From positions 806,001 through 870,000 of the forward strand of contig NZ_JAVDDX010000002.1 in the NCBI RefSeq assembly GCF_030848575.1: DNA of 64,000 bases. Reading direction: 5' to 3'. The notes under the pieces are model-generated. The model searched no databases. It was not told where the DNA came from and saw only the letters and a program-made list of their open reading frames with translations. Positions 1 to 64,000 of this stretch are shown here, piece by piece (positions within the stretch are counted from its first letter, which is position 1; each line of letters begins with the position of its first letter). This stretch comes from Haloarcula sp. H-GB4 (lineage in GTDB: Archaea > Halobacteriota > Halobacteria > Halobacteriales > Haloarculaceae). The position numbers were made by a program, and so were the translations under genes.

Positions 1-114
1 TTTGAGTCCCCAGTGTGGGTGACGTAGCGTCTGGTCCGTCACCTAGACGGTGGTTACTTCAGACAGTGAAACCGCTCATCCGCTGTTATAAGAAAAGGGA
101 GCGTATGCTGGAGT

Positions 115-393
115 ATGAGCTCGAACGAGGGGACTGTGTATATGCTACGGAACCGGGCCACGGAGGGGTCCGGGGACTGGGTGAGCCCCGAACCCGCAGG
201 TGATGTTATTGCTGATGCAGTTATCGAAGCGACAGATCTGGATGCAGATGATATTGACGAACTGGAGACATACGTCGACAGCGAATCACTCCGTGCGGTT
301 GTCGGGGAGAGGACGACGGAGTCGCTGACGTTCGCTGTCGAAGGACACGACGTGACGATAACGGCTGACGGTGAGGTTTCTGTCGACGGGTAA
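115..393 (+). CDS. HalOD1 output-domain protein
   Basis: A 92-residue acidic protein that matches the stand-alone halobacterial output domain 1 (HalOD1) pattern: a short N-terminal strand, a central acidic helix pair (about residues 30-65, containing DLDADDIDELETYV) and a C-terminal beta hairpin ending in VTITADGEVSV. HalOD1 is usually found fused to receiver domains or as a small single-domain protein in haloarchaeal signalling; its biochemical output is unknown. The start is the ATG preceded by a GGAG motif at close spacing. It stands alone, with mgsA following 58 bp later in the same direction. Family assignment is by recalled pattern. Confidence 0.72.
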   Translation: MSSNEGTVYMLRNRATEGSGDWVSPEPAGDVIADAVIEATDLDADDIDELETYVDSESLRAVVGERTTESLTFAVEGHDVTITADGEVSVDG

Positions 394-451
394 CGGGCGC
401 TGACACGTATCCGTCCAAATGACATAAGACGGTGGCCCGAGAGCCCCAGGT

Positions 452-835
452 ATGACCCGCGTTGCACTCATCGCACACGACGACGAGAAGCCAGAGATGA
501 TCGATCTGGCACAGAGTTACGAATCAACGCTTTCGGAGTTCGACCTCGTCGGGACTGGCACGACGAGCAAGCGTATCATGGCAGAGACCGACCTCACAGT
601 CGAACGTAAGGAGAGCGGGCCGATGGGTGGCGACACGCAGATCGGCGCAGAAGTCGCCGAGGGCCGCATGGACGGCATCGTCTTCCTCCGGGACCCGCTG
701 ACGGCACAGCCCCACGAGCCGGACATCTCGGCGCTCCTGCGCATCTGTGACGTCCACGACGTGCCGCTGGCGACGACGCGAACCTCGGCGGAGTACATCC
801 TCGAAGGGCTGGCGCAGGACAAAGCCGACGACTAA
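452..835 (+). CDS. mgsA: Methylglyoxal synthase
   Basis: A 127-residue MgsA, which converts dihydroxyacetone phosphate to methylglyoxal and phosphate in the cytosol. The N-terminal ALIAHDDEK segment, the phosphate-binding GTGTTSKR (residues 30-37), the [10 protein letters not shown] loop (about 50-59) and the catalytic-Asp segment [14 protein letters not shown] (about 72-85, with the conserved QPH histidine) are all present. Length is close to the 130-150 residues usual for the family. It is a single gene that ends 46 bp before the convergent queC. In haloarchaea this enzyme forms a bypass around lower glycolysis; no regulation can be read from the sequence. Confidence 0.93.
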
Positions 836-881
836 GCTCGTTGGGAGCGGGAGACAACCGTCTGCAATCTACTTACTCGGC

Positions 882-1571
882 CTACGTCGGTCGCTCCGCG
901 TACTCGATGGGGTCCCGTTCGCCGATGCGCTGGAAGGCTTCGAGCCGGAACGCACAGGCGTCACACGTTCCACAGGCCGGTTCGTCGTCCCGGTAGCAAC
1001 TCCAAGTGTCCGCGTAGGGGACGCCAAGTTCGACGCCGCGCTCAGCGATATCGGTCTTGGACCACTCGACGAAGGGCGCGACGAGGTCGATGTCGGTGTC
1101 GGGTTTCGTTCCGGCGTCGATGACGCCCTGAAACGCGTCAAAGAAGGTGGGGCGGCAGTCAGGGTAGCCCGAGAAATCCTCGCTGTGGGCGCCGATGAAG
1201 ACGGCTCCGCAGTCGTTGGCTTCAGCGTAGGAGACCGCCATCGACAGCAGGTTCGCGTTCCGGAACGGGACGTAGGAGGTCGGAATCTCATCGCTGTCGG
1301 TGTCGGCGTCCGCCACGTCCATCGAGTCGTCGGTTAGCGACGACGCGCCGATCTGGGTGAGGTGGCCGGTTTCGACGTGGAGGAAGTCAGCTGCGTCGAC
1401 GTGGTCGGCCAGCGCGCTGGCACAGTCGTACTCCCGGTCCTCAGTGTTTTGCCCGTAGCTGGTGTGCAGCAAATACAGGTGGTCGTAGCCGCGAGTCTGT
1501 GCTTCGTAGGCTGCCGTGGCGCTGTCCATGCCGCCGGAGGCGAGCACGACAGCGCGGGTATCGTCAGTCAT
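882..1571 (-). CDS. queC: 7-cyano-7-deazaguanine synthase QueC
   Basis: A 229-residue ATP-dependent enzyme that converts 7-carboxy-7-deazaguanine to preQ0. The PP-loop SGGMDS (about residues 13-18) is near the N terminus and a C-terminal four-cysteine zinc site (C-x7-C-x2-C-x2-C, in CYRDDEPACGTCDAC) lies around residues 192-206. In archaea preQ0 feeds archaeosine at tRNA position 15. It is the last gene of queD-queE-queC on this strand, 19 bp after queE, so co-transcription is likely. The ATG start is immediately upstream of the conserved TRAVVLASGG strand. Confidence 0.95.
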   Translation of the reverse strand: MTDDTRAVVLASGGMDSATAAYEAQTRGYDHLYLLHTSYGQNTEDREYDCASALADHVDAADFLHVETGHLTQIGASSLTDDSMDVADADTDSDEIPTSYVPFRNANLLSMAVSYAEANDCGAVFIGAHSEDFSGYPDCRPTFFDAFQGVIDAGTKPDTDIDLVAPFVEWSKTDIAERGVELGVPYADTWSCYRDDEPACGTCDACAFRLEAFQRIGERDPIEYAERPT

Positions 1572-1590
1572 CTGTAGTCAGTCAGGTCAG

Positions 1591-2373
1591 TCAGGTGCCC
1601 GGTGCGTCGTTCCAGAGGTCGACGTGGAGTCGCGGTGTGTATCGGTAGCCGTGCTCCAGCGCAAGGTCCGCGACCGTCTCCCGGGTCGCTTCGAGCTGGT
1701 CGCGCGTCTGTCCTTCCGGCATCAGCAACACGTCGTCGTCACGTACGCGGGTGGACGCAGCGTCGCGGAGTCGCTCGACGAGGCGCTCGATTTCGGCCAT
1801 GTCTTCGCGGCCCGTAACGACGAACTTCAGTTGCGTATCGTAGGTTTCGACGAGGTTGGCCAGCGTCGGCACGTCGAGCCGACGCTCCTCGTGGCGGTCC
1901 GCCCACTCGCCATCACCGTCAGGGTCACGTTCGGGCGTCGGTGTGCTGGAGGCCAGTTTCGGGCTGACGCTGGCGAGGTCGATAGGGGCATCGGGGACGA
2001 CGGTCCCATTGGTCTCGACCGTCGTGTGGTATCCCCTATCATCCAGGCGTTCCAGCAAGTCCTCGCTCGAATCGTGAATGAGCGGTTCACCGCCGGTCAG
2101 GACGACATGGTTGGCATCGTACTCCTCGATAGCCGCGATTACATCGTCGACGGTGAACCAGTCGTGAGTCGGCTCCCACGAGGTGTGATATGAGTCACAG
2201 AACCAGCACCGCAGATTACAGCCGCTGGTCCGGACGAACACACTCGGGACGCCGGCCAGTCGGCCCTCGCCCTGGAGGGACTGGAACAGCTCGTTGATGG
2301 GCAGGTCGCCGGACTCGGCGTCTGCGTCGGTTCCCTCGATATCGAGACCGGGCGCGTCGTTTGCGACCGGCAT
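1591..2373 (-). CDS. queE: 7-carboxy-7-deazaguanine synthase QueE (radical SAM)
   Basis: A 260-residue radical-SAM enzyme that turns 6-carboxytetrahydropterin into 7-carboxy-7-deazaguanine. The cluster-binding CNLRCWFC (C-x3-C-x2-C) follows ELFQSLQGEGRLAGVPSVF, the classic QueE opening, and the TGGEPL motif that contacts SAM lies further on. The first ~25 residues are an acidic extension before the conserved part. Its start codon overlaps the queD stop by one base (TGATG), indicating translational coupling. Roughly 30 residues after the TGGEPL region (DPDGDGEWADRHEERR) look like a haloarchaeal acidic insertion. Confidence 0.95.
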   Translation of the reverse strand: MPVANDAPGLDIEGTDADAESGDLPINELFQSLQGEGRLAGVPSVFVRTSGCNLRCWFCDSYHTSWEPTHDWFTVDDVIAAIEEYDANHVVLTGGEPLIHDSSEDLLERLDDRGYHTTVETNGTVVPDAPIDLASVSPKLASSTPTPERDPDGDGEWADRHEERRLDVPTLANLVETYDTQLKFVVTGREDMAEIERLVERLRDAASTRVRDDDVLLMPEGQTRDQLEATRETVADLALEHGYRYTPRLHVDLWNDAPGT

Positions 2374-2819
2374 CAGCGGATACAGAGTTCGCTGGTCTCC
2401 TGAACAGAGACGGCCACATCCGACACCGTCTCTGGGAGGCGGTCGGCGAGACGCTGTTCCAGTATCGCGGCCATGACCTCGGCTGTCGGCGGATGGTCGA
2501 GGACGACCACGGCGTCGCCGTCGCCACTGGCATCGAACGCCTCGACCAGCGGGTCGCCAGTCTCAAGCAGGAACCGGTGATCCCACTCGTCGACTACATC
2601 CGTGATTTCGCCCTTGTCGACGACCCACCCCTCGTCAGTGAGTTCGCCGGTGACGCGGACAGTGATCTCGTAGTTGTGTCCGTGCGGGCGCGAGCATTTC
2701 CCGTCGTGGTGTAACAACCGATGGCCCGCAGAGATACGGAGCGGCCGGTCACCGCCGACGACGAGTTCGCGTTCAGCGTCGGCGAGCGTGTCATCGGCCT
2801 TCGATAGTCGCTGAGACAT
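2373..2819 (-). CDS. queD: 6-carboxytetrahydropterin synthase QueD
   Basis: A 148-residue member of the 6-pyruvoyl-tetrahydropterin synthase family that makes 6-carboxytetrahydropterin from dihydroneopterin triphosphate. Zinc ligands are visible in SAGHRLL and in PHGHNYE, with the catalytic cysteine in DGKCSRPHGH, and GEITDVVDEWDHRFL supplies the conserved Asp/His pair. It leads the queD-queE-queC operon for the preQ0 precursor of archaeosine; GTP cyclohydrolase is not encoded in this window. A possible TATA segment sits just upstream, and the leader is short. Confidence 0.94.
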   Translation of the reverse strand: MSQRLSKADDTLADAERELVVGGDRPLRISAGHRLLHHDGKCSRPHGHNYEITVRVTGELTDEGWVVDKGEITDVVDEWDHRFLLETGDPLVEAFDASGDGDAVVVLDHPPTAEVMAAILEQRLADRLPETVSDVAVSVQETSELCIR

Positions 2820-2917
2820 ACCACGGTATTATCGGTCGGTGGCTTAACTCTCACGGGAGCTGGCCAGCCAGTGCCTCGGTAACACGGAAGCCGAAACGGA
2901 AGGGGAGTCCAGTAGTC

Positions 2918-2930
2918 ACTGTCCGACAGT
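2918..2930. other. Short inverted repeat upstream of queD
   Basis: ACTGTC-C-GACAGT is a 6-bp inverted repeat with one central base, about 100 bp upstream of the queD start in a 228-bp intergenic region that otherwise shows nothing recognisable. It could be an operator half-site pair or chance; no second copy was noticed. Confidence 0.25.
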
Positions 2931-3047
2931 ACGAGTGCAGTAGCGGACGTGTATCGAGAGCGAGCGGACCGTGACTAGAGAACAGCTTTCACCACATGCT
3001 GTCGCTCAGCAGCCTCCGAAACCCGGTTCCGCGTGGTATTGTGAGGG

Positions 3048-3338
3048 CTATTCAGAGGGTGTTCCGTCAACGACGGCCGCGAGTCGTCGGTTCATCGCCC
3101 GGAGGTACTCGGCGGCAGCGTCGGGATCATCATTGTCGAGCGCGGTGCGCACTTGCTCGTAGCCGTGGAGCAACTGTGAGCGCAACTCACACTCCGGGAG
3201 TTTGTTCCGGCTGACCGTCTCTGCCGACGCAACGGTCTGTCGAGCCGTATCGAACTCCGCGCCACTGATCGCCGACTCGCCCTCATCAACGAGTTGTGTT
3301 AGCACCGCGTGTACGTCGCTGGGCAGGTCTCTGGGCAC
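3048..3338 (-). CDS. Haloarchaeal hypothetical protein
   Basis: I do not recognise this 96-residue acidic, mostly helical protein. The composition (many Ala, Glu, Asp, Arg) and the repeated helix pattern, ending DPDAAAEYLRAMNRRLAAVV, suggest a small helical bundle with no membrane segment or metal motif. The start is a GTG (CAC on the plus strand); an internal ATG is not obviously better placed. It stands alone between the queDEC operon and a divergent receiver gene. It is called a gene because the frame is open and has haloarchaeal composition, but the function is unknown. Confidence 0.6.
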   Translation of the reverse strand: MPRDLPSDVHAVLTQLVDEGESAISGAEFDTARQTVASAETVSRNKLPECELRSQLLHGYEQVRTALDNDDPDAAAEYLRAMNRRLAAVVDGTPSE

Positions 3339-3492
3339 AGACGCTATTAGATATGCACAGTGATAACGGTCGTGTTGAGTGGACAGCGGAGAACGAAACG
3401 TAAGCTCCAGACGACAGTTACTGCGAACAGTGACGATTACTCCCGAGACACACTGACGGTGGTTTTAATCTGTTCTGTCCCTTGTGTGTATT

Positions 3493-3867
3493 ATGACGAC
3501 CGATCGGCTGTTGTTAGTCGAAGACAGCGATTTCCTCGGGACACAACTACAGGACGCACTTCGGGGCTACAATTTCGCCGTCGATGTCGTTTCGACTGCC
3601 CGTGAAGCAGAGCGACACGTTGCCCAGAACGAGGTCAATTGTGTCGTAACGAACTACGATCTGCCGGATGAAACTGGCATTACGCTGGCCAGGGATCTGC
3701 CCGACTCACTGCCGGTACTCCTTCTGACAACGACCGAACTGGAATCTATTGCGACCGAGGCCCTGGAGGCCGGCGTAACCGATTTCGTCCACAAAGACAA
3801 CATTGTCGGAGAGATGAATATCGTGGCCAATCGGGTTTCGGTGGCAGTCCGTGCAGGCCGGGAGTAA
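3493..3867 (+). CDS. Degenerate response-regulator receiver protein
   Basis: A 124-residue stand-alone receiver domain. It retains the acidic pair (E10, D11 in LLLVEDSDF), the beta-4 Thr (T79/T80) and the beta-5 Lys (K101 in DFVHKDN). The phosphoacceptor position is Asn54: the segment reads VVTNYDLPDETG where active receivers have Asp before x-x-hydrophobic-Pro. It is therefore probably not phosphorylated in the usual way and may work as a constitutive or protein-binding module. The ATG at 3493 is preferred over a GTG three codons upstream. No kinase is adjacent. Confidence 0.85.
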   Translation: MTTDRLLLVEDSDFLGTQLQDALRGYNFAVDVVSTAREAERHVAQNEVNCVVTNYDLPDETGITLARDLPDSLPVLLLTTTELESIATEALEAGVTDFVHKDNIVGEMNIVANRVSVAVRAGRE

Positions 3868-3975
3868 CCGCGAACCACAGCGGGCGGCAGCAGTGGCGGC
3901 GGCCCGTCTCGCGGGCGACTATCGCTGGCGAACATCGGCGTAAGGGATAGGTCACTGCAGCCCACAGAGTCGGGT

Positions 3976-4665
3976 GTGACACGACGTGCCGTCGAACGGG
4001 AGTTCGAACGTTACCTTTCGCAGTTCGTCGACGAGACGTACGCAGCATTTGACGTGGCAGCCGTACTGCGCGGGTCAAACGGGAGCGGGGGCCGCGTTGC
4101 TGGCAAACTGCTGAACAACAGCCGCCCGCTAGAGCGCCACGTTGTCCGGCCGAAACTCCAGTCCTACCAGCAACAAATACTCGACCAGCTGGAGCCAGTG
4201 CTTGATTACGCCGCCACTGATGCGGCGTTCGACACCTATGCTGATGAAGTACTGGCCCGAGATATCTACTGGAACGCGCTCCGGGACACCGTCCGTGGCG
4301 ACCGACGAGATCAGATCCGAGAGCGACTGCTGGCCCGCCAGCAGTCGTTTGGCGATGACCTCGAACCGCTGGTGGCCGCCGACAGCGACGACTTCTGGAC
4401 TGCTGTCACCGAGGCATACAACCAGGAAACCGCGACAGATATCGTCCAGACGCACTTCGAGTTCTCCGTCCCACTGCGAGAGGACCAGAATGCCTTCGCC
4501 TTCGAACTGCGCATCGACCCTGGCGAGGTGCTGGGTGGTCTCGCACGGGCCCTCCCCACGCTCGATGTCGAGTTCACCGACGAGGCGTTGCGATCGATGC
4601 GCCGCGCTGAACAGCAGGTCATTCCGTCGGCGAAGGCTGACGTAGAACAGGCGTACGAGTCATAG
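3976..4665 (+). CDS. Haloarchaeal conserved hypothetical protein
   Basis: A 229-residue soluble protein, mainly helical and charged, that I cannot place in a family. The N-terminal half (to about residue 150) is a run of amphipathic helices rich in Arg and Asp. The C-terminal part contains HFEFSVPLREDQNAFAFELRIDPGEVLGG, a beta-rich segment that looks like the conserved core, and then an amphipathic helix. There is no signal peptide or metal-binding motif. It uses GTG/ATG-type initiation close to position 3976 and has no close operon partner; a strong hairpin lies 80 bp beyond its end. Confidence 0.6.
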   Translation: MTRRAVEREFERYLSQFVDETYAAFDVAAVLRGSNGSGGRVAGKLLNNSRPLERHVVRPKLQSYQQQILDQLEPVLDYAATDAAFDTYADEVLARDIYWNALRDTVRGDRRDQIRERLLARQQSFGDDLEPLVAADSDDFWTAVTEAYNQETATDIVQTHFEFSVPLREDQNAFAFELRIDPGEVLGGLARALPTLDVEFTDEALRSMRRAEQQVIPSAKADVEQAYES

Positions 4666-4744
4666 AGCGGCCCTGCCCCCAGGTCTTGTTTGCGACAGTT
4701 CACGCTACACGGTTGGTGTTCCTCAGAAGTCTCATCCGAAAGTG

Positions 4745-4784
4745 GACACGACGGCCGTCTTGGCACGTGGACGGCCGTCGTGTC
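4745..4784. terminator. Perfect 15-bp hairpin downstream of the 3976-4665 gene
   Basis: The arms at 4745-4759 (GACACGACGGCCGTC) and 4770-4784 are perfectly complementary around a 10-base loop. The stem is GC-rich and each arm itself contains ACGGCCGT, a self-complementary 8-mer. No long T-run follows directly, so it could be a terminator-like RNA structure or an inverted-repeat protein-binding site. Confidence 0.5.
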
Positions 4785-5134
4785 AGGTATTGGTGTTGGT
4801 GTTGACTGACGACGGCAGGGATGGTTTACTCACGTCGGCTCGGCCTCGGACTCCGCGAGACCGATAGAGCATGGGAGCTTGGCAGCGAACGCCGGTGATG
4901 GCGCTCGCATACGGGCTACAGTACGTAGACCAATCAACCTGCCATCGATTTCCATGTACCCATATGGTAAATAACCTACGGAATATGTTACTTCTATACT
5001 GAGTAAATCATTATAGTCCGCTTTCAGCGACTAGAACACCGGAACGCAGGCGGGGACCAAAATACTAGAAATCTGGTAATTCTTTGGCACAGGTCGCGGA
5101 AGTTGAACGTGGCAGTGAAGCGGCCGACGTCGCG
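4785..5134. other. Intergenic region with AT-rich core, no gene seen
   Basis: Between the hairpin and the end of the convergent M28 peptidase gene, about 350 bases hold no plausible reading frame. The part from roughly 4960 to 5060 is clearly AT-richer than its surroundings (several TATA-like and ATTATAG segments), which would suit a promoter, but no gene starts downstream on the plus strand. It may hold a small RNA or be a remnant. Confidence 0.35.
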
Positions 5135-6463
5135 TCAATCGCCGAAGGGCCAGTCTCCTGTAATCTGCATCCCTTCGGCGAGGTTCTGGGCTTCGAGCGC
5201 ATCGGCGATCTCCGCGGGGTCTTTGTGAGCAGGCCGGACGGAGTCATCTGCAAGCGTCACAGCAAGTTCAGTCAGGAGGACAGCCTGCTCGCGGACCGTC
5301 CGGGGTTCCAGTTTGTCCAGCGTATCGGCGTGGGTGTGGCCCCAGCCACGCCCCTCGCCGCCGGTTTCGCTGGTCACGTGATAGCCGGGGACGCCCCGCT
5401 GTACGAACGGCCAGTGGTCGCTATGGGGGCCTTGCTCCGGCGTGAGCGAAATGGGATGATCAAGGCGATCGGCCACATCCTCGGCAGCGGTCGTCAGTGC
5501 GTCGAAGCCGTGGGTGTAACACTTCAGCGTGCGACCCTGAACAACGCCATCGAAGTTGAGCACGGCCGTTACGTCGTCGAGGGTAGTTTCGCCGGCCAGC
5601 CGGTTTGAGCCGACCAGTCCGACCTCCTCGGCACCGAAGGCGACGAACTCCACGCGCGTCGCCAGTTCGTCCTCGCGGCCGGCCAGCGCGCGGGCCACCT
5701 CGACGACCATTGCCGTCCCAGCCCCGTTGTCCATCGCCCCCTCCGCGATATCGTGGGCGTCGACGTGGCTGGTCACCAGCAATCGCTCGTCCGTGTCTGG
5801 TCCCAGTTCGGCGTGAACGTTCTGGCTCGTCGCCGTGGGGGTCTCGCAGTCGACGCTGAGGGTGACGTTTTTCCCGGCGTATCGGCGAACCAGCCGCGCG
5901 CCCGTTTCGCTGGCGACGCCGATAGCCGGGATCTCGCCGATTGGTGCGTCCGCCGTGCCGACGCTCCCGGTCGGTGGCAGCACGCCGTCGACGTGGTTAC
6001 GGTAGACGAACCCCGCGGCTCCTGCCTCGACGGCGTGATAGTACTTCTCTCGGCGGTGGATATACCGGTCGTACCAGTCGGGCACGTCCGAGCGGGCCTG
6101 CACAATCTGGCCCTCGCAGTCAGCGTCCTCGAAATCCTCCGGGAGACCGTGACCGACATCGACCAGTTCGCCAGTCACTTCGCCGGCCGGCGACCGCGGG
6201 AGGGCGATGCATTCGTGGGCCTGTGTCGCGACCGGTGAGCCATCAGCGTGGACGGCGCTGTCGCCCCGTTCCCAGCCCTGTATCTCAAACTCGGAGAGGT
6301 GGGCGTCGCGGGTGAACTCTGCCAGCGCGTCCCGGGTCGCCTCGGCGGCCGCCCGTTCGCCGCCGCTGCCAGCCATCCGGTTCCCGATATCGACCAGTGT
6401 CTCCAAGTGGTCCCACCCGGCCGTACTGGTGAACGTGTCTCCGATCCAGTCAGTGTCGTCCAT
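5135..6463 (-). CDS. M28-family zinc aminopeptidase with PA-type domain
   Basis: A 442-residue metallopeptidase. A PA-like insertion (about residues 90-205) precedes the M28 catalytic core. The ligand motifs are SHVDAHD (H233, D235), MDNGAG (D245 bridging), GAEEVGLVGS (E279 general base, E280 ligand), NFDG (D305) and HTHADTLDKL (H378). There is no signal peptide or Tat motif, so it probably acts in the cytoplasm on peptides. It is a single gene with the small membrane-protein gene upstream on the same strand, 62 bp away. Substrate preference cannot be read; leucyl or broad aminopeptidase are both possible. Confidence 0.9.
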   Translation of the reverse strand: MDDTDWIGDTFTSTAGWDHLETLVDIGNRMAGSGGERAAAEATRDALAEFTRDAHLSEFEIQGWERGDSAVHADGSPVATQAHECIALPRSPAGEVTGELVDVGHGLPEDFEDADCEGQIVQARSDVPDWYDRYIHRREKYYHAVEAGAAGFVYRNHVDGVLPPTGSVGTADAPIGEIPAIGVASETGARLVRRYAGKNVTLSVDCETPTATSQNVHAELGPDTDERLLVTSHVDAHDIAEGAMDNGAGTAMVVEVARALAGREDELATRVEFVAFGAEEVGLVGSNRLAGETTLDDVTAVLNFDGVVQGRTLKCYTHGFDALTTAAEDVADRLDHPISLTPEQGPHSDHWPFVQRGVPGYHVTSETGGEGRGWGHTHADTLDKLEPRTVREQAVLLTELAVTLADDSVRPAHKDPAEIADALEAQNLAEGMQITGDWPFGD

Positions 6464-6525
6464 ACGTCTCGGTGGGGCCGTGCCGGGTTTGAAATTAGGG
6501 GTCGGCGGGCCGGAATCGGTGACGG

Positions 6526-6858
6526 TTACGACGACGCGAGCGGGCCGTACCGACTGGTGAGTCCATACCCCAGAACGGCCAGAGCAGTGACGGCGAGGCC
6601 GAAGCAGAGCAGAGAAAGAAGCAGATCAAGCGGTGTGACAGCTATGGCTGGCTGGCTCAAGAGACGGTAGTACGCCGAAAGGATCCCACTGCCGAGGACA
6701 CTCGCGGCGAGAAAGCCACCGAAACTGGCGAGACCGACGACGGAAGCGGCGGTAGTACAGTACCGCCGAGACAGGTCACGCCGCCTGGCGTCGACGTACA
6801 CCAACATGGTGACGGCTGGTGATACGAACAGGGCGACGACAACCGGGAGGAGGGTCAT
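6526..6858 (-). CDS. Small haloarchaeal membrane protein
   Basis: A 110-residue protein with about three hydrophobic segments: residues 1-22 (TLLPVVVALFVSPAVTMLVYV), 35-58 and 75-98. The cytoplasmic loop DARRRDLSRRY after the first segment gives a positive-inside signal. The pattern resembles the many small three-helix membrane proteins of haloarchaea that carry a VYxDAxxR loop. Function is unknown. It lies just upstream of the M28 peptidase gene in the same direction and could be co-transcribed with it. Confidence 0.7.
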   Translation of the reverse strand: MTLLPVVVALFVSPAVTMLVYVDARRRDLSRRYCTTAASVVGLASFGGFLAASVLGSGILSAYYRLLSQPAIAVTPLDLLLSLLCFGLAVTALAVLGYGLTSRYGPLASS

Positions 6859-7004
6859 AGCCGGACAGTTGGCTGCAGGGCTACATAAAATCGGCTCCCG
6901 GTAGCTGGCCGGTCAGTAATCTGGGGTCGCCGTCCTCGGTAGGTTCTTGGACAGATACTCCAACAGGCGCTGTCGGGCCACAACCGGGCCTAACCGGCTC
7001 CCCG

Positions 7005-7322
7005 TCACTTCCAAGGGTTCGGGACCAGTTCGGACTGCACCGTCGCACCGACGGCGAGATGCGTGTCGGTCGTCGGCTCGGCGATACAGAGCAGGACGTA
7101 GCCGTCCGCCAGATGCCGGTCCTTGAGCGCCCGTGGCGGGCGGTGATGGACCACGTCGCCGGACAGCAACCGAGCAGTACAGGTCCCGCACGCGCCGGTC
7201 CGACAGCCGAACGGCAGCCCGATATCCGTGGCCGCCGCGGCATCGAGTATCGTCTCACCGGCCGGCACCGAAATTGTCTCGGTACGCTCGCTGTCCTGCC
7301 AGTCTAGCAGAACCTCGGTCAT
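7005..7322 (-). CDS. Plant-type [2Fe-2S] ferredoxin
   Basis: A 105-residue ferredoxin starting at the ATG of MTEVLLDWQDSE. An upstream in-frame extension runs into the methanethiol-oxidase gene and is unlikely to be translated. Cluster cysteines are in GCRTGACGTC (C-x4-C-x2-C) and the fourth in LLCIAEP about 30 residues later. This is the plant/adrenodoxin-like fold without the long acidic N-terminal insertion of the main haloarchaeal ferredoxin. The gene lies 22 bp downstream of the selenium-binding/methanethiol-oxidase gene, so it is probably co-transcribed and a candidate electron carrier for that enzyme. Confidence 0.9.
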   Translation of the reverse strand: MTEVLLDWQDSERTETISVPAGETILDAAAATDIGLPFGCRTGACGTCTARLLSGDVVHHRPPRALKDRHLADGYVLLCIAEPTTDTHLAVGATVQSELVPNPWK

Positions 7323-7344
7323 CGGCTGCCTAACCGCATCGCCA

Positions 7345-8739
7345 TCATTGCCACACGTCGCTGGTGCAGTCTCCGTCAGGCCACCGAATCTCGTGGGCCC
7401 GAGCGGGGCCTTCGGGAAGGTCACCGAAGTCCACGAGGAAGTCCCGGTCCAGCGACATCGTTCCCGTTCGCGGGTCCACATCGGCTTTGAGCATCACTGA
7501 CCCGTTCTCGGCTTCCTCGGGGAAGAACTGGTTGTCCCATGAAGAAAACAGCGAGGTCGTCCAGTACAGTCGCTCGCCGTCAAGCGAAAGCTGGAGCATC
7601 TGCGGACCTGCGACAGTGTCACGACCCTGGACCTGTTCGATGTCGCCGAAGTAGCCGCCGATGGAGATGGAATCCGCCTTTCGGGGATTTGACGGGTCCG
7701 AAATGTCGTACATCCACACCTCGCCGTGGAGCCAGTTCGACCCGAAGAGGTAGCGGTCGTCCATCGAAATGAGGATATCCGTCACCAGTGCTGGCACCGG
7801 CATATCCCAGCCCTCGTGCTCGCGGTCATCGAACTCGATGACCGGTTCGGCGTGGTACTTGCCGTCCGACTCGTGGAAGTGAATGATGTTCGAGGACAGC
7901 GCCGCGCCGACGTAGCCGTGGGTGCTCTCGGGCGTGTGCAAGAAGCGGGCTTCCAGCGGAATCAGGCCGTCCTCGCCGAGGTCGATAGTCTGCTCGACGG
8001 TGCCGGCCTCCCAGTCCCAGAAGTTGAGCCGCTGGCCGTACTTCCCGTCCTCGACATCGTCCAGATCGAAGCCGGGGTAGTAGGTTTTCGGGGCTGCCCA
8101 CTCCGTCGAGAGCATCACGTTCTGGCGAGGCTGGTACCAGTAGTCATAGTTCATCTCGATCTCGCCGGGTGGGTCCCACCGGCCCTGTACCTCGAAGTCG
8201 TCGTTCAATTCGAGGAAGCCACCGGGGAGGTCACCGTCGGCATCGCCCAGCATGGAGATGAGGATCTCACCGTCGGGGATGCAGTGGACGGTGTGGGGCG
8301 CGGAGAGGTCGTGGTCGTACACCTCCTCCGGTTCGATGACTTTCGTCAGTTCGGGGTCGCGGCGCTCCTTGGTGTCAACGATGTGAATGCGTGAGGACCG
8401 CTGGCCGGGAATGACGAGATGCCGGCGCTCCAGCCCCTCCATGTGACACGAGGAAGAGCAGGCGTTCCACCCGAAATGGTGGAGTTCGTCGCCCTTGTTC
8501 GGCATCTGGACCCGATTGACGATCTCGCTGTAGGTGTCGGAGTCGGGGTCGACATCGACGACGGCCAGAAAGTCCGGCGCGTCGACGTCCTGACCGACGT
8601 GCAGGCCCATCACGTACGCGGTCTGTTCGGGTTCGGCTTCCTCGATTGCAGCCTGCGGAGTGGCATAGCCCGGCCCCTCATGATCGTGGTCATGATGGTC
8701 GTGTGTCTCGCTCTCGGCTGGCTGCTCTGCATCACTCAT
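7345..8739 (-). CDS. Methanethiol oxidase / SBP56 selenium-binding family protein
   Basis: A 464-residue beta-propeller protein of the SBP56 family; characterised bacterial members are copper-dependent methanethiol oxidases yielding formaldehyde, sulfide and hydrogen peroxide. The family signatures HHFGWNACSSSCH (about residues 88-100), the HTVHCIPDG region, DFEVQGRW and the C-terminal ending GPARAHEIRWPDGDCTSDVWQ are clear. The N terminus carries an added His/Asp tail (THDHHDHDHEG, residues 12-22) that could bind metal. No export signal is seen. A [2Fe-2S] ferredoxin gene follows after 22 bp. Confidence 0.93.
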   Translation of the reverse strand: MSDAEQPAESETHDHHDHDHEGPGYATPQAAIEEAEPEQTAYVMGLHVGQDVDAPDFLAVVDVDPDSDTYSEIVNRVQMPNKGDELHHFGWNACSSSCHMEGLERRHLVIPGQRSSRIHIVDTKERRDPELTKVIEPEEVYDHDLSAPHTVHCIPDGEILISMLGDADGDLPGGFLELNDDFEVQGRWDPPGEIEMNYDYWYQPRQNVMLSTEWAAPKTYYPGFDLDDVEDGKYGQRLNFWDWEAGTVEQTIDLGEDGLIPLEARFLHTPESTHGYVGAALSSNIIHFHESDGKYHAEPVIEFDDREHEGWDMPVPALVTDILISMDDRYLFGSNWLHGEVWMYDISDPSNPRKADSISIGGYFGDIEQVQGRDTVAGPQMLQLSLDGERLYWTTSLFSSWDNQFFPEEAENGSVMLKADVDPRTGTMSLDRDFLVDFGDLPEGPARAHEIRWPDGDCTSDVWQ

Positions 8740-8851
8740 GCGTGTTAGTTACAGACACATTATGTTTTAGTGACGTATTCCGGCTGAAACAGCCGCTACA
8801 TGCGGTGTGGTAATGATGGCGTCCGGAGCGATGCACGGGCCACCGCCAGCT

Positions 8852-9754
8852 TCATCCCAGTTGTCGCCAGCTCCAGATCGGTTCCCAGTCGAGCAGCCGC
8901 TCGGCTTTCGTCGTGTCGATGAGCGCTGTGTACAGGTTCTCGTCGTCGGCTGCCGGTCCCCGGTAGTCAGCCTCGGGGTACAGCTCCGCCGCGAGTTCAG
9001 CGCTCGGTGTCTCAGCGCTCGTGTCCGGAGCCGACACCCAGAGCCGCTGGTGGCCGGCGAACGACGCCTCGATGGCTGCCTCGACAAGCGTGACAGCATC
9101 AGTGGCGTGGATGTAGCCACAGAGCGTGTTGCGCTGGGTGTGGAAATGGTCCGAGTTCCGGAGCCCAGCGAGGGTACGGTCAGCCTCGACGAACGTCTTG
9201 CGGGCCAAGTCGTCATCGACCACCCACGGAAACCGAAGCGACGTGATGGTCTCCGGCGCGTCCGCGCTCCGGCGGGCGAATCCGTCAGCGACGATCTCCA
9301 GCGTCTGTTTTCCCATTGCGTACGGGTTCGATGGCGTGAGTCGGTGGTTCTCATCAATCGGGAGGTAGTCAACCGTGATAGGGTCCGGTTCGAACCCGCC
9401 GCCGATGGCGCTGAAACTTGACGCCAGAGCGACCGTGTCGATACCCAGTTCGCCGGCCGCTTCCAGTACGTGATAGCTGGACATGACGTTGCTCTCGTAG
9501 GTCCGGTATCCCGGCGTCTGGTCGGGCGTGGGAATCATGCCGAGGTGGACGACAGCGTCGACATCGCTCTTTGCGAGTGCGCCGTACACCTCGCCCGCGT
9601 CGAGCAGGTCGGTCCTGACGTATGCGTCCGAATGGTCTTCCTCTCGTTTCCCACGGGAGAGGTTGACCGTTCGATACCCCTGTGCGGTCAGGTGTTCGAG
9701 GACATGCTGGCCGACACGGCCGTTGCCGCCGGTGACGGCGACCGATTCAGGCAT
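8852..9754 (-). CDS. NAD-dependent epimerase/dehydratase
   Basis: A 300-residue extended short-chain dehydrogenase. The start is the ATG of MPESVAVTGGNGRVG; the dinucleotide-binding TGGNGRVGQ is at about residues 8-16. The catalytic YxxxK occurs as YAMGK around residue 140, preceded by SSFSAIGG holding the catalytic Ser region. Members act on nucleotide sugars or similar substrates; the substrate cannot be read here. A second Rossmann gene lies 60 bp upstream on the same strand, so the two may form an operon, although they are not close paralogues. Confidence 0.85.
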   Translation of the reverse strand: MPESVAVTGGNGRVGQHVLEHLTAQGYRTVNLSRGKREEDHSDAYVRTDLLDAGEVYGALAKSDVDAVVHLGMIPTPDQTPGYRTYESNVMSSYHVLEAAGELGIDTVALASSFSAIGGGFEPDPITVDYLPIDENHRLTPSNPYAMGKQTLEIVADGFARRSADAPETITSLRFPWVVDDDLARKTFVEADRTLAGLRNSDHFHTQRNTLCGYIHATDAVTLVEAAIEASFAGHQRLWVSAPDTSAETPSAELAAELYPEADYRGPAADDENLYTALIDTTKAERLLDWEPIWSWRQLG

Positions 9755-9814
9755 GTGAGGGTATGCAGCAGACAGGCTCAAAGGAATTCCGCCGGGACAC
9801 ATCGAAGCCGGTCG

Positions 9815-10699
9815 TCACGCCGCAGCGAGCGCCTTCCGAACGGCGTCCTTGATCGGCGTCTGTTCGATCGGCACGACGTCCTGCAGGTCGATTTCCGGGT
9901 CGACCGTGACCGGGTTCCGCATGCTCTCGGCCAGCGGCCGGGCGATGGCGTACTGTACGTCTGTCGTAAATCGAAGCCAGTGCGAGGACAGACCGGGCGT
10001 CATCACTGGCACAGGGACAATAAACACCCGCTTGCCCTTCTCTGCCGCGGTGAGTTTCAGCAACGACTCGTAGGACCACACTGACGGCCCGCCGATGTCG
10101 TAGGTCTCGCCGCGAGTCTCGTCGGTACCGAGTAACGCCACAAGGTAGCTAATCGCGTCGTCGACGCCAATGGGCTGACACGGCGTTCGAACCCATTTCG
10201 GGACGAGCATCAGCGGCAGGCGGTCGGTCAGGTCGTCGACGATCCGAAAGCTCGCACTCTCCGGGCCGATGATAACCGCCGCCCGGAGCACTGTCAGGTC
10301 GAATGACCCCTCCACCAGCACCGATTCGACTTCGCGCCGCGACGCCAGATGTGGCGAGAGGTTCTCCTCGTCACCGCTGATACCGCTGAGATAGACGACA
10401 CGGTCGACACCCGCAGCTGACGCCGAGTCAGCGAACCGGCGAGCGTAGCGACGGTCTAGCTCAGCGAAGTTCTCGGAGGTGAGCGAGTGGATGAGGTAGT
10501 ACGCAACGTCGATATCGTCACAGAGACCGTCAAGGGAGTCCGGGTCGCCGAGGTCGCCCTCAAATGGCTCAACCCCTTCAGGAAAGGACTCCTCGCTCGC
10601 GCTCCGGGAGAACGCCACCACATCGTGGCCTGCGTCGTCCAAGGCACGAACCAGTCGCCGTCCGATGAATCCGGTCGCACCCACAACGAGCACACGCAT
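9815..10699 (-). CDS. NAD(P)-binding Rossmann protein, NmrA/NDUFA9-like
   Basis: A 294-residue atypical short-chain dehydrogenase, starting at MRVLVVGATGFIGRR with the GATGFIG nucleotide-binding loop at residues 7-13. YYLIHSL (about 67-73) and VVYLSGISG are typical of the NmrA/complex I 39-kDa-subunit branch. The classic YxxxK is replaced by HLASRREVE, so it may be a non-catalytic NAD(P) binder or reductase-like protein. Such proteins in haloarchaea are annotated as nucleoside-diphosphate-sugar epimerases; the real role is unknown. It sits between the tRNA-Arg gene and the 8852-9754 epimerase. Confidence 0.83.
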   Translation of the reverse strand: MRVLVVGATGFIGRRLVRALDDAGHDVVAFSRSASEESFPEGVEPFEGDLGDPDSLDGLCDDIDVAYYLIHSLTSENFAELDRRYARRFADSASAAGVDRVVYLSGISGDEENLSPHLASRREVESVLVEGSFDLTVLRAAVIIGPESASFRIVDDLTDRLPLMLVPKWVRTPCQPIGVDDAISYLVALLGTDETRGETYDIGGPSVWSYESLLKLTAAEKGKRVFIVPVPVMTPGLSSHWLRFTTDVQYAIARPLAESMRNPVTVDPEIDLQDVVPIEQTPIKDAVRKALAAA

Positions 10700-10814
10700 G
10701 TGTTCGTACCTTGTGTCGGAACCCCAAGGACGTTGCGGCGATTCCCTTGCAGTCCTGTCGATGTCCGGGACCGCAGAACAAGACACATCGCCTATACAGT
10801 GGGTCGCAGAAAGC

Positions 10815-10886
10815 GGGCGGCGAGGGATTTGAACCCCCGACCATCTGGTCCGGAACCAGGCGTTCTGTCCGCTGAACTAGCCGCCC
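10815..10886 (-). tRNA. tRNA-Arg (anticodon CCG)
   Basis: Reading the minus strand gives a full cloverleaf of 72 nt: acceptor GGGCGGC pairs with GCCGCCC, D-arm GTTC/GAAC, anticodon loop TTCCGGA with anticodon CCG, variable TGGTC, and T-arm with loop TTCAAAT. The anticodon stem has one mismatch at its first pair (C27-A43). There is no intron and no encoded CCA. It decodes CGG arginine codons. The gene lies 116 bp upstream of the 9815-10699 coding region. Confidence 0.95.
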
Positions 10887-10975
10887 ACAGAAAACGGTAT
10901 CAGACTGTCCGTCTTAACGGTTGTGAACCACCGGGGCGAACAGCGGGACTATCGTGTTTGTGGAGCAGTCCCTCC

Positions 10976-11560
10976 TCACTCGTCGAACCAAGCCTCCGCA
11001 CGAGTCTTGAGTGATTCACCGACCGACTGCGGCTTCGTGTTCACCCAGGCTGCACCGTTCAGTTCGCTTGGCTGGATCGAGATACACCCGTTGCGATACC
11101 GGCCATCGAAGTACGCCCAGAGCGTATGCAGTCGTTCATCGGAGCCATCAGCCACTGTCCGCAGGTGTTCGAGGCGAAAGCAGTCCTGTACTGTACACTC
11201 GATACCTGTTTCCTCATGTACTTCACGGACAGCAGCGTCTTCAAAGGTCTCACCGGACTCAACACCACCGCCGGGGACTTGCCACGTCGCGCTACCGCGA
11301 TGGAGGATCATAAGGACCCGAGTCCCGTCCTGCTGGTCGTTCGGTCCCATCGAGTCAGACAATTCGGCCGCTTGCTCGGGCGCCCGGACCACCCAGACGT
11401 ACCCGCTGCCGACGTAGCCGTCGCGGACGACCGTCCGAAGGTAGTCGAAGAGTTCGTCGGACACAACCTCGTCTTTGTCACGCACGGAGACACCGTCGTA
11501 GTGGTCAAGCAGTCGGTCTTTACACGTCCGGACTCGCGTTTCGTTCAACTCGGCGGGCAT
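10976..11560 (-). CDS. Nudix hydrolase
   Basis: A 194-residue protein with a complete Nudix box at about residues 97-119: GGGVESGE then REVHEETGI, matching Gx5Ex7REuxEExGu. The preceding LMILHRGSATWQVPGG is the usual entry strand. About 75 residues of N-terminal sequence before the Nudix fold are haloarchaea-specific and charged. Nudix enzymes hydrolyse nucleoside diphosphates linked to another group; the substrate cannot be read. It is a single gene between tRNA-Arg and the membrane-anchored ferredoxin gene, in the same direction as both. Confidence 0.9.
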   Translation of the reverse strand: MPAELNETRVRTCKDRLLDHYDGVSVRDKDEVVSDELFDYLRTVVRDGYVGSGYVWVVRAPEQAAELSDSMGPNDQQDGTRVLMILHRGSATWQVPGGGVESGETFEDAAVREVHEETGIECTVQDCFRLEHLRTVADGSDERLHTLWAYFDGRYRNGCISIQPSELNGAAWVNTKPQSVGESLKTRAEAWFDE

Positions 11561-11608
11561 AACAGGTCAGCACAAAGAGCGGCGATAAAATGTGAGTGAG
11601 CGGTGGTC

Positions 11609-12193
11609 TCAGGGCGACTCGCCGGTTTCGAGGGTAAAGTCGCTGGTCGGATAGGCGACACAGGTCAGGCAGTACCCTTCTTCCATGTCGTCGTCCATCA
11701 GCGAGTCGTTGTTGCTGTGGCGGATGTAGTCCTCGGCCGGGCCGTCCTCGATGTGGCCGGCACAGGAAATACACTGGCCCTCGCGGCAGGCGTAGGGGAG
11801 GTCCCAGCCCTCCTCTTCGCCGGCGTCGAGAATCGGCTCGTTGTTGGCGACCTCGATTGTCTCTCCTTCCTTGGCGAATTCGATTTCGTAGTACTCGACC
11901 TCGTCGTCGGCGATGTCATCGGGGTCGAAGCCTTCGTCTTCTTCCTCGACTGCTTCACCTTCGCCGAGTTCGCCTTCGGCCTCACCAGCCGGAATCGCTG
12001 CGGCACCGCCACCACCGATAGAACGGTTGTACGGCTCCGGGAAGTCCGTCTCAGGGACTGTCGCAGCCCGCTGCTCGAGGACCTCCTGAGAGATATCTTC
12101 CGGTGCCTCCCAACCGGTCCCTTTGGCGTAGTGGAGCGCGACCACTATCAGGGTAAGCGTGGCCCCGACGGCGACTCCAACGAGTTCTACCAT
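11609..12193 (-). CDS. Membrane-anchored [2Fe-2S] ferredoxin-like protein
   Basis: A 194-residue protein with three parts: an N-terminal membrane helix (VELVGVAVGATLTLIVVALHY, about residues 2-22), a long acidic linker rich in Glu and Gly (about 60-95), and a plant-type [2Fe-2S] domain with CREGQCISC (C-x4-C-x2-C) and a fourth Cys in CLTC. The ATG at 12193 is preferred to a GTG two codons upstream. The ferredoxin domain probably faces the cytoplasm (positively charged residues follow the helix). It may serve a membrane-bound redox partner; none is adjacent. Confidence 0.88.
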   Translation of the reverse strand: MVELVGVAVGATLTLIVVALHYAKGTGWEAPEDISQEVLEQRAATVPETDFPEPYNRSIGGGGAAAIPAGEAEGELGEGEAVEEEDEGFDPDDIADDEVEYYEIEFAKEGETIEVANNEPILDAGEEEGWDLPYACREGQCISCAGHIEDGPAEDYIRHSNNDSLMDDDMEEGYCLTCVAYPTSDFTLETGESP

Positions 12194-12325
12194 GTGCACG
12201 GCTATGGAATACTGGTTTAATTAGCTGTTGTTTCACCCGCAGCCACCCGCGAACGGCCCGGCCATCAGATGACTATGTGCTCGGCGGATGCAATTAATTT
12301 CCACATTGTTTAGTAACCTCAATTA

Positions 12326-12787
12326 ATGAAAGAGCATATGGGACTAAAAGATTCGTGGAACAATCTCGGTACCGCAGGGAAGGTACTCGTCGGATTGGGT
12401 GTTGGTATGGCTGTCCTGTTTATCCTGATTCCGCTTGTCATCATCGTCGCGGCGGTAGTTGCATCCTTCGTGTTAGGTATGGGTAGCGGTGGAGGCGACG
12501 TAGCTGTGGCCCCGCAGGCCTCGTTCTCGTTCGAGTACGAGCAGACACCAGACGGGGTAGTTACTGTCGTGACGCACGACGGCGGTGATACGATCAGCGC
12601 GGAGCAACTCACTATCGAAGTGGCAGACGGACAAACAGTAGGGTGGAACAGTGACGACGGCGAAGTGACTGTCGGCGATCAGTCAAGCGTTAGCGTCGAG
12701 GGCGGAGACGAAGTCAGCCTCGTCTGGCACGGAGACGACCAGACAACAGTGCTGGCAAGAAGTACTGCACCGGCAAGCGAATACTGA
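12326..12787 (+). CDS. Type IV pilin-like or surface-anchored beta-domain protein
   Basis: A 153-residue protein with one strong membrane helix (about residues 19-50, VLVGLGVGMAVLFILIPLVI onward) and a C-terminal extracytoplasmic beta domain whose opening, APQASFSFEYEQTPDG, recalls the C-terminal domains of haloarchaeal pilins (DUF1628-like). No prepilin-peptidase site (basic residue-Gly before the hydrophobic stretch) is visible, so it is more likely a membrane-anchored relative than a processed pilin. Two in-frame ATGs (12326, 12338) are possible starts; the second gives MGLKDSWNN. It is a lone gene with an AT-rich upstream region. Confidence 0.68.
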   Translation: MKEHMGLKDSWNNLGTAGKVLVGLGVGMAVLFILIPLVIIVAAVVASFVLGMGSGGGDVAVAPQASFSFEYEQTPDGVVTVVTHDGGDTISAEQLTIEVADGQTVGWNSDDGEVTVGDQSSVSVEGGDEVSLVWHGDDQTTVLARSTAPASEY

Positions 12788-12805
12788 AGCGACGCGGGAA
12801 CACAC

Positions 12806-13705
12806 TCACTCCCGTCGTGGGACCTCGTGGCGACCGAAGCCGTATCGGAGTCGGCTGGCAAGGCGGCGCGAGAAGCGCCCGTCATCGGCCCGCGAGCCGA
12901 ACCGCTCGGCCAGCGACTGGTAGATAAGCGGCACCGGGACTTCCTGTTCGAGTGCCTCCTGCACGGTCCAGGTGCCGGTCGACCCGCCTTCGACGCGGTC
13001 AGCCACGTCGCCGAGGTCGTTGCCTTCCTCGCGGAACGCCTCCTCGCAGAGTTCCAGCAGCCACGATCGGATGACGGCCCCGTTGTTCCAGGTGTTGGCG
13101 ACCGATTCGAGATCGAGGTCGTACCGGCCGTTTGCCAGCAGTTCGAAGCCCTCGCCGTAGGTCTGCATCAGGGCGTACTCGACGCCGTTGTGGACCATCT
13201 TGACGTAGTGGCCCGAGCCAGCCGGCCCCATCCGGTCGTGGCCGTCGGGGCCGGTCGCGACAGCATCGAAGACAGGGACCAGTTCGTCGTAGGCCCACTT
13301 CGGGCCGCCGACCATCAGCGAGAAGCCGAGTTCCGCACCGGCTGGGCCGCCGGAGGTGCCACAGTCGAGGTAGGCCGCGTCGGTGGACTCGGCGCGGCGA
13401 ACTGAATCCTCGAAGTAGGAATTGCCGCCGTCAACCACGATGTCATCGCTGTCAAGTGTCGGAGTCAATTCGTCCAGCGCGGCGTCGACCGGGTCGCCGG
13501 CCGGGACCATCAGCCAGATCCGTTTCTCCGAGCCGAGTTTCTCCACAAGGTCTGCGATGGACGATGCCGGCCGAGCACCAGCGTCTGCCGCGTCAGCGAC
13601 GCTCTCCTCGTCGATATCGAAGACGACGACTTCGTGGCCGGCTTCGAGTACGCGGTCGACGACGATGCGGCCCATGCGTCCGAGTCCGATGACGCCAAGT
13701 TCCAT
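12806..13705 (-). CDS. gndA: 6-phosphogluconate dehydrogenase (decarboxylating)
   Basis: A 299-residue short-form 6-phosphogluconate dehydrogenase, which oxidatively decarboxylates 6-phosphogluconate to ribulose 5-phosphate. The NAD(P)-binding GLGRMGR (residues 7-13), the substrate-binding GGNSYFEDS (about 92-100), CGTSGGPAGAE (about 113-123) and the catalytic-Lys segment HYVKMVHNGVEY (about 165-176) are all present. The roughly 300-residue form lacks the long C-terminal part of the E. coli enzyme, as is usual for this branch. In haloarchaea this supports an oxidative pentose phosphate route. The gene is convergent with the pilin-like gene. Confidence 0.93.
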   Translation of the reverse strand: MELGVIGLGRMGRIVVDRVLEAGHEVVVFDIDEESVADAADAGARPASSIADLVEKLGSEKRIWLMVPAGDPVDAALDELTPTLDSDDIVVDGGNSYFEDSVRRAESTDAAYLDCGTSGGPAGAELGFSLMVGGPKWAYDELVPVFDAVATGPDGHDRMGPAGSGHYVKMVHNGVEYALMQTYGEGFELLANGRYDLDLESVANTWNNGAVIRSWLLELCEEAFREEGNDLGDVADRVEGGSTGTWTVQEALEQEVPVPLIYQSLAERFGSRADDGRFSRRLASRLRYGFGRHEVPRRE

Positions 13706-13969
13706 ACCGAGGAGTCACCGACCGAACAGGTAGAGGTTGCGATTCGACAGAAAAGCGTGGCACGAACACCACCCGTGCCGTCGTCAGTCATGGCGCCGTC
13801 GCCAACCGGCTATCCCTGAAGCGACCGTGGGAGAATCGCCACGAGTCCTGTCCCGTACTGCACCGAATAGTCCGGCTCTGGAACGCAAAAAATCCACGGA
13901 AAATACTCACCTCGGCCGTGACAATTTGGGGACCACTGCCGTTTTGTTCCGGCCACACCTGCTGAGGAT

Positions 13970-15067
13970 ATGGACGACCGAATACGCGAACACGCCCGGA
14001 TTCTCGTTGACTGGAGCGCTCGCATCGACGCGGGCGACGACGTGGTGCTGGCCGTTGAGGACGGTGCCCACGACCTCGCAGTCGCCGTGGCCGAACAGCT
14101 GGGTGACCGCGGCGCGAACCTCCTGTCGACGTATCAGTCAGACGAACTCACGCGGGCCTATCTGCAGGCCCACGACGGGTCATTCACCGAGAACCCCGAG
14201 TACGAACTGGCGCTGTACGAGCGAGCCGACAGCGTGCTGTTCCTGAAAGGGTCGCGAAATACCACCGAGACAGCCGACGTGGACAGCGACCGGCGGCAGG
14301 CGTACTCGACGGCTCGACAGGAAATCAGAGAGGCCCGGCTGGACACCGACTGGGTATCGACACAGCATCCGACGCGGGCGATGGCCCAGCAGGCCGGAAT
14401 GGCCTACGACACCTATCAGGACTTCGTCTACGACGCGACGCTGCGGGACTGGGAGGCACTGGCGGATGAACAGGCCCGGCTAAAGGATATTCTCGACGAC
14501 GGCAAAGAGGTCCGAATAGTCGCCAACGGCACAGACATCACGCTGTTCATCGACGGCCGCATCGCCGTCAACTCCGCCGCCAGCGTAGCGTACGACTCGC
14601 ACAACCTCCCCTCCGGCGAAGTGTTTACCGCGCCCTACGACACCGCCGGCGTCGTCACCTTCGACGTTCCGATGACGATACAGGGTCGCCGCATCAAAAA
14701 CGTCGAAATGACGTTCAAAGACGGCGTCGTCGTCGACTGGTCGGCCGAACAGGGCGAGGCAGTCATCGACGAAATCATCGGGACCGACAGCGGCTCCCGC
14801 CAACTGGGCGAACTCGGTATCGGGATGAACCGCGGCGTCGACCGCATCACCGATAACATCCTCTTCGACGAGAAGATGGGCGGAACAGTCCATCTCGCGC
14901 TCGGACGTGCGTACGATGCCTGCCTCCCCAAGGGCGAATCCGGCAACGACAGCGCCGTCCACGAGGACCTCATCACGACGATGGGCGAGGGGTCGCGGCT
15001 CGAAGTCGACGGGGAAGTCGTCCAGAAGGACGGCGTATTCCGCTGGGAAGACGGCTTCGAAGGGTAG
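13970..15067 (+). CDS. Aminopeptidase, M29 (AmpS/T) family
   Basis: A 365-residue cytosolic aminopeptidase related to thermophilic aminopeptidase T/AmpS, which uses two metal ions. Visible signatures are NEMT-like VEMTFKDGVVVDWSAEQGE (about 243-261), RQLGELGIGMNRGVDR (about 280-295), and MGGTVHLALGRAYDA (about 304-318) carrying the metal-binding His. Length is slightly under the 400 usual for the family. The start follows an AT-poor 264-bp divergent spacer from gndA. It ends opposite arlJ, with hairpins between the two. Confidence 0.9.
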   Translation: MDDRIREHARILVDWSARIDAGDDVVLAVEDGAHDLAVAVAEQLGDRGANLLSTYQSDELTRAYLQAHDGSFTENPEYELALYERADSVLFLKGSRNTTETADVDSDRRQAYSTARQEIREARLDTDWVSTQHPTRAMAQQAGMAYDTYQDFVYDATLRDWEALADEQARLKDILDDGKEVRIVANGTDITLFIDGRIAVNSAASVAYDSHNLPSGEVFTAPYDTAGVVTFDVPMTIQGRRIKNVEMTFKDGVVVDWSAEQGEAVIDEIIGTDSGSRQLGELGIGMNRGVDRITDNILFDEKMGGTVHLALGRAYDACLPKGESGNDSAVHEDLITTMGEGSRLEVDGEVVQKDGVFRWEDGFEG

Positions 15068-15220
15068 CTGTCGCGGGACTGCGGTGCTGTGGGCCGGGAA
15101 TAGATGTTCTGATGCCGTGGGCCGGGAGCGCCCTCCGTGGCGCGACTCGGGGAAGGGCAGGTCTGCCGAGGGCTGTACTGATGCTGTTGTGATGTACCGC
15201 GAGCGGAGCGAGCGGTTTCA

Positions 15221-15252
15221 CTCCGAGCGCGGCCCCAGGCCGCGACTCGGAG
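15221..15252 (+). terminator. Hairpin and T-run after the M29 peptidase gene
   Basis: The segment 15221-15252 folds as CTCCGAG-CGCGGCC, loop CCA, GGCCGCG-(bulged A)-CTCGGAG, a 14-bp stem with one bulge, and is followed by GTCGTTTTTAG. This is terminator-like for the plus-strand aminopeptidase gene and lies in the 269-bp gap between convergent genes. Confidence 0.55.
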
Positions 15253-15292
15253 GTCGTTTTTAGCGTAGATTTTTGCGAGGAGCCCTCCCACA

Positions 15293-15309
15293 GCGGCGCG
15301 AAGCGCCGC
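15293..15309 (-). terminator. Hairpin after arlJ
   Basis: GCGGCGC (15293-15299) pairs perfectly with GCGCCGC (15303-15309) around a GAA loop. It lies 27 bases beyond the arlJ stop, with T-rich sequence (TAAAAATCTACGC on the minus strand) further on, and could end arlJ operon transcripts. The flanking arms (CCCTCC and GGAAGGG) partly extend the pairing. Confidence 0.4.
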
Positions 15310-15336
15310 GAGGAAGGGCGACGAAGTAAAAAGGTA

Positions 15337-17085
15337 CTAGATGGCGAGGAACTGCGACACCAGCCACTTCGTAAACGTCCCAGTAATAGCCCCGATCCAC
15401 GAGAGAATCACGAAATGCATGTAAGTGTTGGCGTTATGGCCGCCATCAATGGTTCGGATCATCAGCGACGACAGCATCGCGCCAAACATGATAATAATGA
15501 TCAGCAGGAACTCGATGAGCGGGATGTTGTAGACGCTGGTGTTGATGAGCGAGGCGGCGTCAAGCCGGCTCCCGGTGCTCAGGTTGAGCGACATATCGGC
15601 GAGGATGTTGACGACCTGTAGGCCGATGAAGAAGGCGAAAGTCGACGCGGCGGTCATCCCGTAGAGGAGGCCCACAAGCGTCGTCGCCGCCTGCTTGCGC
15701 TTCTGGCGGAGTTGTAGCACCTGATTCATGTTCTCGGAGATGAGCTCGCCCAGTTGCTTCGGGGACCCACCCATCTCGCGGCCGATGAGGTACATCTCGG
15801 AGAAGGTCTGGATGAGATAGGAGCGACAGTCCGCGGTGAAAAAACGCCAGGCTGAGGTCGGTTCGATCCGCATATTCAGCCGTTTATAGAGGTTATCGAT
15901 GTTGGGCGAGAGCGCGCCGAAGTCCTTCTTGCGGAGGGTGCGAAGCACCGCACCGGTGGTAGACTGCTTCGCGCCTTCAGTTGCACCGAGCGCGCGGATG
16001 AAGTTCGGAAACTCCGAATCCCGGTCCTTGATGCGCTGTTCCTCCTGCCGGAAGGCGAGTCCGGGGATGAGCATCGGGGTGATCGGCGCAGCAGCGTACA
16101 GCGGCAGCGGCACTCCGTCAAGCATGAAAAAGAGGTCGTTCAGCGTGATCGGCGAAATCCCGAGCATCCCGCCCAGCGTGATGAACACGAGCAGCATCGA
16201 CAGCCCCACGCCAGCGACCATCGATTTGTTGAGCTTAGACTCAATCGGCGACGGGTAGTCGACCGGGTGGAACCACACCGGATCGTACGGGGCCATCGAG
16301 CGGATGGCGAGGTAGAAGCCGGTCTGGACGAACACGAACATCACGATAACGGCGCTGACGGTCATCGTCGGGTTCGTCCCAGTCAGCACCGGAAGGACGA
16401 CCGCGAACACCAGCGCGAATGTCATCGACAGGATCATCGACAGGTAGAGGTCCTTCATCACTTCGAGGCTGTCGAGCGAACTCTTATACACCGTCGAGTA
16501 GTGTTGGATGATCTGCTCCTGTTCGGTCAGGAGGTAGTCGTCGAGTCCCTGTCCGGCCCCGAGCGTGTACGCGAGGCGGTCGAAGAAGTCCGAAACTGCG
16601 CGGCTCGGGACCTGTTTGGCGCGGCGACGACAGGCGTCGTCAAGGCTCAGGTTCCAAGTGTCGACAAGCTGGACGATTCGGTGCATCTCCATTGCGAGTT
16701 CGCCGTACTCGTCTTCCTCGGCCAGCGTTCGGAACACCTCCATCCGGTCGATCTTCGTCGTCGCCAGCACGGTCATGTGCGTGATAAGCAGGTGAAACCG
16801 GTTGTTGAGTTCGCGTTTGCGCTGGCTCAGGAGGATCTTGGGGTAGAAAATCGCCGATGCCATCACAAGGAACCCAAGCAAGGGGATCGGTGCGCGGACT
16901 GCAATGGGCTGCTCCAGCAGCAAGGCGACGGCTGCCGAGATGATAAAAAATGCGACGGCTGGCAGCAGAATGAGAAAGAGATACCGCTCCAGCGGGATCG
17001 TCATCTGGCGGTAGGACTCAACGAGCGACTGGATCGTCTCGGATATCGTCAGATCGATGTCGCTCTCGGCTTCACCCTGTGACAT
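15337..17085 (-). CDS. arlJ: Archaellum platform protein ArlJ (FlaJ)
   Basis: A 582-residue polytopic membrane protein, the assembly platform of the archaellum. Hydrophobic segments are seen at about residues 38-80, 215-265, 290-345 and 475-580. The two T2SF-type cytoplasmic domains lie between them, the first with ITHMTVLATTKIDRMEVFRTLAEEDEYGE and the second with FIRALGATEGAKQSTTGAVLR. It works with the ATPase ArlI to insert archaellins. Its start is 2 bp after the arlI stop, and it is the last gene of the minus-strand arlCE-F-G-H-I-J run. Confidence 0.95.
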   Translation of the reverse strand: MSQGEAESDIDLTISETIQSLVESYRQMTIPLERYLFLILLPAVAFFIISAAVALLLEQPIAVRAPIPLLGFLVMASAIFYPKILLSQRKRELNNRFHLLITHMTVLATTKIDRMEVFRTLAEEDEYGELAMEMHRIVQLVDTWNLSLDDACRRRAKQVPSRAVSDFFDRLAYTLGAGQGLDDYLLTEQEQIIQHYSTVYKSSLDSLEVMKDLYLSMILSMTFALVFAVVLPVLTGTNPTMTVSAVIVMFVFVQTGFYLAIRSMAPYDPVWFHPVDYPSPIESKLNKSMVAGVGLSMLLVFITLGGMLGISPITLNDLFFMLDGVPLPLYAAAPITPMLIPGLAFRQEEQRIKDRDSEFPNFIRALGATEGAKQSTTGAVLRTLRKKDFGALSPNIDNLYKRLNMRIEPTSAWRFFTADCRSYLIQTFSEMYLIGREMGGSPKQLGELISENMNQVLQLRQKRKQAATTLVGLLYGMTAASTFAFFIGLQVVNILADMSLNLSTGSRLDAASLINTSVYNIPLIEFLLIIIIMFGAMLSSLMIRTIDGGHNANTYMHFVILSWIGAITGTFTKWLVSQFLAI

Positions 17086-17087
17086 TG

Positions 17088-18761
17088 TTAGTCGGGCCTG
17101 GCCATGTTGAACGGAATCCCTTCGACACCGTCGCGCTGGAAGTCCGAGATGAAGTCGTTGACCTCGTGATACCCCAAAATCCCCTCCTGCATGGCGCGTT
17201 CGATGAGGTTCGCGCGGAACTCGAGGTCGTCGTAGATGTCACGCGTATCCTCGTAGCCGAGCAGGGTCGCGATCTGCTCTTCGAGGACGAAAGAGTTGTT
17301 CATCCCCTGGAAGATAATTTCGTCCTCGACGGGGTCCCAGTTGAACACCTGCCGCGTGACGACACCGTCCATCTCCTTGGAGTATCCCTCGATTTCCTGA
17401 ACGCTCGTCACGCGGCGAAGGACCTGATCGCCCTGCTTGACGCGGTTCTGGAACAGCGCCACGTCGGCCACGTCCATGAACGTCTCGGGGACGTTAATCG
17501 GTTCGCCAGTGAAGCGCTGAATCATCGAGACGATGTCGCTCGCGTGGAATGTTAGCATCACCGGGTGGCCGGTCTGGGCGGCCTGGAACGCCATCCGCCC
17601 CTCCTCGCCACGAACCTCACCCACGATGATGTAGTCAGGGCGAGAACGCAGTGCGGCGGCAACCAGGTCGAACATGTCGATGCTGGTTCCCTCGTCTTCA
17701 CCCTCACGAGTGAGGAGTTGCTGCCAGGTGTTGTGCGGGGGGAGCACCTCAGCGGTATCCTCCGCGGTGTAGATCTTTGCGTCGTCGGGAATGAACGAGG
17801 TGATCGCGTTCAGCGTCGTCGTCTTCCCGGAGGCCGTCTCCCCGACCACGAACACCGTCTGCTCGTTCTCCAGGCAGAGCCAGAGATACGCGGCCAGTTG
17901 CGGCGACAGCGTCATCCACTTGGTAATCTGGAAGACAGACAGCGGAACGTCGTCGCCCTGACGGATCGTGAGCGAGGGGCCCTTCAGGCTCACGTCGTCG
18001 GAGTAAATGAGGTTCAGACGCGACCCGTCCGGGAGCGTCGAGTCGACGATGGGATCCGAGTCGGAGACCGGGTCGCCCATCCGCTCGCCCATGTTTCGGA
18101 GCCACTGGTCGAAGGCTTCCTCGCTCTGCCATTCGACTGTCGTTTCCAGCATCCCGTAGACCCCGTGGTCGACGTGGCATTCGCTCCGGCCGATAACGTG
18201 AATATCCTCGTTAGCCGGGTCGCGCATAACCGGTTCGAGCGGGCCAAGACCGACGATGTCGCGGTTCAGTCGGTAGAGGATGTTCTCGTAGGTCTCCTGT
18301 GTGACTTCGACGCTGCTCACGTCGGTGAGGTTCGACAGGCGCGTAAGGACGCCGTTTTCGCTGTCCTCGTCCCTGACTTTGGTCGTCTCCTGCAGGAGCT
18401 CCTCGATACGGTCGTCGAACTGAGCCTCGTTTTCGGGCGCGGGCTTGTTGACGCTGCGCTGGAGCAGGCGGTTCCGGACCTTCCCGAAGACAGCCCGCTC
18501 GTCCTCATCGAGTTCCGGTTCGATGGCGTAGTACTTCATGTCCTGACCGACGTCGCCGTAGATATGACAGAAAATGGGGCCACCGACCGGATAGAGTACG
18601 TTCGGCCGGTTCGTTTCGTAGTCGTCGTCGGCCTCATCGATGAGCATCGGGAACTCACCGGTGATCTGCTTGAACTTCTTCAGGTGGTCCCGCAGGTGGG
18701 GCCGCCGCGCTGCCATCTGTCGAAGTTCGTCCGACGGTTTCGCACGTCCGTGGTCTGTCAT
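17088..18761 (-). CDS. arlI: Archaellum motor ATPase ArlI (FlaI)
   Basis: A 557-residue hexameric type IV secretion-like ATPase that powers archaellum assembly and rotation. Walker A GETASGKT is at residues 307-314, the Walker B region PDYIIVGEVRGEE at about 375-387, and the His box TGHPVMLTFHA at 397-407. The acidic N-terminal domain (about 1-170) is the part that contacts ArlJ and the membrane. It lies 14 bp after arlH and 2 bp before arlJ, in one operon. Its length is typical of haloarchaeal ArlI. Confidence 0.96.
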   Translation of the reverse strand: MTDHGRAKPSDELRQMAARRPHLRDHLKKFKQITGEFPMLIDEADDDYETNRPNVLYPVGGPIFCHIYGDVGQDMKYYAIEPELDEDERAVFGKVRNRLLQRSVNKPAPENEAQFDDRIEELLQETTKVRDEDSENGVLTRLSNLTDVSSVEVTQETYENILYRLNRDIVGLGPLEPVMRDPANEDIHVIGRSECHVDHGVYGMLETTVEWQSEEAFDQWLRNMGERMGDPVSDSDPIVDSTLPDGSRLNLIYSDDVSLKGPSLTIRQGDDVPLSVFQITKWMTLSPQLAAYLWLCLENEQTVFVVGETASGKTTTLNAITSFIPDDAKIYTAEDTAEVLPPHNTWQQLLTREGEDEGTSIDMFDLVAAALRSRPDYIIVGEVRGEEGRMAFQAAQTGHPVMLTFHASDIVSMIQRFTGEPINVPETFMDVADVALFQNRVKQGDQVLRRVTSVQEIEGYSKEMDGVVTRQVFNWDPVEDEIIFQGMNNSFVLEEQIATLLGYEDTRDIYDDLEFRANLIERAMQEGILGYHEVNDFISDFQRDGVEGIPFNMARPD

Positions 18762-18775
18762 ATCTTAGCTCACCT

Positions 18776-19537
18776 CTAGGCGACGCTGCGCGATTCGATG
18801 ACGATGCCGGTTCCCGAGCGGACCGAGAACCCGATGGTGTCACCGACCTGTTCGCCCATGCCGGCGAATCGGAGGACGTTGATCTGCCGGCGCACGTCGT
18901 TGCCGACCTCGATCATCTCTAGTTCGATGAACACGTCGGCGATGGCCCGGAACGGGCCGATAGCCTCTTCGTCCAGCGTTGACGGGTCGACAGTGAGCAT
19001 GATGCATTTGCCCTGTGAGATGACATCCCGGAAGTAAGAGATGACCTCCAGAGCTGCCTGTCGCTCCTCGTTTTGCCGGACGAGGGCTTCGAACTTGGGG
19101 TCGTTCCGGAGGATAGCGTCGAAAGTATCGATGACGACGACGTCGGCATCCCACATCACCTCAGCCTCCATCAGTCGCTTGAGGAGTTCCTTCCGGTCGG
19201 TCTGTTCGTCGCCGCCGGTGAGGGCGTTCGATTCGCCGATGTCGGCGTGCAGGAACAGCACATCCTCGTCGAGGATGTGGTCGACCATGTCATACGACAG
19301 CGAGTGCATCTGGTCGAGGAAGCTCCCGACAGTGAGTTCCGTCGAGAGGTAGGTCACTTCGTGCCCCTCTTCACAGAGGCCGTAGGTGAACCGCTGGCTC
19401 ATGGCGGATTTACCGGCCCCGTAGTCCCCTTCCACGAGGATGATGCTGCCGGGTGGGATACCGCCGCCCAGTTCTTTGTTCAGCCGGTCGTGATCATCCA
19501 GTCCAAGCGAGAATAGGTCAGTACTTGCGATACTCAT
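18776..19537 (-). CDS. arlH: Archaellum ATP-binding protein ArlH (FlaH)
   Basis: A 253-residue RecA/KaiC-fold protein that binds ATP and regulates ArlI inside the ArlCE ring. Walker A GDYGAGKS is at residues 37-44 and the Walker B strand DVVVIDTFD at about 132-140. The [16 protein letters not shown] segment is typical of haloarchaeal ArlH. The start codon overlaps the end of arlG by 4 bases (19534-19537), consistent with translational coupling, and arlI follows 14 bp downstream. Confidence 0.96.
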
Positions 19538-19986
19538 GTGTTAAACTCGAACACCTCCTCGTCGCCGTTGACAATGAGCTTGAGACGGTGGTCCCCACCG
19601 CTGAGGTTGTCATTGATGTCGATGCGGACGACCCCACCGGGCCGCCAGCTGTTGCCACCGTTTGGCTCCAGCGTCACCGTATAATCACTGGCAAACGTCC
19701 CATCAACGAACACATCTACCTGCCCGGGGACCGGTGCTAACGTCTCCGAACCAGTGTTTTTGACGTGAATAGTGATCGTTTCGGCGCCGTTATCGTAGAT
19801 GGTGTTGCTGCCGCTGTCGGAGATGATTTCGACGTCGGTCCGGACGTCGCTGCTCACGTCCAGCCCTTGCTCCGAGACAGCGTTGCTCAGCTCGCCGATA
19901 CTGCTCGTAAAGACGCCGGCCACGCTTGCGGCGATGGCCATCGACGCGATGAACAGGATCAGGTGTGAGACGGAGACACTAGCCAT
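19534..19986 (-). CDS. arlG: Archaellum stator protein ArlG (FlaG)
   Basis: A 150-residue protein with an N-terminal membrane helix (residues 5-30) and an extracytoplasmic beta-sandwich domain. In related systems ArlG forms a filament capped by ArlF that binds the S-layer to act as the stator. The helix begins without the basic-Gly cleavage site of archaellins. The domain carries the [20 protein letters not shown] signature shared with ArlF. It is separated by 1 bp from arlF and overlaps arlH by 4 bp. Confidence 0.93.
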
Positions 19987-19987
19987 G

Positions 19988-20425
19988 TTAGCTCACCACC
20001 ATCGTTTCGGCGATGCCGTTCTCGGCGACGACTTTCACCCGGTCAGGCTGACTACTGAGCGAGGTAACGGTAATCTCTAACCGCTCCTGTGACGCCCAGA
20101 TGTCCGTCGAACCGTTACCGTCGACAATCGTGCCATAGCCTGTCCGGTAGTTGTTATCGACCAGCAGGTCAGTTGCTTCGATCGACAGCGTCTCGGAACC
20201 GGTGTTGTCGACGGTCACGACGAGATTGTCGTTCCCGCTGCTGTTCCACGTCGCCGAGACAAGTGAGATGTCGGTGTTTTGCTGGTCGAGCAGTCGGTCT
20301 CGCTGGTCCTCGCGGGCGTCGTTGACGCGCTCGAAGCTGTTCGCGGTCGCGGAGTAGAACATCCCGAAGCCGATGAACGCGGCCACGAAAATGATGGCTG
20401 CCGAGCCGCTAACGCTGAATCCCAT
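19988..20425 (-). CDS. arlF: Archaellum stator protein ArlF (FlaF)
   Basis: A 145-residue protein starting at MGFSVSGSAAIIF. A longer upstream reading (to 20536) runs into the arlCE coding sequence and is rejected because the membrane helix then starts mid-protein. One helix (about 5-28) is followed by a coiled stretch (SFERVNDAREDQRDRLLDQQ) and a beta domain with VDNTGSETLSIEATDLLVD. ArlF anchors the motor to the S-layer by binding its protein. It overlaps the arlCE 3' end by 17 bases. Confidence 0.92.
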   Translation of the reverse strand: MGFSVSGSAAIIFVAAFIGFGMFYSATANSFERVNDAREDQRDRLLDQQNTDISLVSATWNSSGNDNLVVTVDNTGSETLSIEATDLLVDNNYRTGYGTIVDGNGSTDIWASQERLEITVTSLSSQPDRVKVVAENGIAETMVVS

Positions 20426-22067
20426 CGGAACCACCCCCCACCAGTTTCGAGAGCGCAACGGCGTCAGCGCCGCTGTCACTGTCAAGCTGTGAGATGTAGT
20501 GCAGGCTCTCCGTGTGGTGGTCGATAGACAGCCCATCCCCGGTGTCGTTCACGTCGTTGAAGCCGCGAAGGTACTCCTTGAGCTGGTCCGCGACCGACTC
20601 GTCGATCCAGTCGATAGTCTCGTAGTAGTCGATAGCGCGAGCCGTCTCACGGTAGCCCGAGTGCTGGACCAGGAATTCGAGCCACTCGACGATGATGAGG
20701 TCCGCCGCGAACCCTTCCGGCATCGTCGCCAAGTACGGTTTCCCGTCATCGTCAGCATCTGCGTCCGAGCCGTCGTCCGCCGTTGCCGCATCGCCGCTGC
20801 CGGTAGCCGCGGTGCCAGTCGGCTCGGGCTCTGGTTCCGGCTCTGGCTCGGGCTCTGGTTCCGGCTCAGGCTCGGCGACCGGTTCCGGCTCTGGGTCGGG
20901 TTCCGGTTCGGCTTCCGTAGCCGCCTCGGCCTCGTCAATCCCATCGTCCTCGATAACCTCATCAAAGAGGTCGTCGTCTTCCAGCCCGCCTGCATCGCCG
21001 TCCGAATCGTCTTCGCCCAGCAGATCATCGCCCTCGTCGGCCAGCGGGTCGTCATCATCGTCCGCGAGGAGGTCATCGTCGTCTGCTTCCCCCTCGGGTT
21101 CCTCACCCTCGGCCCACTCGGCGTCGCCGGACTCGTACTCGTCTTTGAGCTCTGCGAACGATTTGCCGCCGTCGCCGTCGTCGCTGTCCTCATCCATACT
21201 CTCCTCGTCGTCCATGCTCATCCCATCGTCCATGCTCATGTCGTCCTCCGTGTCGTCGAAATCGTCGAATTCTTCGTCGAACGACCCGCCGTCGTCCTCG
21301 AAGCCGCCCATGTCGTCGCCACCGTCGTCGGGAAACATATCGTCGACACCGCCATCATCCATCGACATGTCGCCACCAGTGTCCTCCGTCAGGTCTTCGT
21401 CGAAAAAGCCCTCTGCGTCGGCGTTGGCGACATCGTCATCGATGTCCTCCTCGGTATCGTCGCTCCCGTCGTCGTCGAACAGGCCGAAGGAGCCGCCGCC
21501 TTCGCCCATGCCGCCCATGCCGCCGTCAACGTCGTCGGCAAAGGGGTTGACGCCACGGGTGACCATCTCGTAGATGTCGAGCAGCTTCCGGACGTTCTCC
21601 TCGGTTTCTTCGACGGACTCGGAGATGCTCTCGTTTTCCGTCCGCACCGTGTTGACAGTTGAGGAGAGGCTCCCGACCTCATTTTCCAGTTCGTCGAGCC
21701 GGTGTTCCAGTTCGTCGGTGTCAGGCCCGCTCGCGTCTTCCATGTCGCCGAACTCGTCGTCACCGAACCCGCCCATGTCGTCACCGTCATCGTCGAGGCC
21801 GCCAAGGCCCCCGAGATCGTCGCCACCACCGCCGAGGTCGTCGCCACCGCCACCGTCGTCACCCATCAGGCCGCCGCCGTTGGCCATCCCGCCGCCACCG
21901 TCCTCGCTCGCGTCCCCGCTCTCGTCGTCCGACAGAATCGAGTCGAACATGTTCTTGATGCTCATACCAACCAGCCCGCCGGTCAACAGGACAAAGAGGG
22001 CTGGTGCCAGTCCAACCAGTTCCGGTGAAACGGCTGGAGCCAGTGGCACGAGAGCGAGACTACTCAT
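20409..22067 (-). CDS. arlCE: Archaellum switch/adaptor protein ArlCE (FlaC-FlaE fusion)
   Basis: A 552-residue fused protein. It comprises an N-terminal hydrophobic stretch (about 8-35), a FlaC-type coiled coil (about 120-175, with NEVGSLSSTVNTVRTENESI and LLDIYEMVTRGVNPF), a very long acidic and Gly-rich linker (about 175-420) and a C-terminal FlaD/E domain (about 440-510, with MPEGFAADLIIVEWLEFLVQ). It sits at the base of the archaellum and receives CheY through CheF. The linker includes runs of Glu-Pro, MSMDD repeats and DD/GG tracts and is much longer than usual. No separate ArlD gene is in the window. It starts after a 241-bp AT-rich spacer from cheD. Confidence 0.9.
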   Translation of the reverse strand: MSSLALVPLAPAVSPELVGLAPALFVLLTGGLVGMSIKNMFDSILSDDESGDASEDGGGGMANGGGLMGDDGGGGDDLGGGGDDLGGLGGLDDDGDDMGGFGDDEFGDMEDASGPDTDELEHRLDELENEVGSLSSTVNTVRTENESISESVEETEENVRKLLDIYEMVTRGVNPFADDVDGGMGGMGEGGGSFGLFDDDGSDDTEEDIDDDVANADAEGFFDEDLTEDTGGDMSMDDGGVDDMFPDDGGDDMGGFEDDGGSFDEEFDDFDDTEDDMSMDDGMSMDDEESMDEDSDDGDGGKSFAELKDEYESGDAEWAEGEEPEGEADDDDLLADDDDDPLADEGDDLLGEDDSDGDAGGLEDDDLFDEVIEDDGIDEAEAATEAEPEPDPEPEPVAEPEPEPEPEPEPEPEPEPTGTAATGSGDAATADDGSDADADDDGKPYLATMPEGFAADLIIVEWLEFLVQHSGYRETARAIDYYETIDWIDESVADQLKEYLRGFNDVNDTGDGLSIDHHTESLHYISQLDSDSGADAVALSKLVGGGSDGIQR

Positions 22068-22308
22068 CTCTTGTATCTCACGCTGTTTCTACTCTTGAAT
22101 ATTCCCCTTAGCGTATCATATTTGATAATAATATCCCATTTTCCCGGCACGGATACGGTAAATTAACGATCCAAGTACTAGCCAATTACATTTCATATTA
22201 ATTTCGGACGGAAAGCCAGGGAACAGAGTGTGGCAGTGCGGCCCCGGCAGACGAACGGCTGTCGCCCGTCTGACGCCAGATGTCAGACACAATTACGGCT
22301 CGCAGACA
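22068..22308 (-). promoter_or_regulatory. AT-rich promoter region of the arlCE-J operon
   Basis: The 241-bp gap between cheD and arlCE contains, from about 22090 to 22205, a strongly AT-rich segment (TATTATTATCAAATATGATA and related words on the minus strand) that stands out against the surrounding high-GC sequence. Candidate TATA boxes precede arlCE by about 40-70 bp. This suggests the arl operon has its own promoter and is not only read through from cheY-cheC-cheD. No hairpin or palindrome was found here that would mark an operator. Confidence 0.5.
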
Positions 22309-22830
22309 TCACAGTGTTATCGAATCCGTGTTCGCGCTTTTGACAATGAAATTGCCAGTGTCCGCTTCGAGTTTGACGGACCGACCGTGGTCACCGCCTA
22401 GGTCTTCGCCGACAACGGGAACGCCGTGTTCATCCAGCGTCTCGCGCACCTTCTTGGCGTTGCGCGAACCGATAGAGGAGCCGTTCTCGGAGAAGTCGAG
22501 CATATCGCTCCCGCCAGCGATTTTGGCTTCCATGGCCTCCGTTGACGCCCCGACATCTGCCATGGCCTCGATGAGCGCTTCGATGCCCGTGTCCGCGAAC
22601 TTCGCATGGTTGCCGCCGTCGATATCAGCCGCCGACGGAAGCATGACATGGACGAGTCCGGCCACCGTGTTCCGAGTGTCGTATATCGCGATCCCGATAC
22701 AGGAGCCCAGCCCGCTTGTGGTTAGCATGGCCGGCTCTGTGGTTACCTTGTACTCCGCGATGCCGACTTTGATACGCTCGGGCGTGCTTTGTTCGGGACT
22801 CTCCGTTTGGCTACCATCGTATACTTTCAT
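22309..22830 (-). CDS. cheD: Chemoreceptor glutamine deamidase CheD
   Basis: A 173-residue CheD that deamidates receptor glutamines and binds CheC. The catalytic Cys44 is in LGSCIGIAIYD, His61 is in LVHVMLP, and a GNHAKFADTGIE segment supports the family call. The ATG overlaps the cheC stop by one base (TAATG), so cheY-cheC-cheD are translated as a unit. About 20 residues at the N terminus are haloarchaea-specific. The arlCE gene follows only after an AT-rich spacer. Confidence 0.95.
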   Translation of the reverse strand: MKVYDGSQTESPEQSTPERIKVGIAEYKVTTEPAMLTTSGLGSCIGIAIYDTRNTVAGLVHVMLPSAADIDGGNHAKFADTGIEALIEAMADVGASTEAMEAKIAGGSDMLDFSENGSSIGSRNAKKVRETLDEHGVPVVGEDLGGDHGRSVKLEADTGNFIVKSANTDSITL

Positions 22831-24047
22831 TATTTGAAGATCTGTTCCACATCCGCGCCCGTCTCGGTCGCTCGCTCGACATCGAGGTCATTGAGAGCGG
22901 CGCGCAACTCTTTCTCGTTGGGCAAGGCGTGAATCTCAGCCTGGAACTCGATGTCGTCGGTCTGCATCTGGGAGTCGATGATAAACGCGTGCTCCTGATA
23001 CTGTCCGACCTGCGCCGCAAGCGGGTCCATGATTGCCCGTCCCATGTCGTGGACGACCCGCGGCGGCGTGTGTTCGACTGACGTCTGGAGAACGTTTGCC
23101 CAGCCATCGACGAACCCGCTCGTCATGATGTTCCCCAGTTCCTCGATGGCGGCCTTGTGCTGGTCGGTGAGCTCGTCGCTGTCCATCTCGATGGGCATCA
23201 TCGCCTCCGCGACGTTGATTGCCGAGACCTCGTCGAACAGCACCATAAGGTAGCCACTGGGCGTCCCAGTGAACTCGACGACCGTCCCGACGAACGTGTC
23301 CGTGCCGATCTGCTTTGGCACGTCCTCAATGGGAGCAAAGCTGATCTGTGTCACCTCCGATTCCGTCGGGATGCCGGTCATCATCTCGACGTTATCAGCG
23401 GCTTTCTGGGTGCCACTGGTCGTCATCTCGTTGAACGTCTGGAGCTTGTCGATGGGGATCGCATCGCCGTCCGTGTCGACGTGCTCTACCATCATCTCCG
23501 TGAGTGATTCATACTCAGGGAGCATGTAGATGTAGAAATTCACCGATTCGTCAATCCATTCGATCTCGGATTTGAACACGAACACCTGCTGGTGGTCGCC
23601 GTTCTCAGGCGCATCTGGGAGCACGTCGCTCCCGGATTCTTCGATATACTCCGGCGGTGAATGGTCGATGGTCGCGCCAACATAATCGGCCCAGCCGTCG
23701 ATGAACCCGCTCATCATGATGTTGCCGATTTCCTCGATACCGCTTCTGGCCATCGCCTCGTCGTCGCTGCTACCGGGCATCATCTCCTCAGTGATCGTTC
23801 CGGCGCTGTCCACATCGAAGGCAAGAACGGTATCGCCCTCCAGAACGCCATCGAAAGAGAACTGGACGCCGACGAAGTCACGACCGGCCAGTTCCTCGCC
23901 GACATCTGCTCTGTCAAGCAGCGTGATCTTGGTTACGTCGACGACGGCATCGATGCCCGTCATCTGGCCCATCGACTGCGTGGCCTGTTCAGCCCCCTCG
24001 TGAGCGAGTTGGTTGAATGTGCCCAGCGACTGAATATCGACGTTCAT
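22830..24047 (-). CDS. cheC: CheC-type CheY-phosphatase, two CheC domains
   Basis: A 405-residue protein made of two CheC modules in tandem (about 1-200 and 205-405). Each carries a recognisable phosphatase motif; in the first it is SGIEEIGN (S102, E106, N109) with P132 at the expected spacing, and in the second AAIEELGNIMTSGFVDGWAN. CheC dephosphorylates CheY-P and binds CheD. Fused double modules are known in haloarchaea, where they replace separate CheC copies. Its start is directly next to the cheY stop, and it overlaps cheD by one base. Confidence 0.94.
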   Translation of the reverse strand: MNVDIQSLGTFNQLAHEGAEQATQSMGQMTGIDAVVDVTKITLLDRADVGEELAGRDFVGVQFSFDGVLEGDTVLAFDVDSAGTITEEMMPGSSDDEAMARSGIEEIGNIMMSGFIDGWADYVGATIDHSPPEYIEESGSDVLPDAPENGDHQQVFVFKSEIEWIDESVNFYIYMLPEYESLTEMMVEHVDTDGDAIPIDKLQTFNEMTTSGTQKAADNVEMMTGIPTESEVTQISFAPIEDVPKQIGTDTFVGTVVEFTGTPSGYLMVLFDEVSAINVAEAMMPIEMDSDELTDQHKAAIEELGNIMTSGFVDGWANVLQTSVEHTPPRVVHDMGRAIMDPLAAQVGQYQEHAFIIDSQMQTDDIEFQAEIHALPNEKELRAALNDLDVERATETGADVEQIFK

Positions 24048-24407
24048 CTATGAGGGAACGACGTCCTCGATAGCCTCCATCACACTGGGTTTCTGGAACG
24101 GCTTGGTGATGTACCCGTCAGCCCCCGCTTTCACGGCCTCTTTCATCTTCTCCTCCTGGCCGACGCTTGTACACATGATGACGTTGGCATCGGGATTGGA
24201 AGATTTGATTTCGTCCGTGGCCTCGATGCCATCCCGGATGGGCATCACGATATCCATCATGACCAGGTCTGGCCCTTCTTCTTTGAACACTTCGACAGCT
24301 TCGACTCCGTTCTCGACCTCCCCAACAATCTCGTGGTCTTCTTCGAGAATCTCGCGGAGGAGGTTACGCATAAACTCTGAATCGTCGGCGATCAGTACGT
24401 CTGGCAT
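24048..24407 (-). CDS. cheY: Chemotaxis response regulator CheY
   Basis: A 119-residue single receiver domain with the full active site: acidic D8 and D9 (IADDS), phosphoacceptor D52 (MDIVMP), T80 and K102 (TKPF). The start is the ATG of MPDVLIADDSEF; the longer upstream reading shows no receiver-like sequence. Phosphorylated CheY acts through CheF proteins on the archaellum switch. Its stop abuts the cheC start, giving cheY-cheC-cheD. A short AT-rich spacer separates it from the upstream GT-C-like gene. Confidence 0.96.
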   Translation of the reverse strand: MPDVLIADDSEFMRNLLREILEEDHEIVGEVENGVEAVEVFKEEGPDLVMMDIVMPIRDGIEATDEIKSSNPDANVIMCTSVGQEEKMKEAVKAGADGYITKPFQKPSVMEAIEDVVPS

Positions 24408-24492
24408 GCCTATCAAGCCTACATATCGTGATGAGTTAGATAAAGGTGTCCCGTAAATTATCGCGTGTGATATCGGTGGGCCCGAAACCCAG

Positions 24493-26559
24493 TTACACCG
24501 CAGGGAGATACGGTGTGAGAACGCGAATGAAATCGAGCGCGAAGGGGCCATACTGGAAGTACACGAGCCCCGAGAGGAGAAGGTACGCTGTCGTCAGCCC
24601 CGCCGGGAGTGCGAGGCCAAGCGTGACCATCCTAGACGGGACGCGGTCAGGAACGACTGTGCGGCCTAGTACAGTCCCGCCACAGACTGCTGCCCCACCG
24701 AGATTGAGGAGAGCATGGAACTGTACTGCCTCCCCAAGCGCCAGATCAAGTCCGGCAACGACGCCGAGTCCAAGGAGGAGACCACCAATTGTGCTCACAG
24801 CGTACCCGCCGGCAAGCCACCGCTTCGCATCGCTGACGGTTTCGTGGACGGCCGGAATCCGAACGACGCCGTACATAATAAGTGGGACCGTCGGCAGCAG
24901 ATACCGAACCGTAAGCTGTGTGTGGAGTGGTAAGCGACTCAGATAGACAAGCGTGAACGCAGCTGCCAGGGCTGTGACGAGAATATCAGTCTGTGTTCGA
25001 GGCGAATACTGCGACGGGCGGACACTCCATTGCCGTAGTCGCTGAGTAGCTGACCGGACCAAGACCACAGGAAGTGCCGCGACCGCGCCGAAAACCGGGA
25101 CGGCCTCGACCATCGTAAGTTCGATTGCCTCATAGGAATTAGGAGCATAGTTGATCCGTGGCGCGGAGCCGCTCCGCAAGAATATCTGGAACATTCGCTC
25201 CGGCGTAGTCAGGACGCCGAGACCGCGACTGACCGCATCCGAGACAAATTCTATTGCGGGTGCCGCAGGTCCCATGACCCGTTCGAACAGGCCGAGAAGC
25301 GGTGTTACAATCGGCGTTCCGGTATCACCGCCCGTCCCTGTGGAGTCACTACCACCGGTCCCGCCAGCACTTCCATCGGACCCCCCGCCAGTACCCCCAT
25401 CCGTTCCAGCACCCTCAGTGCCGCCAGCGCCACTACCCCCATCCGCTCCAGCGCCCTCAGTGCCGCCAGTGCCGCTACCGCCACCCGTTCCGGCATCGCC
25501 GCCGGTATCGGGTGTGAATTCGACGTTCGCACCACCAACGGCGGAGAGCAACCGCGGCGGTTTGACCGGGTTGCCAGAGATAAGGAAATTCGTCACGAGC
25601 ATCGGGAGCGACCCGAGGAAGAGCGCGAGGGCGACAACGGCCAGATGGACGAGCGAGTTGCGTCTTGCAGTGACAAGGTCCACGAGGGTCAGTATCACCA
25701 CCAGGAAGAACCCCTCGAAGGCATGGGTCCAGGTTACCAGCCCAGCAGTGATATACGCGCCAGCGCGAAAGCCGAGCCCGAGTCGGTGTCTGGAGTCGGC
25801 ATACGCAAGTCGGCTCCGAGCGAACAGGTACACCGTCGTCAGTAGCAACAACCCCACCAGAACGTGCCGTTTCGGAAGCGAAGCCCAGAATCCGACAGAT
25901 GAGGCGATACCGATTGCAACACCGGCCGCCAGAGCGACCGAGCGGTCGTGCCAGATGCTGACGAGGCGGTAGAGAACGACACTGGTCGTCGCCGCTGCAA
26001 GCATCGTCGAGATCTGGAATGCGGCTATTGGGATCGCGGTGTCCGGAAGGGCTGTCGCTGTCAGCGAACCAACCAGAAACAGGACGGCGACGAGGCCGCT
26101 ACCGACCCACAGAACCGTACGCCTAGCGGTATCGGTGTGGCGCTGTCCGAGCACGCTAACGTGAGACACAAAGACGAGTGCAGTGCCCGACCAGAGTCCA
26201 AGGAGCAATAGCCGGGGAGTGATGAGCACGGACAGCGCCTGAAGGGCCCAAACCAGCGGGACAGCCAGCAGGATCTGTCCGTAGTTTCGCCCGTACAGTC
26301 TGCCGCCGGACTCGTGCAGGCCCGGTTGGGCGCCGAGTGTCAGAGTGTACGGCGTCTCTGTGATGTGGAGGTGCCCGTTCGAGACAGCGACAAGCGCGTT
26401 GGCAGTTGTGTACGTGTCGGTGATGAAAATGCCAACGCGCCAGTAGAGCCCAAACGTAACGAGCAGGCCGAGCCAGAGAACATAGCCGTAGCGGTCACCG
26501 AACACAGCCGTTCCGACCTGTCGACACCGGCCCGTGAACCACTCGATGTCTCGAGTCAT
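24493..26559 (-). CDS. GT-C-like polytopic membrane protein with Gly-rich insertion
   Basis: A 688-residue protein with 10 or more predicted membrane helices. The segment after the first helix (ITDTYTTANALVAVSNGHL, about residues 47-65) recalls the first extracytoplasmic loop of GT-C glycosyltransferases of the PMT type. Residues 352-415 are a Gly/Ser/Thr/Asp low-complexity insertion (nt 25315-25506) with a repeated GAGGTEGAG unit, between a membrane helix and the C-terminal half. Its start overlaps the secreted-protein gene by 4 bases (ATGA). A glycosyltransferase role for the archaellum or surface is inference from topology and position; no characterised homologue is recognised. Confidence 0.7.
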   Translation of the reverse strand: MTRDIEWFTGRCRQVGTAVFGDRYGYVLWLGLLVTFGLYWRVGIFITDTYTTANALVAVSNGHLHITETPYTLTLGAQPGLHESGGRLYGRNYGQILLAVPLVWALQALSVLITPRLLLLGLWSGTALVFVSHVSVLGQRHTDTARRTVLWVGSGLVAVLFLVGSLTATALPDTAIPIAAFQISTMLAAATTSVVLYRLVSIWHDRSVALAAGVAIGIASSVGFWASLPKRHVLVGLLLLTTVYLFARSRLAYADSRHRLGLGFRAGAYITAGLVTWTHAFEGFFLVVILTLVDLVTARRNSLVHLAVVALALFLGSLPMLVTNFLISGNPVKPPRLLSAVGGANVEFTPDTGGDAGTGGGSGTGGTEGAGADGGSGAGGTEGAGTDGGTGGGSDGSAGGTGGSDSTGTGGDTGTPIVTPLLGLFERVMGPAAPAIEFVSDAVSRGLGVLTTPERMFQIFLRSGSAPRINYAPNSYEAIELTMVEAVPVFGAVAALPVVLVRSATQRLRQWSVRPSQYSPRTQTDILVTALAAAFTLVYLSRLPLHTQLTVRYLLPTVPLIMYGVVRIPAVHETVSDAKRWLAGGYAVSTIGGLLLGLGVVAGLDLALGEAVQFHALLNLGGAAVCGGTVLGRTVVPDRVPSRMVTLGLALPAGLTTAYLLLSGLVYFQYGPFALDFIRVLTPYLPAV

Positions 26560-27038
26560 CGCTCCACCTGCACTGTGACGTTTTCAGCAACGATTGTCTC
26601 GGAAGTTTCAAAGCTCTGGACCCGAAGCAGGACGGTTCCCCTGTACGCGTCTCGCTCCAGTGACGACCATCGTACCGCTCTGTCGCCCGGTGCGAGTCGA
26701 TATGTTCCGGACTGGCCGTCCGAAAGGACCTGCTCGTCTTCGCGGGAGATATCGAGCGCAGGGACCGCGACCTGATACAGCAGCCTCGGGCGGCCCGTGA
26801 CAGAGTCGACGGTCACGCTGGCATCCGGGACTCGGAGATATGCAACGTTCGTGCCGAACCGGCCGTTCGTGATCCGTATCTCTGATGTCGGTAGTTGTAC
26901 GGAACTGATAGCCGCCGTTCCGTCACCGATAGTCGTCGGCTGTGTCCTGACAGCGTCGACGCCGACGAGCGGTCCCGTCACGACGAGCGTTACCAGAATC
27001 AGCAGGGCGACAACCCTCGGCGGCTGGCGCGGGACCAT
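26556..27038 (-). CDS. Secreted or membrane-anchored haloarchaeal protein
   Basis: A 160-residue protein with an N-terminal signal-like helix (about residues 8-27, VVALLILVTLVVTGPLVGV) and a beta-rich extracytoplasmic domain. There is no Tat motif, no lipobox and no transmembrane segment at the C terminus. It is translationally coupled to the GT-C-like gene by a 4-base overlap, so the two products probably act together at the membrane. I do not recognise the family; conserved blocks such as EIRITNGRFGTNVAYLRVPD could be used for a search. Confidence 0.7.
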   Translation of the reverse strand: MVPRQPPRVVALLILVTLVVTGPLVGVDAVRTQPTTIGDGTAAISSVQLPTSEIRITNGRFGTNVAYLRVPDASVTVDSVTGRPRLLYQVAVPALDISREDEQVLSDGQSGTYRLAPGDRAVRWSSLERDAYRGTVLLRVQSFETSETIVAENVTVQVER

Positions 27039-27166
27039 TATCTACCCTACACACTGCTGTCCCCGGATTTAAATCCCTCGTCGGTTATACAGGCTGCTGT
27101 TCCTGTTCACCGCGACGGCTACCCGAGTGCAGATAGTTGTTGCGCCAATGACGGCAACGGTCCGTC

Positions 27167-27742
27167 TCAGAGTTCAGCACCGTCGGCGTCTTCGACGGCC
27201 TGTAAGAGGTCAGCGATGGAATCATCCGGTGTCAGTTGCGTCGACCGGACGAGCTGTTTGATGACCCCTGGCGGGTAGCGAACTGGCACGTTCGACTCCG
27301 ACAGCAGAATACCCAGCACTTCTTCGACCGGTGTCGACCCATCCATCTGGCGACCGTACCAGAGCATGAAGCTCTCGAAAACGGTGACGATATCATTGGA
27401 GGCGAGCTGTTGCTGGTCGACGTCGCCGTCGAACTTCGCGGTCACGTCGAAGCCGTATCTGGCGTTGGAGTCGGCCATCTGTTCAGCAAGCCACTCGTGG
27501 ACGTTCGCATCGGAGAACTCAGGAGCTGACGGCTCCGGATCTGGTGCAGGAGACGGCGGGGATTCAGACGCCGAATCCGATGAAACGTGGTTCCCGTAGG
27601 AGTCGTCAGTGCGGACATCCGACGAAACGACATAACGACCCTCGTCGATTTCAGTAACGTGCTCGTCGTCGGCAATATCGAGCTCTTCAGGCGAGAGTAC
27701 CTTGCCCTCTTCTGGATTCGGTTCGTCTGACCGCCGAGCCAT
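27167..27742 (-). CDS. Conserved archaellum-cluster protein of unknown function
   Basis: A 191-residue soluble protein with three parts: an N-terminal acidic region containing EEGKVLSPEELDIADDEHV, which looks conserved, a Pro/Ser-rich disordered linker (about 60-90), and a C-terminal helical domain (about 90-185, VHEWLAEQMADSNARYGFDV onward). I recall similar proteins only from haloarchaeal archaellum clusters. It has no membrane segment and no recognised enzymatic motif. It lies between the secreted protein gene and the archaellin genes on the same strand. Confidence 0.65.
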   Translation of the reverse strand: MARRSDEPNPEEGKVLSPEELDIADDEHVTEIDEGRYVVSSDVRTDDSYGNHVSSDSASESPPSPAPDPEPSAPEFSDANVHEWLAEQMADSNARYGFDVTAKFDGDVDQQQLASNDIVTVFESFMLWYGRQMDGSTPVEEVLGILLSESNVPVRYPPGVIKQLVRSTQLTPDDSIADLLQAVEDADGAEL

Positions 27743-27831
27743 AACGACTAGTGTGTGTGGCTATCGTATAACTCCGTCGCTGGTCAGGGTGGACGAAAAG
27801 AGAACTGCGTTGAACCGAAAAATGGCCGAAT

Positions 27832-28458
27832 TTAGAGGCTGACTGCGGAGTTACCAGACAGAGTCTCCGGGACGACCAGCCGAGCGGTCGTCGTGCCACC
27901 GGATTGGGTGTTCAGGCGAACCGTCGCCGTCTCACCCTCGCCGAGACCGTCACCGTCGCCGCTTCCGCGGATCTGTTCAGCGCTGAAGATGATCGTCGCA
28001 CGGTCGGACGGGTCGTTCAGAACTTGGCTCCCTGAAATCGAGTCGTCGTCGTCCTGAACATCATTGACAGCGAAGGAGGACCCGTCGGGGTTTGGCGTAT
28101 TACTGTATCCAGCCGAGGTGAGGTCGTACGAGCCAGTAGAGTCAACCCATTGAGCGATCGTACTACCGATGTCGATGTTCCCTGCACCGGGTGCCTTCTT
28201 GACGGTTAGCTTGACCGTGTTGATCGTGCTGCTGGATGATTGGATGTCTTCACCGACGGCGTTGACGAGCTGCAGTCGGTTCGTCACTTGGTCACTGCTC
28301 TGTTGTCCGGTTTCCTCTGCACTGCTCTGGAGGAAGCCGGCCGTGTTGATCAGGACGCCCGCAGCAATCGCCGCCACCAGCACCATCGCGATGAACACGA
28401 TCAGGGTGCCGATACCGACCTGCCCGCGGTCGTCGTCGTTCGTTAGTTCCGTTAGCAT
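27832..28458 (-). CDS. flgA: Archaellin A (second of the tandem pair)
   Basis: A 208-residue archaellin. The start is [17 protein letters not shown]; the prepilin peptidase site lies between Gly12 and Gln13, followed by the hydrophobic assembly helix (about 13-40) common to archaellins. The C-terminal half is a soluble beta domain ending SGNSAVSL. No N-x-S/T sequon is present in the whole protein. It is nearly identical to the upstream copy except in the middle (about 110-175). It has its own promoter region, which repeats that of the other copy. Confidence 0.95.
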
Positions 28459-28540
28459 TGTTGATCCGGGTCTGTCTGACCCTATCAGTTGACTCTTTTC
28501 ACTGGTAATAATACCTCCTCTCAAATTATGCGATTTGATA
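28456..28540 (-). promoter_or_regulatory. Duplicated promoter and leader of archaellin A
   Basis: An 85-bp segment ending at the archaellin A start codon is strongly similar to 29404-29488 at archaellin B. It contains, on the minus strand, TATCAAATCGCATAATTTG (TATA-like), GAGGAGGTATTATTACC with a Shine-Dalgarno-like GGAGG about 55 bp before the ATG, and a 5-bp hairpin GGGTC-AGACA-GACCC (28468-28482) just before the ATG. Similarity to the second copy stops beyond the AT-rich box. Confidence 0.7.
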
Positions 28541-28782
28541 ACCGAATATCTAGTGGTTGTAAACAACAGCCTCAGAGATCGAGGACAGTATCTATCCGAA
28601 AATAGACGCAGCGCTGAATTCTATCTCTGAGAGCAGTAGTCAACGAACAATGAGTATCGTAAGTCGCAGATGACTGTGTGTGCCGGAGTCAGTATTGCGT
28701 CGCAGGCTATCCGGTGAAAAGTGCGCAGAAGGCAGAATAAGCTATGCGTATGGCAGCAATTGAAACTGAAAGATATGACGTC
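28541..28782. other. Spacer between the archaellin genes, no gene seen
   Basis: About 240 bases between the archaellin A promoter block and the archaellin B stop hold no plausible coding frame. The sequence is moderately AT-rich and has no clear palindrome or T-run terminator. It is not similar to the sequence upstream of archaellin B, showing the duplicated unit ends at the promoter block. Confidence 0.35.
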
Positions 28783-29406
28783 TTAGAGGCTGACTGCGGA
28801 GTTACCAGACAGAGTCTCCGGGACGACTAGCCGAGCGGTCGTCGTGCCACCGGACTGCGTGTTCAGGCGAACCGTCGCCGTCTCACCCTCACCGAGGCCG
28901 TCATCAGCAGCGCCACCGCGGATCTGTTCAGCGCTAAAGATGATCACCGCGCGGTCAGACGGGTCGTTCAGGACCTGGCTGCCTGAAATCGATCCGTCAT
29001 CATCCTGGATATCAGCGACGGAGAACTCGCTTGAGCCTGGGTTACCGTCGTAGGTTCCTTCGTAGGTGAGGTCGTACGAGCCACTGGAGTCGACCCACTG
29101 GGCGATTGTACTGCCGATATCGATGTTCCCCGCACCGGGTGCCTTCTTGACGGTTAGCTTGACCGTGTCGATCGTGCTGCTGGACGATCGAATGTCTTCA
29201 CCGACGGCGTTGACGAGCTGCAGTCGGTTCGTCACTTGGTCACTGCTCTGTTGTCCGGTTTCCTCTGCACTGCTCTGGAGGAACCCAGCCGTGTTGATCA
29301 GGACGCCCGCAGCGATCGCCGCCACCAGCACCATCGCGATGAACACGATCAGGGTGCCGATACCGACCTGCCCGCGGTCGTCGTCGTTCGTTAGTTCCGT
29401 TAGCAT
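28783..29406 (-). CDS. flgA: Archaellin B (first of the tandem pair)
   Basis: A 207-residue archaellin that is a near copy of the 27832-28458 gene. The start is [17 protein letters not shown] with the same prepilin peptidase site and assembly helix. The variable region (about 110-170, [20 protein letters not shown]) differs from its twin, while the last 35 residues are identical. No N-x-S/T sequon is found. The pair looks like a tandem duplication with sequence homogenisation at both ends. Its leader carries the same hairpin and GGAGG block as the other copy. Confidence 0.95.
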
Positions 29407-29488
29407 TGTTAATCCGGGTCTGTCTGACCCTATGCAACCGTTCTTTTCGCCAGTAATAATACCTCCCCCCAAATTATGCTACTTGATA
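29404..29488 (-). promoter_or_regulatory. Duplicated promoter and leader of archaellin B
   Basis: This block is colinear and of equal length with the one at 28456-28540. It has the same hairpin (GGGTC-AGACA-GACCC, 29416-29430), the GGAGG motif (29462-29466 on the plus strand as CCTCC) with TATTATTAC beside it, and the TATA-like GCATAATTTG. The differences lie mainly in the spacer between hairpin and GGAGG. Confidence 0.7.
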
Positions 29489-29783
29489 ATAGGTTGCTGA
29501 GCGTCTGAGGAGTGTATTTTCCAATAGAACGCCTATCATTTGGTCTGAGGAAGATAGCTGAACCATGTCGGCCCTAAGAATCAGATTTAATTGCTTCTGT
29601 AGGTCGGTATCAGCGGTGGAAATAGCCGGTCGTCCGGCGTGTGGTCGGAGGTATCGTGTTGCGTTCAAACTGGTGAATGGTGCGGTCTGTAGAAGAGAAT
29701 ATATTGAAACCGTGTCGACAGAGAGACCAAGCACAGAGAAATCAGCTCACAGGCAGGTCAGCTGATGTAGTCGAGGTATATAC
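29489..29783. other. Intergenic region, no gene seen
   Basis: About 295 bases between the archaellin B promoter block and the end of the small membrane-protein gene contain only short, unconvincing reading frames. Some AT-rich words (AGAGAATATATTG near 29695) could serve as promoters. No repeats or stable hairpins were noticed. Confidence 0.35.
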
Positions 29784-30059
29784 TCACTCGTACGTGACCA
29801 GACTGTACATTACGAACAGATAGCCGAAAGTCGTCAGCCCACTGTTGACTAACAACAACGAGCGGACACCCTCGAAATCGTTGATGAACGCGCTAATCAT
29901 TGTCGCGGCCGCGCCCGCGATTGCAAGCGAAAATCCCACTGAGAGGTGAAGCATCGCCTCCCGGGATGTCTGGACGTACGCGCGCATGGCCATCCCGACC
30001 ATTGTCAGTCCGGCTACGACGAACACAAGCGTCGATATGGCATAGAGAAGTTCTATCAT
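29784..30059 (-). CDS. Small three-helix membrane protein paired with a winged-helix gene
   Basis: A 91-residue protein with three hydrophobic helices (about 1-27, 40-62 and 69-90), resembling the small membrane proteins (DUF7521-like) that occur beside ArsR-like winged-helix genes throughout haloarchaea. The ATG at 30059 is preferred to a GTG two codons upstream, whose frame would overlap the palindrome. The helix-turn-helix gene is 83 bp upstream on the same strand. A TATA-like box and a perfect 16-bp palindrome sit directly upstream of the start. Function is unknown; a membrane sensor or regulator partner is possible. Confidence 0.72.
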   Translation of the reverse strand: MIELLYAISTLVFVVAGLTMVGMAMRAYVQTSREAMLHLSVGFSLAIAGAAATMISAFINDFEGVRSLLLVNSGLTTFGYLFVMYSLVTYE

Positions 30060-30060
30060 C

Positions 30061-30076
30061 AGCACTGTACAGTGCT
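30061..30076. promoter_or_regulatory. Perfect 16-bp palindrome at the start of the small membrane-protein gene
   Basis: AGCACTGTACAGTGCT is fully self-complementary and lies one base before the ATG at 30059. A TATA-like TTTAATAA (minus strand, about 30089-30096) is 15-25 bases further upstream, so the expected transcription start falls within the palindrome. This is the position of a repressor operator. The neighbouring winged-helix protein is the obvious candidate ligand, by inference. Confidence 0.6.
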
Positions 30077-30142
30077 ACAGCGAACCCGTTATTAAATCCA
30101 TGCTCGAAAATATCTTTCGTGATAACGCTGAGAAGAGAGCCT

Positions 30143-30478
30143 CTAGCGCTCGGATAGGGTCCGCCACGCCTCGTCGAGTTTGTTGGTCACTTCCGACCGC
30201 TCTTCGATGTGGACAGTCAGTTCATCGTCGAAGTCGACCCGGACTTCGTCCACGTTCCGCCGGTATACTTTGATACGTCGGCGGTCATCAGAGAGAATAT
30301 TATCGTGGAGTTCTAGGAGGTCATGTTCGGTCAGTTCATCGATCCGTCGATAACACGTCGCGATGGGGATTCCAAGTTCGTCGCTGAGTTCCTGTGCGGA
30401 GACCGGTTCATCCGTCGCGTCGAGAATTTCGGCACTGTATTTATTGCCAAGCGTCTGAAGAATCTCCCCTGAATCCAT
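30143..30478 (-). CDS. Winged-helix transcriptional regulator (ArsR-like)
   Basis: A 111-residue winged-helix protein. The HTH is at about residues 26-55 (SAQELSDELGIPIATCYRRIDEL), followed by a wing and a dimerisation helix. The ATG at 30478 is chosen over a TTG three codons upstream. It precedes the small membrane-protein gene by 83 bp, and the pair is a common haloarchaeal arrangement. Lying beside the archaellin genes, it may regulate archaellum or membrane-protein expression. An AT-rich promoter (TTTATTATTTGATAACG) lies just upstream of its start, giving an almost leaderless transcript. Confidence 0.8.
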   Translation of the reverse strand: MDSGEILQTLGNKYSAEILDATDEPVSAQELSDELGIPIATCYRRIDELTEHDLLELHDNILSDDRRRIKVYRRNVDEVRVDFDDELTVHIEERSEVTNKLDEAWRTLSER

Positions 30479-30634
30479 CGTTATCAAATAATAAATTCAG
30501 TCGATAATAAAGCTATCGCCTGTGATACCGAGTGAAAGAGAGACAAACACGCACCGCGGGACGTTTGTACGGAAACGGCGTTCTGTGTCGCTGTATCCGT
30601 CGTTCTCCGGAGTAATAATGACTCTATTCTATCG

Positions 30635-31360
30635 TTAAATTGGTGATTCTTCCTCGCTCATCATCGAGAAGGCGCTGGCGTTCTGGTGGACATCGATACC
30701 GCCGTGGTCAATCTCCATCGGATAGATATCCGTCTCAATATTCTGCTTTCGCATCTTGGCGACCCAGACGTATCTGTTCACGCCGGTATCAGTCGGGGTC
30801 TGGATGAGGTAGATGTTGCCGTCAGTTAGATAGTTCTCCAGTCCGATGTCGGTGTCCGGGAAGACGGCCCCTTGCTCGTTGGTCATCAGCGTCGTGAGAC
30901 CGCTGTCGCTGAGGATGTCAGTGAACTTCAGGAGATACGTCCGCTTCTCCTTCTCGTTTTCGAAGAACAATTCGAACATGGCAAGCGAGTCAAGCACCAG
31001 TCGATCGTAGTCACCGTCTTCGAGTTCCTCCAGGAGAATATCCAGCGAGGACGTGAAGTCGTTCTCGCGCAGGAGGACCTGCTTATCGTACACTTTGATG
31101 TCGCCGTTATCGACGTACTCTTGCCAGTTTTCGAAGCCGATGGATTCGGCGGCCTCCTGAAGGTCCGACTCGTCTTCCTCGAAGGAGAGATAGATGCCCT
31201 TCTCGTCGTACTTTTCGACGCCGTTGTAGATGTACTGGAGACAGAGGATCGATTTCCCGGCACCGGGGTTGCCGCTCACCAGTGTCGTCGAGTTCTTCAC
31301 AATGCCGCCGTTCAGAATGTCGTCGAGGCCCTCGATCCCCGTTTTGGTTTGCTCAATCAT
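30635..31360 (-). CDS. cirA: KaiC/RecA-like ATPase (CirA-like)
   Basis: A 241-residue single-domain RecA-family ATPase of the KaiC branch. Walker A GNPGAGKS is at residues 30-37, the catalytic EE at 61-62 (YLSFEEDES) and Walker B LVLD at about 121-124. A homologous KaiC-like protein (CirA) encoded in the haloarchaeal arl/che cluster is known to influence motility and archaellum expression in Haloferax; identity with CirA is inferred from family and location. It lies 88 bp downstream of cheW on the same strand and probably shares its transcript. The start is MIEQTKTGIEGLDDIL. Confidence 0.85.
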   Translation of the reverse strand: MIEQTKTGIEGLDDILNGGIVKNSTTLVSGNPGAGKSILCLQYIYNGVEKYDEKGIYLSFEEDESDLQEAAESIGFENWQEYVDNGDIKVYDKQVLLRENDFTSSLDILLEELEDGDYDRLVLDSLAMFELFFENEKEKRTYLLKFTDILSDSGLTTLMTNEQGAVFPDTDIGLENYLTDGNIYLIQTPTDTGVNRYVWVAKMRKQNIETDIYPMEIDHGGIDVHQNASAFSMMSEEESPI

Positions 31361-31448
31361 AGTTTCGGAAGGAACTGGAAGTTGATTAGATACTTCTCTG
31401 TCGGGAATGTTAAAAAGTCTTGCTGGTGTGTCGCTAAACAAACCGGAA

Positions 31449-31883
31449 TCAGTCACCAGCGTGGACGATGGCGGGGTCCACCCAGATAACAAAACTGTCA
31501 TCTCGCTTGATGACGCCCCGAATTGAGCCGGCATCGTTCGCGGGGGACTGGTCGACCTGCTCCGGAGTGACCTGCACGACCTGATACACCTCATCGACGA
31601 GCCAGCCGGCTGCGCCCTGTTCCTCGACGATCTCTGGGTCGAAGACGATAATTCGCTTCTCCGCACCCTCGTCTCCGATGCCGAAGACGACCTTGGGGTC
31701 GACGATTGATGTCGTGCGCCCGCGAAGGTCCATGACACCACGGACGTGTGGCGGGGCGTTCGGGACGGACGTGAGTTCGCCGATATCGACGATCTCAGTC
31801 ACGTAGTCGATACTCACGCAGTACGTTTCCGAGCCGAGCTGGAACTCGAGTACTTGGCCGGTGGTGGCTGACTGTGCTGCCAT
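31449..31883 (-). CDS. cheW: Chemotaxis coupling protein CheW
   Basis: A 144-residue CheW that links receptors to CheA. Visible signatures are LEFQLGSETYCVSIDYVTEIV (about 12-32), SVPNAPPHVRGVMDLRG (about 39-55) and the SIRGVIKRDDSFVIWVD end. It is transcribed away from cheB across a 170-bp divergent region. Downstream on the same strand is the KaiC-like gene. A TATA-like TTTATG lies about 35 bp upstream of the ATG. Confidence 0.95.
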   Translation of the reverse strand: MAAQSATTGQVLEFQLGSETYCVSIDYVTEIVDIGELTSVPNAPPHVRGVMDLRGRTTSIVDPKVVFGIGDEGAEKRIIVFDPEIVEEQGAAGWLVDEVYQVVQVTPEQVDQSPANDAGSIRGVIKRDDSFVIWVDPAIVHAGD

Positions 31884-32053
31884 TGCGGTTCTTATCCAAA
31901 CTGTCGCGGATAGTGGCGCATAAAGGTGCCTGCTGGGCTATCAACTTTGATTACGTGGGCGGAGTATTTATTTCGGGGCCGGACGGGATTTGGAAGTAGG
32001 TATGAGGATGTCTCGTTCGCCGATGTCTCCTGTCCGACGGGAGCGTTGGTGAT
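31884..32053. promoter_or_regulatory. Divergent cheW/cheB promoter region
   Basis: This 170-bp region separates cheW (minus) and cheB (plus). For cheB, TATTTATTT at 31965-31973 is a strong TATA candidate, placing the transcript start near 31998 and giving a leader of about 55 bases. For cheW, a TTTATG word near 31918-31924 lies about 35 bp before the start. No palindrome between the two was noticed. Confidence 0.55.
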
Positions 32054-33160
32054 ATGGCAGATGGTGTCCGCGCCGTGGTCGCAGACGACTCTCACTTCAT
32101 GCGGAGTGTCATCTCTGATATCCTCAGTGATGGCGGTATTGACGTCGTCGCGCAGGCGCGTGACGGCGAGGAGGCAGTGTCGGCCGTTATCGAACACAAA
32201 CCGGACGTCGTGACGATGGATGTCGAGATGCCGGTAATGAACGGCATCGAGGCGACGGAGCGAATCATGGCCGAGTCTCCGACGCCGGTGTTGATGCTGT
32301 CGGCCCACACCGACGAAAACGCCGATGTGACGTTCGAAGCACTCGATAAGGGTGCGGTCGACTTCTTCACCAAGCCCGGTGGTGAGGTGTCGATGGAGAT
32401 GTCACGCCTGAAAGACCAGCTGGTCGAGATGGTCAGCTCCGTCGCGGCGGTCGATGTCGGCGCGACGCGCAGCCGCAGCGGGACAAGCAGCGACAATGGA
32501 GCAGCAACGACGGCCGGCGGCTCAGCTACTGGCCGGAGGGAAACCGGGGGCTCGTCAAGTCAGGCGAGCTACGTTGCGAACCCGACGCTCGTCATCGGCT
32601 CTTCGACCGGCGGCCCGAAGATGGTGGAACAGGTAATGGAGAATCTCCCCATTGAGGCCGATCTACGGGTGCTCATCATCCAGCACATGCCGGAGGGGTT
32701 CACCGGCCGGTTCGCCGAGCGGATCAACACGCGAAGCGATTACGAGGTCCGGGAGGCCACCGACGGGGCGCGCATCGGCGGCGGCGAAGGCCTTGTCGCC
32801 GCCGGTGACCGACACATGGAGGTCAAGAACTACCGGAACGGCCGACTGCGGACGAAGCTGACACAAGACGAACCGGTCAACAGTGTCCGTCCGGCCGTCG
32901 ACGTGACTATGCGAACAGCCGCGGAGACGATCGACGACCCGCTCGTCGGCCTCATCCTCACCGGGATGGGCGAAGACGGCGCAGACGGAATTCGGCGGAT
33001 CAAGCAGGCCGGTGGCAAGACCATCGCACAGGACGAGGCCACGTCCGCGGTGTACGGCATGCCAAAGCGCGCCGCCGAAACAGGCTGTGTGGACACTGTC
33101 TTGCCTATCGACGACATTGCGGACGGCATTATCGACACGATTACCACTGAGGTGACCTGA
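32054..33160 (+). CDS. cheB: Protein-glutamate methylesterase CheB
   Basis: A 368-residue CheB with an N-terminal receiver (D11, D12, phosphoacceptor D56, K107), a Ser/Gly/Thr-rich linker (about 138-175) and the methylesterase domain with catalytic S184 (GSSTGGP), H211 (IIQHMPEG) and D308 (TGMGEDGADG). It removes methyl groups from receptors and may deamidate them. It is the first gene of the plus-strand cheB-cheA-cheR run, with its stop 2 bp before the cheA start. Confidence 0.96.
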   Translation: MADGVRAVVADDSHFMRSVISDILSDGGIDVVAQARDGEEAVSAVIEHKPDVVTMDVEMPVMNGIEATERIMAESPTPVLMLSAHTDENADVTFEALDKGAVDFFTKPGGEVSMEMSRLKDQLVEMVSSVAAVDVGATRSRSGTSSDNGAATTAGGSATGRRETGGSSSQASYVANPTLVIGSSTGGPKMVEQVMENLPIEADLRVLIIQHMPEGFTGRFAERINTRSDYEVREATDGARIGGGEGLVAAGDRHMEVKNYRNGRLRTKLTQDEPVNSVRPAVDVTMRTAAETIDDPLVGLILTGMGEDGADGIRRIKQAGGKTIAQDEATSAVYGMPKRAAETGCVDTVLPIDDIADGIIDTITTEVT

Positions 33161-33162
33161 CA

Positions 33163-35157
33163 ATGGACGACCAGTATCTAGACGCATTCATCCGTGAAAG
33201 TGAAGAAGCGATTACCGAACTCAACAACTCACTGCTCGAACTCGAGTCCGACCCCTCCAACACGGAGGCAATGGATTCGATCTTCCGGACAGCCCACACG
33301 CTGAAGGGCAACTTCGGGGCGATGGGCTTTGACAACGCAGCGAATCTCGCGCACGCGATGGAGGACTTGCTCGACGAGATGCGCCAGGGCGAGATGGAGG
33401 TTACGCCGGATCTGATGGACCTCGTCTTCGCCGGCGTCGACCAGATAGAGGTCATCGTCGGAGAGATCGAAGAGCACGGCGAATCGGGGACGGAGACCGA
33501 CGAGATGGTCGAGGAACTCCGAGCTGTCCTCGAAGAGGGGGCCGCCGCCGCGGGCGACACCGAAACGACAGACGACAGCGACTCGTCAGACAGCGACGAG
33601 TCGCTCACCACGGATGCGGGCGTCAGTGATGCTGACATTGACGGTGATGCCGTCGGCGAGCGGGTCCTGCAGGCCGAGATCAGTGTCGGGGAGTCAGATA
33701 TGCTCGGCGTCGACTCGATGCTGGCCGTCGAATCCATCGAGGGGCGGTTCGATATTCTCGATTCGAGTCCGAGCCGTGCCGATATCGAGGACGGTGAGTT
33801 CGAGGACACGTTCGTCCTGTATCTCGACGGCCCCGACGCGGCGACTGTTGACGCCGAACTCGGTACGACTGGAAAGGTCGACAGTTTCGACGTAACCGAC
33901 GTGACCGATGAGCTGGTAAGCGACACAGACACCGGCTCCAATGCTGCCGACGATAGCGGGTCGAGCTCGGATTCGGATTCGGGTTCCGACCCAGAGGCCG
34001 AAGAAGAAGAACACAGCGTCGACGAGATCAAGTCCGTCCGCGTGGACGTGGACCAGCTTGACGACCTCCACGGGCTCGTCGAGCAACTGGTCACGAGCCG
34101 AATCAAGCTCCGGCGTGGCGTCGAGAAAGACGACCTCGATTCCACCGGCGAGACGCTGAACGAACTGGACAAGATTACGGCGAATCTCCAGAACACAGTG
34201 ATGGATATGCGGCTCATCCCGCTGAAGAAAGTCGTCGGGAAGTTCCCGCGGCTCGTCCGGGACCTCGCGCGCGAACTCGACAAAGACATCGAGTTCGAAA
34301 TCGAGGGCGAGGATATCGAGCTCGACCGAACCATCCTCACCGAGATTTCGGACCCGCTGATGCACATCCTGCGGAACTCGGTCGACCACGGGATCGAGTC
34401 ACCCGAGGAGCGCGAACAGGCGGGCAAGCCACGTACCGGTCACATCACGCTCCGGGCTTCCCGGGAGCGCGACCACGTTATCATCGAAGTCGAGGACGAC
34501 GGGGCCGGGCTTGATGTGCAAGGGATCAGAGAGAAGGCAATCGAGAAGGGCGTCCGCTCGCCAGAGGAACTGGACGCGATGGACGACTCCGCAGTGTATG
34601 ACCTCGTGTTCCATCCTGGCTTCTCGACGGCCGACGAGGTGACCGACACTAGCGGGCGTGGCGTCGGAATGGACGTCGTCCACGACACGGTCTCCCAACT
34701 CGATGGGTCAGTCAGCGTTGACTCCGAACCGGGTGAAGGAACGACTGTCTCACTGCGCCTGCCGGTGACGATGGCGATCGTCAAGGTGCTGTTCGTCAAG
34801 GTCGGCGGCGAGGAGTACGGTGTCCCGATCAAGAACGTCGACGAGATTACCGGGACGGAGGAGGCAAAGCAGGTCAACGGCCAGGAGGTCATCAAGCACA
34901 ACGACGAGATCTACCCGGTCATCCACCTCGACGACACCTTCGACATCGAGGGCGAGACGGCCAACGGCGACGGGATGCTCGTCCGCATACGCGAGTCCGA
35001 GCGCCAGGTCGCGCTCCACTGTGACTCGGTCAACAGCCAAGAAGAGGTCGTCGTCAAGCCCCTAGAGGGGATCCTCTCGGGAACACCCGGCCTCTCGGGC
35101 ACGGCCGTCCTGGGCGACGGGAACATCGTCCACATCCTTGACGTGGTGACGCTATGA
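33163..35157 (+). CDS. cheA: Chemotaxis histidine kinase CheA
   Basis: A 664-residue CheA. The Hpt (P1) domain has H45 in TAHTLKGNFGAMGF; an acidic linker and a P2-like domain (about 165-255) follow; then a P3 dimerisation helix pair (about 285-350), a P4 kinase domain with N-box HILRNSVDHGIES (about 403-415), G1 VEDDGAGLD and G2 GRGVGMDVV, and a P5 CheW-like domain (about 540-664). The DSDSSDSDES-type runs are typical halophile linkers. It overlaps cheR by 4 bases. Confidence 0.96.
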   Translation: MDDQYLDAFIRESEEAITELNNSLLELESDPSNTEAMDSIFRTAHTLKGNFGAMGFDNAANLAHAMEDLLDEMRQGEMEVTPDLMDLVFAGVDQIEVIVGEIEEHGESGTETDEMVEELRAVLEEGAAAAGDTETTDDSDSSDSDESLTTDAGVSDADIDGDAVGERVLQAEISVGESDMLGVDSMLAVESIEGRFDILDSSPSRADIEDGEFEDTFVLYLDGPDAATVDAELGTTGKVDSFDVTDVTDELVSDTDTGSNAADDSGSSSDSDSGSDPEAEEEEHSVDEIKSVRVDVDQLDDLHGLVEQLVTSRIKLRRGVEKDDLDSTGETLNELDKITANLQNTVMDMRLIPLKKVVGKFPRLVRDLARELDKDIEFEIEGEDIELDRTILTEISDPLMHILRNSVDHGIESPEEREQAGKPRTGHITLRASRERDHVIIEVEDDGAGLDVQGIREKAIEKGVRSPEELDAMDDSAVYDLVFHPGFSTADEVTDTSGRGVGMDVVHDTVSQLDGSVSVDSEPGEGTTVSLRLPVTMAIVKVLFVKVGGEEYGVPIKNVDEITGTEEAKQVNGQEVIKHNDEIYPVIHLDDTFDIEGETANGDGMLVRIRESERQVALHCDSVNSQEEVVVKPLEGILSGTPGLSGTAVLGDGNIVHILDVVTL

Positions 35158-35963
35158 ACAAAGGCAGCGAGCGGACCTTCAACGACCTTGTGGAGTTCAT
35201 CGGCGAAAAGATGGACTTCGAGTCGGGCTTTTACAACGACTCGTACCTCGACCGCCGCATTACCGCGCGGATGCGTCGGACCGACACCGAGGACTACCAG
35301 TCCTACCAGCGACTGCTGGAGCGCGACGACGGCGAGCGCGAGCAGTTGCTCGATTCGCTGTCGATCAACGTCACCAGCTTCTTCCGGAACCCAGAGGCGT
35401 GGGAGCGGTTGCGGCCAGTCCTCCAAGAACTCACGGAGAACAACCGTCGCGTCAGGCTCTGGTCGGCCCCGAGTGCCGACGGCCGCGAGCCGTATTCGGC
35501 GGCGATGCTGGCACTCGACGACCCCGAGATTGACGCCCGCCGGGTCGAGATCACGGCGACAGACATCAACGCCGACATCCTCGAAGAGGCCCGTGACGGG
35601 ACCTACGCGACCTCCCAGACGACCGACATCGCTGATGAACTGGAACCGCTGGACGATTACACGAAGTACATCGAACAAGACGGCGACACGTTTCAGGTTC
35701 GGGACCGGGTCAAAGAGATGGTCACGTTCGAGCAACACGATCTCATCCGGGGCGACCCCAAGCGCGATTTCGACCTCGTGTTCTGCCGGAACCTCCTCAT
35801 CTACATCGATTCGGAGTTCAAGGTCCCGATCTTCGAAACGATCCGCGGGTCACTCCGCGAGGACGGCTATCTCATGATCGGTATGACCGAGACACTGCCC
35901 GCGGAGTGCCGAGATTCCTTCGACGCGGTTGACAAACGACACCGCATCTACCGGCGTGTGTAG
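35154..35963 (+). CDS. cheR: Chemoreceptor methyltransferase CheR
   Basis: A 269-residue SAM-dependent methyltransferase that methylates receptor glutamates. It has the N-terminal helical domain (about 1-75, SYLDRRITARMRR), the SAM loop WSAPSADGREPYS (about 103-115), the ITATDIN motif (about 140-146) and the DLVFCRNLLIYI motif (about 204-215). The SAM loop differs from the common ASTGEEPY consensus, with the first Glu replaced by Arg but the Gly and EPY kept. The ATG overlaps the cheA stop by 4 bases. Confidence 0.95.
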   Translation: MNKGSERTFNDLVEFIGEKMDFESGFYNDSYLDRRITARMRRTDTEDYQSYQRLLERDDGEREQLLDSLSINVTSFFRNPEAWERLRPVLQELTENNRRVRLWSAPSADGREPYSAAMLALDDPEIDARRVEITATDINADILEEARDGTYATSQTTDIADELEPLDDYTKYIEQDGDTFQVRDRVKEMVTFEQHDLIRGDPKRDFDLVFCRNLLIYIDSEFKVPIFETIRGSLREDGYLMIGMTETLPAECRDSFDAVDKRHRIYRRV

Positions 35964-35969
35964 CGACCT

Positions 35970-37202
35970 ATGAGCCTCTACGAACTGGAACGGGACGGCA
36001 AGGCACAGGAACTCATCCGCCTCCTCAGAGAGAGCGACAACGAACGGGTCAAGACCCGTGCCGCGGAGCTACTGGGGAACTTCGAGGACCACGACGACCG
36101 GCGCGACGTTGTCAATGCCCTCGTGGACGCGACCCAGAGCGACAGCGACGCGATCACCGGCGCGGCTATCGACTCACTTGATGAACTCGGTGACGACGCG
36201 ATCACGCAACTTATCGGGAGTATGGCCGGCGTCGACCTCGAAGACGACGCCGCCGACTGGGTGAAGGCGAAGGCGTATATGCAGGTGCTCGACGCCGAAA
36301 TCCCGGAACTCCGGATGGCAGCGGCAAACGGCCTCGGAAACCTAGACCAGGCCGACGCGGTCCCGAAGCTCGCAGAGCGCTTCGAGGACTCTGATCCGCG
36401 AGTACGGGCGCGAGCGGCCCGGTCGGCCGGGAAGATCGGCGACTCGCGGGCAACGACGCCGCTGGAGTCAGTCTTGTCGGACCCAAAAGCTGGCGTCAGG
36501 CGCGAGGCGGCGGACGCGCTGGGGAATATCGGGAACCGACAGGCGCTTCAGGCGTTGTTGCCGCTGTACGAGGATGACGACGAGCGAGTCCGGCGCATCG
36601 CCGTTGGGGCGTTCGGGAACTTCGGCAACGACCGGCCGGTCGACTATCTCATCGAAGCCCTTTCAGACGAGTCGGCTGCCGTCCGACGAACGGCCGTCTA
36701 CTCGCTCATCGAACTCCTGTCGAACGTCCCGACCGACCAGAGCCACCAGATACGCGATACCGTCGTCGAGAAGCTCTCGAATACGGATGACCGGAGCGTC
36801 GTCGTGCCGCTGGTCGAAATTCTCGAAGAGAGCACGCAGGCCGCCCAGCGGCGTAACACTGCTTGGATGCTCGGACGGGTCACCAGCCAGGAAGAGCGTG
36901 ACCGCGTCATCGAATCACTGGTCGACGCACTCAGCGACGACGACCAGATGCTCCGGCAGTTCGCCGCCACCAGTCTCGCCGAACTCGGCGACGATGACAA
37001 CATGGTGGAACGGCGGCTACTCAAAATCGTGCAGGACGACGGCGTTGACCCCGATATCCGGGGACAAGCTATCTTCACCCTTGGGAAAGTTGGGAGCGAG
37101 CGCTCCCGGAAGACGCTGGATAAACTCATCGACGAGACCGAACACGACGTGGTCAGGAAGAAGGCCTTCTCGGCCATCTCGAAGCTCGGTGGCCGCGGAT
37201 GA
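35970..37202 (+). CDS. HEAT-repeat chemotaxis-archaellum adaptor protein
   Basis: A 410-residue all-helical protein of about ten HEAT-like repeats with a recurring RxxAAxALGxIGD pattern (for example ARAARSAGKIGD and RREAADALGNIGN). The homologous Halobacterium protein encoded in the same position binds Che proteins and is needed for normal switching, so a scaffold role with CheF and CheY is inferred. It lies 6 bp after cheR and 59 bp before cheF1. No membrane or catalytic motif is seen. Confidence 0.87.
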   Translation: MSLYELERDGKAQELIRLLRESDNERVKTRAAELLGNFEDHDDRRDVVNALVDATQSDSDAITGAAIDSLDELGDDAITQLIGSMAGVDLEDDAADWVKAKAYMQVLDAEIPELRMAAANGLGNLDQADAVPKLAERFEDSDPRVRARAARSAGKIGDSRATTPLESVLSDPKAGVRREAADALGNIGNRQALQALLPLYEDDDERVRRIAVGAFGNFGNDRPVDYLIEALSDESAAVRRTAVYSLIELLSNVPTDQSHQIRDTVVEKLSNTDDRSVVVPLVEILEESTQAAQRRNTAWMLGRVTSQEERDRVIESLVDALSDDDQMLRQFAATSLAELGDDDNMVERRLLKIVQDDGVDPDIRGQAIFTLGKVGSERSRKTLDKLIDETEHDVVRKKAFSAISKLGGRG

Positions 37203-37261
37203 GTCAGCCGAGTGGATTAAGACGTGGCGGTGCGTACACCAGAGCGATAGCTGGCTAACCG

Positions 37262-38125
37262 ATGAGCGACGGAGAACACGCACTGGTCGATACGAAGGGG
37301 AAGTTCGTTCAGGTCGTCTCGGACGGGCGCAAGCGAAACGACATCGAGTGGCTACCCGGTCGAATTTTGCTCTCGAACAAGCGGCTCGTCCTCGCGACCA
37401 GCGAGGGCAAACGGACCATCCCACTATCGAAAGTCAGCAGCGTCACGGCCAGCCAGATGAACCAGCCACTCGCACAGGTGGACAACTACATCAAGGTGCA
37501 GGCCGGCCGGAACGTGACGCTCATCTCGGCAAAGAAGGCCGAGGAGTTTCAGGAAAAACTCTACAGCACATTACTCGACCAGACCGTCGTCCTCGTCAAC
37601 CATCCCGCAGTCAAGGGTGGCGTTGTTCAGGACGGCGGCTGGGAGAAGGGGCGGCTCAAGCTCGACGGCGACTGCATCAATCTGGCCATCGCCAGCGGCA
37701 CGTTCGTCGAACTGGACATCGACGACGTTGGGACCGTCGAGGCAAAGGAGAAGACGATCCGCAGCGACGAGCGACCGCTGCTAGAGGTCGAACACACCAT
37801 CGAAGGGACCAGCGTCGAAACCCACATCTCGGGGACACCCCGGCACGTCTCGCTCATCGAGGGGCTCGTCCGGCAGGGCGAGCAGCGCAACATCGCCGAC
37901 GACGTGGAGCTTTCCGACAAGGAGACGCAGGTGCTGATGGCGCTGTACTCCGGTATCTCGCCGTTCAAGATTCCGGAGTTCGTCGACATGGAGATTGAAG
38001 AAGTCGAAGCCGTATATGACCGGTTGATGGAGTCCGATATCCTCGAGCCGGTCCGGACACGCCGGGAGGTCCAGCTTGAGGCCCGCGGTCGCTCAATCGC
38101 GAGCGATGCGATGGCCGACCAGTAA
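37262..38125 (+). CDS. cheF1: CheF adaptor protein (first copy)
   Basis: A 287-residue protein of the archaeal CheF family (DUF439), which connects phosphorylated CheY to the archaellum switch proteins. The N-terminal half has repeated beta segments (GRILLSNKRLVLATSEGKRT) and the C-terminal half a winged-helix-like region (KETQVLMALYSGISPFKIPE). A related copy follows at 39115. It lies 59 bp after the HEAT-repeat gene, suggesting one plus-strand transcript from cheB to this point. Confidence 0.92.
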   Translation: MSDGEHALVDTKGKFVQVVSDGRKRNDIEWLPGRILLSNKRLVLATSEGKRTIPLSKVSSVTASQMNQPLAQVDNYIKVQAGRNVTLISAKKAEEFQEKLYSTLLDQTVVLVNHPAVKGGVVQDGGWEKGRLKLDGDCINLAIASGTFVELDIDDVGTVEAKEKTIRSDERPLLEVEHTIEGTSVETHISGTPRHVSLIEGLVRQGEQRNIADDVELSDKETQVLMALYSGISPFKIPEFVDMEIEEVEAVYDRLMESDILEPVRTRREVQLEARGRSIASDAMADQ

Positions 38126-38191
38126 CCGAGACGGTGTGACCGAGACGGACGGTTCGACGCGTTTTTGAAGCGCGGTTGATTGAGAACAGGT

Positions 38192-38581
38192 ATGGCAGAA
38201 TTCACGGTCGCTGTCTCCGACCCGGAGGACGGCCACACCTACCAGATCGACGTTGACGGACAGGACGCAAACCGCTTCATCGGCCGCGAGCTCGGCGACG
38301 AGGTCGACGGCGGCGCTGTTGGCCTTGATGGCTACTCGCTTGAACTGACCGGCGGCTCGGACACCTCCGGCCGACCGATGCGACCCGACGTTCGTGGCGT
38401 CACGACGAAAGAAATCATGTCCGATGGCGGCGTCGGCTTCGAGCCGACCACCGACGGCGAGCGCAAGCGGATCACCGTTCGTGGCCGCGAGGTCAGCGAC
38501 GACACGCGCCAGATCAACGCGAAGATTACGGCCCGCGGCAGCGACGACGTGGCCGACCTCCTCGGCGACGACGACGAGTAA
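38192..38581 (+). CDS. rps6e: 30S ribosomal protein S6e
   Basis: A 129-residue archaeal S6e, a small-subunit ribosomal protein. The start is [18 protein letters not shown]; the conserved segments [12 protein letters not shown] and [16 protein letters not shown] are typical. A TATA-like TTTTTGAAG lies about 25 bp before the ATG, so the transcript is near-leaderless and the gene probably has its own promoter. It is followed after 5 bp by an acidic unknown gene that overlaps its regulation. Its presence inside the chemotaxis cluster is positional, not functional. Confidence 0.96.
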
Positions 38582-38586
38582 GTCAC

Positions 38587-39015
38587 GTGCCGGACCGCGT
38601 TCCCAGTGACCACGAAACCGTCGAGACGCATCGCGTTCCCGTCGAGTCGGTCGGCCGAACCGACCGACCGCGAGTTGTACTCCCGGACGAACTCGATTTC
38701 GACGACGGAGACACCGTTCGCCTCGCAATTGACGGCGACTGGTACCACGCCGTCGTCGAGACGAATCTCGACGGCGAGCCGGTGATCTCACACGTTGCCG
38801 ACAACCGCCGACTGGCCCGCGAACGAGACGGAACAAACCGCCTCGCGGAGTGGGTTGCCGATAGTGATGTCTCGCTTGGCGGGTCAGCACATCTCGACGT
38901 GGTCACCGACGGAACCGAGTACGGCCTCCGAACGCCGGGCAAGCGCGTCGTCTATACAGCGACTGGCGGCCCGGATTCCTCGCTGTCAGATATTGCTCGG
39001 AACCTCGACAACTGA
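38587..39015 (+). CDS. Conserved haloarchaeal protein next to S6e
   Basis: A 142-residue acidic protein starting with GTG 5 bp after the rps6e stop. A beta-rich N-terminal domain (RPRVVLPDELDFDDGDTVRLA, about 27-47) recalls an AbrB- or SH3-like barrel, followed by GDWYHAVVETNLDGEPVI. I do not recognise the family; comparable proteins seem restricted to haloarchaea next to rps6e. The close spacing implies co-transcription with S6e and a possible link to translation, which is inference. Confidence 0.72.
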   Translation: MPDRVPSDHETVETHRVPVESVGRTDRPRVVLPDELDFDDGDTVRLAIDGDWYHAVVETNLDGEPVISHVADNRRLARERDGTNRLAEWVADSDVSLGGSAHLDVVTDGTEYGLRTPGKRVVYTATGGPDSSLSDIARNLDN

Positions 39016-39114
39016 CGCTGTTGGCCCCATTCTCCTGAGCGAATCCGATTTTTGCTGTTGATACTCGCGCGAAACGCTCAATATCAGTGCTGATGTACAT
39101 CGGGTAACGGACGA

Positions 39115-39993
39115 ATGTCGGAATCAGTGATTGCGGATTTCGTCGGCAAATTCAACTCCGAAGTGGCCGGTCGGGGCGACCCTATCAGAGGTCGGATCGT
39201 CCTCTCGCAGAAGCGACTGGTACTGGCTGCAAGCGAGGACGACAAGCTGACCATCCCACTGGATTCGATTTTCGACATCGCCATCGGGCAGGTCCCACCC
39301 GATCTGGGCGATTTCTTCGACTCGACAGTGACCATTGCCTTCGAGCGCAAAGGAAAGCGACTCGTCGCAGCTATCGAAGCTGGCGACGAGAAAATCGAGA
39401 AGTTCGGCACGGTACTGTTCAAAGCCGTCATCAACGGTACCGAAACGACGGTCAAGGAACGCGCCCGCGTCGGTGGTCGCGTCACCGACGAGTCGTTCAA
39501 AACGGCGAAGCTATTCCTCACGCCCGGAAACGTCGAGTTCCGACGCAGCGACGGGTCGTTCAACGTCGACCTGAAGACAGTGTCGGACTTCGACCGGAAT
39601 ACGCGGGAAATTAACGGCAAAGGCCGGCCGGTACTGACGGTCCGACACATGAAAGACGGGACAGCCATGACGACGCTGGCCGCGATGGCGTCGAACCGCA
39701 AGATGTCTATCCTCGGGCGCTATCTCCGCCGCGAGTACGCCGAGCTCATGGAGGAGCTCAAAGACGTCGAACTCACGAAGGACAAGAAGGAGGTGCTGGT
39801 CGCGATGTACTCGACCGGCGACATGGACGGGATGCCGCTTGCGAGTATTCTTGGCAAGGATTCCTCACAGGTGTCGATGATTCTTCAGGACCTCTCGGCC
39901 GACGGCCTCGTACAAGACGGCTCCGACGGGCCGACGCTCACGCCGACTGGCAAGGTCGTCGCCAGCCGCCACCTCGAAGACGTGAACGCCTAA
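39115..39993 (+). CDS. cheF2: CheF adaptor protein (second copy)
   Basis: A 292-residue CheF-family protein with the same architecture as the 37262 gene: beta-rich N-terminal half (GRIVLSQKRLVLAASEDDKLT) and a C-terminal winged-helix region (KDKKEVLVAMYSTGDMDGMP). The shared IVLSxKRLVLA and KEVLVAMYS segments show that the two are paralogues. It lies 99 bp after the acidic unknown, so it may be in the rps6e transcript or have its own promoter. It probably adapts CheY to ArlCE. Confidence 0.92.
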   Translation: MSESVIADFVGKFNSEVAGRGDPIRGRIVLSQKRLVLAASEDDKLTIPLDSIFDIAIGQVPPDLGDFFDSTVTIAFERKGKRLVAAIEAGDEKIEKFGTVLFKAVINGTETTVKERARVGGRVTDESFKTAKLFLTPGNVEFRRSDGSFNVDLKTVSDFDRNTREINGKGRPVLTVRHMKDGTAMTTLAAMASNRKMSILGRYLRREYAELMEELKDVELTKDKKEVLVAMYSTGDMDGMPLASILGKDSSQVSMILQDLSADGLVQDGSDGPTLTPTGKVVASRHLEDVNA

Positions 39994-40018
39994 TAACAGG
40001 GCGCTACCGCTCGTCGTC

Positions 40019-40441
40019 TTACTCCTCGGCTCCGACAATCGTACTAACTCTGGCGTTTTCCTTGAGCTTCAACCCCGCGCCGCCGACAGATAGTGGCACG
40101 CGCGGGAGCGCGCCAACGTGCAGTGTCGGGTGAGTCGCCCCGCGTTCGAGCAGTTCCGTCCGCGGCTGGAGCGTCACCGTCGCCTCGCCGGTCAGCGACT
40201 CGTTGTACTCGATAAGATACTGGCCGGCCCGCAGCGTCCACCACTCGTAGTCGTCGTCCGGGTTCCGCTTTTCACTTGTATGGGGAACCACTTCGGCCGC
40301 ATCAAGCTCGCCGCCGCCGAAGTCGATCCGTCCCGGTTCGATGACCTCATACACCGCTGCGACGGTGAGGTCGAACCCTGGGCTGTCAGTCTGGGTCGGT
40401 TCGTGGACGATGTCCGTGACGTACTGGGCGAAGTCGGTCAT
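40019..40441 (-). CDS. dUTPase/dCTP deaminase-like protein
   Basis: A 140-residue protein of the trimeric dUTPase/dCTP-deaminase fold, starting at MTDFAQYVTDIV. The region WWTLRAGQYLIEYNESL (about 72-88) and LQPRTELLERGATHPTLHVGA (about 98-118) match the family, but the usual catalytic Asp in the D-x-G-Y motif is not seen. It may be a pseudo-enzyme or have altered substrate. It is convergent with cheF2 and divergent from the 40546 gene. Confidence 0.72.
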   Translation of the reverse strand: MTDFAQYVTDIVHEPTQTDSPGFDLTVAAVYEVIEPGRIDFGGGELDAAEVVPHTSEKRNPDDDYEWWTLRAGQYLIEYNESLTGEATVTLQPRTELLERGATHPTLHVGALPRVPLSVGGAGLKLKENARVSTIVGAEE

Positions 40442-40545
40442 GTACGACTGTATGCTGCGGGTGTGCGTAAAAGTGAGGCTAGAACGGGACAGTGACATGC
40501 GGGAGGAACGCGGCACTTTTGCCCGGCGAGTGACTCCCTCTCTGC

Positions 40546-40977
40546 ATGACCAAACACACGGAGTTTCTGTCGGGCGAGCGGCCTGAAGACGTGCTGTTCT
40601 TCCTCCATGAGGACGCCGTCTCGAACCCGGGTGCGCTGGCCGAGTACGCCGACGAAGTCGAGGACGGGCACGTTCTCGTCCTGCCGGGCGATGACGGCCG
40701 GAGTGCGTTCCAGTCGGCGACAGGCATCGACCCGATGGGACTGGCCCAAGAGGCGATGGGTACGGAGGGGGACATCGACGACGACCTGACCAACGCGGTC
40801 TGTCCGGTCGCCGAGGAGGAACCGGACAGTGACCACACGACCCGCTTTGTCTTCGCCTTCGCCGAAGAACAAAACGAGGACGTGGGCGACCTCTACGCTG
40901 AGGGCGACGTGGTCCACGCCTACGCGGTGTGTGCCTGTGGGGAACGGTACAGCGATAAGTGGGTCGTCGGGGAGTAG
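40546..40977 (+). CDS. Haloarchaeal acidic hypothetical protein
   Basis: A 143-residue acidic protein with a C-terminal CACGERYSDKW, a Cys pair resembling a partial zinc motif. The middle contains a helix with VLFFLHEDAVSNPGALAEYA (about 16-35). No membrane or enzyme motif is seen. It is a DUF5807-like family as far as recollection goes. It lies between a dUTPase-like gene (divergent) and a membrane protein gene (convergent, stop 1 base apart). Confidence 0.7.
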   Translation: MTKHTEFLSGERPEDVLFFLHEDAVSNPGALAEYADEVEDGHVLVLPGDDGRSAFQSATGIDPMGLAQEAMGTEGDIDDDLTNAVCPVAEEEPDSDHTTRFVFAFAEEQNEDVGDLYAEGDVVHAYAVCACGERYSDKWVVGE

Positions 40978-40978
40978 C

Positions 40979-41416
40979 TTACAGCAGGAACGGCTCGGCA
41001 AGTCTGACGAGCAGTGCCTTCGGGAGTCCTGTTACTGGACTACCGCCATGTGAATATGGCACCCCAACCTCGTTGCGGGTGACGCCGTGGCGGAGGTGCT
41101 GGATACCGTCGAGGAGGAACCAACAGCCGAGGAGTGCCCCCAAGACAACGACCCACGTTGGGCCAGCGGCCGCAACCGTGTACGCCACGAACCCGAACAC
41201 GAGGAGCCCGAACACCACGTGGTCGGCGTAGTCGCCGACAGCGACCTGAGCGGCGTCGGCGGCGAGCCAGACACAGAAGGCCATCGCCGCCACGGCTACG
41301 GCGTACCGTACCGACCCATCGAGGACCAGCAGCGTCGCGCCGACAGCGACGGTGCTTCCGAGTCGCTGTCGGACGGCTGTCTCGCGCCAGATTCGAGTAT
41401 GGAGGGACTCGGGCAT
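40979..41416 (-). CDS. Small haloarchaeal membrane protein
   Basis: A 145-residue protein with about four hydrophobic segments (18-34, 37-60, 66-85 and 88-105). The C-terminal 40 residues are cytoplasmic and basic (HLRHGVTRNEVGV). The start is ATG at 41416 in preference to a GTG one codon earlier. It overlaps no neighbour and has no family recognised. It is convergent with the 40546 gene, their stops separated by one base. Confidence 0.65.
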   Translation of the reverse strand: MPESLHTRIWRETAVRQRLGSTVAVGATLLVLDGSVRYAVAVAAMAFCVWLAADAAQVAVGDYADHVVFGLLVFGFVAYTVAAAGPTWVVVLGALLGCWFLLDGIQHLRHGVTRNEVGVPYSHGGSPVTGLPKALLVRLAEPFLL

Positions 41417-41495
41417 CACCCGACAGTGACGACGGAGAAATAAATCAACGTTGTGTCAGGCGACAATACACCGTCCACGTCGCTCGCGGGTCGGT

Positions 41496-42587
41496 CTATC
41501 GGTCGGTATCGACGCCTTCCGCTTCTTCCTCAGGCAACCGCCGGAACGCATCGACAATGGCCTGTTTCGCAACGGCCCCTTGCGTCGTCCAGTGGTGGGC
41601 GTAGTCCATCATGTCGTCGTAGATGTCGGGCTTGCAGCCCGCGGCTTTCGGGTGGCCGCCGCCGTTGACCTGCTGTGCGACCTCGTGGGCGCGCTCAAAG
41701 CTGTCCGTTCCGCGGATCGAGGCGGAACCGGCGGGCTTGACGATGACGGCGGCGTCCGCGCCCTGCTCGCGGAGGGCTTCGGCGACCTCGTTCTGCGAGC
41801 AGCGGCCGTAGGTGACGCCAACCGTCCACTCGCCTACGTCGCGGAGTTCGGCCCGGTCGACAGCCTTCTCGATGAGTGCCTCCTTCTCGACGCGCTTCTC
41901 CTCAAGGAACTCATGGAACTCCGGCGAGAGGTCGGGTCCGTGGTCACGGACCGCCTCGATATACTCCTCGGGTTCGCTCCAGTACGAGAGGTCTGCGAGG
42001 TCGTCGCTGCGGGGGTCGTCACGGATCCAGAGGTCGTGGTCGCGGGTGACGGCAGCGAGGTCGGCCCACTGCTCGTCGAAGTCGTAGTCGAGTTCCGACA
42101 GCGCCACGTCGGCGGTACACACTTCCTCAGAGTCGCCAACGGTGCGTTCGACGCCGGCCGCGTCCACATCGTCGGCAAGGTCGTCGGGCCACTGGTGGTG
42201 GTCGAACCAGACGACCCGTTCGGTGGTGTCGACTAGTGAATCGAGCGGGGCGATGTCGGACTCGCGGTCGGGACAGAGGTCACAGATGAAGACGGTCGCA
42301 TCGGGACCGGCGTACTCGGCGGTCCATTCGAGCGCTTCCGTGAGTTCGTGCGGGCCCGCAGGCAGGAGCGCGCCCTCGCCATGGGCCTCGCGGATCAGCG
42401 CGGTACAGGCCAGTCCGTCAGCGTCGGGGTCGGCGATAACGATGACGCTAGCGTCTTGCAGTGTCTCAGCGGCCTCGGCTTCGGCTTGCTCTTCCTCGTA
42501 GGAATCCGGAATAAAGAACCCCTCACCGGGGAGTACAGATTTGCGGCCGATAGAGAGGCGGTCGTCGTCGATGAGCCAATCGTCCAT
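41496..42587 (-). CDS. DHH-family phosphoesterase
   Basis: A 363-residue DHH phosphoesterase. Motif I DPDADGLAC (about residues 53-61), an aspartate motif ICDLCPD, the DHHQW motif (about 128-132) and the C-terminal DHHA1 signature GGGHPKAAG (about 309-317) are all present. Relatives are RecJ-like exonucleases, NrnA-type nanoRNases or cyclic dinucleotide phosphodiesterases; the short single-domain form is common in haloarchaea. It lies about 40 bp upstream of a universal-stress gene on the same strand. Confidence 0.92.
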   Translation of the reverse strand: MDDWLIDDDRLSIGRKSVLPGEGFFIPDSYEEEQAEAEAAETLQDASVIVIADPDADGLACTALIREAHGEGALLPAGPHELTEALEWTAEYAGPDATVFICDLCPDRESDIAPLDSLVDTTERVVWFDHHQWPDDLADDVDAAGVERTVGDSEEVCTADVALSELDYDFDEQWADLAAVTRDHDLWIRDDPRSDDLADLSYWSEPEEYIEAVRDHGPDLSPEFHEFLEEKRVEKEALIEKAVDRAELRDVGEWTVGVTYGRCSQNEVAEALREQGADAAVIVKPAGSASIRGTDSFERAHEVAQQVNGGGHPKAAGCKPDIYDDMMDYAHHWTTQGAVAKQAIVDAFRRLPEEEAEGVDTDR

Positions 42588-42630
42588 GCCACAGCAAGCG
42601 GGCGGGGCGTCAAGAAGTCGTCGGGTTCCG

Positions 42631-43095
42631 TTACACGTCCTCGCGCTCGGGGTTGGGCTCGCCTTCGAGCTGGCGGACCGTCAGCAGCGGCATCGGAGCC
42701 TCCCGGACGAGTTCCTCTGCGACGCTGCCCAGCAGGTAGCCGTGTTCGCCGTGGCGGCCGCGGGTTCCGCTGACGATGACATCGGCGTCGTGTTCCACTG
42801 CGTACGTACAGATCTCGTCGGCCGGGTCGCCCTCCCGAACAGCAGTGACGAGTTCCTCGTCTGCCTCGGCGTCGGCGGCCTCCAGAATGAACGAGAGGGC
42901 GCGGCCGCCAGTGGTCGCCAGCGCGCGCTCCAGCGCCTCGCGAACCTCTTCGGGAGTCGTCTCAACCTCGCCGGTGTCGACGACGTACAGCCCATGGACA
43001 GTTGCGTCGAAGCGCGCTGCCAGGTCCAGCGCCGCCTCGACGGCCCGCTCTGCGCTGCCGGAGCCGTCCGTGGCGATGACCACCGTATCGAACAT
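42631..43095 (-). CDS. Universal stress protein (ATP-binding type)
   Basis: A 154-residue UspA-fold protein starting at MFDTVVIATDGSGSAERA. The ATP-binding signature G-x2-G-x9-G-S is present as GTRGRHGEHGYLLGSVA (about 119-135), so it probably binds ATP. It is divergent from a second universal-stress gene at 43220, across a 124-bp gap. The real start is at 43095; longer reading frames to 43560 run antisense through the next gene. Confidence 0.92.
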   Translation of the reverse strand: MFDTVVIATDGSGSAERAVEAALDLAARFDATVHGLYVVDTGEVETTPEEVREALERALATTGGRALSFILEAADAEADEELVTAVREGDPADEICTYAVEHDADVIVSGTRGRHGEHGYLLGSVAEELVREAPMPLLTVRQLEGEPNPEREDV

Positions 43096-43219
43096 ACACC
43101 ACGCATCGAAGCCGCGACTAAATACACTGTTGGTCACGGCGAGGGACTCACCGGATGACACGACGCCGCCGGCTCGAACCCCGGTGGATTTTTGCCGGCC
43201 GGGGTCACAGTGGCGAGTG

Positions 43220-43660
43220 ATGGATATCGACCTCGTACTCGCGCCGGTCGACGGCAGCGACCAGTCGGAACGAGCGGCCGAGTACGCGATCGCCGTTGCG
43301 GAGCGGTATGACGCCGACCTCCACCTGCTGTTCGTCATTGACGAACGACTCCACCAGGATATCGACAGCGGCGACGTGAGCGCGACCGCGATCGCCGAGG
43401 AGCACCAGGCGTTCACCGAGAGTATCCGAGAACGGTTCCGCGACGCCCACGACGGCGCGTTCGAAACGTCGTCCGCGACCGCGTTCTCCGAGACACGGCT
43501 GATGCAGACGCCGGGTAGCGTTGTCCTCGACGTGGCTGAGGACATCGACGCGGATTTCATCGTCGTCCCGCGCGAGGAAAGAAGCGAAGGCGAAAAAGCC
43601 GTCGGGCGCGCAGCGACCTACGTCATCGAGTACGCAAGCCAGCCAGTCCTCACCGTCTAA
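43220..43660 (+). CDS. Universal stress protein (no ATP motif)
   Basis: A 146-residue UspA-fold protein (MDIDLVLAPVDGSDQSERAA). The ATP signature G-x2-G-x9-G-S/T is not seen; the corresponding stretch is REERSEGEKAVGRAATYV, so it is probably a non-ATP-binding member. It ends convergent with the GNAT gene, overlapping it by 4 bases, and is divergent from the 42631-43095 universal-stress gene. Confidence 0.9.
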   Translation: MDIDLVLAPVDGSDQSERAAEYAIAVAERYDADLHLLFVIDERLHQDIDSGDVSATAIAEEHQAFTESIRERFRDAHDGAFETSSATAFSETRLMQTPGSVVLDVAEDIDADFIVVPREERSEGEKAVGRAATYVIEYASQPVLTV

Positions 43661-44178
43661 AGACGGATCCCCATCTCTATCTCGAAGCTCTCGGCGCTAC
43701 TGATCTCGAACCCGACCTTCTCGTACAGCGATATCGCCGGATCGTTCCACCGCTCAACGGTGAGCCAGACGTGGCCGATACCTTCGGCCTGGCCGTACCC
43801 CAGCAGCGTCTCGACCAGCGCTGTCCCGATACCAGCACCCTGGTAGGCCTGTAACACGAAGATAGCGAGTTCGTGCTCGTCCTCGTTGTCTGGGACCAGC
43901 GTCGCGTGGCCAGCGACAGTGTCGTCGTGTTTGGCGACGACGTTGACACAGTCGCCGTCAAGGATTGTGTCGAGCCACTCGCGGATGGCGTCTTCTTTGA
44001 CCGGCGGGATGCCCTGCGCCCGGTCGGCGGGGTCGAAGTCGAGATACATCTCGACGAGGCTCTCCGTGTCGGCGTCGTCCGCAGGGATGACGTCGATGGA
44101 CCGGTCCTCGCGGTCGGTGATCGTCCGCGGTGGCTGCGGGAACGCTTCGGCGGGTTCATCTGGGTACGTGCGAGTCAT
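43657..44178 (-). CDS. GNAT-family acetyltransferase
   Basis: A 173-residue N-acetyltransferase. The acetyl-CoA loop Q-x2-G-x-G/A is present as AYQGAGIGTALVET (about 113-126), followed by VWLTVERWNDPAISLYEKVGFE, the typical motif B. The N-terminal ~25 residues are a Pro-rich acidic extension. Its first codons overlap the end of a small universal-stress gene by 4 bases, indicating an operon. The acceptor substrate cannot be read. Confidence 0.9.
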   Translation of the reverse strand: MTRTYPDEPAEAFPQPPRTITDREDRSIDVIPADDADTESLVEMYLDFDPADRAQGIPPVKEDAIREWLDTILDGDCVNVVAKHDDTVAGHATLVPDNEDEHELAIFVLQAYQGAGIGTALVETLLGYGQAEGIGHVWLTVERWNDPAISLYEKVGFEISSAESFEIEMGIRL

Positions 44179-44546
44179 CGGATGAGAGTCACCGGCGTCT
44201 GTGCGTTCAGGAGGACGAACTCGACGATGGGGCCGAGCTGTATCTTCCCGAGCGGCGAGCGGCCGCCGCCGCCGAGGACGATCCTATCGAACTCCTCGCT
44301 CTCGGCAATGTTCACCAGCTCACTTCCCGGCGAGGTGCCTTCGACACGGCGGAGCGGCGGCTCGAGCCCGCTTTCGTCGATATGCTCCTGTATCCGTTGC
44401 TGGACCGCTTCGATATCGGTGTCATTGTCTTCGTTGTCGAAGACAGCGACGGTCAGTTCGTCGCCCGTTTCGGCGACACGTTCGAGTGTTTCGGTCAGTG
44501 CCTGGTAGGACAGTTCGCTGCCCCCGACACCGAGCAGTATTTTCAT
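44175..44546 (-). CDS. Universal stress protein (small)
   Basis: A 123-residue UspA-like protein starting MKILLGVGGSELSYQAL. A GGGGRSPLGKIQLGP stretch replaces the usual ATP motif: the Gly pattern is partly kept but the final Ser/Thr is Pro. The stop overlaps the start of the downstream GNAT gene by 4 bases. It is probably a stress-linked regulator of the acetyltransferase, which is inference. Confidence 0.88.
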   Translation of the reverse strand: MKILLGVGGSELSYQALTETLERVAETGDELTVAVFDNEDNDTDIEAVQQRIQEHIDESGLEPPLRRVEGTSPGSELVNIAESEEFDRIVLGGGGRSPLGKIQLGPIVEFVLLNAQTPVTLIR

Positions 44547-44661
44547 AGTCGGGCCATGTATGGGAGCGGTAAAAAAGCCACCCGGCTGAACTGTCGGGAG
44601 AAGACCATGACAGCGGGGCGGCGGCGATACCCTTTTTCACCGCGGGCACGCATGCTCGGCT

Positions 44662-45390
44662 ATGACTGAGGGCGCACCGCCGGACGAGACGGATGTCGAG
44701 GCGGCAGACGACAGATCGGCCGGAGACCAGTCGGACGACCCGGCGGCCGCGGATGACGGGGCCGACGACGGCACCACAGGGAGCGGCCCTGCTGACTCGG
44801 CCACTGAACAGACAGCACCGGCCGAGCAAGCCAGCGAGACGGCGGTGTCCGAAGCCAGTGACATCCCGTCCGACGTACAGAAGTACGACCGCTTCAAGAA
44901 AATCGAGGGCGGGACCTACGACCGCGCGAACGATTTCCTCCGGGACCGGACGTACATCACCGCCCGCGAGTGGGCCATCGCCCGCCTCTGTGCTGACTTC
45001 CGGACCGAAACGGGCGTCGAGATGACGAAAATCGGAGAAAACCTCCCAGAACTCGTCCCGTTCATGACGGACACGTACACGCCACAGGCGGTCAATCAGG
45101 CCCGCGCTGCCTTCGAAGACAAGGTCCGGAAGGCCGGCGCAACGTTCCTCTACGGTGCAATGTGTGACTTCTTCACCGCCGAGGACCTCGACGACGTGAT
45201 GTACGAGGCCACCGAGGTCGCGAAGTTCCTCCTCGAAGTCGAGGGCGTCGATCTCGCCGTTGAGGACGAGATGGAGGCCGAAGACCGGATTTCCTCGGTG
45301 ATGCGGGAAGTCCGCGAGCAGTCGGCGGCGCTGCGACACGACGAGGTGTGTTGTCCGGAGTGTGGCAATGAATTTCAGGTCGACGAGTAG
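44662..45390 (+). CDS. Acidic conserved protein with C-terminal Cys motif
   Basis: A 242-residue protein with a ~70-residue acidic, Ala/Asp/Thr-rich disordered N terminus and a helical domain (about 72-225) that contains YDRFKKIEGGTYDRANDFL and EWAIARLCADFRTETGVEM, ending in CCPECGNEF, a partial zinc ribbon. It looks like a haloarchaeal DUF5806-type protein. The helical domain with a zinc knuckle suggests nucleic-acid or protein binding. The next gene starts 11 bp later. Confidence 0.75.
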   Translation: MTEGAPPDETDVEAADDRSAGDQSDDPAAADDGADDGTTGSGPADSATEQTAPAEQASETAVSEASDIPSDVQKYDRFKKIEGGTYDRANDFLRDRTYITAREWAIARLCADFRTETGVEMTKIGENLPELVPFMTDTYTPQAVNQARAAFEDKVRKAGATFLYGAMCDFFTAEDLDDVMYEATEVAKFLLEVEGVDLAVEDEMEAEDRISSVMREVREQSAALRHDEVCCPECGNEFQVDE

Positions 45391-45401
45391 CCACGGCTGA
45401 G

Positions 45402-45827
45402 ATGGACGACATCGACCCTGACGCACAACCGTCGATGTCGGTCCACGAAGCGACACAGAAAGTGCTACGGACTGACTTGGCTATCGGTATCGGCGGAGCA
45501 GTGCTTGGCTACGCGGAGGCGGGGACAGCACTGGTCGACGTACTGGCGGTAGTCGTCGGGTTCGGACTCCTGACGGGGATCACGGTGGCTGTCGTCGAAC
45601 ACGACGCGGTCCCCGGCGTCTATCCGGAGGTCGCCGCACTGGCGTCGTTCATCGTGCTTTCCGGGGTTGTCGCCGGCCTCATGATGCTTTCCGAGGCGTC
45701 GGTGACGCTTGTACTCGCAGCCGTTCTCTCAGGCTTTGGCGTCGGTGTCATCGGCAATCGGGTGCTCTATGGCATCGCCTTCGACGTGCCGGCGTACCGA
45801 TTGACCCGGGTGCGTGAGCAGTCATAG
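45402..45827 (+). CDS. Small haloarchaeal membrane protein
   Basis: A 141-residue protein with four hydrophobic segments (about 25-45, 46-66, 76-96 and 100-120), after an acidic N terminus with MSVHEATQKVLRTD. It has no recognised family. It is 11 bp downstream of the 44662 gene and may be co-transcribed with it. Its stop is convergent with the following gene. Confidence 0.68.
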   Translation: MDDIDPDAQPSMSVHEATQKVLRTDLAIGIGGAVLGYAEAGTALVDVLAVVVGFGLLTGITVAVVEHDAVPGVYPEVAALASFIVLSGVVAGLMMLSEASVTLVLAAVLSGFGVGVIGNRVLYGIAFDVPAYRLTRVREQS

Positions 45828-45860
45828 TCACGCAGTTGGTGCCCGGTCCTGAACTGGCGT

Positions 45861-46379
45861 TCAGTCGGGGAAGAACGGCTCGGGGTCCTCGTGGGTGACG
45901 GTAACCACCTCATCGTCGCTGAGCGGTCGGATATGCGAGTACAGTCCGTGGTCGGCGGCGACCTGCGAGAGGTCCGCGCGGTCAGTCTTGTCGTAGTACA
46001 GCGGCACGAGCACGGCGAGGTCGTCGCCACATTCCAGCGCGACAAGCAGGAACACCATCCCGTCGTCGGTCGCCCGAAACACCTCAGAGCGGTCGACGGT
46101 GCGGTCTTCGAGCGCGTCGGCGACCCGCCGGAACTCATCGCCCGGAACCACGACATCGAAGCCAAGCCGCCGTGTTTCGGGCTCGTACTGGCCGGTCTGT
46201 TCGGCCATCGTCCGCGGCTCGCCGGTCAGCACTGTTACGTCGCCGGGGTGGAGTTCGATGGCCTCGCGCCCGTCGTCGCGGTACTGTGTTGCCGTCGCAG
46301 TCATGTCCTCGATGACCTGCTCCCAGTGACCGACGACACGGTCGAAGGGGTTAGATTCGGGGTCGGCAGGGTCGTTCAT
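45861..46379 (-). CDS. Haloarchaeal acidic hypothetical protein
   Basis: A 172-residue protein with a helix ([21 protein letters not shown], about 15-35) followed by beta-rich sequence ([17 protein letters not shown]) and a repeated [19 protein letters not shown] motif. No enzyme motif is seen. It may bind a partner or ligand. It is divergent from the ABC-transporter ATPase gene across an 86-bp spacer. Function unknown. Confidence 0.68.
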
Positions 46380-46465
46380 ACGTCGAGTGTGGCGGCGGCC
46401 GGGATAAATTGTTGGTGGGACAGTGGCACAACAGTTTTACTGGTATTTTGAGAAGAAGGGGACAG

Positions 46466-49138
46466 ATGCGCGACCTCTTAACATTATCTGACCTCCGTAC
46501 CCAGTTCGAGACGGACCGCGGAACCGTCAAAGCCGTCGACGGCATCGACCTCACCGTCAGGGAGGGGGAGACCGTCGGTCTGGTCGGCGAGTCCGGATCA
46601 GGGAAATCCGTCACAGCGTTATCGGCAATGGATATCGTCGACGAGCCCGGACACATCGCCGGCGGAGAGATCCGGTTCGGCGCACTTGAGACAGTCACAC
46701 GGCTGTCCCGGCAGTATCCGAAAGCAGTACGGACAGCCGACGAGGGCAGTGGGTTCATCACCATCGACGCGGCGACGGTCGACCGGAGTCGGCTCCCTGC
46801 ATCGCTTGAGACGACGGCTGATGACCGGACGCTGGCCAAGCAGTTCATTCGGGAAGCCCCGAAAAAGGCCCTCCCGGAGGCCGGTGACGCACCCGTCACG
46901 ATTACCGACGGCTACGTCGATCTGACGGCAGCCCCGGAACGGGTGATGCGGGACATCCGCGGCGGCGACATGGGGATGATCTTCCAAGACCCGATGACCT
47001 CGCTGAACCCCGCGATAACGGTCGGCGAGCAGGTCGCGGAGAGCCTGCGCCTCCACCGCTACGGGAGCAAGCGAAACGACTCGTGGTTCAACGCCGTCCG
47101 TGAAATCACGCCCTCGATCAGCCGGGGCGGCGAGATGGATGAGGAGGTCCGGGCGGACGTTATCTCGCTGCTGGAGGAGGTTGGTATCCCGGAACCGTCC
47201 GACCGCGTCAACGAGTATCCTCACGAGTTCTCCGGCGGGATGCGCCAGCGCGTGCTCATCGCCATCGCGCTGGCGTGTCGCCCAAAGCTTCTCGTCGCCG
47301 ACGAGCCGACGACGGCGCTCGACGTGACCATTCAGGCACAGATTCTCGACCTTATCGACGACCTCCAGGCGGACCTCGGGATGTCGGTGCTGTTCATCAC
47401 GCACGACCTCGGCGTCGTCGCAGAGACCTGCGACCGCGTCGCCGTGATGTACGCCGGCGAGATCGTCGAGGAGGGGCCGGTCGAAGAAATCTTCAACAAC
47501 CCATCACATCCATACACGTACACGCTGCTTGAATCGATACCAGGCGATGGGACAGAGCGGCTGACGCCGATCGAGGGGAACGTCCCCAGCCTCATCGACA
47601 TGCCAAGTGGCTGCCATTTCGCCGACCGCTGTCCGTGGGCTGAGCCGGAGTGTCGCGAGGGCGAAATTCCGTACCTCCAGCACGGCCCGGACGACGTCAC
47701 CCATCGCTCGAAGTGTATCCTCGAATCGTTCGATACGGACGAATACGGTACCGGCGATACCGGCGTTGCCGCGACGGAAACGACACGAACGGACAGACAG
47801 CTCATGGAGGTTGACGGGCTGAAAAAACACTTCTCGCGGGCCGACGACCTGCTGGACAAGTACGTCGGCCGCGAACCGGAGTCAGTCAAAGCCGTCGACG
47901 GCGTCTCGATGGACATCTACGAGGGCGAGACGCTGGGACTCGTCGGCGAGTCCGGCTGTGGGAAATCGACGACCGGGCGGACCATCCTCCGACTACTTGA
48001 ACCGACAGACGGGAAGGTCGTTTTTGCCGGACAGGACCTTTCGGAGCTCGATAAAAGTGGTCTACGTGACGTCCGCCGGGACCTGCAGATGATCTTCCAG
48101 GACCCGATGTCCAGCCTCGACCCGCGGATGACCGTCGGCCAGACGATTATGGAGCCGCTGAAAATCCACGATCTCCCGGAGGACACCGGTGACGGCTCAC
48201 GCCGCGAGCAACGGGTCGACCGTGTGGCTGACCTCATGGAGGCGGTGGGACTCGACACAGACCAGTACGACCGCTACCCGCACGAACTGTCAGGCGGACA
48301 GCGCCAGCGAGTCGGGATCGCCCGCGCGCTCGCCGTCGACCCCGACTTCATCGTCTGTGACGAACCCGTTTCAGCGCTTGACGTGAGCGTACAGGCCCAG
48401 ATAATCAATCTCCTGGAGGACCTCCAGCACGAGTTCGGCCTGACGTATCTGTTCATCGCCCACGACCTGAGCGTGGTTCGCCACATCTGTGACCGTGTCG
48501 CGGTGATGTATCTCGGCGAGGTGGTCGAAGTCGCCGACACGCCGGACCTGTTCGCGGACCCGAAACATCCCTACACGCGGGCGCTCATGTCGGCGATCCC
48601 GGAACCGGACCCGACCGTGGAAGCCGACCGGATACTGCTGAAAGGTGATGTCCCGTCACCGATTGACCCACCGTCAGGCTGTCACTTCCGGACTCGCTGT
48701 CCCGAGGTCATCCCACCGGATATCGATATCGAGCAGGAGACGTACCGCGAGGTAATGGACTACCGGCAACGGGTCGAGGACGAGGCCATCGCCATCGATG
48801 CAGTCCGGGAGCAGGCCGGAAACGCCGACAGCGCCACAGCGGCGACGGACGGCGGCGCAGATCTCACCGAACAGCCAAGCGGCAGGGGACAGGTGTCGAT
48901 GTCGGCGTTCAAACAGACGATGTTCGACCGGTTCTTCGAAACGAGCCTGACCGGAGAGAACCGCCGCGTCGTCGGGACGTCGATTGAGCATCTCGCGGAC
49001 GAGGACTGGGACGCTGCCGCATCGGTGCTACAGGATCGATTCGAGAGCGTCTGTGAGACACAGCACCCTGCACTCCAGCCGGACTCCCATCCAGCAGCGT
49101 GCCACCTTTACGATCAGAGTGACGGAAGCGGTGACTGA
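46466..49138 (+). CDS. Dipeptide/oligopeptide ABC transporter, fused ATPase subunits (DppD-DppF type)
   Basis: An 890-residue protein with two complete ABC ATPase domains. NBD1 has Walker A GESGSGKS (41-48), Q-loop near 174, signature FSGGM (255-259) and Walker B LLVADE (275-280). NBD2 has GESGCGKS at about 495-502 and the signature LSGGQ at about 608. NBD1 carries a ~85-residue insertion (about 70-155) between Walker A and the Q-loop. Both domains keep the oligopeptide-specific C-terminal Cys-containing region. It starts the 46466-53010 importer operon. The start is [14 protein letters not shown]. Confidence 0.93.
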
Positions 49139-49235
49139 ATAATATTACTTAGCTGCACATAAGGCTCAGGAGATATATAACTGAATCATTGATCTATCCG
49201 GTACAATTATAATAGATCTGTTTGAAGAAAGTCCC
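49139..49235 (+). promoter_or_regulatory. Promoter region of the substrate-binding protein gene
   Basis: The 97 bases between the ATPase and substrate-binding genes are AT-rich, with AGATATATAACTG near 49173 and CAATTATAATAG near 49203-49214, the latter about 25-30 bases before the ATG. This suggests a separate, probably stronger promoter for the binding protein and permeases. Confidence 0.5.
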
Positions 49236-50981
49236 ATGTCATCCGGTGATTCTCTGGACAGACGGAGCTTCCTTACCGCGGCCGGCAGTGCCGCGGCAGC
49301 CGCAACGCTTGCAGGTTGTTCCGGCGACGGCGGTGATGGTAGCGGGACCGAAGGTGGAGACGGTGGCGACGGGACTGGTAGCGATGGGGGCGACGGTGGA
49401 AACGGGGGCGACGGCGGAAGCGATCAGACGCTCGTGTACGCCCGCGGTGACCACCCCGAGAACTACGACCCACAGCAGTCAACCAGCGGCGAGGTGGCAA
49501 AAGTCACCAACCAGGTGTTTGACACCCTCATCCAGTTCGCAGCCGGAAGCGGCGGCCAACTCGAAGACGCGCTCGCAACTGACTACACACTTGAGGGGAG
49601 TACCGCGACGCTGACGCTCCGACAGGGTGTGATGTTCCACAACGGCGAAGAGTTCACCGCGTCAGACTTCAAGGCGACCTGGCAGCGGTTCACCCAGAGC
49701 GACTACGAGTACTACCTCGGCGATGATACCCGGTCGGGGTACGGTCCGTTCACGCTTGGCGACTGGATCGAAAGCGTCGACGCGAGTCAGGACTACGAGC
49801 TGACGATCGAGCTTACACAGCAGTTTGCGCCGTTCCTGCGGAACCTCGCGATGTTCGCCTCGGCAGTCCTCTCGAAAGCCCAGATCGAGTCACTGGGCGA
49901 CAGTCAAGCCGACCTCGGAAGTGAACCTGCAGGTACTGGGGCCTTCCAGTTCGATACGCTCGACAACCCGAACGAGCGCATCCGACTGACGGCCAACAAC
50001 GACTACTGGGGTGACGGCCCGAACGTCGGGACGGTCATTTTCAAGACCATCACCGAAAACAGCACGCGGGTGCAGGACGTCATAAACGGGGCCTCACACA
50101 TCACAGACAACCTCGATTCCTCCGGATTCCAGCGCGCCGAGGAAAGCGGAACGGCGACCCTGTTGCGGAAGGACGGCATCAACCACGGCTACATGGCGAT
50201 GAACATGGCCCGGTTCGAGCCGTTCCGGAACCAGCAGGTCCGCCAGGCCATCGCCCACGCCGTCAACACCGAGGCCATCGTCAACCAGATCTACCAGGGC
50301 TTTGCAACGCAGGCCTCCCAGCCGCTCCCGCCGGACGTGCTCGGGCACAACGACGACCTCGATCCGTATCCGACGGACAAGGAGAAGGCCCAGTCGATGC
50401 TCGAAGAGGCGGGTTACGGCGACGGCTTCGAGTTCGAACTCGCGACGTTCTCGAACCCCCGCGGATACAACCCCAGTCCGGTCAACACGGCGAACCAAGT
50501 GAAGTCAGACCTAGAGGAAATCGGTCTGACGGTCAACATCAACCAGTTCTCCAACTTCGGGCCGTATCTGGACTACACGTCGGCCGGGAAACACGACGCC
50601 TGTTTCCTCGGCTGGTACACCGATAACGCCGACCCGGACAACTTCCTGTACGTCCTACTGGACCCGCAGGTCGAGATGGACGCCGTCCCCGACGGGCAGG
50701 ACTGGGTCAGTTTCGACGCCGACGGGTACAACACCCTCAACGTCTCCGGATGGGCCAACACGGACTACATGGAACTCGTCCGGGAAGCCCAGAAGACCTA
50801 CGCGGAGGGCGACCGCGAGACGATGTACGAGGAAGCCAGCCAGATAGCCTACGACGAGTCCCCGTGGGTGTTCCTCGACTACGCCGAGACGCTTCGGGCA
50901 GTCAACGAGACTGTCGTCGAGGACTCCTACACGATCAGCTCTGTCGGTGGCCCGTATCTTAACACAGTCGAGCTGCAGTAG
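49236..50981 (+). CDS. ABC transporter substrate-binding protein (SBP family 5)
   Basis: A 581-residue peptide-binding lipoprotein. The N terminus has a Tat signal (DRRSFLTAAG) ending in a lipobox (LAGC), so it is folded before export and anchored to the membrane. A low-complexity Gly/Asp linker (about 30-65) follows. The family 5 signatures GVMFHNGEEFTASDFKATWQ and RLTANNDYWGDGP (about 240-255) are clear. It is followed closely by two permease genes, so substrates are probably peptides. Confidence 0.94.
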   Translation: MSSGDSLDRRSFLTAAGSAAAAATLAGCSGDGGDGSGTEGGDGGDGTGSDGGDGGNGGDGGSDQTLVYARGDHPENYDPQQSTSGEVAKVTNQVFDTLIQFAAGSGGQLEDALATDYTLEGSTATLTLRQGVMFHNGEEFTASDFKATWQRFTQSDYEYYLGDDTRSGYGPFTLGDWIESVDASQDYELTIELTQQFAPFLRNLAMFASAVLSKAQIESLGDSQADLGSEPAGTGAFQFDTLDNPNERIRLTANNDYWGDGPNVGTVIFKTITENSTRVQDVINGASHITDNLDSSGFQRAEESGTATLLRKDGINHGYMAMNMARFEPFRNQQVRQAIAHAVNTEAIVNQIYQGFATQASQPLPPDVLGHNDDLDPYPTDKEKAQSMLEEAGYGDGFEFELATFSNPRGYNPSPVNTANQVKSDLEEIGLTVNINQFSNFGPYLDYTSAGKHDACFLGWYTDNADPDNFLYVLLDPQVEMDAVPDGQDWVSFDADGYNTLNVSGWANTDYMELVREAQKTYAEGDRETMYEEASQIAYDESPWVFLDYAETLRAVNETVVEDSYTISSVGGPYLNTVELQ

Positions 50982-51001
50982 CGCTTCAAGAGAACTTTCG
51001 A

Positions 51002-52084
51002 ATGAACTGGACACAGTTTCTTTTCAAGCTGGCCGAGCCGGTGGTACCGCCACGGTTCGTCATCAAGCGGCTGCTGTTGCTCATCCCGGTGCTGTTCGGC
51101 GTGGCGTCGGTCGTCTTCGCGATTCTCCACCTGGCCCCGGGCGACCCGGCTATCATTATCGCTGGCCAGCGAGCGTCAGCCGAACAGCTAGAACAAATAC
51201 GTGTTGAGCTGGGACTTCGGCGGCCGCTCTGGGAACAGTACCTGAGCTTCCTGTGGGACGCGGCACGATTCGACTTCGGCCAGTCCTACAGCATCAGCCG
51301 CGGGAACAGCGTCCGATCGGTCATCTCGGACCGACTCCCGATCACGCTCGAACTCGCGATTTACGGCCAAGCAGCGGGCATCCTGCTTGGACTGCCACTG
51401 GGCATCATCTCCGCGGTCAAGCAAGACTCACTGACGGACCACGTCACTCGGATCGGAGCGCTGACTGGTATCTCGGTCCCAATATTCTGGTCCGGACCGC
51501 TGCTCATCTTGCTGTTCTCGACGTATCTTGATGTGTTCCCGACCAGTGGCCGCATCAAATCGACGCTGTTCCTGCCCGACACTTGGATGCTGTTCGGTCG
51601 TGAACTGCCCCTGACCGGGATGATAACGCTCGATACGATCCTGCTTGGAAACACTGAGGCGTTCCTCTCGGCGGCGCATCACCTGTTCCTGCCGGCGGTG
51701 GTCATCGGCGTCTACTCGACAGCGCTCATCTCGCGGATGATGCGGTCCTCGATGCTCGAAGTCATCCGTCAGGACTACATCCGGACCGCGCGGGCGAAAG
51801 GGCAGGGCGCGAAGATCACGCTGATGAAACACGGCTTCCGGAACGCGCTGATTCCGGTCGTCACCGTCATCGGGATCCAGTTCGGCACGTTGCTGGGCGG
51901 GGCAGTCCTGACCGAAACCGTGTTCGGTATCAACGGGATGGGGCTGACCATCGTCAACGCTATCGGCGTCTCTGACTACCCGGTAGTTCAGGGAACGGTT
52001 CTCACCTTCGCCCTGCTGTTCACGCTTGTGAACCTCCTCGTCGATGTCACCTACAGTTATCTTGACCCACGGATCCAACAATGA
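51002..52084 (+). CDS. ABC transporter permease, DppB type
   Basis: A 360-residue membrane protein with six helices. The BPD-type permease EAA loop is seen as RTARAKGQGAKITLMKHGFRNAL (about 262-284). The N-terminal GDPAIIIAGQRASAEQLEQI and LGLRRPLWEQY are typical of the DppB branch. It begins 20 bp after the binding-protein gene and its stop overlaps the next permease by 4 bases. It has an extended first ~25 residues relative to bacterial DppB. Confidence 0.94.
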   Translation: MNWTQFLFKLAEPVVPPRFVIKRLLLLIPVLFGVASVVFAILHLAPGDPAIIIAGQRASAEQLEQIRVELGLRRPLWEQYLSFLWDAARFDFGQSYSISRGNSVRSVISDRLPITLELAIYGQAAGILLGLPLGIISAVKQDSLTDHVTRIGALTGISVPIFWSGPLLILLFSTYLDVFPTSGRIKSTLFLPDTWMLFGRELPLTGMITLDTILLGNTEAFLSAAHHLFLPAVVIGVYSTALISRMMRSSMLEVIRQDYIRTARAKGQGAKITLMKHGFRNALIPVVTVIGIQFGTLLGGAVLTETVFGINGMGLTIVNAIGVSDYPVVQGTVLTFALLFTLVNLLVDVTYSYLDPRIQQ

Positions 52085-53010
52085 GTACGGACACCGAGAC
52101 ACGGGGGACGCTGGGACGCCTGCGGGCGTCCCCGTTCCTCGCCGACCTGCTGACGAACCGCCTCGCCGTCGTCGGGCTGACGATCATCCTCAGTATGGCC
52201 GCCGTCGCCATCTACGCCCGCGTGACATACGATGTCGGCGCACTTGCCAGCTCACAGCTCGGGACCGAAATCGCTGACCGCGCACCGCCCGGCTGGCTCG
52301 GTCCCGCGCCCGCGAACCAGCAGTTGTTCGGCACAGACGCGGCGGCACGTGACATCTACAAGCGGAGTCTGTACGGTGCGTGGCTGGCCCTGAAATTCGG
52401 GACGATCACGGTCGGGACCTCAACGACCGTGGGTGTCGGACTGGGCATTATTGCAGCATACTACGGCGACGTGACCGACAACGTCATCATGCGGACGATG
52501 GACGTGCTGCTGGCGTTCCCGCCGCTGTTGCTCGCACTCGCGCTGGTCGCCATTTTCCCGCGAGATCTTGGACTCTGGCGGGCCGTGGCGGCGCTCGTGC
52601 TGGTGTACACGCCGCGGTTCGCTCGAGTCGTTCGGGGAGCCGCACTCAAAGTGCTTGAAGACGAGTACGTCGACGCCACGGTCGCGCTTGGCGCGACTGA
52701 TCCGCGAGTTCTCATCCGGCATATCCTACCGAATACGCTCGCGCCGATTACCGTCCAGTCCACGCTGAACTTCGGACTCGCCATCATCGACCTCGCTGCA
52801 CTGTCGTTTCTTGGGTTCGGTGCACAGGCAGGGTCGCCATCGTGGGGACTGATGCTTTCCCGCGGTGTCGAGAACGGCCTCCTGACCGGCGAGTGGTGGC
52901 TCTCCTTCTTCCCGGGGCTGTTCCTCGCTATCACCGTGCTCGGGTTCAATCTGCTCGGTGACGGGATGCGCGACGCGCTCGATCCGCGGATGCGCGACGC
53001 GGTTGACTGA
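52081..53010 (+). CDS. ABC transporter permease, DppC type
   Basis: A 309-residue six-helix permease. The signature GTDAAARDIYKRSLYG (about 83-98) marks the DppC branch, and the EAA loop is VDATVALGATDPRVLIRHILPN (about 198-219). It pairs with the upstream DppB-type protein to form the membrane channel for peptides. It overlaps its neighbours at both ends (4 bases upstream, 1 base downstream), so the operon extends to the next gene. Confidence 0.94.
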   Translation: MSTDTETRGTLGRLRASPFLADLLTNRLAVVGLTIILSMAAVAIYARVTYDVGALASSQLGTEIADRAPPGWLGPAPANQQLFGTDAAARDIYKRSLYGAWLALKFGTITVGTSTTVGVGLGIIAAYYGDVTDNVIMRTMDVLLAFPPLLLALALVAIFPRDLGLWRAVAALVLVYTPRFARVVRGAALKVLEDEYVDATVALGATDPRVLIRHILPNTLAPITVQSTLNFGLAIIDLAALSFLGFGAQAGSPSWGLMLSRGVENGLLTGEWWLSFFPGLFLAITVLGFNLLGDGMRDALDPRMRDAVD

Positions 53011-53375
53011 TGGCCCAGCGCGGTTCCCCACCGCGGCTCCGGCAGTACGTCGCGGTCCGGGCGCGACTGGTTGGGAGCGGGCTAGTCGTCGGCCTCCTGC
53101 TTGGTGGCCTCGGAATGGTGGGCTGGACGCTCTACACCGGTGATGCACGGTCGAGTGAAGCGACGGTGTTCGCCCTCGGCGCACTGGTGTTCGGCTTTGG
53201 CCTGCTGGGCTGGTCCGGGTCGATACTCGCCGGCCGCGGCATCGAAGCCATGCAGGAACACATGGACACACGAAGCAACTGGACCGAGCGCGACTCGCGG
53301 CGGGCAATGGCCCGGCTCTGTGGCGGTGGCGGCGGGATAATGGTGGGGACGTCCGTCGTCGCGACGTTATTCTAG
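53010..53375 (+). CDS. Small haloarchaeal membrane protein at the end of the peptide-importer operon
   Basis: A 121-residue protein with three hydrophobic segments (about 21-41, 50-75 and 100-121) separated by a charged loop (QEHMDTRSNWTERDSRRAMARL, about 80-101). Its start overlaps the permease stop by one base (TGATG), suggesting it is translated with the importer genes, but its role is unknown. Its last 9 bases overlap the convergent dihydroorotase gene. Confidence 0.68.
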   Translation: MAQRGSPPRLRQYVAVRARLVGSGLVVGLLLGGLGMVGWTLYTGDARSSEATVFALGALVFGFGLLGWSGSILAGRGIEAMQEHMDTRSNWTERDSRRAMARLCGGGGGIMVGTSVVATLF

Positions 53376-54698
53376 CCGCTCGCTGTCCGCACCGCGGACA
53401 TTCTCGCCCTGATGGTCGTAGAACACGTCCTCTTGAGCAGTGCTATCGTCAGCTTCCAGCACGTCGCCGCGCTCGTAGACGACCGTGCCCCGGACCATCG
53501 TCCATTCAGGGAACACCGCATCATGGCCCTCGAACGGCGTCCAGTCGCATTTCGAGTGGAGCGTCGCACCGCTGATCGCGCTCGTCTCGGTCGTGTCGAC
53601 GAGCACGAGGTCAGCGTCCTTGCCGGCTTCGATAGCCCCCTTCTGTGGGATGTCGAACACGTCGGCCGGGTTGCGTGCAGTGAGGTCCCGAACGCGCTCG
53701 TAGGTGAGCCCGCTGTCCGGGTCACAAGCTTCAGCCAGTAGGAGCGGGAGGACCGTCTCGACACCGGGGACGCCCGACGGCGCGTCCCAGATACTGGCGT
53801 CTTTCTCTTCACGGGTGTGTGGCGCGTGGTCCGTTGCGATCATATCGACGGTCCCGTCGACGACGCGCTCGTAGAGCTTTTGGCGGCGTTTTTCGCGGCG
53901 CAGAGGCGGGTTCATCCGCCCGAACGTCCCCAGATCTGAGAGATCTCGCCGCGAGAGCAACAGGTGATGTGGCGTCACCTCGGTCGTCATCCCGGCCTCA
54001 CTGGCGATGTCGACGCCCTCTGGCGTGGACGTGTGGGCGATGTGTATCGTCGCATCGTGTTTCTGCGCGACTGTACAGGCCCGCTCGACGGCCTCCGCTT
54101 CGGCCTTTGCGGTCCGGAACGCGCTCCAAGCGTCGGCGTCGTCACGGGCCCGGGCATCGTCGTTGAAGTAGTCAGCGTCCTCGGCGTGGACGGTGACCGG
54201 CACGTCGTTGTCGGTGGCAGCCTCCAGTGCGTCGGCAAACAGGTCGGCCTCGATACCCATGTCGCCGGTTGAGTCCGCGAGGAACACTTCGCCGAGTGCG
54301 AACAGCCGACGGCGAAGGAGGACGTTCGGAATCCAGTCGGCCGTGACGCCACCGTTGATACCCCAGTCGACGACGGAATCGGCAGCGAACTCGGCCTTCT
54401 GGTCGAACGACTCCCCGTCGATGGTCGGTGGGTCGGTGTTTGGCTGGTCGACGACAGCCGTGACGCCGCCGGCCGCCGCCGACCGGGACCCACTCTCCCA
54501 CGTCTCCTTGTGCGGGTAGCCAGGCTGGCGGAAGTGAACGTGCGCGTCGATCATCCCCGGAAACAGTCGCTTGCCGGTCGCTTCGATGACATGCTGGTCG
54601 GACGCGTCGAGGTCGCGTCCGACTTCGACGATTGACTCGCCACGCACACGGACGTCGCGCTGACGACCGTCCGGTAGCGTCGCGTTACGGATGAGCAT
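53367..54698 (-). CDS. pyrC: Dihydroorotase
   Basis: A 443-residue amidohydrolase-family dihydroorotase (class I), which closes carbamoyl-aspartate to dihydroorotate in pyrimidine synthesis. Metal ligands DAHVHFRQPG (about 51-60) and the conserved HAED, HIAHTST (about 216-222), the TDHAPH motif (about 292-297) and GVPGVET (about 309-315) are present. The N-terminal beta part and C-terminal SKCDWTPFEGH are typical. It ends convergent with the membrane-protein gene by 9 bases. Its closest neighbour on the strand is a lipoate-ligase-like gene 25 bp upstream. Confidence 0.94.
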   Translation of the reverse strand: MLIRNATLPDGRQRDVRVRGESIVEVGRDLDASDQHVIEATGKRLFPGMIDAHVHFRQPGYPHKETWESGSRSAAAGGVTAVVDQPNTDPPTIDGESFDQKAEFAADSVVDWGINGGVTADWIPNVLLRRRLFALGEVFLADSTGDMGIEADLFADALEAATDNDVPVTVHAEDADYFNDDARARDDADAWSAFRTAKAEAEAVERACTVAQKHDATIHIAHTSTPEGVDIASEAGMTTEVTPHHLLLSRRDLSDLGTFGRMNPPLRREKRRQKLYERVVDGTVDMIATDHAPHTREEKDASIWDAPSGVPGVETVLPLLLAEACDPDSGLTYERVRDLTARNPADVFDIPQKGAIEAGKDADLVLVDTTETSAISGATLHSKCDWTPFEGHDAVFPEWTMVRGTVVYERGDVLEADDSTAQEDVFYDHQGENVRGADSERLE

Positions 54699-54722
54699 AC
54701 GCCCAGTCGGCCGGGCGCACCC

Positions 54723-55406
54723 CTAAGTCTCTCGGATAGTGCCCACCGAGACGTCGCGGCCGTCAGCCAGTGACCGCTCCAGCGCTGCGATGACCCGTTC
54801 GGGGTCGTCGGTTCCCCCAGCGTTGGCGATGCTCCCGACGCTCTGGGGGTCGAAGGGGACATCAAGCGCCTCGTAAATCGGGGCCAGCACCTCGGCGATA
54901 GCCACGTGGTCCCGAGCGACGACAATGCCGCCGACAACAGCGACGGACTGGCGGACGCGCTGGGCGAGCCCCGCGATTTTACCGTCGGCCTGAATCGAGT
55001 GGCTCCCCGGACAGAACGCGGCGTCCGGTTCCCCGGTCCGAGCGGTGATGCCGCAGTCGTCAAGCGCGCGCTGCACAGTGGCTTTGGCCCACTCGTAGCG
55101 GTCATCGATAGTCCCTCGCGGGTCCTCGGTCGGGACAGCGAGGGAGAACGAGACAGTCGACCCAGTGTAGGCGACAGCGCGACCCCCAACGGCGCGCTCG
55201 ATGACAGTGTACCCCCGGTCGCGAGCGGCCCGGCACGCTCGGTCGTAGCCGTCGCTGTTCGCGTCACGGCGGCCGAACGCGACCTGTCTGTGCGGTCGCC
55301 AGACTCGCAGGGCTGGCTCGCGGTCTTCGGCGACCGTCTCGGCCATCTCGCGGGTCCGCTCGAAATCGGTTTCGGGGTCGGCGGCGCGGCCCCGTAGCAG
55401 GCGCAT
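54723..55406 (-). CDS. Lipoate-protein ligase A-like (BPL/LplA family)
   Basis: A 227-residue BPL/LPL-fold protein starting at MRLLRGRAADPETDFERTR. Signatures include LRVWRPHRQVAFGRRDANSDGY (about 34-55), RAVGGRAVAYTGSTVSFSL (about 70-88) with the RxxGGRxVxH-like core, and CPGSHSIQADGKIAGLAQR (about 133-151). It transfers lipoyl or octanoyl groups, or is a related ligase. It is the gene upstream of pyrC in a likely operon. Confidence 0.85.
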   Translation of the reverse strand: MRLLRGRAADPETDFERTREMAETVAEDREPALRVWRPHRQVAFGRRDANSDGYDRACRAARDRGYTVIERAVGGRAVAYTGSTVSFSLAVPTEDPRGTIDDRYEWAKATVQRALDDCGITARTGEPDAAFCPGSHSIQADGKIAGLAQRVRQSVAVVGGIVVARDHVAIAEVLAPIYEALDVPFDPQSVGSIANAGGTDDPERVIAALERSLADGRDVSVGTIRET

Positions 55407-55781
55407 AGTCACACCGTACGGCCCCTTCGGATTAAATCGGTCGCCGGTCCAGCAGGTGACCCCACAGCGGTGGATAGCGAACAGGCGACACGTGACCGTC
55501 GCGGCGGGACGTGTCGCGCTCCCGCTGCCCCCGCCGCGGTCGTCGTCAGCGCACACGAAGCGATGGCCCCAGTATGGCTCTTGAACCCTCGGACGAACCA
55601 GGACGCAGTAACGAAACAGGCCATCGTGATGCCGTGTCACAAGTTGTCAGAAGCAGAGAGCGAATGAGACAGAGCAATCCAAAGCCAGGTTTGGTGTACC
55701 GCGCTCGAACTCTGTGAGAGCGCGGCTTTTTCGCCACCGAAAGACTCGCGAACTCGTCTTTCAAGCCTTGCTTCGTGGTTC

Positions 55782-55800
55782 GAGAGAGCTTCGCTCTCTC
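55782..55800. repeat. Perfect hairpin GAGAGAGC/GCTCTCTC
   Basis: Arms at 55782-55789 and 55793-55800 pair perfectly around a TTC loop. Confidence 0.55.
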
Positions 55801-55807
55801 GTCATCA

Positions 55808-55829
55808 CGAGGGGCGCTTGCGCCCCTCG
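55808..55829. repeat. Perfect hairpin CGAGGGGCG/CGCCCCTCG
   Basis: Arms at 55808-55816 and 55821-55829 pair perfectly around a CTTG loop, 8 bases after the previous hairpin. Confidence 0.55.
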
Positions 55830-55952
55830 AACGACTCCGCTCAGCAAGACCACGTTTTTCAAGGAGTGGTGGCGAGCATCGCGAGCCACCCGACGCAGAA
55901 AAAGGTGGTCTTGGACGACAGAGCCATACCGGTACACCCCTAATCGCCGTCG

Positions 55953-56807
55953 ATGGCCGTCACGATACCGCGAGACGTGCTTGTCCAGTACTACCGGTTC
56001 TCCCTGTACAACTCGCCGTTCGACGCCCACGACGAGGGGTGTGCCATCGACCTCTACCCCGACGGCGAACGTGCACCGTCACCAGTCGCTGGCGAGGTCG
56101 TCGATACAAAGACGGTCCAGGCCCCGCCGAAGGCCTACGCCGCCGAGCACGATCACCTCATCGTGATCGATACTGGCGATACTGTGGCGCGGTTACTGCA
56201 CGTCGACCCCGCTGTCGAACCCGGCGAGACAGTGGCCGTCGGCGACGACCTCGGAGCGCTGGTGCGGGCAGGCTTTTTCGCGCCGTGGGTCCCGAACCAC
56301 ATCCACCTCGGCTTCCGCGACCCTGATGCGAACCCCTACCGGGCGTCGGGGTCGCTGCCGGTCGACGTGGCCGTCGACGTGACGCCGCTGTCCTGGGACG
56401 GGACCGGGACCGTCGTCGACAGCGGCGAAACGTGGGCCCGACTTGACGAACCTGCCCATCCGGAACCCCGTGAATCCTTCGTTGGCATCGCCAACGATGT
56501 CGACGGCGACGGCTCAAGCGTTCTCGACGGCGGCTTGCCCCACTACTCGGGTGGTGGTCTGCTGAGTCATGATGGGGTCGAGGCCGCGGCCCTTGCAGGC
56601 CAACACGTCGGGACAGCCGACGGCCGAACGGTCGCATGGGACGACGTGACCGTGCTGGCGAACGGCAACCCGATAACCGGTATCGCGCTGTTCTGTGGCC
56701 GCGAGCGCTTCGGCGCGAAACTCGTTGGCGAGGGCATCGACCTCACCGTCGGCGACGAGGTACGGGTGACCATCGAGCGGGCCGCGGCCGTCGACGACGC
56801 CACGTAG
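55953..56807 (+). CDS. M23/LytM-like metallopeptidase-fold protein without signal peptide
   Basis: A 284-residue protein whose first ~135 residues resemble the LytM/M23 fold: HDEGCAIDLYP (H26 to D33 region), SPVAGEVVDT, LLHVDPAVEPGETVAVGDDLG and the HxH motif NHIHLGFRD (about 112-120). The H, D and HxH zinc ligands are kept. There is no signal peptide and the organism lacks peptidoglycan, so substrate and site are unclear. The C-terminal half (about 150-284) is a separate beta domain. It may be a structural or glycan-independent protein. Confidence 0.78.
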   Translation: MAVTIPRDVLVQYYRFSLYNSPFDAHDEGCAIDLYPDGERAPSPVAGEVVDTKTVQAPPKAYAAEHDHLIVIDTGDTVARLLHVDPAVEPGETVAVGDDLGALVRAGFFAPWVPNHIHLGFRDPDANPYRASGSLPVDVAVDVTPLSWDGTGTVVDSGETWARLDEPAHPEPRESFVGIANDVDGDGSSVLDGGLPHYSGGGLLSHDGVEAAALAGQHVGTADGRTVAWDDVTVLANGNPITGIALFCGRERFGAKLVGEGIDLTVGDEVRVTIERAAAVDDAT

Positions 56808-56875
56808 CTAGACTATCGATAGCGCTCAGTGCAGGTCTGCTTCACCTGTTCATAGGCTGGGCCCTCGCCCATCCG

Positions 56876-57448
56876 TCAGGCGAACGTGAGGTCGTGGCGG
56901 TCAGTCAGTTCGCCGAATAGCCACTCCGCGTGATCCAGTGCGTACTCGCGGTGCTCGTCCTCGATGTAGCCGACGGCGTCCTCAACAAGCACTGGTCGGT
57001 AGTCTCGAAGGCCGGCACTGGACGCGGTGTGGAGTACGCAGACGTTCGCGAGCGTGCCACAGATGATCAAGTCCTTGACGCCGTGGGCGTCGAGCCACCC
57101 CTCCAGTTCCGTCTGGTAGAAGGCATCGTAGGTGTGCTTGACGACGATCAAGTCCTCGTCCTGTGGGTCAAGCTCGTCGACGAGTTCGGTCTCCCAGGAA
57201 TCTTCAACGACGTGTTCGCCCCATCGGTCGAACTCATCGTAGTAGTGGGTGTCCTCGAACTGGTCGGGCGGATGCACGTCGCGGGTGAATACGACCTTCG
57301 CGCCAGCTTCACGGGCACGGTCGATGAGTTCGGCACAGGGCTCGATTGCTGCTTCGCTGTCCGGTGCGTAGAGGCTCCCGTCGGGGTGACAGAAGCCGTT
57401 CTGCATATCAACGACAATTATGGCGGTCTGCGCTGGGTCGAGTTCCAT
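56876..57448 (-). CDS. Cysteine hydrolase, nicotinamidase-like
   Basis: A 190-residue isochorismatase/nicotinamidase-fold protein starting MELDPAQTAIIVVDMQNGF. The catalytic triad is visible as D15 (VVDMQNGF), K in VVKHTYDAF (about 99-107) and Cys in GTLANVCVLHT (about 130-140). Metal-binding motif DVHPPDQFEDTHY replaces the usual D-x-H-x-x-x-H of nicotinamidases in part. It might deamidate nicotinamide to nicotinate; a nicotinate phosphoribosyltransferase gene lies 3 kb downstream. The longer upstream reading is not used. Confidence 0.85.
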   Translation of the reverse strand: MELDPAQTAIIVVDMQNGFCHPDGSLYAPDSEAAIEPCAELIDRAREAGAKVVFTRDVHPPDQFEDTHYYDEFDRWGEHVVEDSWETELVDELDPQDEDLIVVKHTYDAFYQTELEGWLDAHGVKDLIICGTLANVCVLHTASSAGLRDYRPVLVEDAVGYIEDEHREYALDHAEWLFGELTDRHDLTFA

Positions 57449-57566
57449 ACGAGAACCTTGGCAGGGCGCGACTACGAAAGTTACTCTCACGGTGGGGTTC
57501 GGACGGCCCAAACAGACGCACAAAGTCCTTCTGGCCGACGAATGTGGTCACGATGAGCGTGTGACT

Positions 57567-57592
57567 TTTCACTGTGGTAACCTACCGTGAAA
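57567..57592. promoter_or_regulatory. Imperfect inverted repeat before the first surface lipoprotein gene
   Basis: TTTCAC at 57567-57572 and GTGAAA at 57587-57592 form a 6-bp inverted repeat spaced 14 bases apart, ending 4 bases before the ATG at 57597. The interior has the palindromic GGTAACC. It is positioned like an operator near the transcription start. Confidence 0.35.
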
Positions 57593-57596
57593 GTAG

Positions 57597-59057
57597 ATGC
57601 GCCGCCCTTTCGCCCTCGTCGTTCTCTGTGCCGTTGCGCTGTTACTTGCAGGCTGTCAGGCACCCAGTGTGTCGCCCGACCAGACGGAGTCAAGCAACGT
57701 GGATCTGACGCCAAGCGAACCCGCGACCGACTACGGGAGCAACGACTCCGCCCCGGCAGCGCCTGCGACGGACCGGTTGGGCTACGAGAACGGCTACTGG
57801 TACAACGAGTCGCTATCGGTAACAACCGAAGACGGACTGAACGAGACAGAGCGGGAAACCGTCGTTGCCCGAACAATGGCCCGCGTCGAACGGATTCGCG
57901 GGCTGGAGTTCGAAGAGACGGTTCCGGTCTCCGTCGTCTCGCGGGCCGAGTACCGCAACAACACGGGTGGCGGCGAGACCGGCGATTCGCTGCGCCGGTT
58001 TGACAACGTGAAGTTCGAGGCGCTGTTTTTCATCGGTGAGGACCGCGACTCTATTGCGGTCCAGAACAGCAACCGCGGAGAAAGCGTGCTGGGGTACTAC
58101 AGCAGCCAGCGAAGTGAAATCGTCATCGTCAGTGAATCGGCGACACCGACGATTAGCCGGGGGACGCTGGCCCACGAACTCGTCCACGCGCTGCAGGACC
58201 AGCACTTCGGCCTCGAAAGTGACGCGCAGACGCGGGATCAGGTACAGGGTCGGAACGGCATGGTCGAAGGCGATGCCGTTGCTGTCACCCAGACCTACAC
58301 CGACCGCTGTGGCGAGGCATGGCGCTGTATCGACAGGCCTGCCCAGAGCGGCGGTGGTGGCGGTGACCGCCACTTCGGTATCAACTTCATGCAGTATTTC
58401 CCCTACAGCGACGGGCCCGGCCTGATCGGAAATCTTCGAGAACGTGGCGGCTGGAGCGCCGTCAATGACGCTTACGACGACTATCCCGACGGGGCCGCCG
58501 AAGTGACCTATCCCGAGCGCTACCCCGAGTGGGAACCCGAGTCAGTCTCGCTTGCAGACCGGTCCAGCGACGACTGGGAGCGGGTCAGACCCTCGACCGA
58601 CCGCGACCGACCCGACTACGCCGTTGTCGGCCCCTCCGCCATCGCCGGGTCGATGGCGTACACCATCGCCGATGACTACAACGAGTCGAGCGTTGTCCGG
58701 ACGCGGGACGTCATCAACTACAAGGATGGGGCGTTGGACAGCGACGACCCGTACAACTACGACTTGCCCGCGACCGACGGCTGGACCGGTGGCCGGATGC
58801 ACGTCTACGCCAGCGGCGACGAAACGGCATACGTCTGGAAAACGACGTGGGCCAGCGAGGCCGACGCCCGCGAATTCGTCGACGCCTGGACAGCGGTCAT
58901 CGCTCACTGGGGCGGCACTCGAACCACGGACGGCCACTGGGTAATAGCGGAGGACAGTCCCTACACCGACGCTGTTTCGGTCAGGGTCGACGGACAGACC
59001 GTCACTGTGGTGAACGCACCGACAGCCGACGAACTGAGCGAGGTCCACGATGCGTAA
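57597..59057 (+). CDS. HExxH surface lipoprotein (Hvo_1808-like family), copy 1
   Basis: A 486-residue lipoprotein. The signal peptide ends in a lipobox (LLAGC, Cys about residue 19), followed by an acidic linker. The core has repeated YENGYWYNESLSV and an HELVHALQDQHF motif (about 196-207), with a following VEGDAVA that could supply a third zinc ligand. This looks like an HExxH metalloprotease-type active site, but activity is unproven. It overlaps the second copy by 8 bases. The family is known in haloarchaea as surface proteins of unknown function. Confidence 0.82.
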   Translation: MRRPFALVVLCAVALLLAGCQAPSVSPDQTESSNVDLTPSEPATDYGSNDSAPAAPATDRLGYENGYWYNESLSVTTEDGLNETERETVVARTMARVERIRGLEFEETVPVSVVSRAEYRNNTGGGETGDSLRRFDNVKFEALFFIGEDRDSIAVQNSNRGESVLGYYSSQRSEIVIVSESATPTISRGTLAHELVHALQDQHFGLESDAQTRDQVQGRNGMVEGDAVAVTQTYTDRCGEAWRCIDRPAQSGGGGGDRHFGINFMQYFPYSDGPGLIGNLRERGGWSAVNDAYDDYPDGAAEVTYPERYPEWEPESVSLADRSSDDWERVRPSTDRDRPDYAVVGPSAIAGSMAYTIADDYNESSVVRTRDVINYKDGALDSDDPYNYDLPATDGWTGGRMHVYASGDETAYVWKTTWASEADAREFVDAWTAVIAHWGGTRTTDGHWVIAEDSPYTDAVSVRVDGQTVTVVNAPTADELSEVHDA

Positions 59058-60408
59058 GGAACTGCTCGTCGCGCTGGCGGTCGTCCTCGCGGGCTGTGCG
59101 GTTCCGTCCTTCGGCGGCAGCGACCACCCTGCGACGCCGACCGGCGAAGACGCCATCGGCTACGAGAACGGCTACTGGTACGACGACTCGGTGTCAGTGA
59201 CGACCGACGACGGACTGAATGAGACGGAGCGGGAGGCTGTCGTCGCCCGGACGATGGCCCGCGTCGAGCAGGTCCGCGATTTGGAATTCAAAGAATCGGT
59301 CCCGGTTTCGGTCATCTCCCGGGCAGAGTACCAGAACCGGTCCGGGGGCAACGACAGCGGCGACAGCAGTCGTCCACAGGACCCCTGGAACGACCAGGTG
59401 TGGGAAGCGCTCCTGATAATCGGTGAAGACTCCGGCAGCAGCGACGAAATCGATGACACACTTTCGACGACAGTGCAGGGCTACTATTCGCCGAGCGAGG
59501 ACGAAATCGTCATCGTCAGCCCGACGGAGACGCCACAGATCGACCGACGAACCCTCTCACACGAACTCGTTCACGCCCTGCAGGACCAGCACTTCGGGCT
59601 GAACGGCTCCGCGAAGACGCAGGACACACAACTATCACGACAGGGCGTTACCGAGGGCGAGGCCAACTACGTCCGTGCCCTCTACGAACGTCAGTGCAGT
59701 GACGGCTGGGGCTGTATCGCGCTCCCGGACCGGACCAGTGACGGAGGCAGCAACGACGGCGATACCGAAAGCCAGGAACCGAGCTACAACGAGGGGCTGT
59801 TCACGGTTCTCTACCAGCCCTACGTTACCGGACCGCGGTTCATTGATCAGGTTCGCTCTGACGGTGGCTGGGACGCCGTTGACGCCCTCCACGACAACTT
59901 CCCCGACAGCACCGAACAGGTGCTCCACTCTTCGAAATATCCGGACGAAAAGCCCGTGAACGTCACTGTTGCTGACCGTTCGACCGACGAATGGAGCCGC
60001 TTCGACCACGACCCGGTCGGCGACACAGTTGGGGAGACCTCGATTTACGCGATGATGTACCACAACAGGCAGACAGAGGGCGACCGCTACAGCTACGAGA
60101 GCGAGGTCTCGGCAGGTTGGGGTGGTGACCTTGTCGTGCCCTACCGCAACGGCTCCGGCGGGTACGGGTACGTCTGGGAGACCCGCTGGGACACCGAGGC
60201 GGATGCTAGCGAGTTCGCACAGGCCTACCGAGCGGCGCTGACCGAGGAACACGACGCTAGCCAGCCCCGCAGTAACGTCTACGTCGTCCCAGCAGACGAC
60301 CAGTTCAACGACGCCTTCCGCGTGGTCCGGTCGGGGAAGACCGTCCGCATCGTCAACGGACCGACAGTGAGCGACCTCGACGAGATTCACCAGCAAGCAG
60401 AGTCCTGA
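59050..60408 (+). CDS. HExxH surface lipoprotein (Hvo_1808-like family), copy 2
   Basis: A 452-residue paralogue of the preceding gene with the same plan: lipobox VLAGC (Cys about 16), YENGYWYDDSVSV, HELVHALQDQHFGLNG (about 174-189) and a VTEGEANYV segment that may provide the third ligand. The start overlaps the first copy by 8 bases, so the two are translated together. The conserved blocks align throughout, whereas the loop regions and the C-terminal half differ more. Both are probably lipid-anchored outside the cell. Confidence 0.82.
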   Translation: MRKELLVALAVVLAGCAVPSFGGSDHPATPTGEDAIGYENGYWYDDSVSVTTDDGLNETEREAVVARTMARVEQVRDLEFKESVPVSVISRAEYQNRSGGNDSGDSSRPQDPWNDQVWEALLIIGEDSGSSDEIDDTLSTTVQGYYSPSEDEIVIVSPTETPQIDRRTLSHELVHALQDQHFGLNGSAKTQDTQLSRQGVTEGEANYVRALYERQCSDGWGCIALPDRTSDGGSNDGDTESQEPSYNEGLFTVLYQPYVTGPRFIDQVRSDGGWDAVDALHDNFPDSTEQVLHSSKYPDEKPVNVTVADRSTDEWSRFDHDPVGDTVGETSIYAMMYHNRQTEGDRYSYESEVSAGWGGDLVVPYRNGSGGYGYVWETRWDTEADASEFAQAYRAALTEEHDASQPRSNVYVVPADDQFNDAFRVVRSGKTVRIVNGPTVSDLDEIHQQAES

Positions 60409-60460
60409 GGGGCAGTCGCCGACCGGACCGCTTTTTTCGCCACACTGAAAACACCGTACC

Positions 60461-61624
60461 ATGAGCGAGGAGTTCGACATCGTCTCACCAGAGGCGATTC
60501 GCGAGGGGCGGGCGACCGACGCCTACTTCGACCGGACGATGGAGGCGCTAGAACACGCGGGCAAGAACCCGGACGTGGTCGCCGAGGTGACGGCGAATCA
60601 GTTCGCGACGGGCCGGTGGAAGCTACTGTCGGGGCTGAAAGACGCCGCCGAGTTGCTCGAAGGGCGGGACATCGATGTCGACGCGCTCCCCGAAGGACAA
60701 CTGTTCGACGGTGGCCCGGTGATGCGAATCGAGGGGACGTACCGGGAATTCTGTCGTCTAGAGACGGCGCTCCTTGGCTTTCTTTCACATTCGACCGGTG
60801 TCGCGACGCGAGCACTAGAGGTCCGCCACGCCGCACCGGAGTCGACGGTGCTCTCCTTTGGTTCGCGCCACGTCCACCCGTCGATCGGTGCGATGGTCGA
60901 GCGGTCCGCGCTGCTGGGTGGTCTCGACGGTATCTCGAACGTCGCTGCGGGTGAGGTTATCGGCCGGGACGCCGGTGGGACGATGCCCCACGCACTCATG
61001 ATTTGCTTCGGCCGGGGCAATCAGGAGCAGGCGTGGCAGGCGTTCGACGCCGCTGTCCCGGAGGAGACACCACGTATCGCGCTGACCGACACCTACAGTG
61101 ACGAGACCGACGAAGCGCTCCGCGCGGCGGAAGCTGTCGATGACCTCACGGGCGTTCGGCTGGACACGACCGGCTCCCGCCGCGGGGACTTCCGCCACAT
61201 CGTTCGAGAGGTACGCTGGACGCTGGACGCCTACGGGCACGAGGACGTGGACCTGTTCCTCTCAGGCGGTATCACCCCGGCAGCCCTGCGAGAACTACGA
61301 GACGTGGCCGACGGCTTCGGCGTCGGAGGGTACGTCGCCAACGCCGACCCACTGGATTTCGCGCTAGATATCGTCGAACTGGACGGCGAGCCGGCCGCCA
61401 AGCGAGGGAAGCTCACCGGGACGAAGTCAGTGTACCGAACCGCCGATGGCGGCCATCACATCGGCCTGGCCGACCGCGAGGGGCCGGCGGACGCCGAGTC
61501 GCTACTGGAGCCACTGATTCGGGACGGGGAAATCGTCAGGGAGTTCGACCTCGATGCGGCTATCGACCGCGCGGAGTCGGACGCCGAGCGAGTCGGCTAC
61601 GAGGGCGTGACCGCGGCTGAGTAA
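60461..61624 (+). CDS. pncB: Nicotinate phosphoribosyltransferase
   Basis: A 387-residue type II phosphoribosyltransferase-fold enzyme that makes nicotinate mononucleotide from nicotinate and PRPP. Signature segments are ATDAYFDRTMEALEHAGKNPDVVAEV split here as DAYFDRTMEAL (about 20-30), FGSRHVHPSIGAMVERSAL (about 132-150), LTDTYSDETDEAL (about 208-220), GVRLDTTGSRRGDF (about 230-243) and LSGGITPAALREL (about 267-279). It is in the same direction as the surface lipoprotein pair, 52 bp downstream. NAD salvage with the nicotinamidase-like gene is inferred. Confidence 0.93.
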   Translation: MSEEFDIVSPEAIREGRATDAYFDRTMEALEHAGKNPDVVAEVTANQFATGRWKLLSGLKDAAELLEGRDIDVDALPEGQLFDGGPVMRIEGTYREFCRLETALLGFLSHSTGVATRALEVRHAAPESTVLSFGSRHVHPSIGAMVERSALLGGLDGISNVAAGEVIGRDAGGTMPHALMICFGRGNQEQAWQAFDAAVPEETPRIALTDTYSDETDEALRAAEAVDDLTGVRLDTTGSRRGDFRHIVREVRWTLDAYGHEDVDLFLSGGITPAALRELRDVADGFGVGGYVANADPLDFALDIVELDGEPAAKRGKLTGTKSVYRTADGGHHIGLADREGPADAESLLEPLIRDGEIVREFDLDAAIDRAESDAERVGYEGVTAAE

Positions 61625-61658
61625 CGGGCGTTAAGTCTCCGGCCCGCGAACACGCGAT

Positions 61659-61943
61659 ATGGTCGACCGCATCATGAAGGTCAACGCGTACACGACCTTC
61701 GACCTGCTCGACGGTGAGGTAGAGGGCCACGGCTTCGAGGAGGAGGCCCTGGCCGTCCTGAACGTGACCGCGCCGCGAAAGAACCCGGACCACGTCGAAC
61801 TCCAGCTAGAGATGGACAACACCGACCTCGACGCGGTGAAGCCACACGCTGACTCGGTAACGCTCTCGGCAGTCCAGGCCCGCGAACTGGCCGCTGAGCT
61901 GGAGGAGTACGCGGAGAAAGTCGAAGACACACAGTCGGAGTAA
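61659..61943 (+). CDS. Small conserved haloarchaeal protein
   Basis: A 94-residue acidic protein with MKVNAYTTFDLLDGEVEGHGFEE split as VNAYTTFDLLDGE (about 8-20), VELQLEMDNTDLDAVKPHAD and a C-terminal helix (SAVQARELAAELEEYAEKVED). It is DUF6360-like by recollection. It lies 35 bp after pncB and may belong to its transcript. Function unknown. Confidence 0.75.
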   Translation: MVDRIMKVNAYTTFDLLDGEVEGHGFEEEALAVLNVTAPRKNPDHVELQLEMDNTDLDAVKPHADSVTLSAVQARELAAELEEYAEKVEDTQSE

Positions 61944-62018
61944 TCTGTCCGTCTCAGCGATAGTCATGCATCGCTCCGGGTCGATAATTCTATGGTGTGA
62001 AGACGCATACCACGAAAT

Positions 62019-62318
62019 ATGTCAACCGAGACGCCCGGCAATCCAGCCGCACGGGAACTGGGCTATTGCCCGTGCTGTGGCTACCAGACACTCCCGGAGG
62101 GCCGACCCGGGTCATACGAGATGTGCCCGGTGTGTCACTGGCTCGACGACCCGATTCAGTTCGGCGATGTAGAGTTCGTCAGCGATACGAACCACGTGTC
62201 ACTGACAGAAGCGCGTGAGAACTTCCGCGAACACGGGGCATGTTCGCCCGACGAGGCCGGAGATTGCGAGGAGCCGACGGACCTCGACCGCGACCCGAAC
62301 TGGCCCTACGAAGAATAG
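62019..62318 (+). CDS. Cys-rich CPCC-type zinc protein
   Basis: A 99-residue protein with two CxxC pairs: CPCCGYQTL (about 17-25) and CPVCHWLDDP (about 36-45), matching the Cys-rich CPCC domain, a small zinc-ribbon-like fold. The C-terminal EARENFREHGACS and DLDRDPNWPYEE segments are acidic and typical of the family. It is a lone plus-strand gene, convergent with the ZIP transporter. No function is known. Confidence 0.85.
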   Translation: MSTETPGNPAARELGYCPCCGYQTLPEGRPGSYEMCPVCHWLDDPIQFGDVEFVSDTNHVSLTEARENFREHGACSPDEAGDCEEPTDLDRDPNWPYEE

Positions 62319-62336
62319 TGGACACGAAGACAAGAC

Positions 62337-63191
62337 TCAGGCTGCAAGCGCGATATCCAGATACAGCATGATGATGACGCCGGCCATCAGGCCGAGCGTC
62401 GCGACGCGCTCGTAGCCGCGCTGGTGTGTCTCGGGGATTATCTCGTCGGAAATCACGAACAGCATCGCACCCGCCGCAAAGCCCATCGCATAGGGCAGGA
62501 GCGGTTCGATGGTCACGACGGCAACAGCGCCGAGCACCGCCAGCGGGATTTCCACGACGCCGGAGCGAATCCCGGCGAAGACAGCATAGAGCCGACGGTC
62601 CAGACCTGCATTGATTGCTGCAACGGAGACGGCCAGCCCCTCGGGGATGTTCTGGATACCGATAGCGAGCATCAGCGAGAGCGCGCCGCCGATCTGGAGC
62701 GGGTCGCCGGCGGCCGCACCGAAGCCGACGCCGACGGCCAGCCCCTCAGGGATGTTGTGCAGCGTGATCGCGAGGATGAACAGGATGACGCCCGCCAGTT
62801 TGGATTCGTCGACCGAGAGGTCCTGACTGGGGTTGGCCGCGTCCGACCGCCGGTTGCCTGTCAGTAAGTAGTGGGCGTGGGGGACGAGACCGTCCGCGCG
62901 GTCGAGGAACAGCGCGCCCAGTCCGACGCCGATAAGCGTCGGAATCGGATTTCCGCCCGAGTACTCCTCGATACCGGGAATGATGAGGCTCGTGAACGCG
63001 GCGGCCAGCATCACGCCGGCGGCGAAGCCCAGTGCCGTGTCCAGCGCCCGCTCCGAGGGGTCACGCCAGACAAGCACGAGCGACGCACCAAAGAGGTTCA
63101 TCGCCGCGATGATGACTCCGCCGACGAGGCCGTTTATCAGCGGGTCGGTGCCGACGAGGTCGACAAACAGTTCGACGAGCCCGGATTGCAT
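62337..63191 (-). CDS. ZIP-family metal transporter
   Basis: A 284-residue divalent-cation transporter with eight membrane helices. The metal-site motifs HNIPEGLAVGVGFG (about 144-157) in TM4 and NIPEGLAVSVAAI (about 183-195) in TM5 are clear. A charged loop between TM3 and TM4 (TGNRRSDAANPSQDLSVDESKLAG) contains no His-rich metal tail. It probably imports or exports zinc or iron. The stop is close to that of the convergent CPCC gene. Confidence 0.93.
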   Translation of the reverse strand: MQSGLVELFVDLVGTDPLINGLVGGVIIAAMNLFGASLVLVWRDPSERALDTALGFAAGVMLAAAFTSLIIPGIEEYSGGNPIPTLIGVGLGALFLDRADGLVPHAHYLLTGNRRSDAANPSQDLSVDESKLAGVILFILAITLHNIPEGLAVGVGFGAAAGDPLQIGGALSLMLAIGIQNIPEGLAVSVAAINAGLDRRLYAVFAGIRSGVVEIPLAVLGAVAVVTIEPLLPYAMGFAAGAMLFVISDEIIPETHQRGYERVATLGLMAGVIIMLYLDIALAA

Positions 63192-63369
63192 TGTCCAGTA
63201 GTGTACGTCGCCCCCTCTTGGGTGTACCGACAGTCAGGAGCGGTCGTCTCTGTTTCAGCGGAATCCCCGCAACGAATCGGAAACTCATGGTTCGCACATG
63301 TCATCCAGCCAGATTCAGGTAGGGTCTTCTAGCTGATAGGGGGCTGTATTCGAGCCATTAAACGCTGTG

Positions 63370-63999
63370 TTAGAACGGTTCCGGCGAGCCGACGACCCGA
63401 CGCATCTCCATCGCGCTGGCGAAGTCTTCCCGGGAGACCACGCGGGTTCCCTCAGGCCCGTCGACGAAGGCGGCGGAAGCCCGGGCAGTGTCGAGTTCGA
63501 CAAGCGCATCGAAAGCAGCCATCCCCGAAGGGAATCGCGGCATATCTGCCTCCATCAGGTCGGCGACGGTGTCCGCTTCGCGTTCGGCCTTGGAGAGTTC
63601 CCTGAAATCACCGACGGTGACGACGCCGACTACGTCGGCACCGCGCGTGACCGCGAACTCCGTCCGCCGGTCGGCAAACATCCGGTCGACTAGGTCCTCA
63701 ACGCTGGCGTCGGCCTCGATAGTCGCATCGAGTGGACTGGCCACGTCATCGACAGTCAGTCCCTCAAGTAGCGCTGCCAACGCGACGGTACGGGATTCAC
63801 TCGACGCAGCACCGTAGACGAACAGAGCGAGTAGCAGCAACATCGGGCTAAACGACATGACGCCGACGACGGCGAACAGCACAGCAAACCCGGTCCCGAT
63901 ACGGGCGGCGATGCGGGTCGCCGTCGCGTAGGGACGCGTTCGCGCCAGCAGCGCCCGGAGCACGCGGCCGCCGTCCATTGGGAACGCCGGCAGCATGTT
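63370..63999 (-). CDS. Site-2 protease (M50) with CBS domains, truncated at window end
   Basis: The visible 209 residues are the C-terminal part of an M50 intramembrane protease; the N terminus with the HExxH motif lies beyond the window. NMLPAFPMDGGRVL holds the second M50 motif (N-x2-P-x2-P-x-DGG), followed by a membrane segment (about 33-60) and two CBS-like domains (about 80-140 and 145-200; MFADRRTEFAVTRGADVVGVVTV is one). CBS domains would bind adenosyl ligands. The gene continues to the right of position 64000. Confidence 0.88.
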   Translation of the reverse strand, partial: NMLPAFPMDGGRVLRALLARTRPYATATRIAARIGTGFAVLFAVVGVMSFSPMLLLLALFVYGAASSESRTVALAALLEGLTVDDVASPLDATIEADASVEDLVDRMFADRRTEFAVTRGADVVGVVTVGDFRELSKAEREADTVADLMEADMPRFPSGMAAFDALVELDTARASAAFVDGPEGTRVVSREDFASAMEMRRVVGSPEPF

Positions 64000-64000
64000 G

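Follow-up and report, generated by a model that had tools for sequence, protein, structure and literature searches.

The window, by which we mean the whole 64,000-nucleotide stretch of Haloarcula sp. H-GB4 DNA that we analysed, carries three minus-strand genes between two archaellin genes and cheY, an arrangement that an earlier note had described correctly:

24048–24407, minus strand: cheY (PF00072, E 3.2e-31), the downstream boundary of the MP/SP pair.
24493–26559, minus strand: MP, a 688-aa multi-pass membrane protein with a predicted GT-C fold (open reading frame, predicted structure, GT-C matches, invariant residues).
26556–27038, minus strand: SP, the 160-aa predicted exported partner of MP (open reading frame, ATGA overlap, structural model, pairing in 90/98).
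27167–27742, minus strand: DUF7500 protein, 191 aa (PF24332, E 2.4e-65).
27832–28566, minus strand: archaellin, proposed substrate (PF01917, E 2.9e-36); the open reading frame as listed begins upstream of the true start.
28783–29472, minus strand: archaellin, proposed substrate (PF01917, E 2.6e-37).

Translation of cheY begins with an ATG at 24407. The four-base overlap between the first two of the three genes is also as described: an ATGA in which the TGA stop of the 160-aa gene meets the ATG start of the 688-aa gene. The same note regarded the trio as undescribed and saw no fit to any known archaellum component. This holds for MP and SP, for which neither Pfam nor NCBIfam, Arl family models included, has a match at E up to 1; the 191-aa protein, on the other hand, already has a Pfam family (220.6 bits versus a cut-off of 27). 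A PADLOC scan of all three proteins and a tblastn search of plasmids and phages with MP gave no match, and profile searches of solved structures with MP and SP returned chance-level or weak matches only.

We analysed 98 MP relatives found in the order Halobacteriales, a lower bound (omitted places include G083:C69, G215:C6 near 2.96 Mb, and G125:C1). SP lies directly upstream of MP in 90 of the 98, and in 73 of these 90 strong pairs the exact four-base overlap is kept, so the overlap is not a matter of chance; the two form a strict pair, in keeping with the proposal that their products act together. That proposal does not extend to the third gene. Among 293 Halobacteriales genomes, DUF7500 is present in 217, the archaellum marker PF04659 in 215, and MP in at least 60; DUF7500 occurs with or without MP and SP, and it adjoins cheY in 12/12 same-family clusters that have no pair (L193–L204). 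Because DUF7500 is far commoner than MP and remains where the pair is absent, we reject a trio acting together: what emerges is a pair plus a neighbour, the latter being a widespread archaellum/chemotaxis-cluster gene from a family of undescribed function, of which we found no mention in the literature searched.

The GT-C-like topology proposed for the membrane protein is borne out by structure prediction (pLDDT 87.5, pTM 0.88). When the MP model was used in a VIA structure search, all of the top 42 matches were GT-C enzymes (Z 19.1 to 10.8), the first unrelated match having a Z of 7.8. They include ALG12 (Z 19.1, rmsd 3.9, 349 aligned), ArnT (19.0, 5.3, 390), yeast OST (18.3, 5.4, 352), AglB (3waj; 17.1, 4.0, 341) and Pmt1-Pmt2 (15.9, 4.2, 365). 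GT-C enzymes also occupy the top ranks in Foldseek, but with weak E-values (best 3.9e-3). We are confident that the modelled protein has the fold of the GT-C glycosyltransferase superfamily. Six residues are invariant in a 74-row alignment (D48, W225, R231, H232, N324 and R552), and eight are kept in 16/16 distant relatives from outside the order (D48, W225, K230, H232, W277, P319, N324 and R552). The acidic residue of the first extracytoplasmic loop, D48, is thus present in 74/74 aligned members and in all 16 distant ones; the conserved residues are predicted to face outward. While MP of the window has no match to PMT_2 (PF13231) at E up to 1, 20/74 relatives match this family at E up to 0.5 (best E 1.9e-5), and a distant relative in L293 exceeds its cut-off (32.9 versus 26.1 bits).

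SP is modelled (pLDDT 85.6) as a single N-terminal hydrophobic helix followed by a beta-sandwich, which agrees with the suggestion that the partner is exported. Foldseek places an archaeal fusexin domain first (E 2.9e-4), while the highest Z in VIA is 9.1 (CD109, rmsd 2.7, 97 aligned); the top VIA matches scatter over many unrelated beta-sandwiches, and we assign SP to no family by its fold. Sequons in SP itself are above expectation (175 versus 52.8 in 88 proteins, related sequences being counted repeatedly).

Within 5 kb, 28 of the 98 MP relatives have archaellins and 40 have Pilin_N type IV pilins (68/98 in all); the chance expectation for pilin adjacency is about 3/98, an estimate based on a density of 10 Pilin_N genes per 4.19 Mb. 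Among the 30 with no subunit found in that distance, two have Taf-type fimbrial subunits (L057, L083) and two have weak pilin matches, in each case directly upstream. The genes share ancestry, so these counts are not independent. Occurrence away from arl clusters had been proposed as grounds for refutation, and for the family these grounds formally apply, as 70/98 relatives in the order do lie outside such clusters. The Haloarcula genome itself (G000) has a paralogous MP/SP pair next to type IV pilins (C1:464–467 kb), and the pair is not archaellum-specific. Placement is nonetheless not free: most of the non-arl relatives have other filament subunits next to them, and those in arl clusters group in a single clade (98 SH-aLRT; 28/31 clade rows in arl clusters). 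Placement beside pilins has changed at least six times on supported branches of the tree, and arl clusters have switched between having and lacking the pair at least five times; in three genomes an arl-clade MP is found elsewhere without SP, and SP is still in the arl cluster. Gain and loss of the pair go along with archaellin type, in the manner of an accessory cassette. In 17 methanogen-group genomes we found 11 places with MP relatives, 10 of which adjoin archaellin, arl or pilin genes; Methanospirillum hungatei (assigned by sequence) has a distant relative next to a filament-subunit gene (archaellin or pilin); its GT-C protein at L321:9490–11313 is 607 aa long. SP was not found at the methanogen loci. 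We do not rely on a three-component dolichol-sugar system (MP2, GT2 and GtrA) near the pilin paralog, because 4/16 genomes that have no pilin-type MP (L267, L268, L270, L274) also carry GT2-GtrA close to that hpt gene.

Another observation concerns N-glycosylation sequons, of which both window archaellins have none in the outer domain. Archaellins from clusters with the pair contain 15 sequons versus 86.4 expected, and those from clusters without it contain 168 versus 142.3; this count omits L115, L205, L206 and L227, whose archaellins were unparsed, and six che-only loci (L220–L223, L226, L230), and its MP-free Haloarcula rows include a spurious antisense ORF, the full-length archaellins being also counted alone. 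Pilins beside MP have 34 sequons versus 92.2 expected (for control pilins, 30 loci away from MP were fetched, and the 26/28 in which a motif was found were used), and archaellins beside methanogen GT-Cs have 7 versus 22.2, with none in two parsed M. hungatei archaellins. AglB is present in 18/18 genomes checked, and in the genome of the window (G000) it is a gene separate from MP (C1:904721–907342). The depletion ratio alone proves little, because cytosolic ArlH, DUF7500 and CheC from the same clusters are likewise below expectation. A phylogenetically paired contrast was not significant, with five independent pairs being too few for significance (mean of 2.9 pairs in the expected direction, 0.0 in the opposite one; median p 0.25). 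Furthermore, in three Haloarcula genomes that lack the pair, the archaellins are long and the full-length copy is sequon-free (solved structures of long Haloarcula-type archaellins are 9v95 and 9v96), and G051, G067, G112 and G259 have neither pair nor sequons.

On balance, we lean towards MP being a filament-subunit-specific, dolichol-phosphate-sugar-dependent glycosyltransferase that works with an exported helper and probably builds non-N (O-linked) glycans. On the outer side of the membrane, MP would pass a sugar from a dolichol-phosphate carrier to an exported archaellin, either ahead of filament assembly or in the course of it, each MP serving the subunits encoded beside it: in the window, the two archaellins. 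Asp48, in the first outer loop, may serve as acid/base in catalysis, and the lipid phosphate may be handled by Lys230, His232 and Arg552. The linkage is probably not of the AglB type, because the neighbouring archaellins are almost without N-X-S/T sequons despite the presence of AglB; O-linkage to Ser/Thr is more likely, and the M. hungatei archaellum is reported (PMC11607397) to carry O-linked glycans. SP could present the subunit or hold MP at the assembly site. Modification of archaellins or the surface, as suggested earlier, is thus the best explanation; tying the genes to the archaellum was too narrow, as pilins also adjoin the pair. More tentatively, and with rather less conviction, we envisage MP as the missing archaeal O-glycosyltransferase of surface filaments. 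It would belong to an ancient GT-C family that haloarchaea have in common with Methanospirillum-type methanogens, each enzyme serving only the archaellin, pilin or fimbrial subunit that adjoins it. Literature searches for a GT-C enzyme or O-glycosyltransferase of archaeal filaments showed none among the matches listed.

GT-C enzymes modify lipids and polysaccharides too, and MP might instead act on another surface glycan (a lipid-linked oligosaccharide, an exopolysaccharide, the S-layer or a glycolipid), its proximity to filament genes being regulatory. The best structural matches do comprise enzymes acting on lipid-linked oligosaccharide (ALG12) and on lipid A (ArnT) alongside protein-modifying ones, several relatives lie away from subunit genes, and in six of the seven f18 loci, all from one genus, a GT4-type gene adjoins the ORF (these six being where the ORF was found; the sole GT4-type gene tested, that of L286, matches Pfam Glycos_transf_1). 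We nevertheless consider this unlikely, if a serious contender, given the recurrent association with three classes of filament subunit, and with archaellins or pilin in Methanospirillum-type genomes, and given that in Haloarcula the pair is exchanged along with archaellin type. N-glycan pathways also include GT-C enzymes of this kind (the ALG family), and AglB occurs in every one of the 18 genomes examined, so MP could extend the N-glycans that AglB places on filaments by a peripheral sugar; yet the adjoining archaellins and pilins are sequon-poor, which would leave few N-glycans to decorate, and we regard this as improbable.

We are only slightly more inclined to view MP and SP as a module that assembles or anchors filaments without enzymatic activity. 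Accessory proteins with no enzymatic role, such as TfpY, are described beside pilin genes (PMC11841053), and the fold of SP is a plain beta-sandwich; on the other hand, MP retains the complete GT-C fold, with polar residues that stay unchanged between haloarchaea and methanogens, which is what one would expect if it is an enzyme. Least probable of all, in our estimation, is a neighbourhood that reflects inheritance and says nothing about function, with MP and SP being ordinary proteins of unrelated function: the single arl-cluster clade means that this position could date from one event, and the sequon link fell short of significance when tested phylogenetically, but the repeated changes in pilin-side placement and arl-cluster presence, and the same neighbours in methanogens, argue otherwise.

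If MP is a glycosyltransferase dedicated to filament subunits, it can be set beside known enzymes. It resembles the PMT/ArnT/ALG branch in fold (VIA Z 19–16) and in having an Asp in the first outer loop, a likeness of loop location; it differs in its Gly-rich outer loop (345–412), its filament-gene neighbourhood and its own failure to match PMT_2. AglB acts on filament proteins, the substrates that we propose for MP, and has a GT-C fold as well, whereas MP does not match archaeo_STT3 (TIGR04154; NCBIfam scan, E up to 1) and the archaellins beside it lack AglB target sequons. In arrangement alone, the pair is also akin to the Pseudomonas aeruginosa TfpO/TfpW/TfpY cassettes, in which, as outlined in PMC11841053, a glycosyltransferase or accessory gene adjoins the subunit that it serves and cassette type tracks subunit type; unlike TfpO/TfpW, MP/SP would operate on archaeal filaments, and a gene for a secreted beta-sandwich overlaps that of the enzyme.

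The same source (PMC11841053) credits the bacterial pilin-specific cassettes with guarding against pilus-binding phages, and in Halobacterium, according to PMC11239922, shorter archaellin N-glycans lead to filament bundling and impaired swimming. Since N-glycan shortening harms those filaments, sequon-free archaellins plausibly need a replacement coat. MP is a testable candidate for the enzyme that adds non-asparagine sugars to archaeal filaments: the gene, carried by Haloarcula and relatives, is defined, its active site is predicted, and what we propose as its substrate is encoded alongside. If this is true, the idea of pilin-specific glycosylation cassettes would reach from bacteria into archaea, and exchangeable archaellin cassettes would comprise those decorated by AglB (sequon-rich, no MP), those decorated by MP/SP (short, sequon-free), and long sequon-free ones with neither.

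Three minus-strand genes, flanked by two archaellins and cheY, occupy positions 24493-27742; open reading frames and domain matches confirm this arrangement, described in an earlier note, and the 4-base overlap reported there between the first two genes is borne out as ATGA. The closest named relatives of the source genome, H. japonica, H. argentinensis and others, place it in Haloarcula. The genes and their setting, a standard haloarchaeal archaellum (arl)/che cluster, are as follows.

24493-26559, minus strand: MP, a 688-residue membrane protein
26556-27038, minus strand: SP, a 160-residue protein
27167-27742, minus strand: a 191-residue member of PF24332 (DUF7500)
One side: arlJ, arlI, arlH, arlG, arlF, arlCE, cheC, cheY
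Other side: archaellins, a KaiC-like gene, cheW, cheB, cheA, cheR, a HEAT-repeat protein, two cheF genes

A 185-residue ORF without a Pfam match (22280-22837, plus strand) lies antisense between arlCE and cheC, and similar ORFs occupy the equivalent position in most arl loci; it is possibly an unannotated gene, or else a shadow of the neighbouring genes' start.

The fold of MP was modelled by AlphaFold with 74 family members as input (pLDDT 87.5, pTM 0.88). Structure comparison with VIA returned ALG12 (Z 19.1, rmsd 3.9, 349 residues aligned), ArnT (19.0, 5.3, 390), yeast OST (18.3, 5.4, 352), AglB (17.1, 4.0, 341) and Pmt1-Pmt2 (15.9, 4.2, 365); the top 42 rows are GT-C enzymes throughout, and the row that follows is unrelated (Z 7.8). 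Foldseek also ranked ArnT, OST and PMT top, with weak E-values (best 3.9e-3). PMT_2 is matched by 20 of the 74 family members (best E 1.9e-5), and a Pfam scan of the window's own MP gave no PMT_2 match. The earlier note's GT-C-like reading is thus upheld by the VIA scores, and at the level of the model the assignment is firm. Residues invariant in the family include D48 (first loop), W225, R231, H232, D294, N324, R462, R552 and Q613; an assignment of transmembrane segments, made by eye on the model, puts D48, K230, H232, W277 and E282 on the outer side. Residues 345-412 (window 25324-25527) form a Gly-rich, low-complexity outer loop that is predicted to be disordered (pLDDT mostly 40-54); the same stretch is open as an antisense ORF.

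SP is an exported partner, as the earlier note had it; its model (pLDDT 85.6) combines a beta-sandwich with a single hydrophobic helix. The pairing itself is firm: a strong SP match lies directly upstream of 90 of 98 MP genes, with the 4-base overlap in 73 of these; in the remaining eight the upstream match is weak in two (that of L057 being spurious) and absent in six. The third gene does not belong with them. Of 293 Halobacteriales genomes sampled evenly, 217 have DUF7500 and 215 the archaellum marker PF04659, as against 60 with MP, so the trio of linked genes once proposed does not hold; nor is this gene undescribed, being already PF24332. At all 40 DUF7500 places examined in genomes without an arl-cluster MP, arl or che genes lie within 8 kb: DUF7500 is a neighbour of the pair, not a partner.

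The link of the MP/SP pair to filament subunits is strong. The source genome holds a second pair directly adjoining two Pilin_N (type IV pilin) genes, its MP2 being 40% identical to MP over residues 17-366. Among 98 MP genes in 98 loci, 28 are in arl clusters with archaellins, 40 are within 5 kb of a pilin (about 3 of 98 would be expected by chance, an estimate from the source genome, with 10 Pilin_N genes in 4.19 Mb) and 30 are neither. Within these 30, the MPs of L057 and L083 are preceded, at distances of 71 and 51 bases, by genes whose products match NCBIfam TafE under the family cut-off (E 5e-30 and 4e-34) and also match 9p0a, a solved pilin (E 7.3e-17 and 1.5e-13); a weak match to pilins lies upstream in L076 and in L086; and in four Haloarcula genomes (L085, L088, L089, L094) a further pair adjoins cheF of a che cluster, and no filament subunit lies within 5 kb of it. 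The others have different neighbours. At a nuo-hpt locus, a DUF7344 gene between two pilins (L004:7798-8400, minus strand), kept in many genomes, is possibly a pilin regulator.

The pair is a cassette. On a quick tree of 98 MPs, with long branches, arl-cluster MPs group in a single clade (support 98), 28 of whose 31 rows are arl, and placement beside a pilin changes 10 times, at least six on supported branches. A tree of 52 clusters built on CheY-CheC, with SP-only clusters scored as pair present, has eight changes in presence of the pair, at least five on supported branches. Where same-family arl clusters lack the pair (L193-L204), cheY adjoins DUF7500 in 12 of 12. Three genomes (G098, G137, G212) have SP without MP in the arl cluster and an arl-clade MP without SP elsewhere (L102-L104, L208-L210); in G250 the arl cluster carries SP, and the matches listed include no arl-type MP. 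Haloarcula has two exchangeable archaellin types, because in the clusters without the pair (G157, G198, G230) an archaellin of 442-462 residues, close kin in G157 (L193) of the solved structures 9v95 and 9v96, replaces the type of about 190 residues; the G157 archaellin and that of the window share 82% identity across 65 N-terminal residues. The long archaellins are:

L193:4978-6468
L194:9526-10956
L195:4785-6248

Relatives of MP extend beyond the haloarchaea: in a phylum sample of 294 genomes they occur in 23, of which 14 are outside Halobacteriales. Filament genes accompany six of the 14: archaellins or arl genes in five (L294, L295, L296, L298, L299) and a pilin in one (L293). Another seven, from one genus, have no filament gene nearby, a GT4-type gene adjoining six of them and no ORF being found for the seventh (L290); L297 likewise has no filament gene nearby. 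In 17 genomes picked for M. hungatei-like archaellins and their kin, 10 of 11 places with a relative adjoin archaellin, arl or pilin genes. G681 is taken to be M. hungatei because it holds an 84-residue fragment of the 5tfy chain (M. hungatei archaellum) at 100% identity; its single relative (L321, 607 residues), 1.4 kb downstream of the 5tfy-matching archaellin, matches MP weakly (E 2.3e-17 among the fetched loci's ORFs), mainly in the first half. D48, W225, K230, H232, W277, P319, N324 and R552 are kept in all 16 distant members aligned. In a Methanospirillum-group genome a second GT-C relative (L325:6431-8667, minus strand) follows a Pilin_N pilin gene at a distance of 17 bases, and the division into archaellin-side and pilin-side copies seen in Haloarcula recurs here. 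Between archaellin and GT-C, on the opposite strand, L321 (8462-9415), L322, L324, L326 and L327 encode a protein of 313-353 residues, with TPR repeats in the L321 member, which is possibly the local counterpart of SP in Methanospirillum-type clusters.

Counts of sequons (N-X-S/T, sites of AglB-type N-glycosylation) bear on what the pair may do. Archaellin outer domains hold 15 against 86.4 expected from composition where the pair is present (40 archaellins, 27 genomes), 0 against 10.0 where there is SP only (6 archaellins, four genomes) and 168 against 142.3 where the pair is missing (60 archaellins, 27 genomes); shuffling gave mean expectations of 87.0, 10.2 and 143.1. Within genus g5 the mean count per archaellin is 0.67 where the pair is present and 4.67 where it is not; the corresponding means are 0.5 and 3.83 in g7, 0 and 1.1 in g3, and 0.46 and 0.5 in g1. 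Pilins within 5 kb of MP (n=71) have 34 against 92.2 expected, other pilins (n=26) 50 against 35.9, and all 18 genomes checked for AglB have it, whether or not they carry the pair. Archaellins beside methanogen-group GT-Cs (n=24) have 7 against 22.2, and two parsed M. hungatei archaellins have none; in genus g105 those of G330, with a GT-C, have 1 and 0, and eight in G313, G453 and G387, where no GT-C was detected, have 23.

These seen/expected ratios are inflated by shared ancestry. Phylogenetic pairing left only five independent pairs on supported branches (median p 0.25), of which on average 2.9 go in the expected direction, 0.0 in the opposite one and 2.1 in neither. Among other proteins of the clusters counted, ArlG (26 against 27.5) and ArlF (50 against 44.0) are undepleted; cytosolic ArlH (2 against 21.9), DUF7500 (5 against 21.2) and CheC (13 against 30.5) are also depleted. 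Sequon-free archaellins occur too in MP-free genomes (G051, G067, G112, G259), and at two Methanospirillum-group loci, L307 and L309, both from draft genomes, the archaellins likewise carry no sequon and no GT-C was detected. The link between sequons and the pair is supporting, not decisive.

In the simplest reading, MP would be a subunit-specific GT-C glycosyltransferase using a dolichol-phosphate sugar, and SP would be a presenter or an anchor. The earlier note had suggested archaellin or surface modification, or anchoring; archaellin glycosylation by MP is now likely, an activity predicted from the fold and the filament-subunit neighbourhoods. The sugar would be O-linked, which is a good bet given the absence of sequons and the O-linked glycans that one report (PMC11607397) describes on the M. 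hungatei archaellum. In Halobacterium, according to another (PMC11239922), shortened archaellin N-glycans lead to bundling; on archaellins that are free of sequons, a coat of glycans added by MP could play the same part.

Follow-up and report, generated by a model that had tools for sequence, protein, structure and literature searches.

What controls the small membrane-protein gene that lies beside the archaellin genes of Haloarcula sp. H-GB4? Within the window analysed here (64,000 nucleotides), a perfect 16-bp palindrome, AGCACTGTACAGTGCT, stands immediately upstream of this gene, and an earlier note had put it forward as a plausible binding site of the adjacent winged-helix protein. Sequence, conservation, gene order and motif enrichment were observed directly at the locus. 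It is very probable that this is the CsmR/CirA system of motility control in its Haloarcula version, that the winged-helix protein would bind a different set of sites, and that the palindrome is a chance, lineage-restricted feature. The genes at the centre of the locus are as follows.

30635-31360, minus strand: KaiC-like gene (PF06745), CirA orthologue by position and domain
30143-30478, minus strand: winged-helix regulator of 111 aa (HTH_20), taken as the CsmR orthologue from its domain, size and neighbouring genes
30061-30076, no strand: perfect 16-bp palindrome AGCACTGTACAGTGCT, overlapping the GTG at which DUF7521 could alternatively start
29784-30059, minus strand: DUF7521 small membrane protein of 91 aa (PF24365), which may start at GTG 30065
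28783-29406, minus strand: archaellin gene, first copy (PF01917)
27832-28458, minus strand: archaellin gene, second copy (PF01917)

A probable CsmR/CirA locus in Haloarcula

CsmR (hvo_1209) was described in 2026 as a 13-kDa winged-helix regulator of motility and shape in Haloferax volcanii (PMC13286277). Its gene lies upstream of arlA1 and arlA2, and the protein acts with the KaiC-like CirA (hvo_1212) (PMC13286277). Binding and motility control by CsmR have been shown in H. volcanii, where ChIP-seq gave the motif TATCA(N4)TGATA, located upstream of BRE and TATA (PMC13286277). Deletion of csmR makes its targets rise but abolishes motility; from where the sites lie, the authors inferred activation (PMC13286277). 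Another winged-helix regulator, EarA of Methanococcus and Pyrococcus, is described as working close to the BRE at archaellum promoters (PMC13286277). CsmR resembles EarA, by that description, in being a winged-helix regulator at archaellum promoters, but according to the CsmR authors the two have no similarity in sequence or structure (PMC13286277). No solved structures with sequence similarity to CsmR were found.

The Haloarcula locus resembles that of H. volcanii in two respects. A winged-helix protein of about 13 kDa (111 aa; HTH_20 match with E 7.4e-13) is encoded beside two archaellins and a KaiC-like gene, and TATCA(N4)TGATA boxes precede TATA elements at motility and chemotaxis genes, several of them off by one or two bases. 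The winged-helix gene lies between the KaiC-family gene and the DUF7521 gene, with the two archaellins beyond DUF7521. The earlier note had suggested a local regulatory switch between the archaellins and the KaiC-like gene, and the domains, sizes and neighbourhood indeed fit CsmR and CirA. In Haloarcula, unlike in H. volcanii, csmR and cirA share a strand, and between csmR and the archaellins lies a DUF7521 gene preceded by a conserved box of its own. The linkage of csmR, cirA and the archaellins recurs among the Haloarculaceae, and a rearranged form occurs in other families.

CsmR-type boxes in the motility cluster

Where would CsmR bind? The window was scanned for sites with at least 8 of the 10 consensus bases and an AT-rich octamer 10-17 bp downstream; this mismatch-tolerant scan covered the 64 kb. 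Nine matches were obtained, against 0.13 expected from simulations based on whole-window base composition, which may understate matches in AT-rich intergenic DNA. Twenty-nine motifs with permuted half-sites gave at most three matches each in the window, a control that answers the objection about AT-rich composition. Seven of the nine boxes precede motility or regulatory genes, and the boxes and the further genes concerned are listed below. Apart from cheW, which matches PF01584, the arl and che genes were named from reading their translations.

30514-30527, minus strand: box TATCACAGGCGATA, upstream of csmR (predicted autoregulation)
30111-30124, minus strand: box TATCACGAAAGATA, matching the consensus at 9 of 10 positions, ahead of the DUF7521 promoter
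30090-30097, minus strand: DUF7521 TATA box ATTTAATA, unchanged in 15 species
29475-29488, minus strand: box TATCAAGTAGCATA, with 8 of 10 consensus positions, preceding the first archaellin
28527-28540, minus strand: box TATCAAATCGCATA, with 8 of 10 consensus positions, preceding the second archaellin
31939-31952, plus strand: box TATCAACTTTGATT, in the divergent cheW/cheB promoter region; the same box occurs in many relatives
31449-31883, minus strand: cheW (PF01584)
32054-33160, plus strand: cheB-like response regulator with a methylesterase-like C-terminus
24459-24472, minus strand: box TATCACACGCGATA, before a cheY-like gene starting at about 24407
22114-22127, minus strand: box TATCAAATATGATA, perfect CsmR consensus, before the first arl operon gene
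20409-22067: first arl operon gene, arlCE-like

The two weaker boxes are at 29608-29621 and at 28497 on the plus strand. At the former, on the minus strand some 200 bp ahead of the first archaellin, TTCCACCGCTGATA is followed by AATTAAAT; several relatives have a similar element upstream of the archaellin, which might serve as an additional promoter.

The exact composite of box and TATA occurs at three places in the 4.19-Mb genome, and the reversed control pattern occurs at none. A perfect box with TATA was also found at C2:176209-176243 (minus strand), before a gene for a pilin-like surface protein divergent from rps15. This gene is considered a weak candidate target, because the box is of TATTA type in close relatives and missing further out. 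Applied to the corresponding loci of relatives, the same scan recovered the DUF7521 box in 56 of 67; for the csmR box the figure was only 38 of 90. This low recovery counts against the CsmR reading, as do the two archaellin boxes with no more than 8 matching positions of 10.

Is the palindrome an operator?

The palindrome is separated by a single base from the ATG of DUF7521 (30059-30057), as the earlier note had stated, and the TATA-like ATTTAATA lies upstream, 13 bp past the palindrome. An in-frame GTG (30065-30063), an alternative start of the gene, lies inside the palindrome, 31 nt downstream of the first T in TTTAATA; judged from the sequence, a leaderless DUF7521 transcript would begin at this codon. 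The CsmR-type box TATCACGAAAGATA is 35-48 bp further upstream than the palindrome.

Perfect symmetry across a predicted transcription start would suit a lineage-specific operator at which CsmR, or some other regulator, blocks initiation. However, in first-order Markov simulations of the window, perfect palindromes of 16 bp or longer arose 1.8 times per 64 kb on average, one or more being present in 83% of the simulated windows, so that the palindrome alone is unremarkable. It is also unlike the published CsmR motif. No second match was present in the window even with up to three mismatches, and the genome-wide search that the earlier note had proposed for the 16-mer and its near matches gave one exact copy. 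Within three mismatches there were 13 matches, below the 18 obtained with the reversed control pattern. As a regulon motif the palindrome was rejected after searches of the genome and the genus yielded no set of copies. At the other winged-helix/DUF7521 pairs, a search for palindromes returned one 12-bp case only and no similar site.

How do the palindrome and the box compare in conservation? In 30 loci of the same genus and in named relatives, the constant element between csmR and DUF7521 is TTATCA-N5-GATA with a TATA box about 14 bp later. Fifty-one distinct promoter sequences carry this composite; because they were collected by the motif, its fixed letters are invariant in them by construction. 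A less biased test was made with parsimony change counts in a clade of 15 close Haloarcula species with equal spacing. The box half-sites and the BRE/TATA segment of the DUF7521 promoter had no changes, against 1.4 changes per site for the N5 between the half-sites and 0.29 for the DUF7521 coding start. The palindrome had 15 changes over its 16 sites (0.94 per site), and none of these restored symmetry. It is symmetric in seven of the 15 species, has one pair broken in six and is lost in two; it is absent from every relative compared outside the clade. The earlier note had itself named a lack of conservation at orthologous loci as a refutation, and on this record the operator reading is not supported. 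The intact symmetry in seven close species notwithstanding, an operator here is highly improbable, and the palindrome is most likely incidental.

To which regulator do the boxes belong?

The genome holds many related winged-helix genes, which raises the possibility that the gene at this locus is a mere paralogue of csmR and that the boxes belong to another regulator. Domain, size, gene order and motif are the grounds for orthology to HVO_1209. Against a paralogue, the best match to the winged-helix protein in genomes of the genus is at this locus, with about 88-100% identity, and the next match reaches about 30-37%; the gene order also agrees with the published CsmR locus. One relative (locus L168) has the order csmR-arlA-arlA-cirA given for H. 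volcanii, with the archaellins directly after csmR and cirA convergent. Its csmR-like protein (112 aa) is 59% identical and has a nearly identical recognition segment, IPIATCYRRI; TATCAGTCTTGATA precedes the first archaellin. A paralogue is highly improbable, and the gene is treated here as csmR.

The gene divergent from csmR at L168 (2700-3359, minus strand) resembles the DUF7500 gene of the window (27167-27742). For this reason, hvo_1208 may belong to DUF7500 and not to DUF7521.

The palindromic copy near rps15

The genome-wide search gave two matches to AGCACTGTACAGTGCT with two mismatches, one of which, GGCACTGTACAGTGCC, is itself palindromic and lies upstream of rps15. It holds the only other genomic copy of the palindrome core, three bases 3' of the S15-Halobacteria leader (RF03143; C2:176346-176429). 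After these three bases comes an inverted repeat with arms that vary between species, which may extend the known leader structure. The leader is an RNA element that belongs to a different gene, and no counterpart of it is known at the DUF7521 locus. A common function of the two sites was considered and rejected; the rps15 copy adjoins a known RNA leader and the likeness is taken as coincidence. Another reading makes the palindrome an RNA hairpin at the 5' terminus of the DUF7521 mRNA, on the model of inverted repeats that may function near the rps15 leader. It draws on this near-copy and on the presence of the varying repeat at the rps15 site in many relatives, but it is scarcely credible, given that symmetry is lost in close species and that the predicted transcript would lack one arm because its start falls inside the palindrome.

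DUF7521 genes are paired with winged-helix genes

What is the role of DUF7521? No literature on this family was found. The genome contains ten matches, nine of them above the Pfam cut-off, which agrees with the earlier remark that pairs of this type are common. In addition to the copy at the csmR locus, they are located as follows.

C1:366890-367114: DUF7521 copy
C1:839388-839633: DUF7521 copy
C2:107293-107986: DUF7521 copies
C2:889291-889548: DUF7521 copy
C2:1120973-1121233: DUF7521 copy
C2:1405192-1405419: DUF7521 copy
C2:1453929-1454189: DUF7521 copy
C4:10002-10238: DUF7521 copy

In nine cases the gene comes immediately after a winged-helix gene of the same strand; the tenth copy follows a member of that group. 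Every upstream protein matches HTH_20 or a related winged-helix model. As all ten follow a winged-helix gene or a paired copy, the sequence data suggest that DUF7521 may be a membrane partner of winged-helix regulators. The ends of the two genes often overlap or lie within a few bases, and the overlapping ends look as if they were translationally coupled. At the csmR locus the gap is 83 bp and contains DUF7521's own box and promoter. No fusions of the two proteins were present in five long reading frames examined.

It is tentatively proposed that the pairs constitute a haloarchaeal family of two-part regulators coupled to the membrane, in which DUF7521 might sense a signal and control its partner. 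At this locus, a membrane signal might then pass to CsmR and on to motility, with CsmR acting in turn on the DUF7521 gene.

A predicted role of CsmR in the motility cluster

We infer that CsmR in Haloarcula, probably as a dimer, binds the TATCA(N4)TGATA-type boxes located 10-16 bp upstream of AT-rich TATA-like elements. From a position just upstream of BRE and TATA, it would most likely modulate initiation. The predicted targets are csmR itself, DUF7521, both archaellins, the arl operon, cheY and cheW/cheB. Since boxes precede all of these genes, CsmR and CirA together would govern the output of the entire motility cluster.

These predictions extend the CsmR regulon from Haloferax to Haloarcula, with concrete candidate binding sites within one cluster. 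New to this system are the likely autoregulation of csmR and a conserved candidate target in DUF7521, and a misleading operator candidate has been removed. The pairing of DUF7521 with winged-helix proteins may offer an entry point to signal sensing by regulators of this kind.
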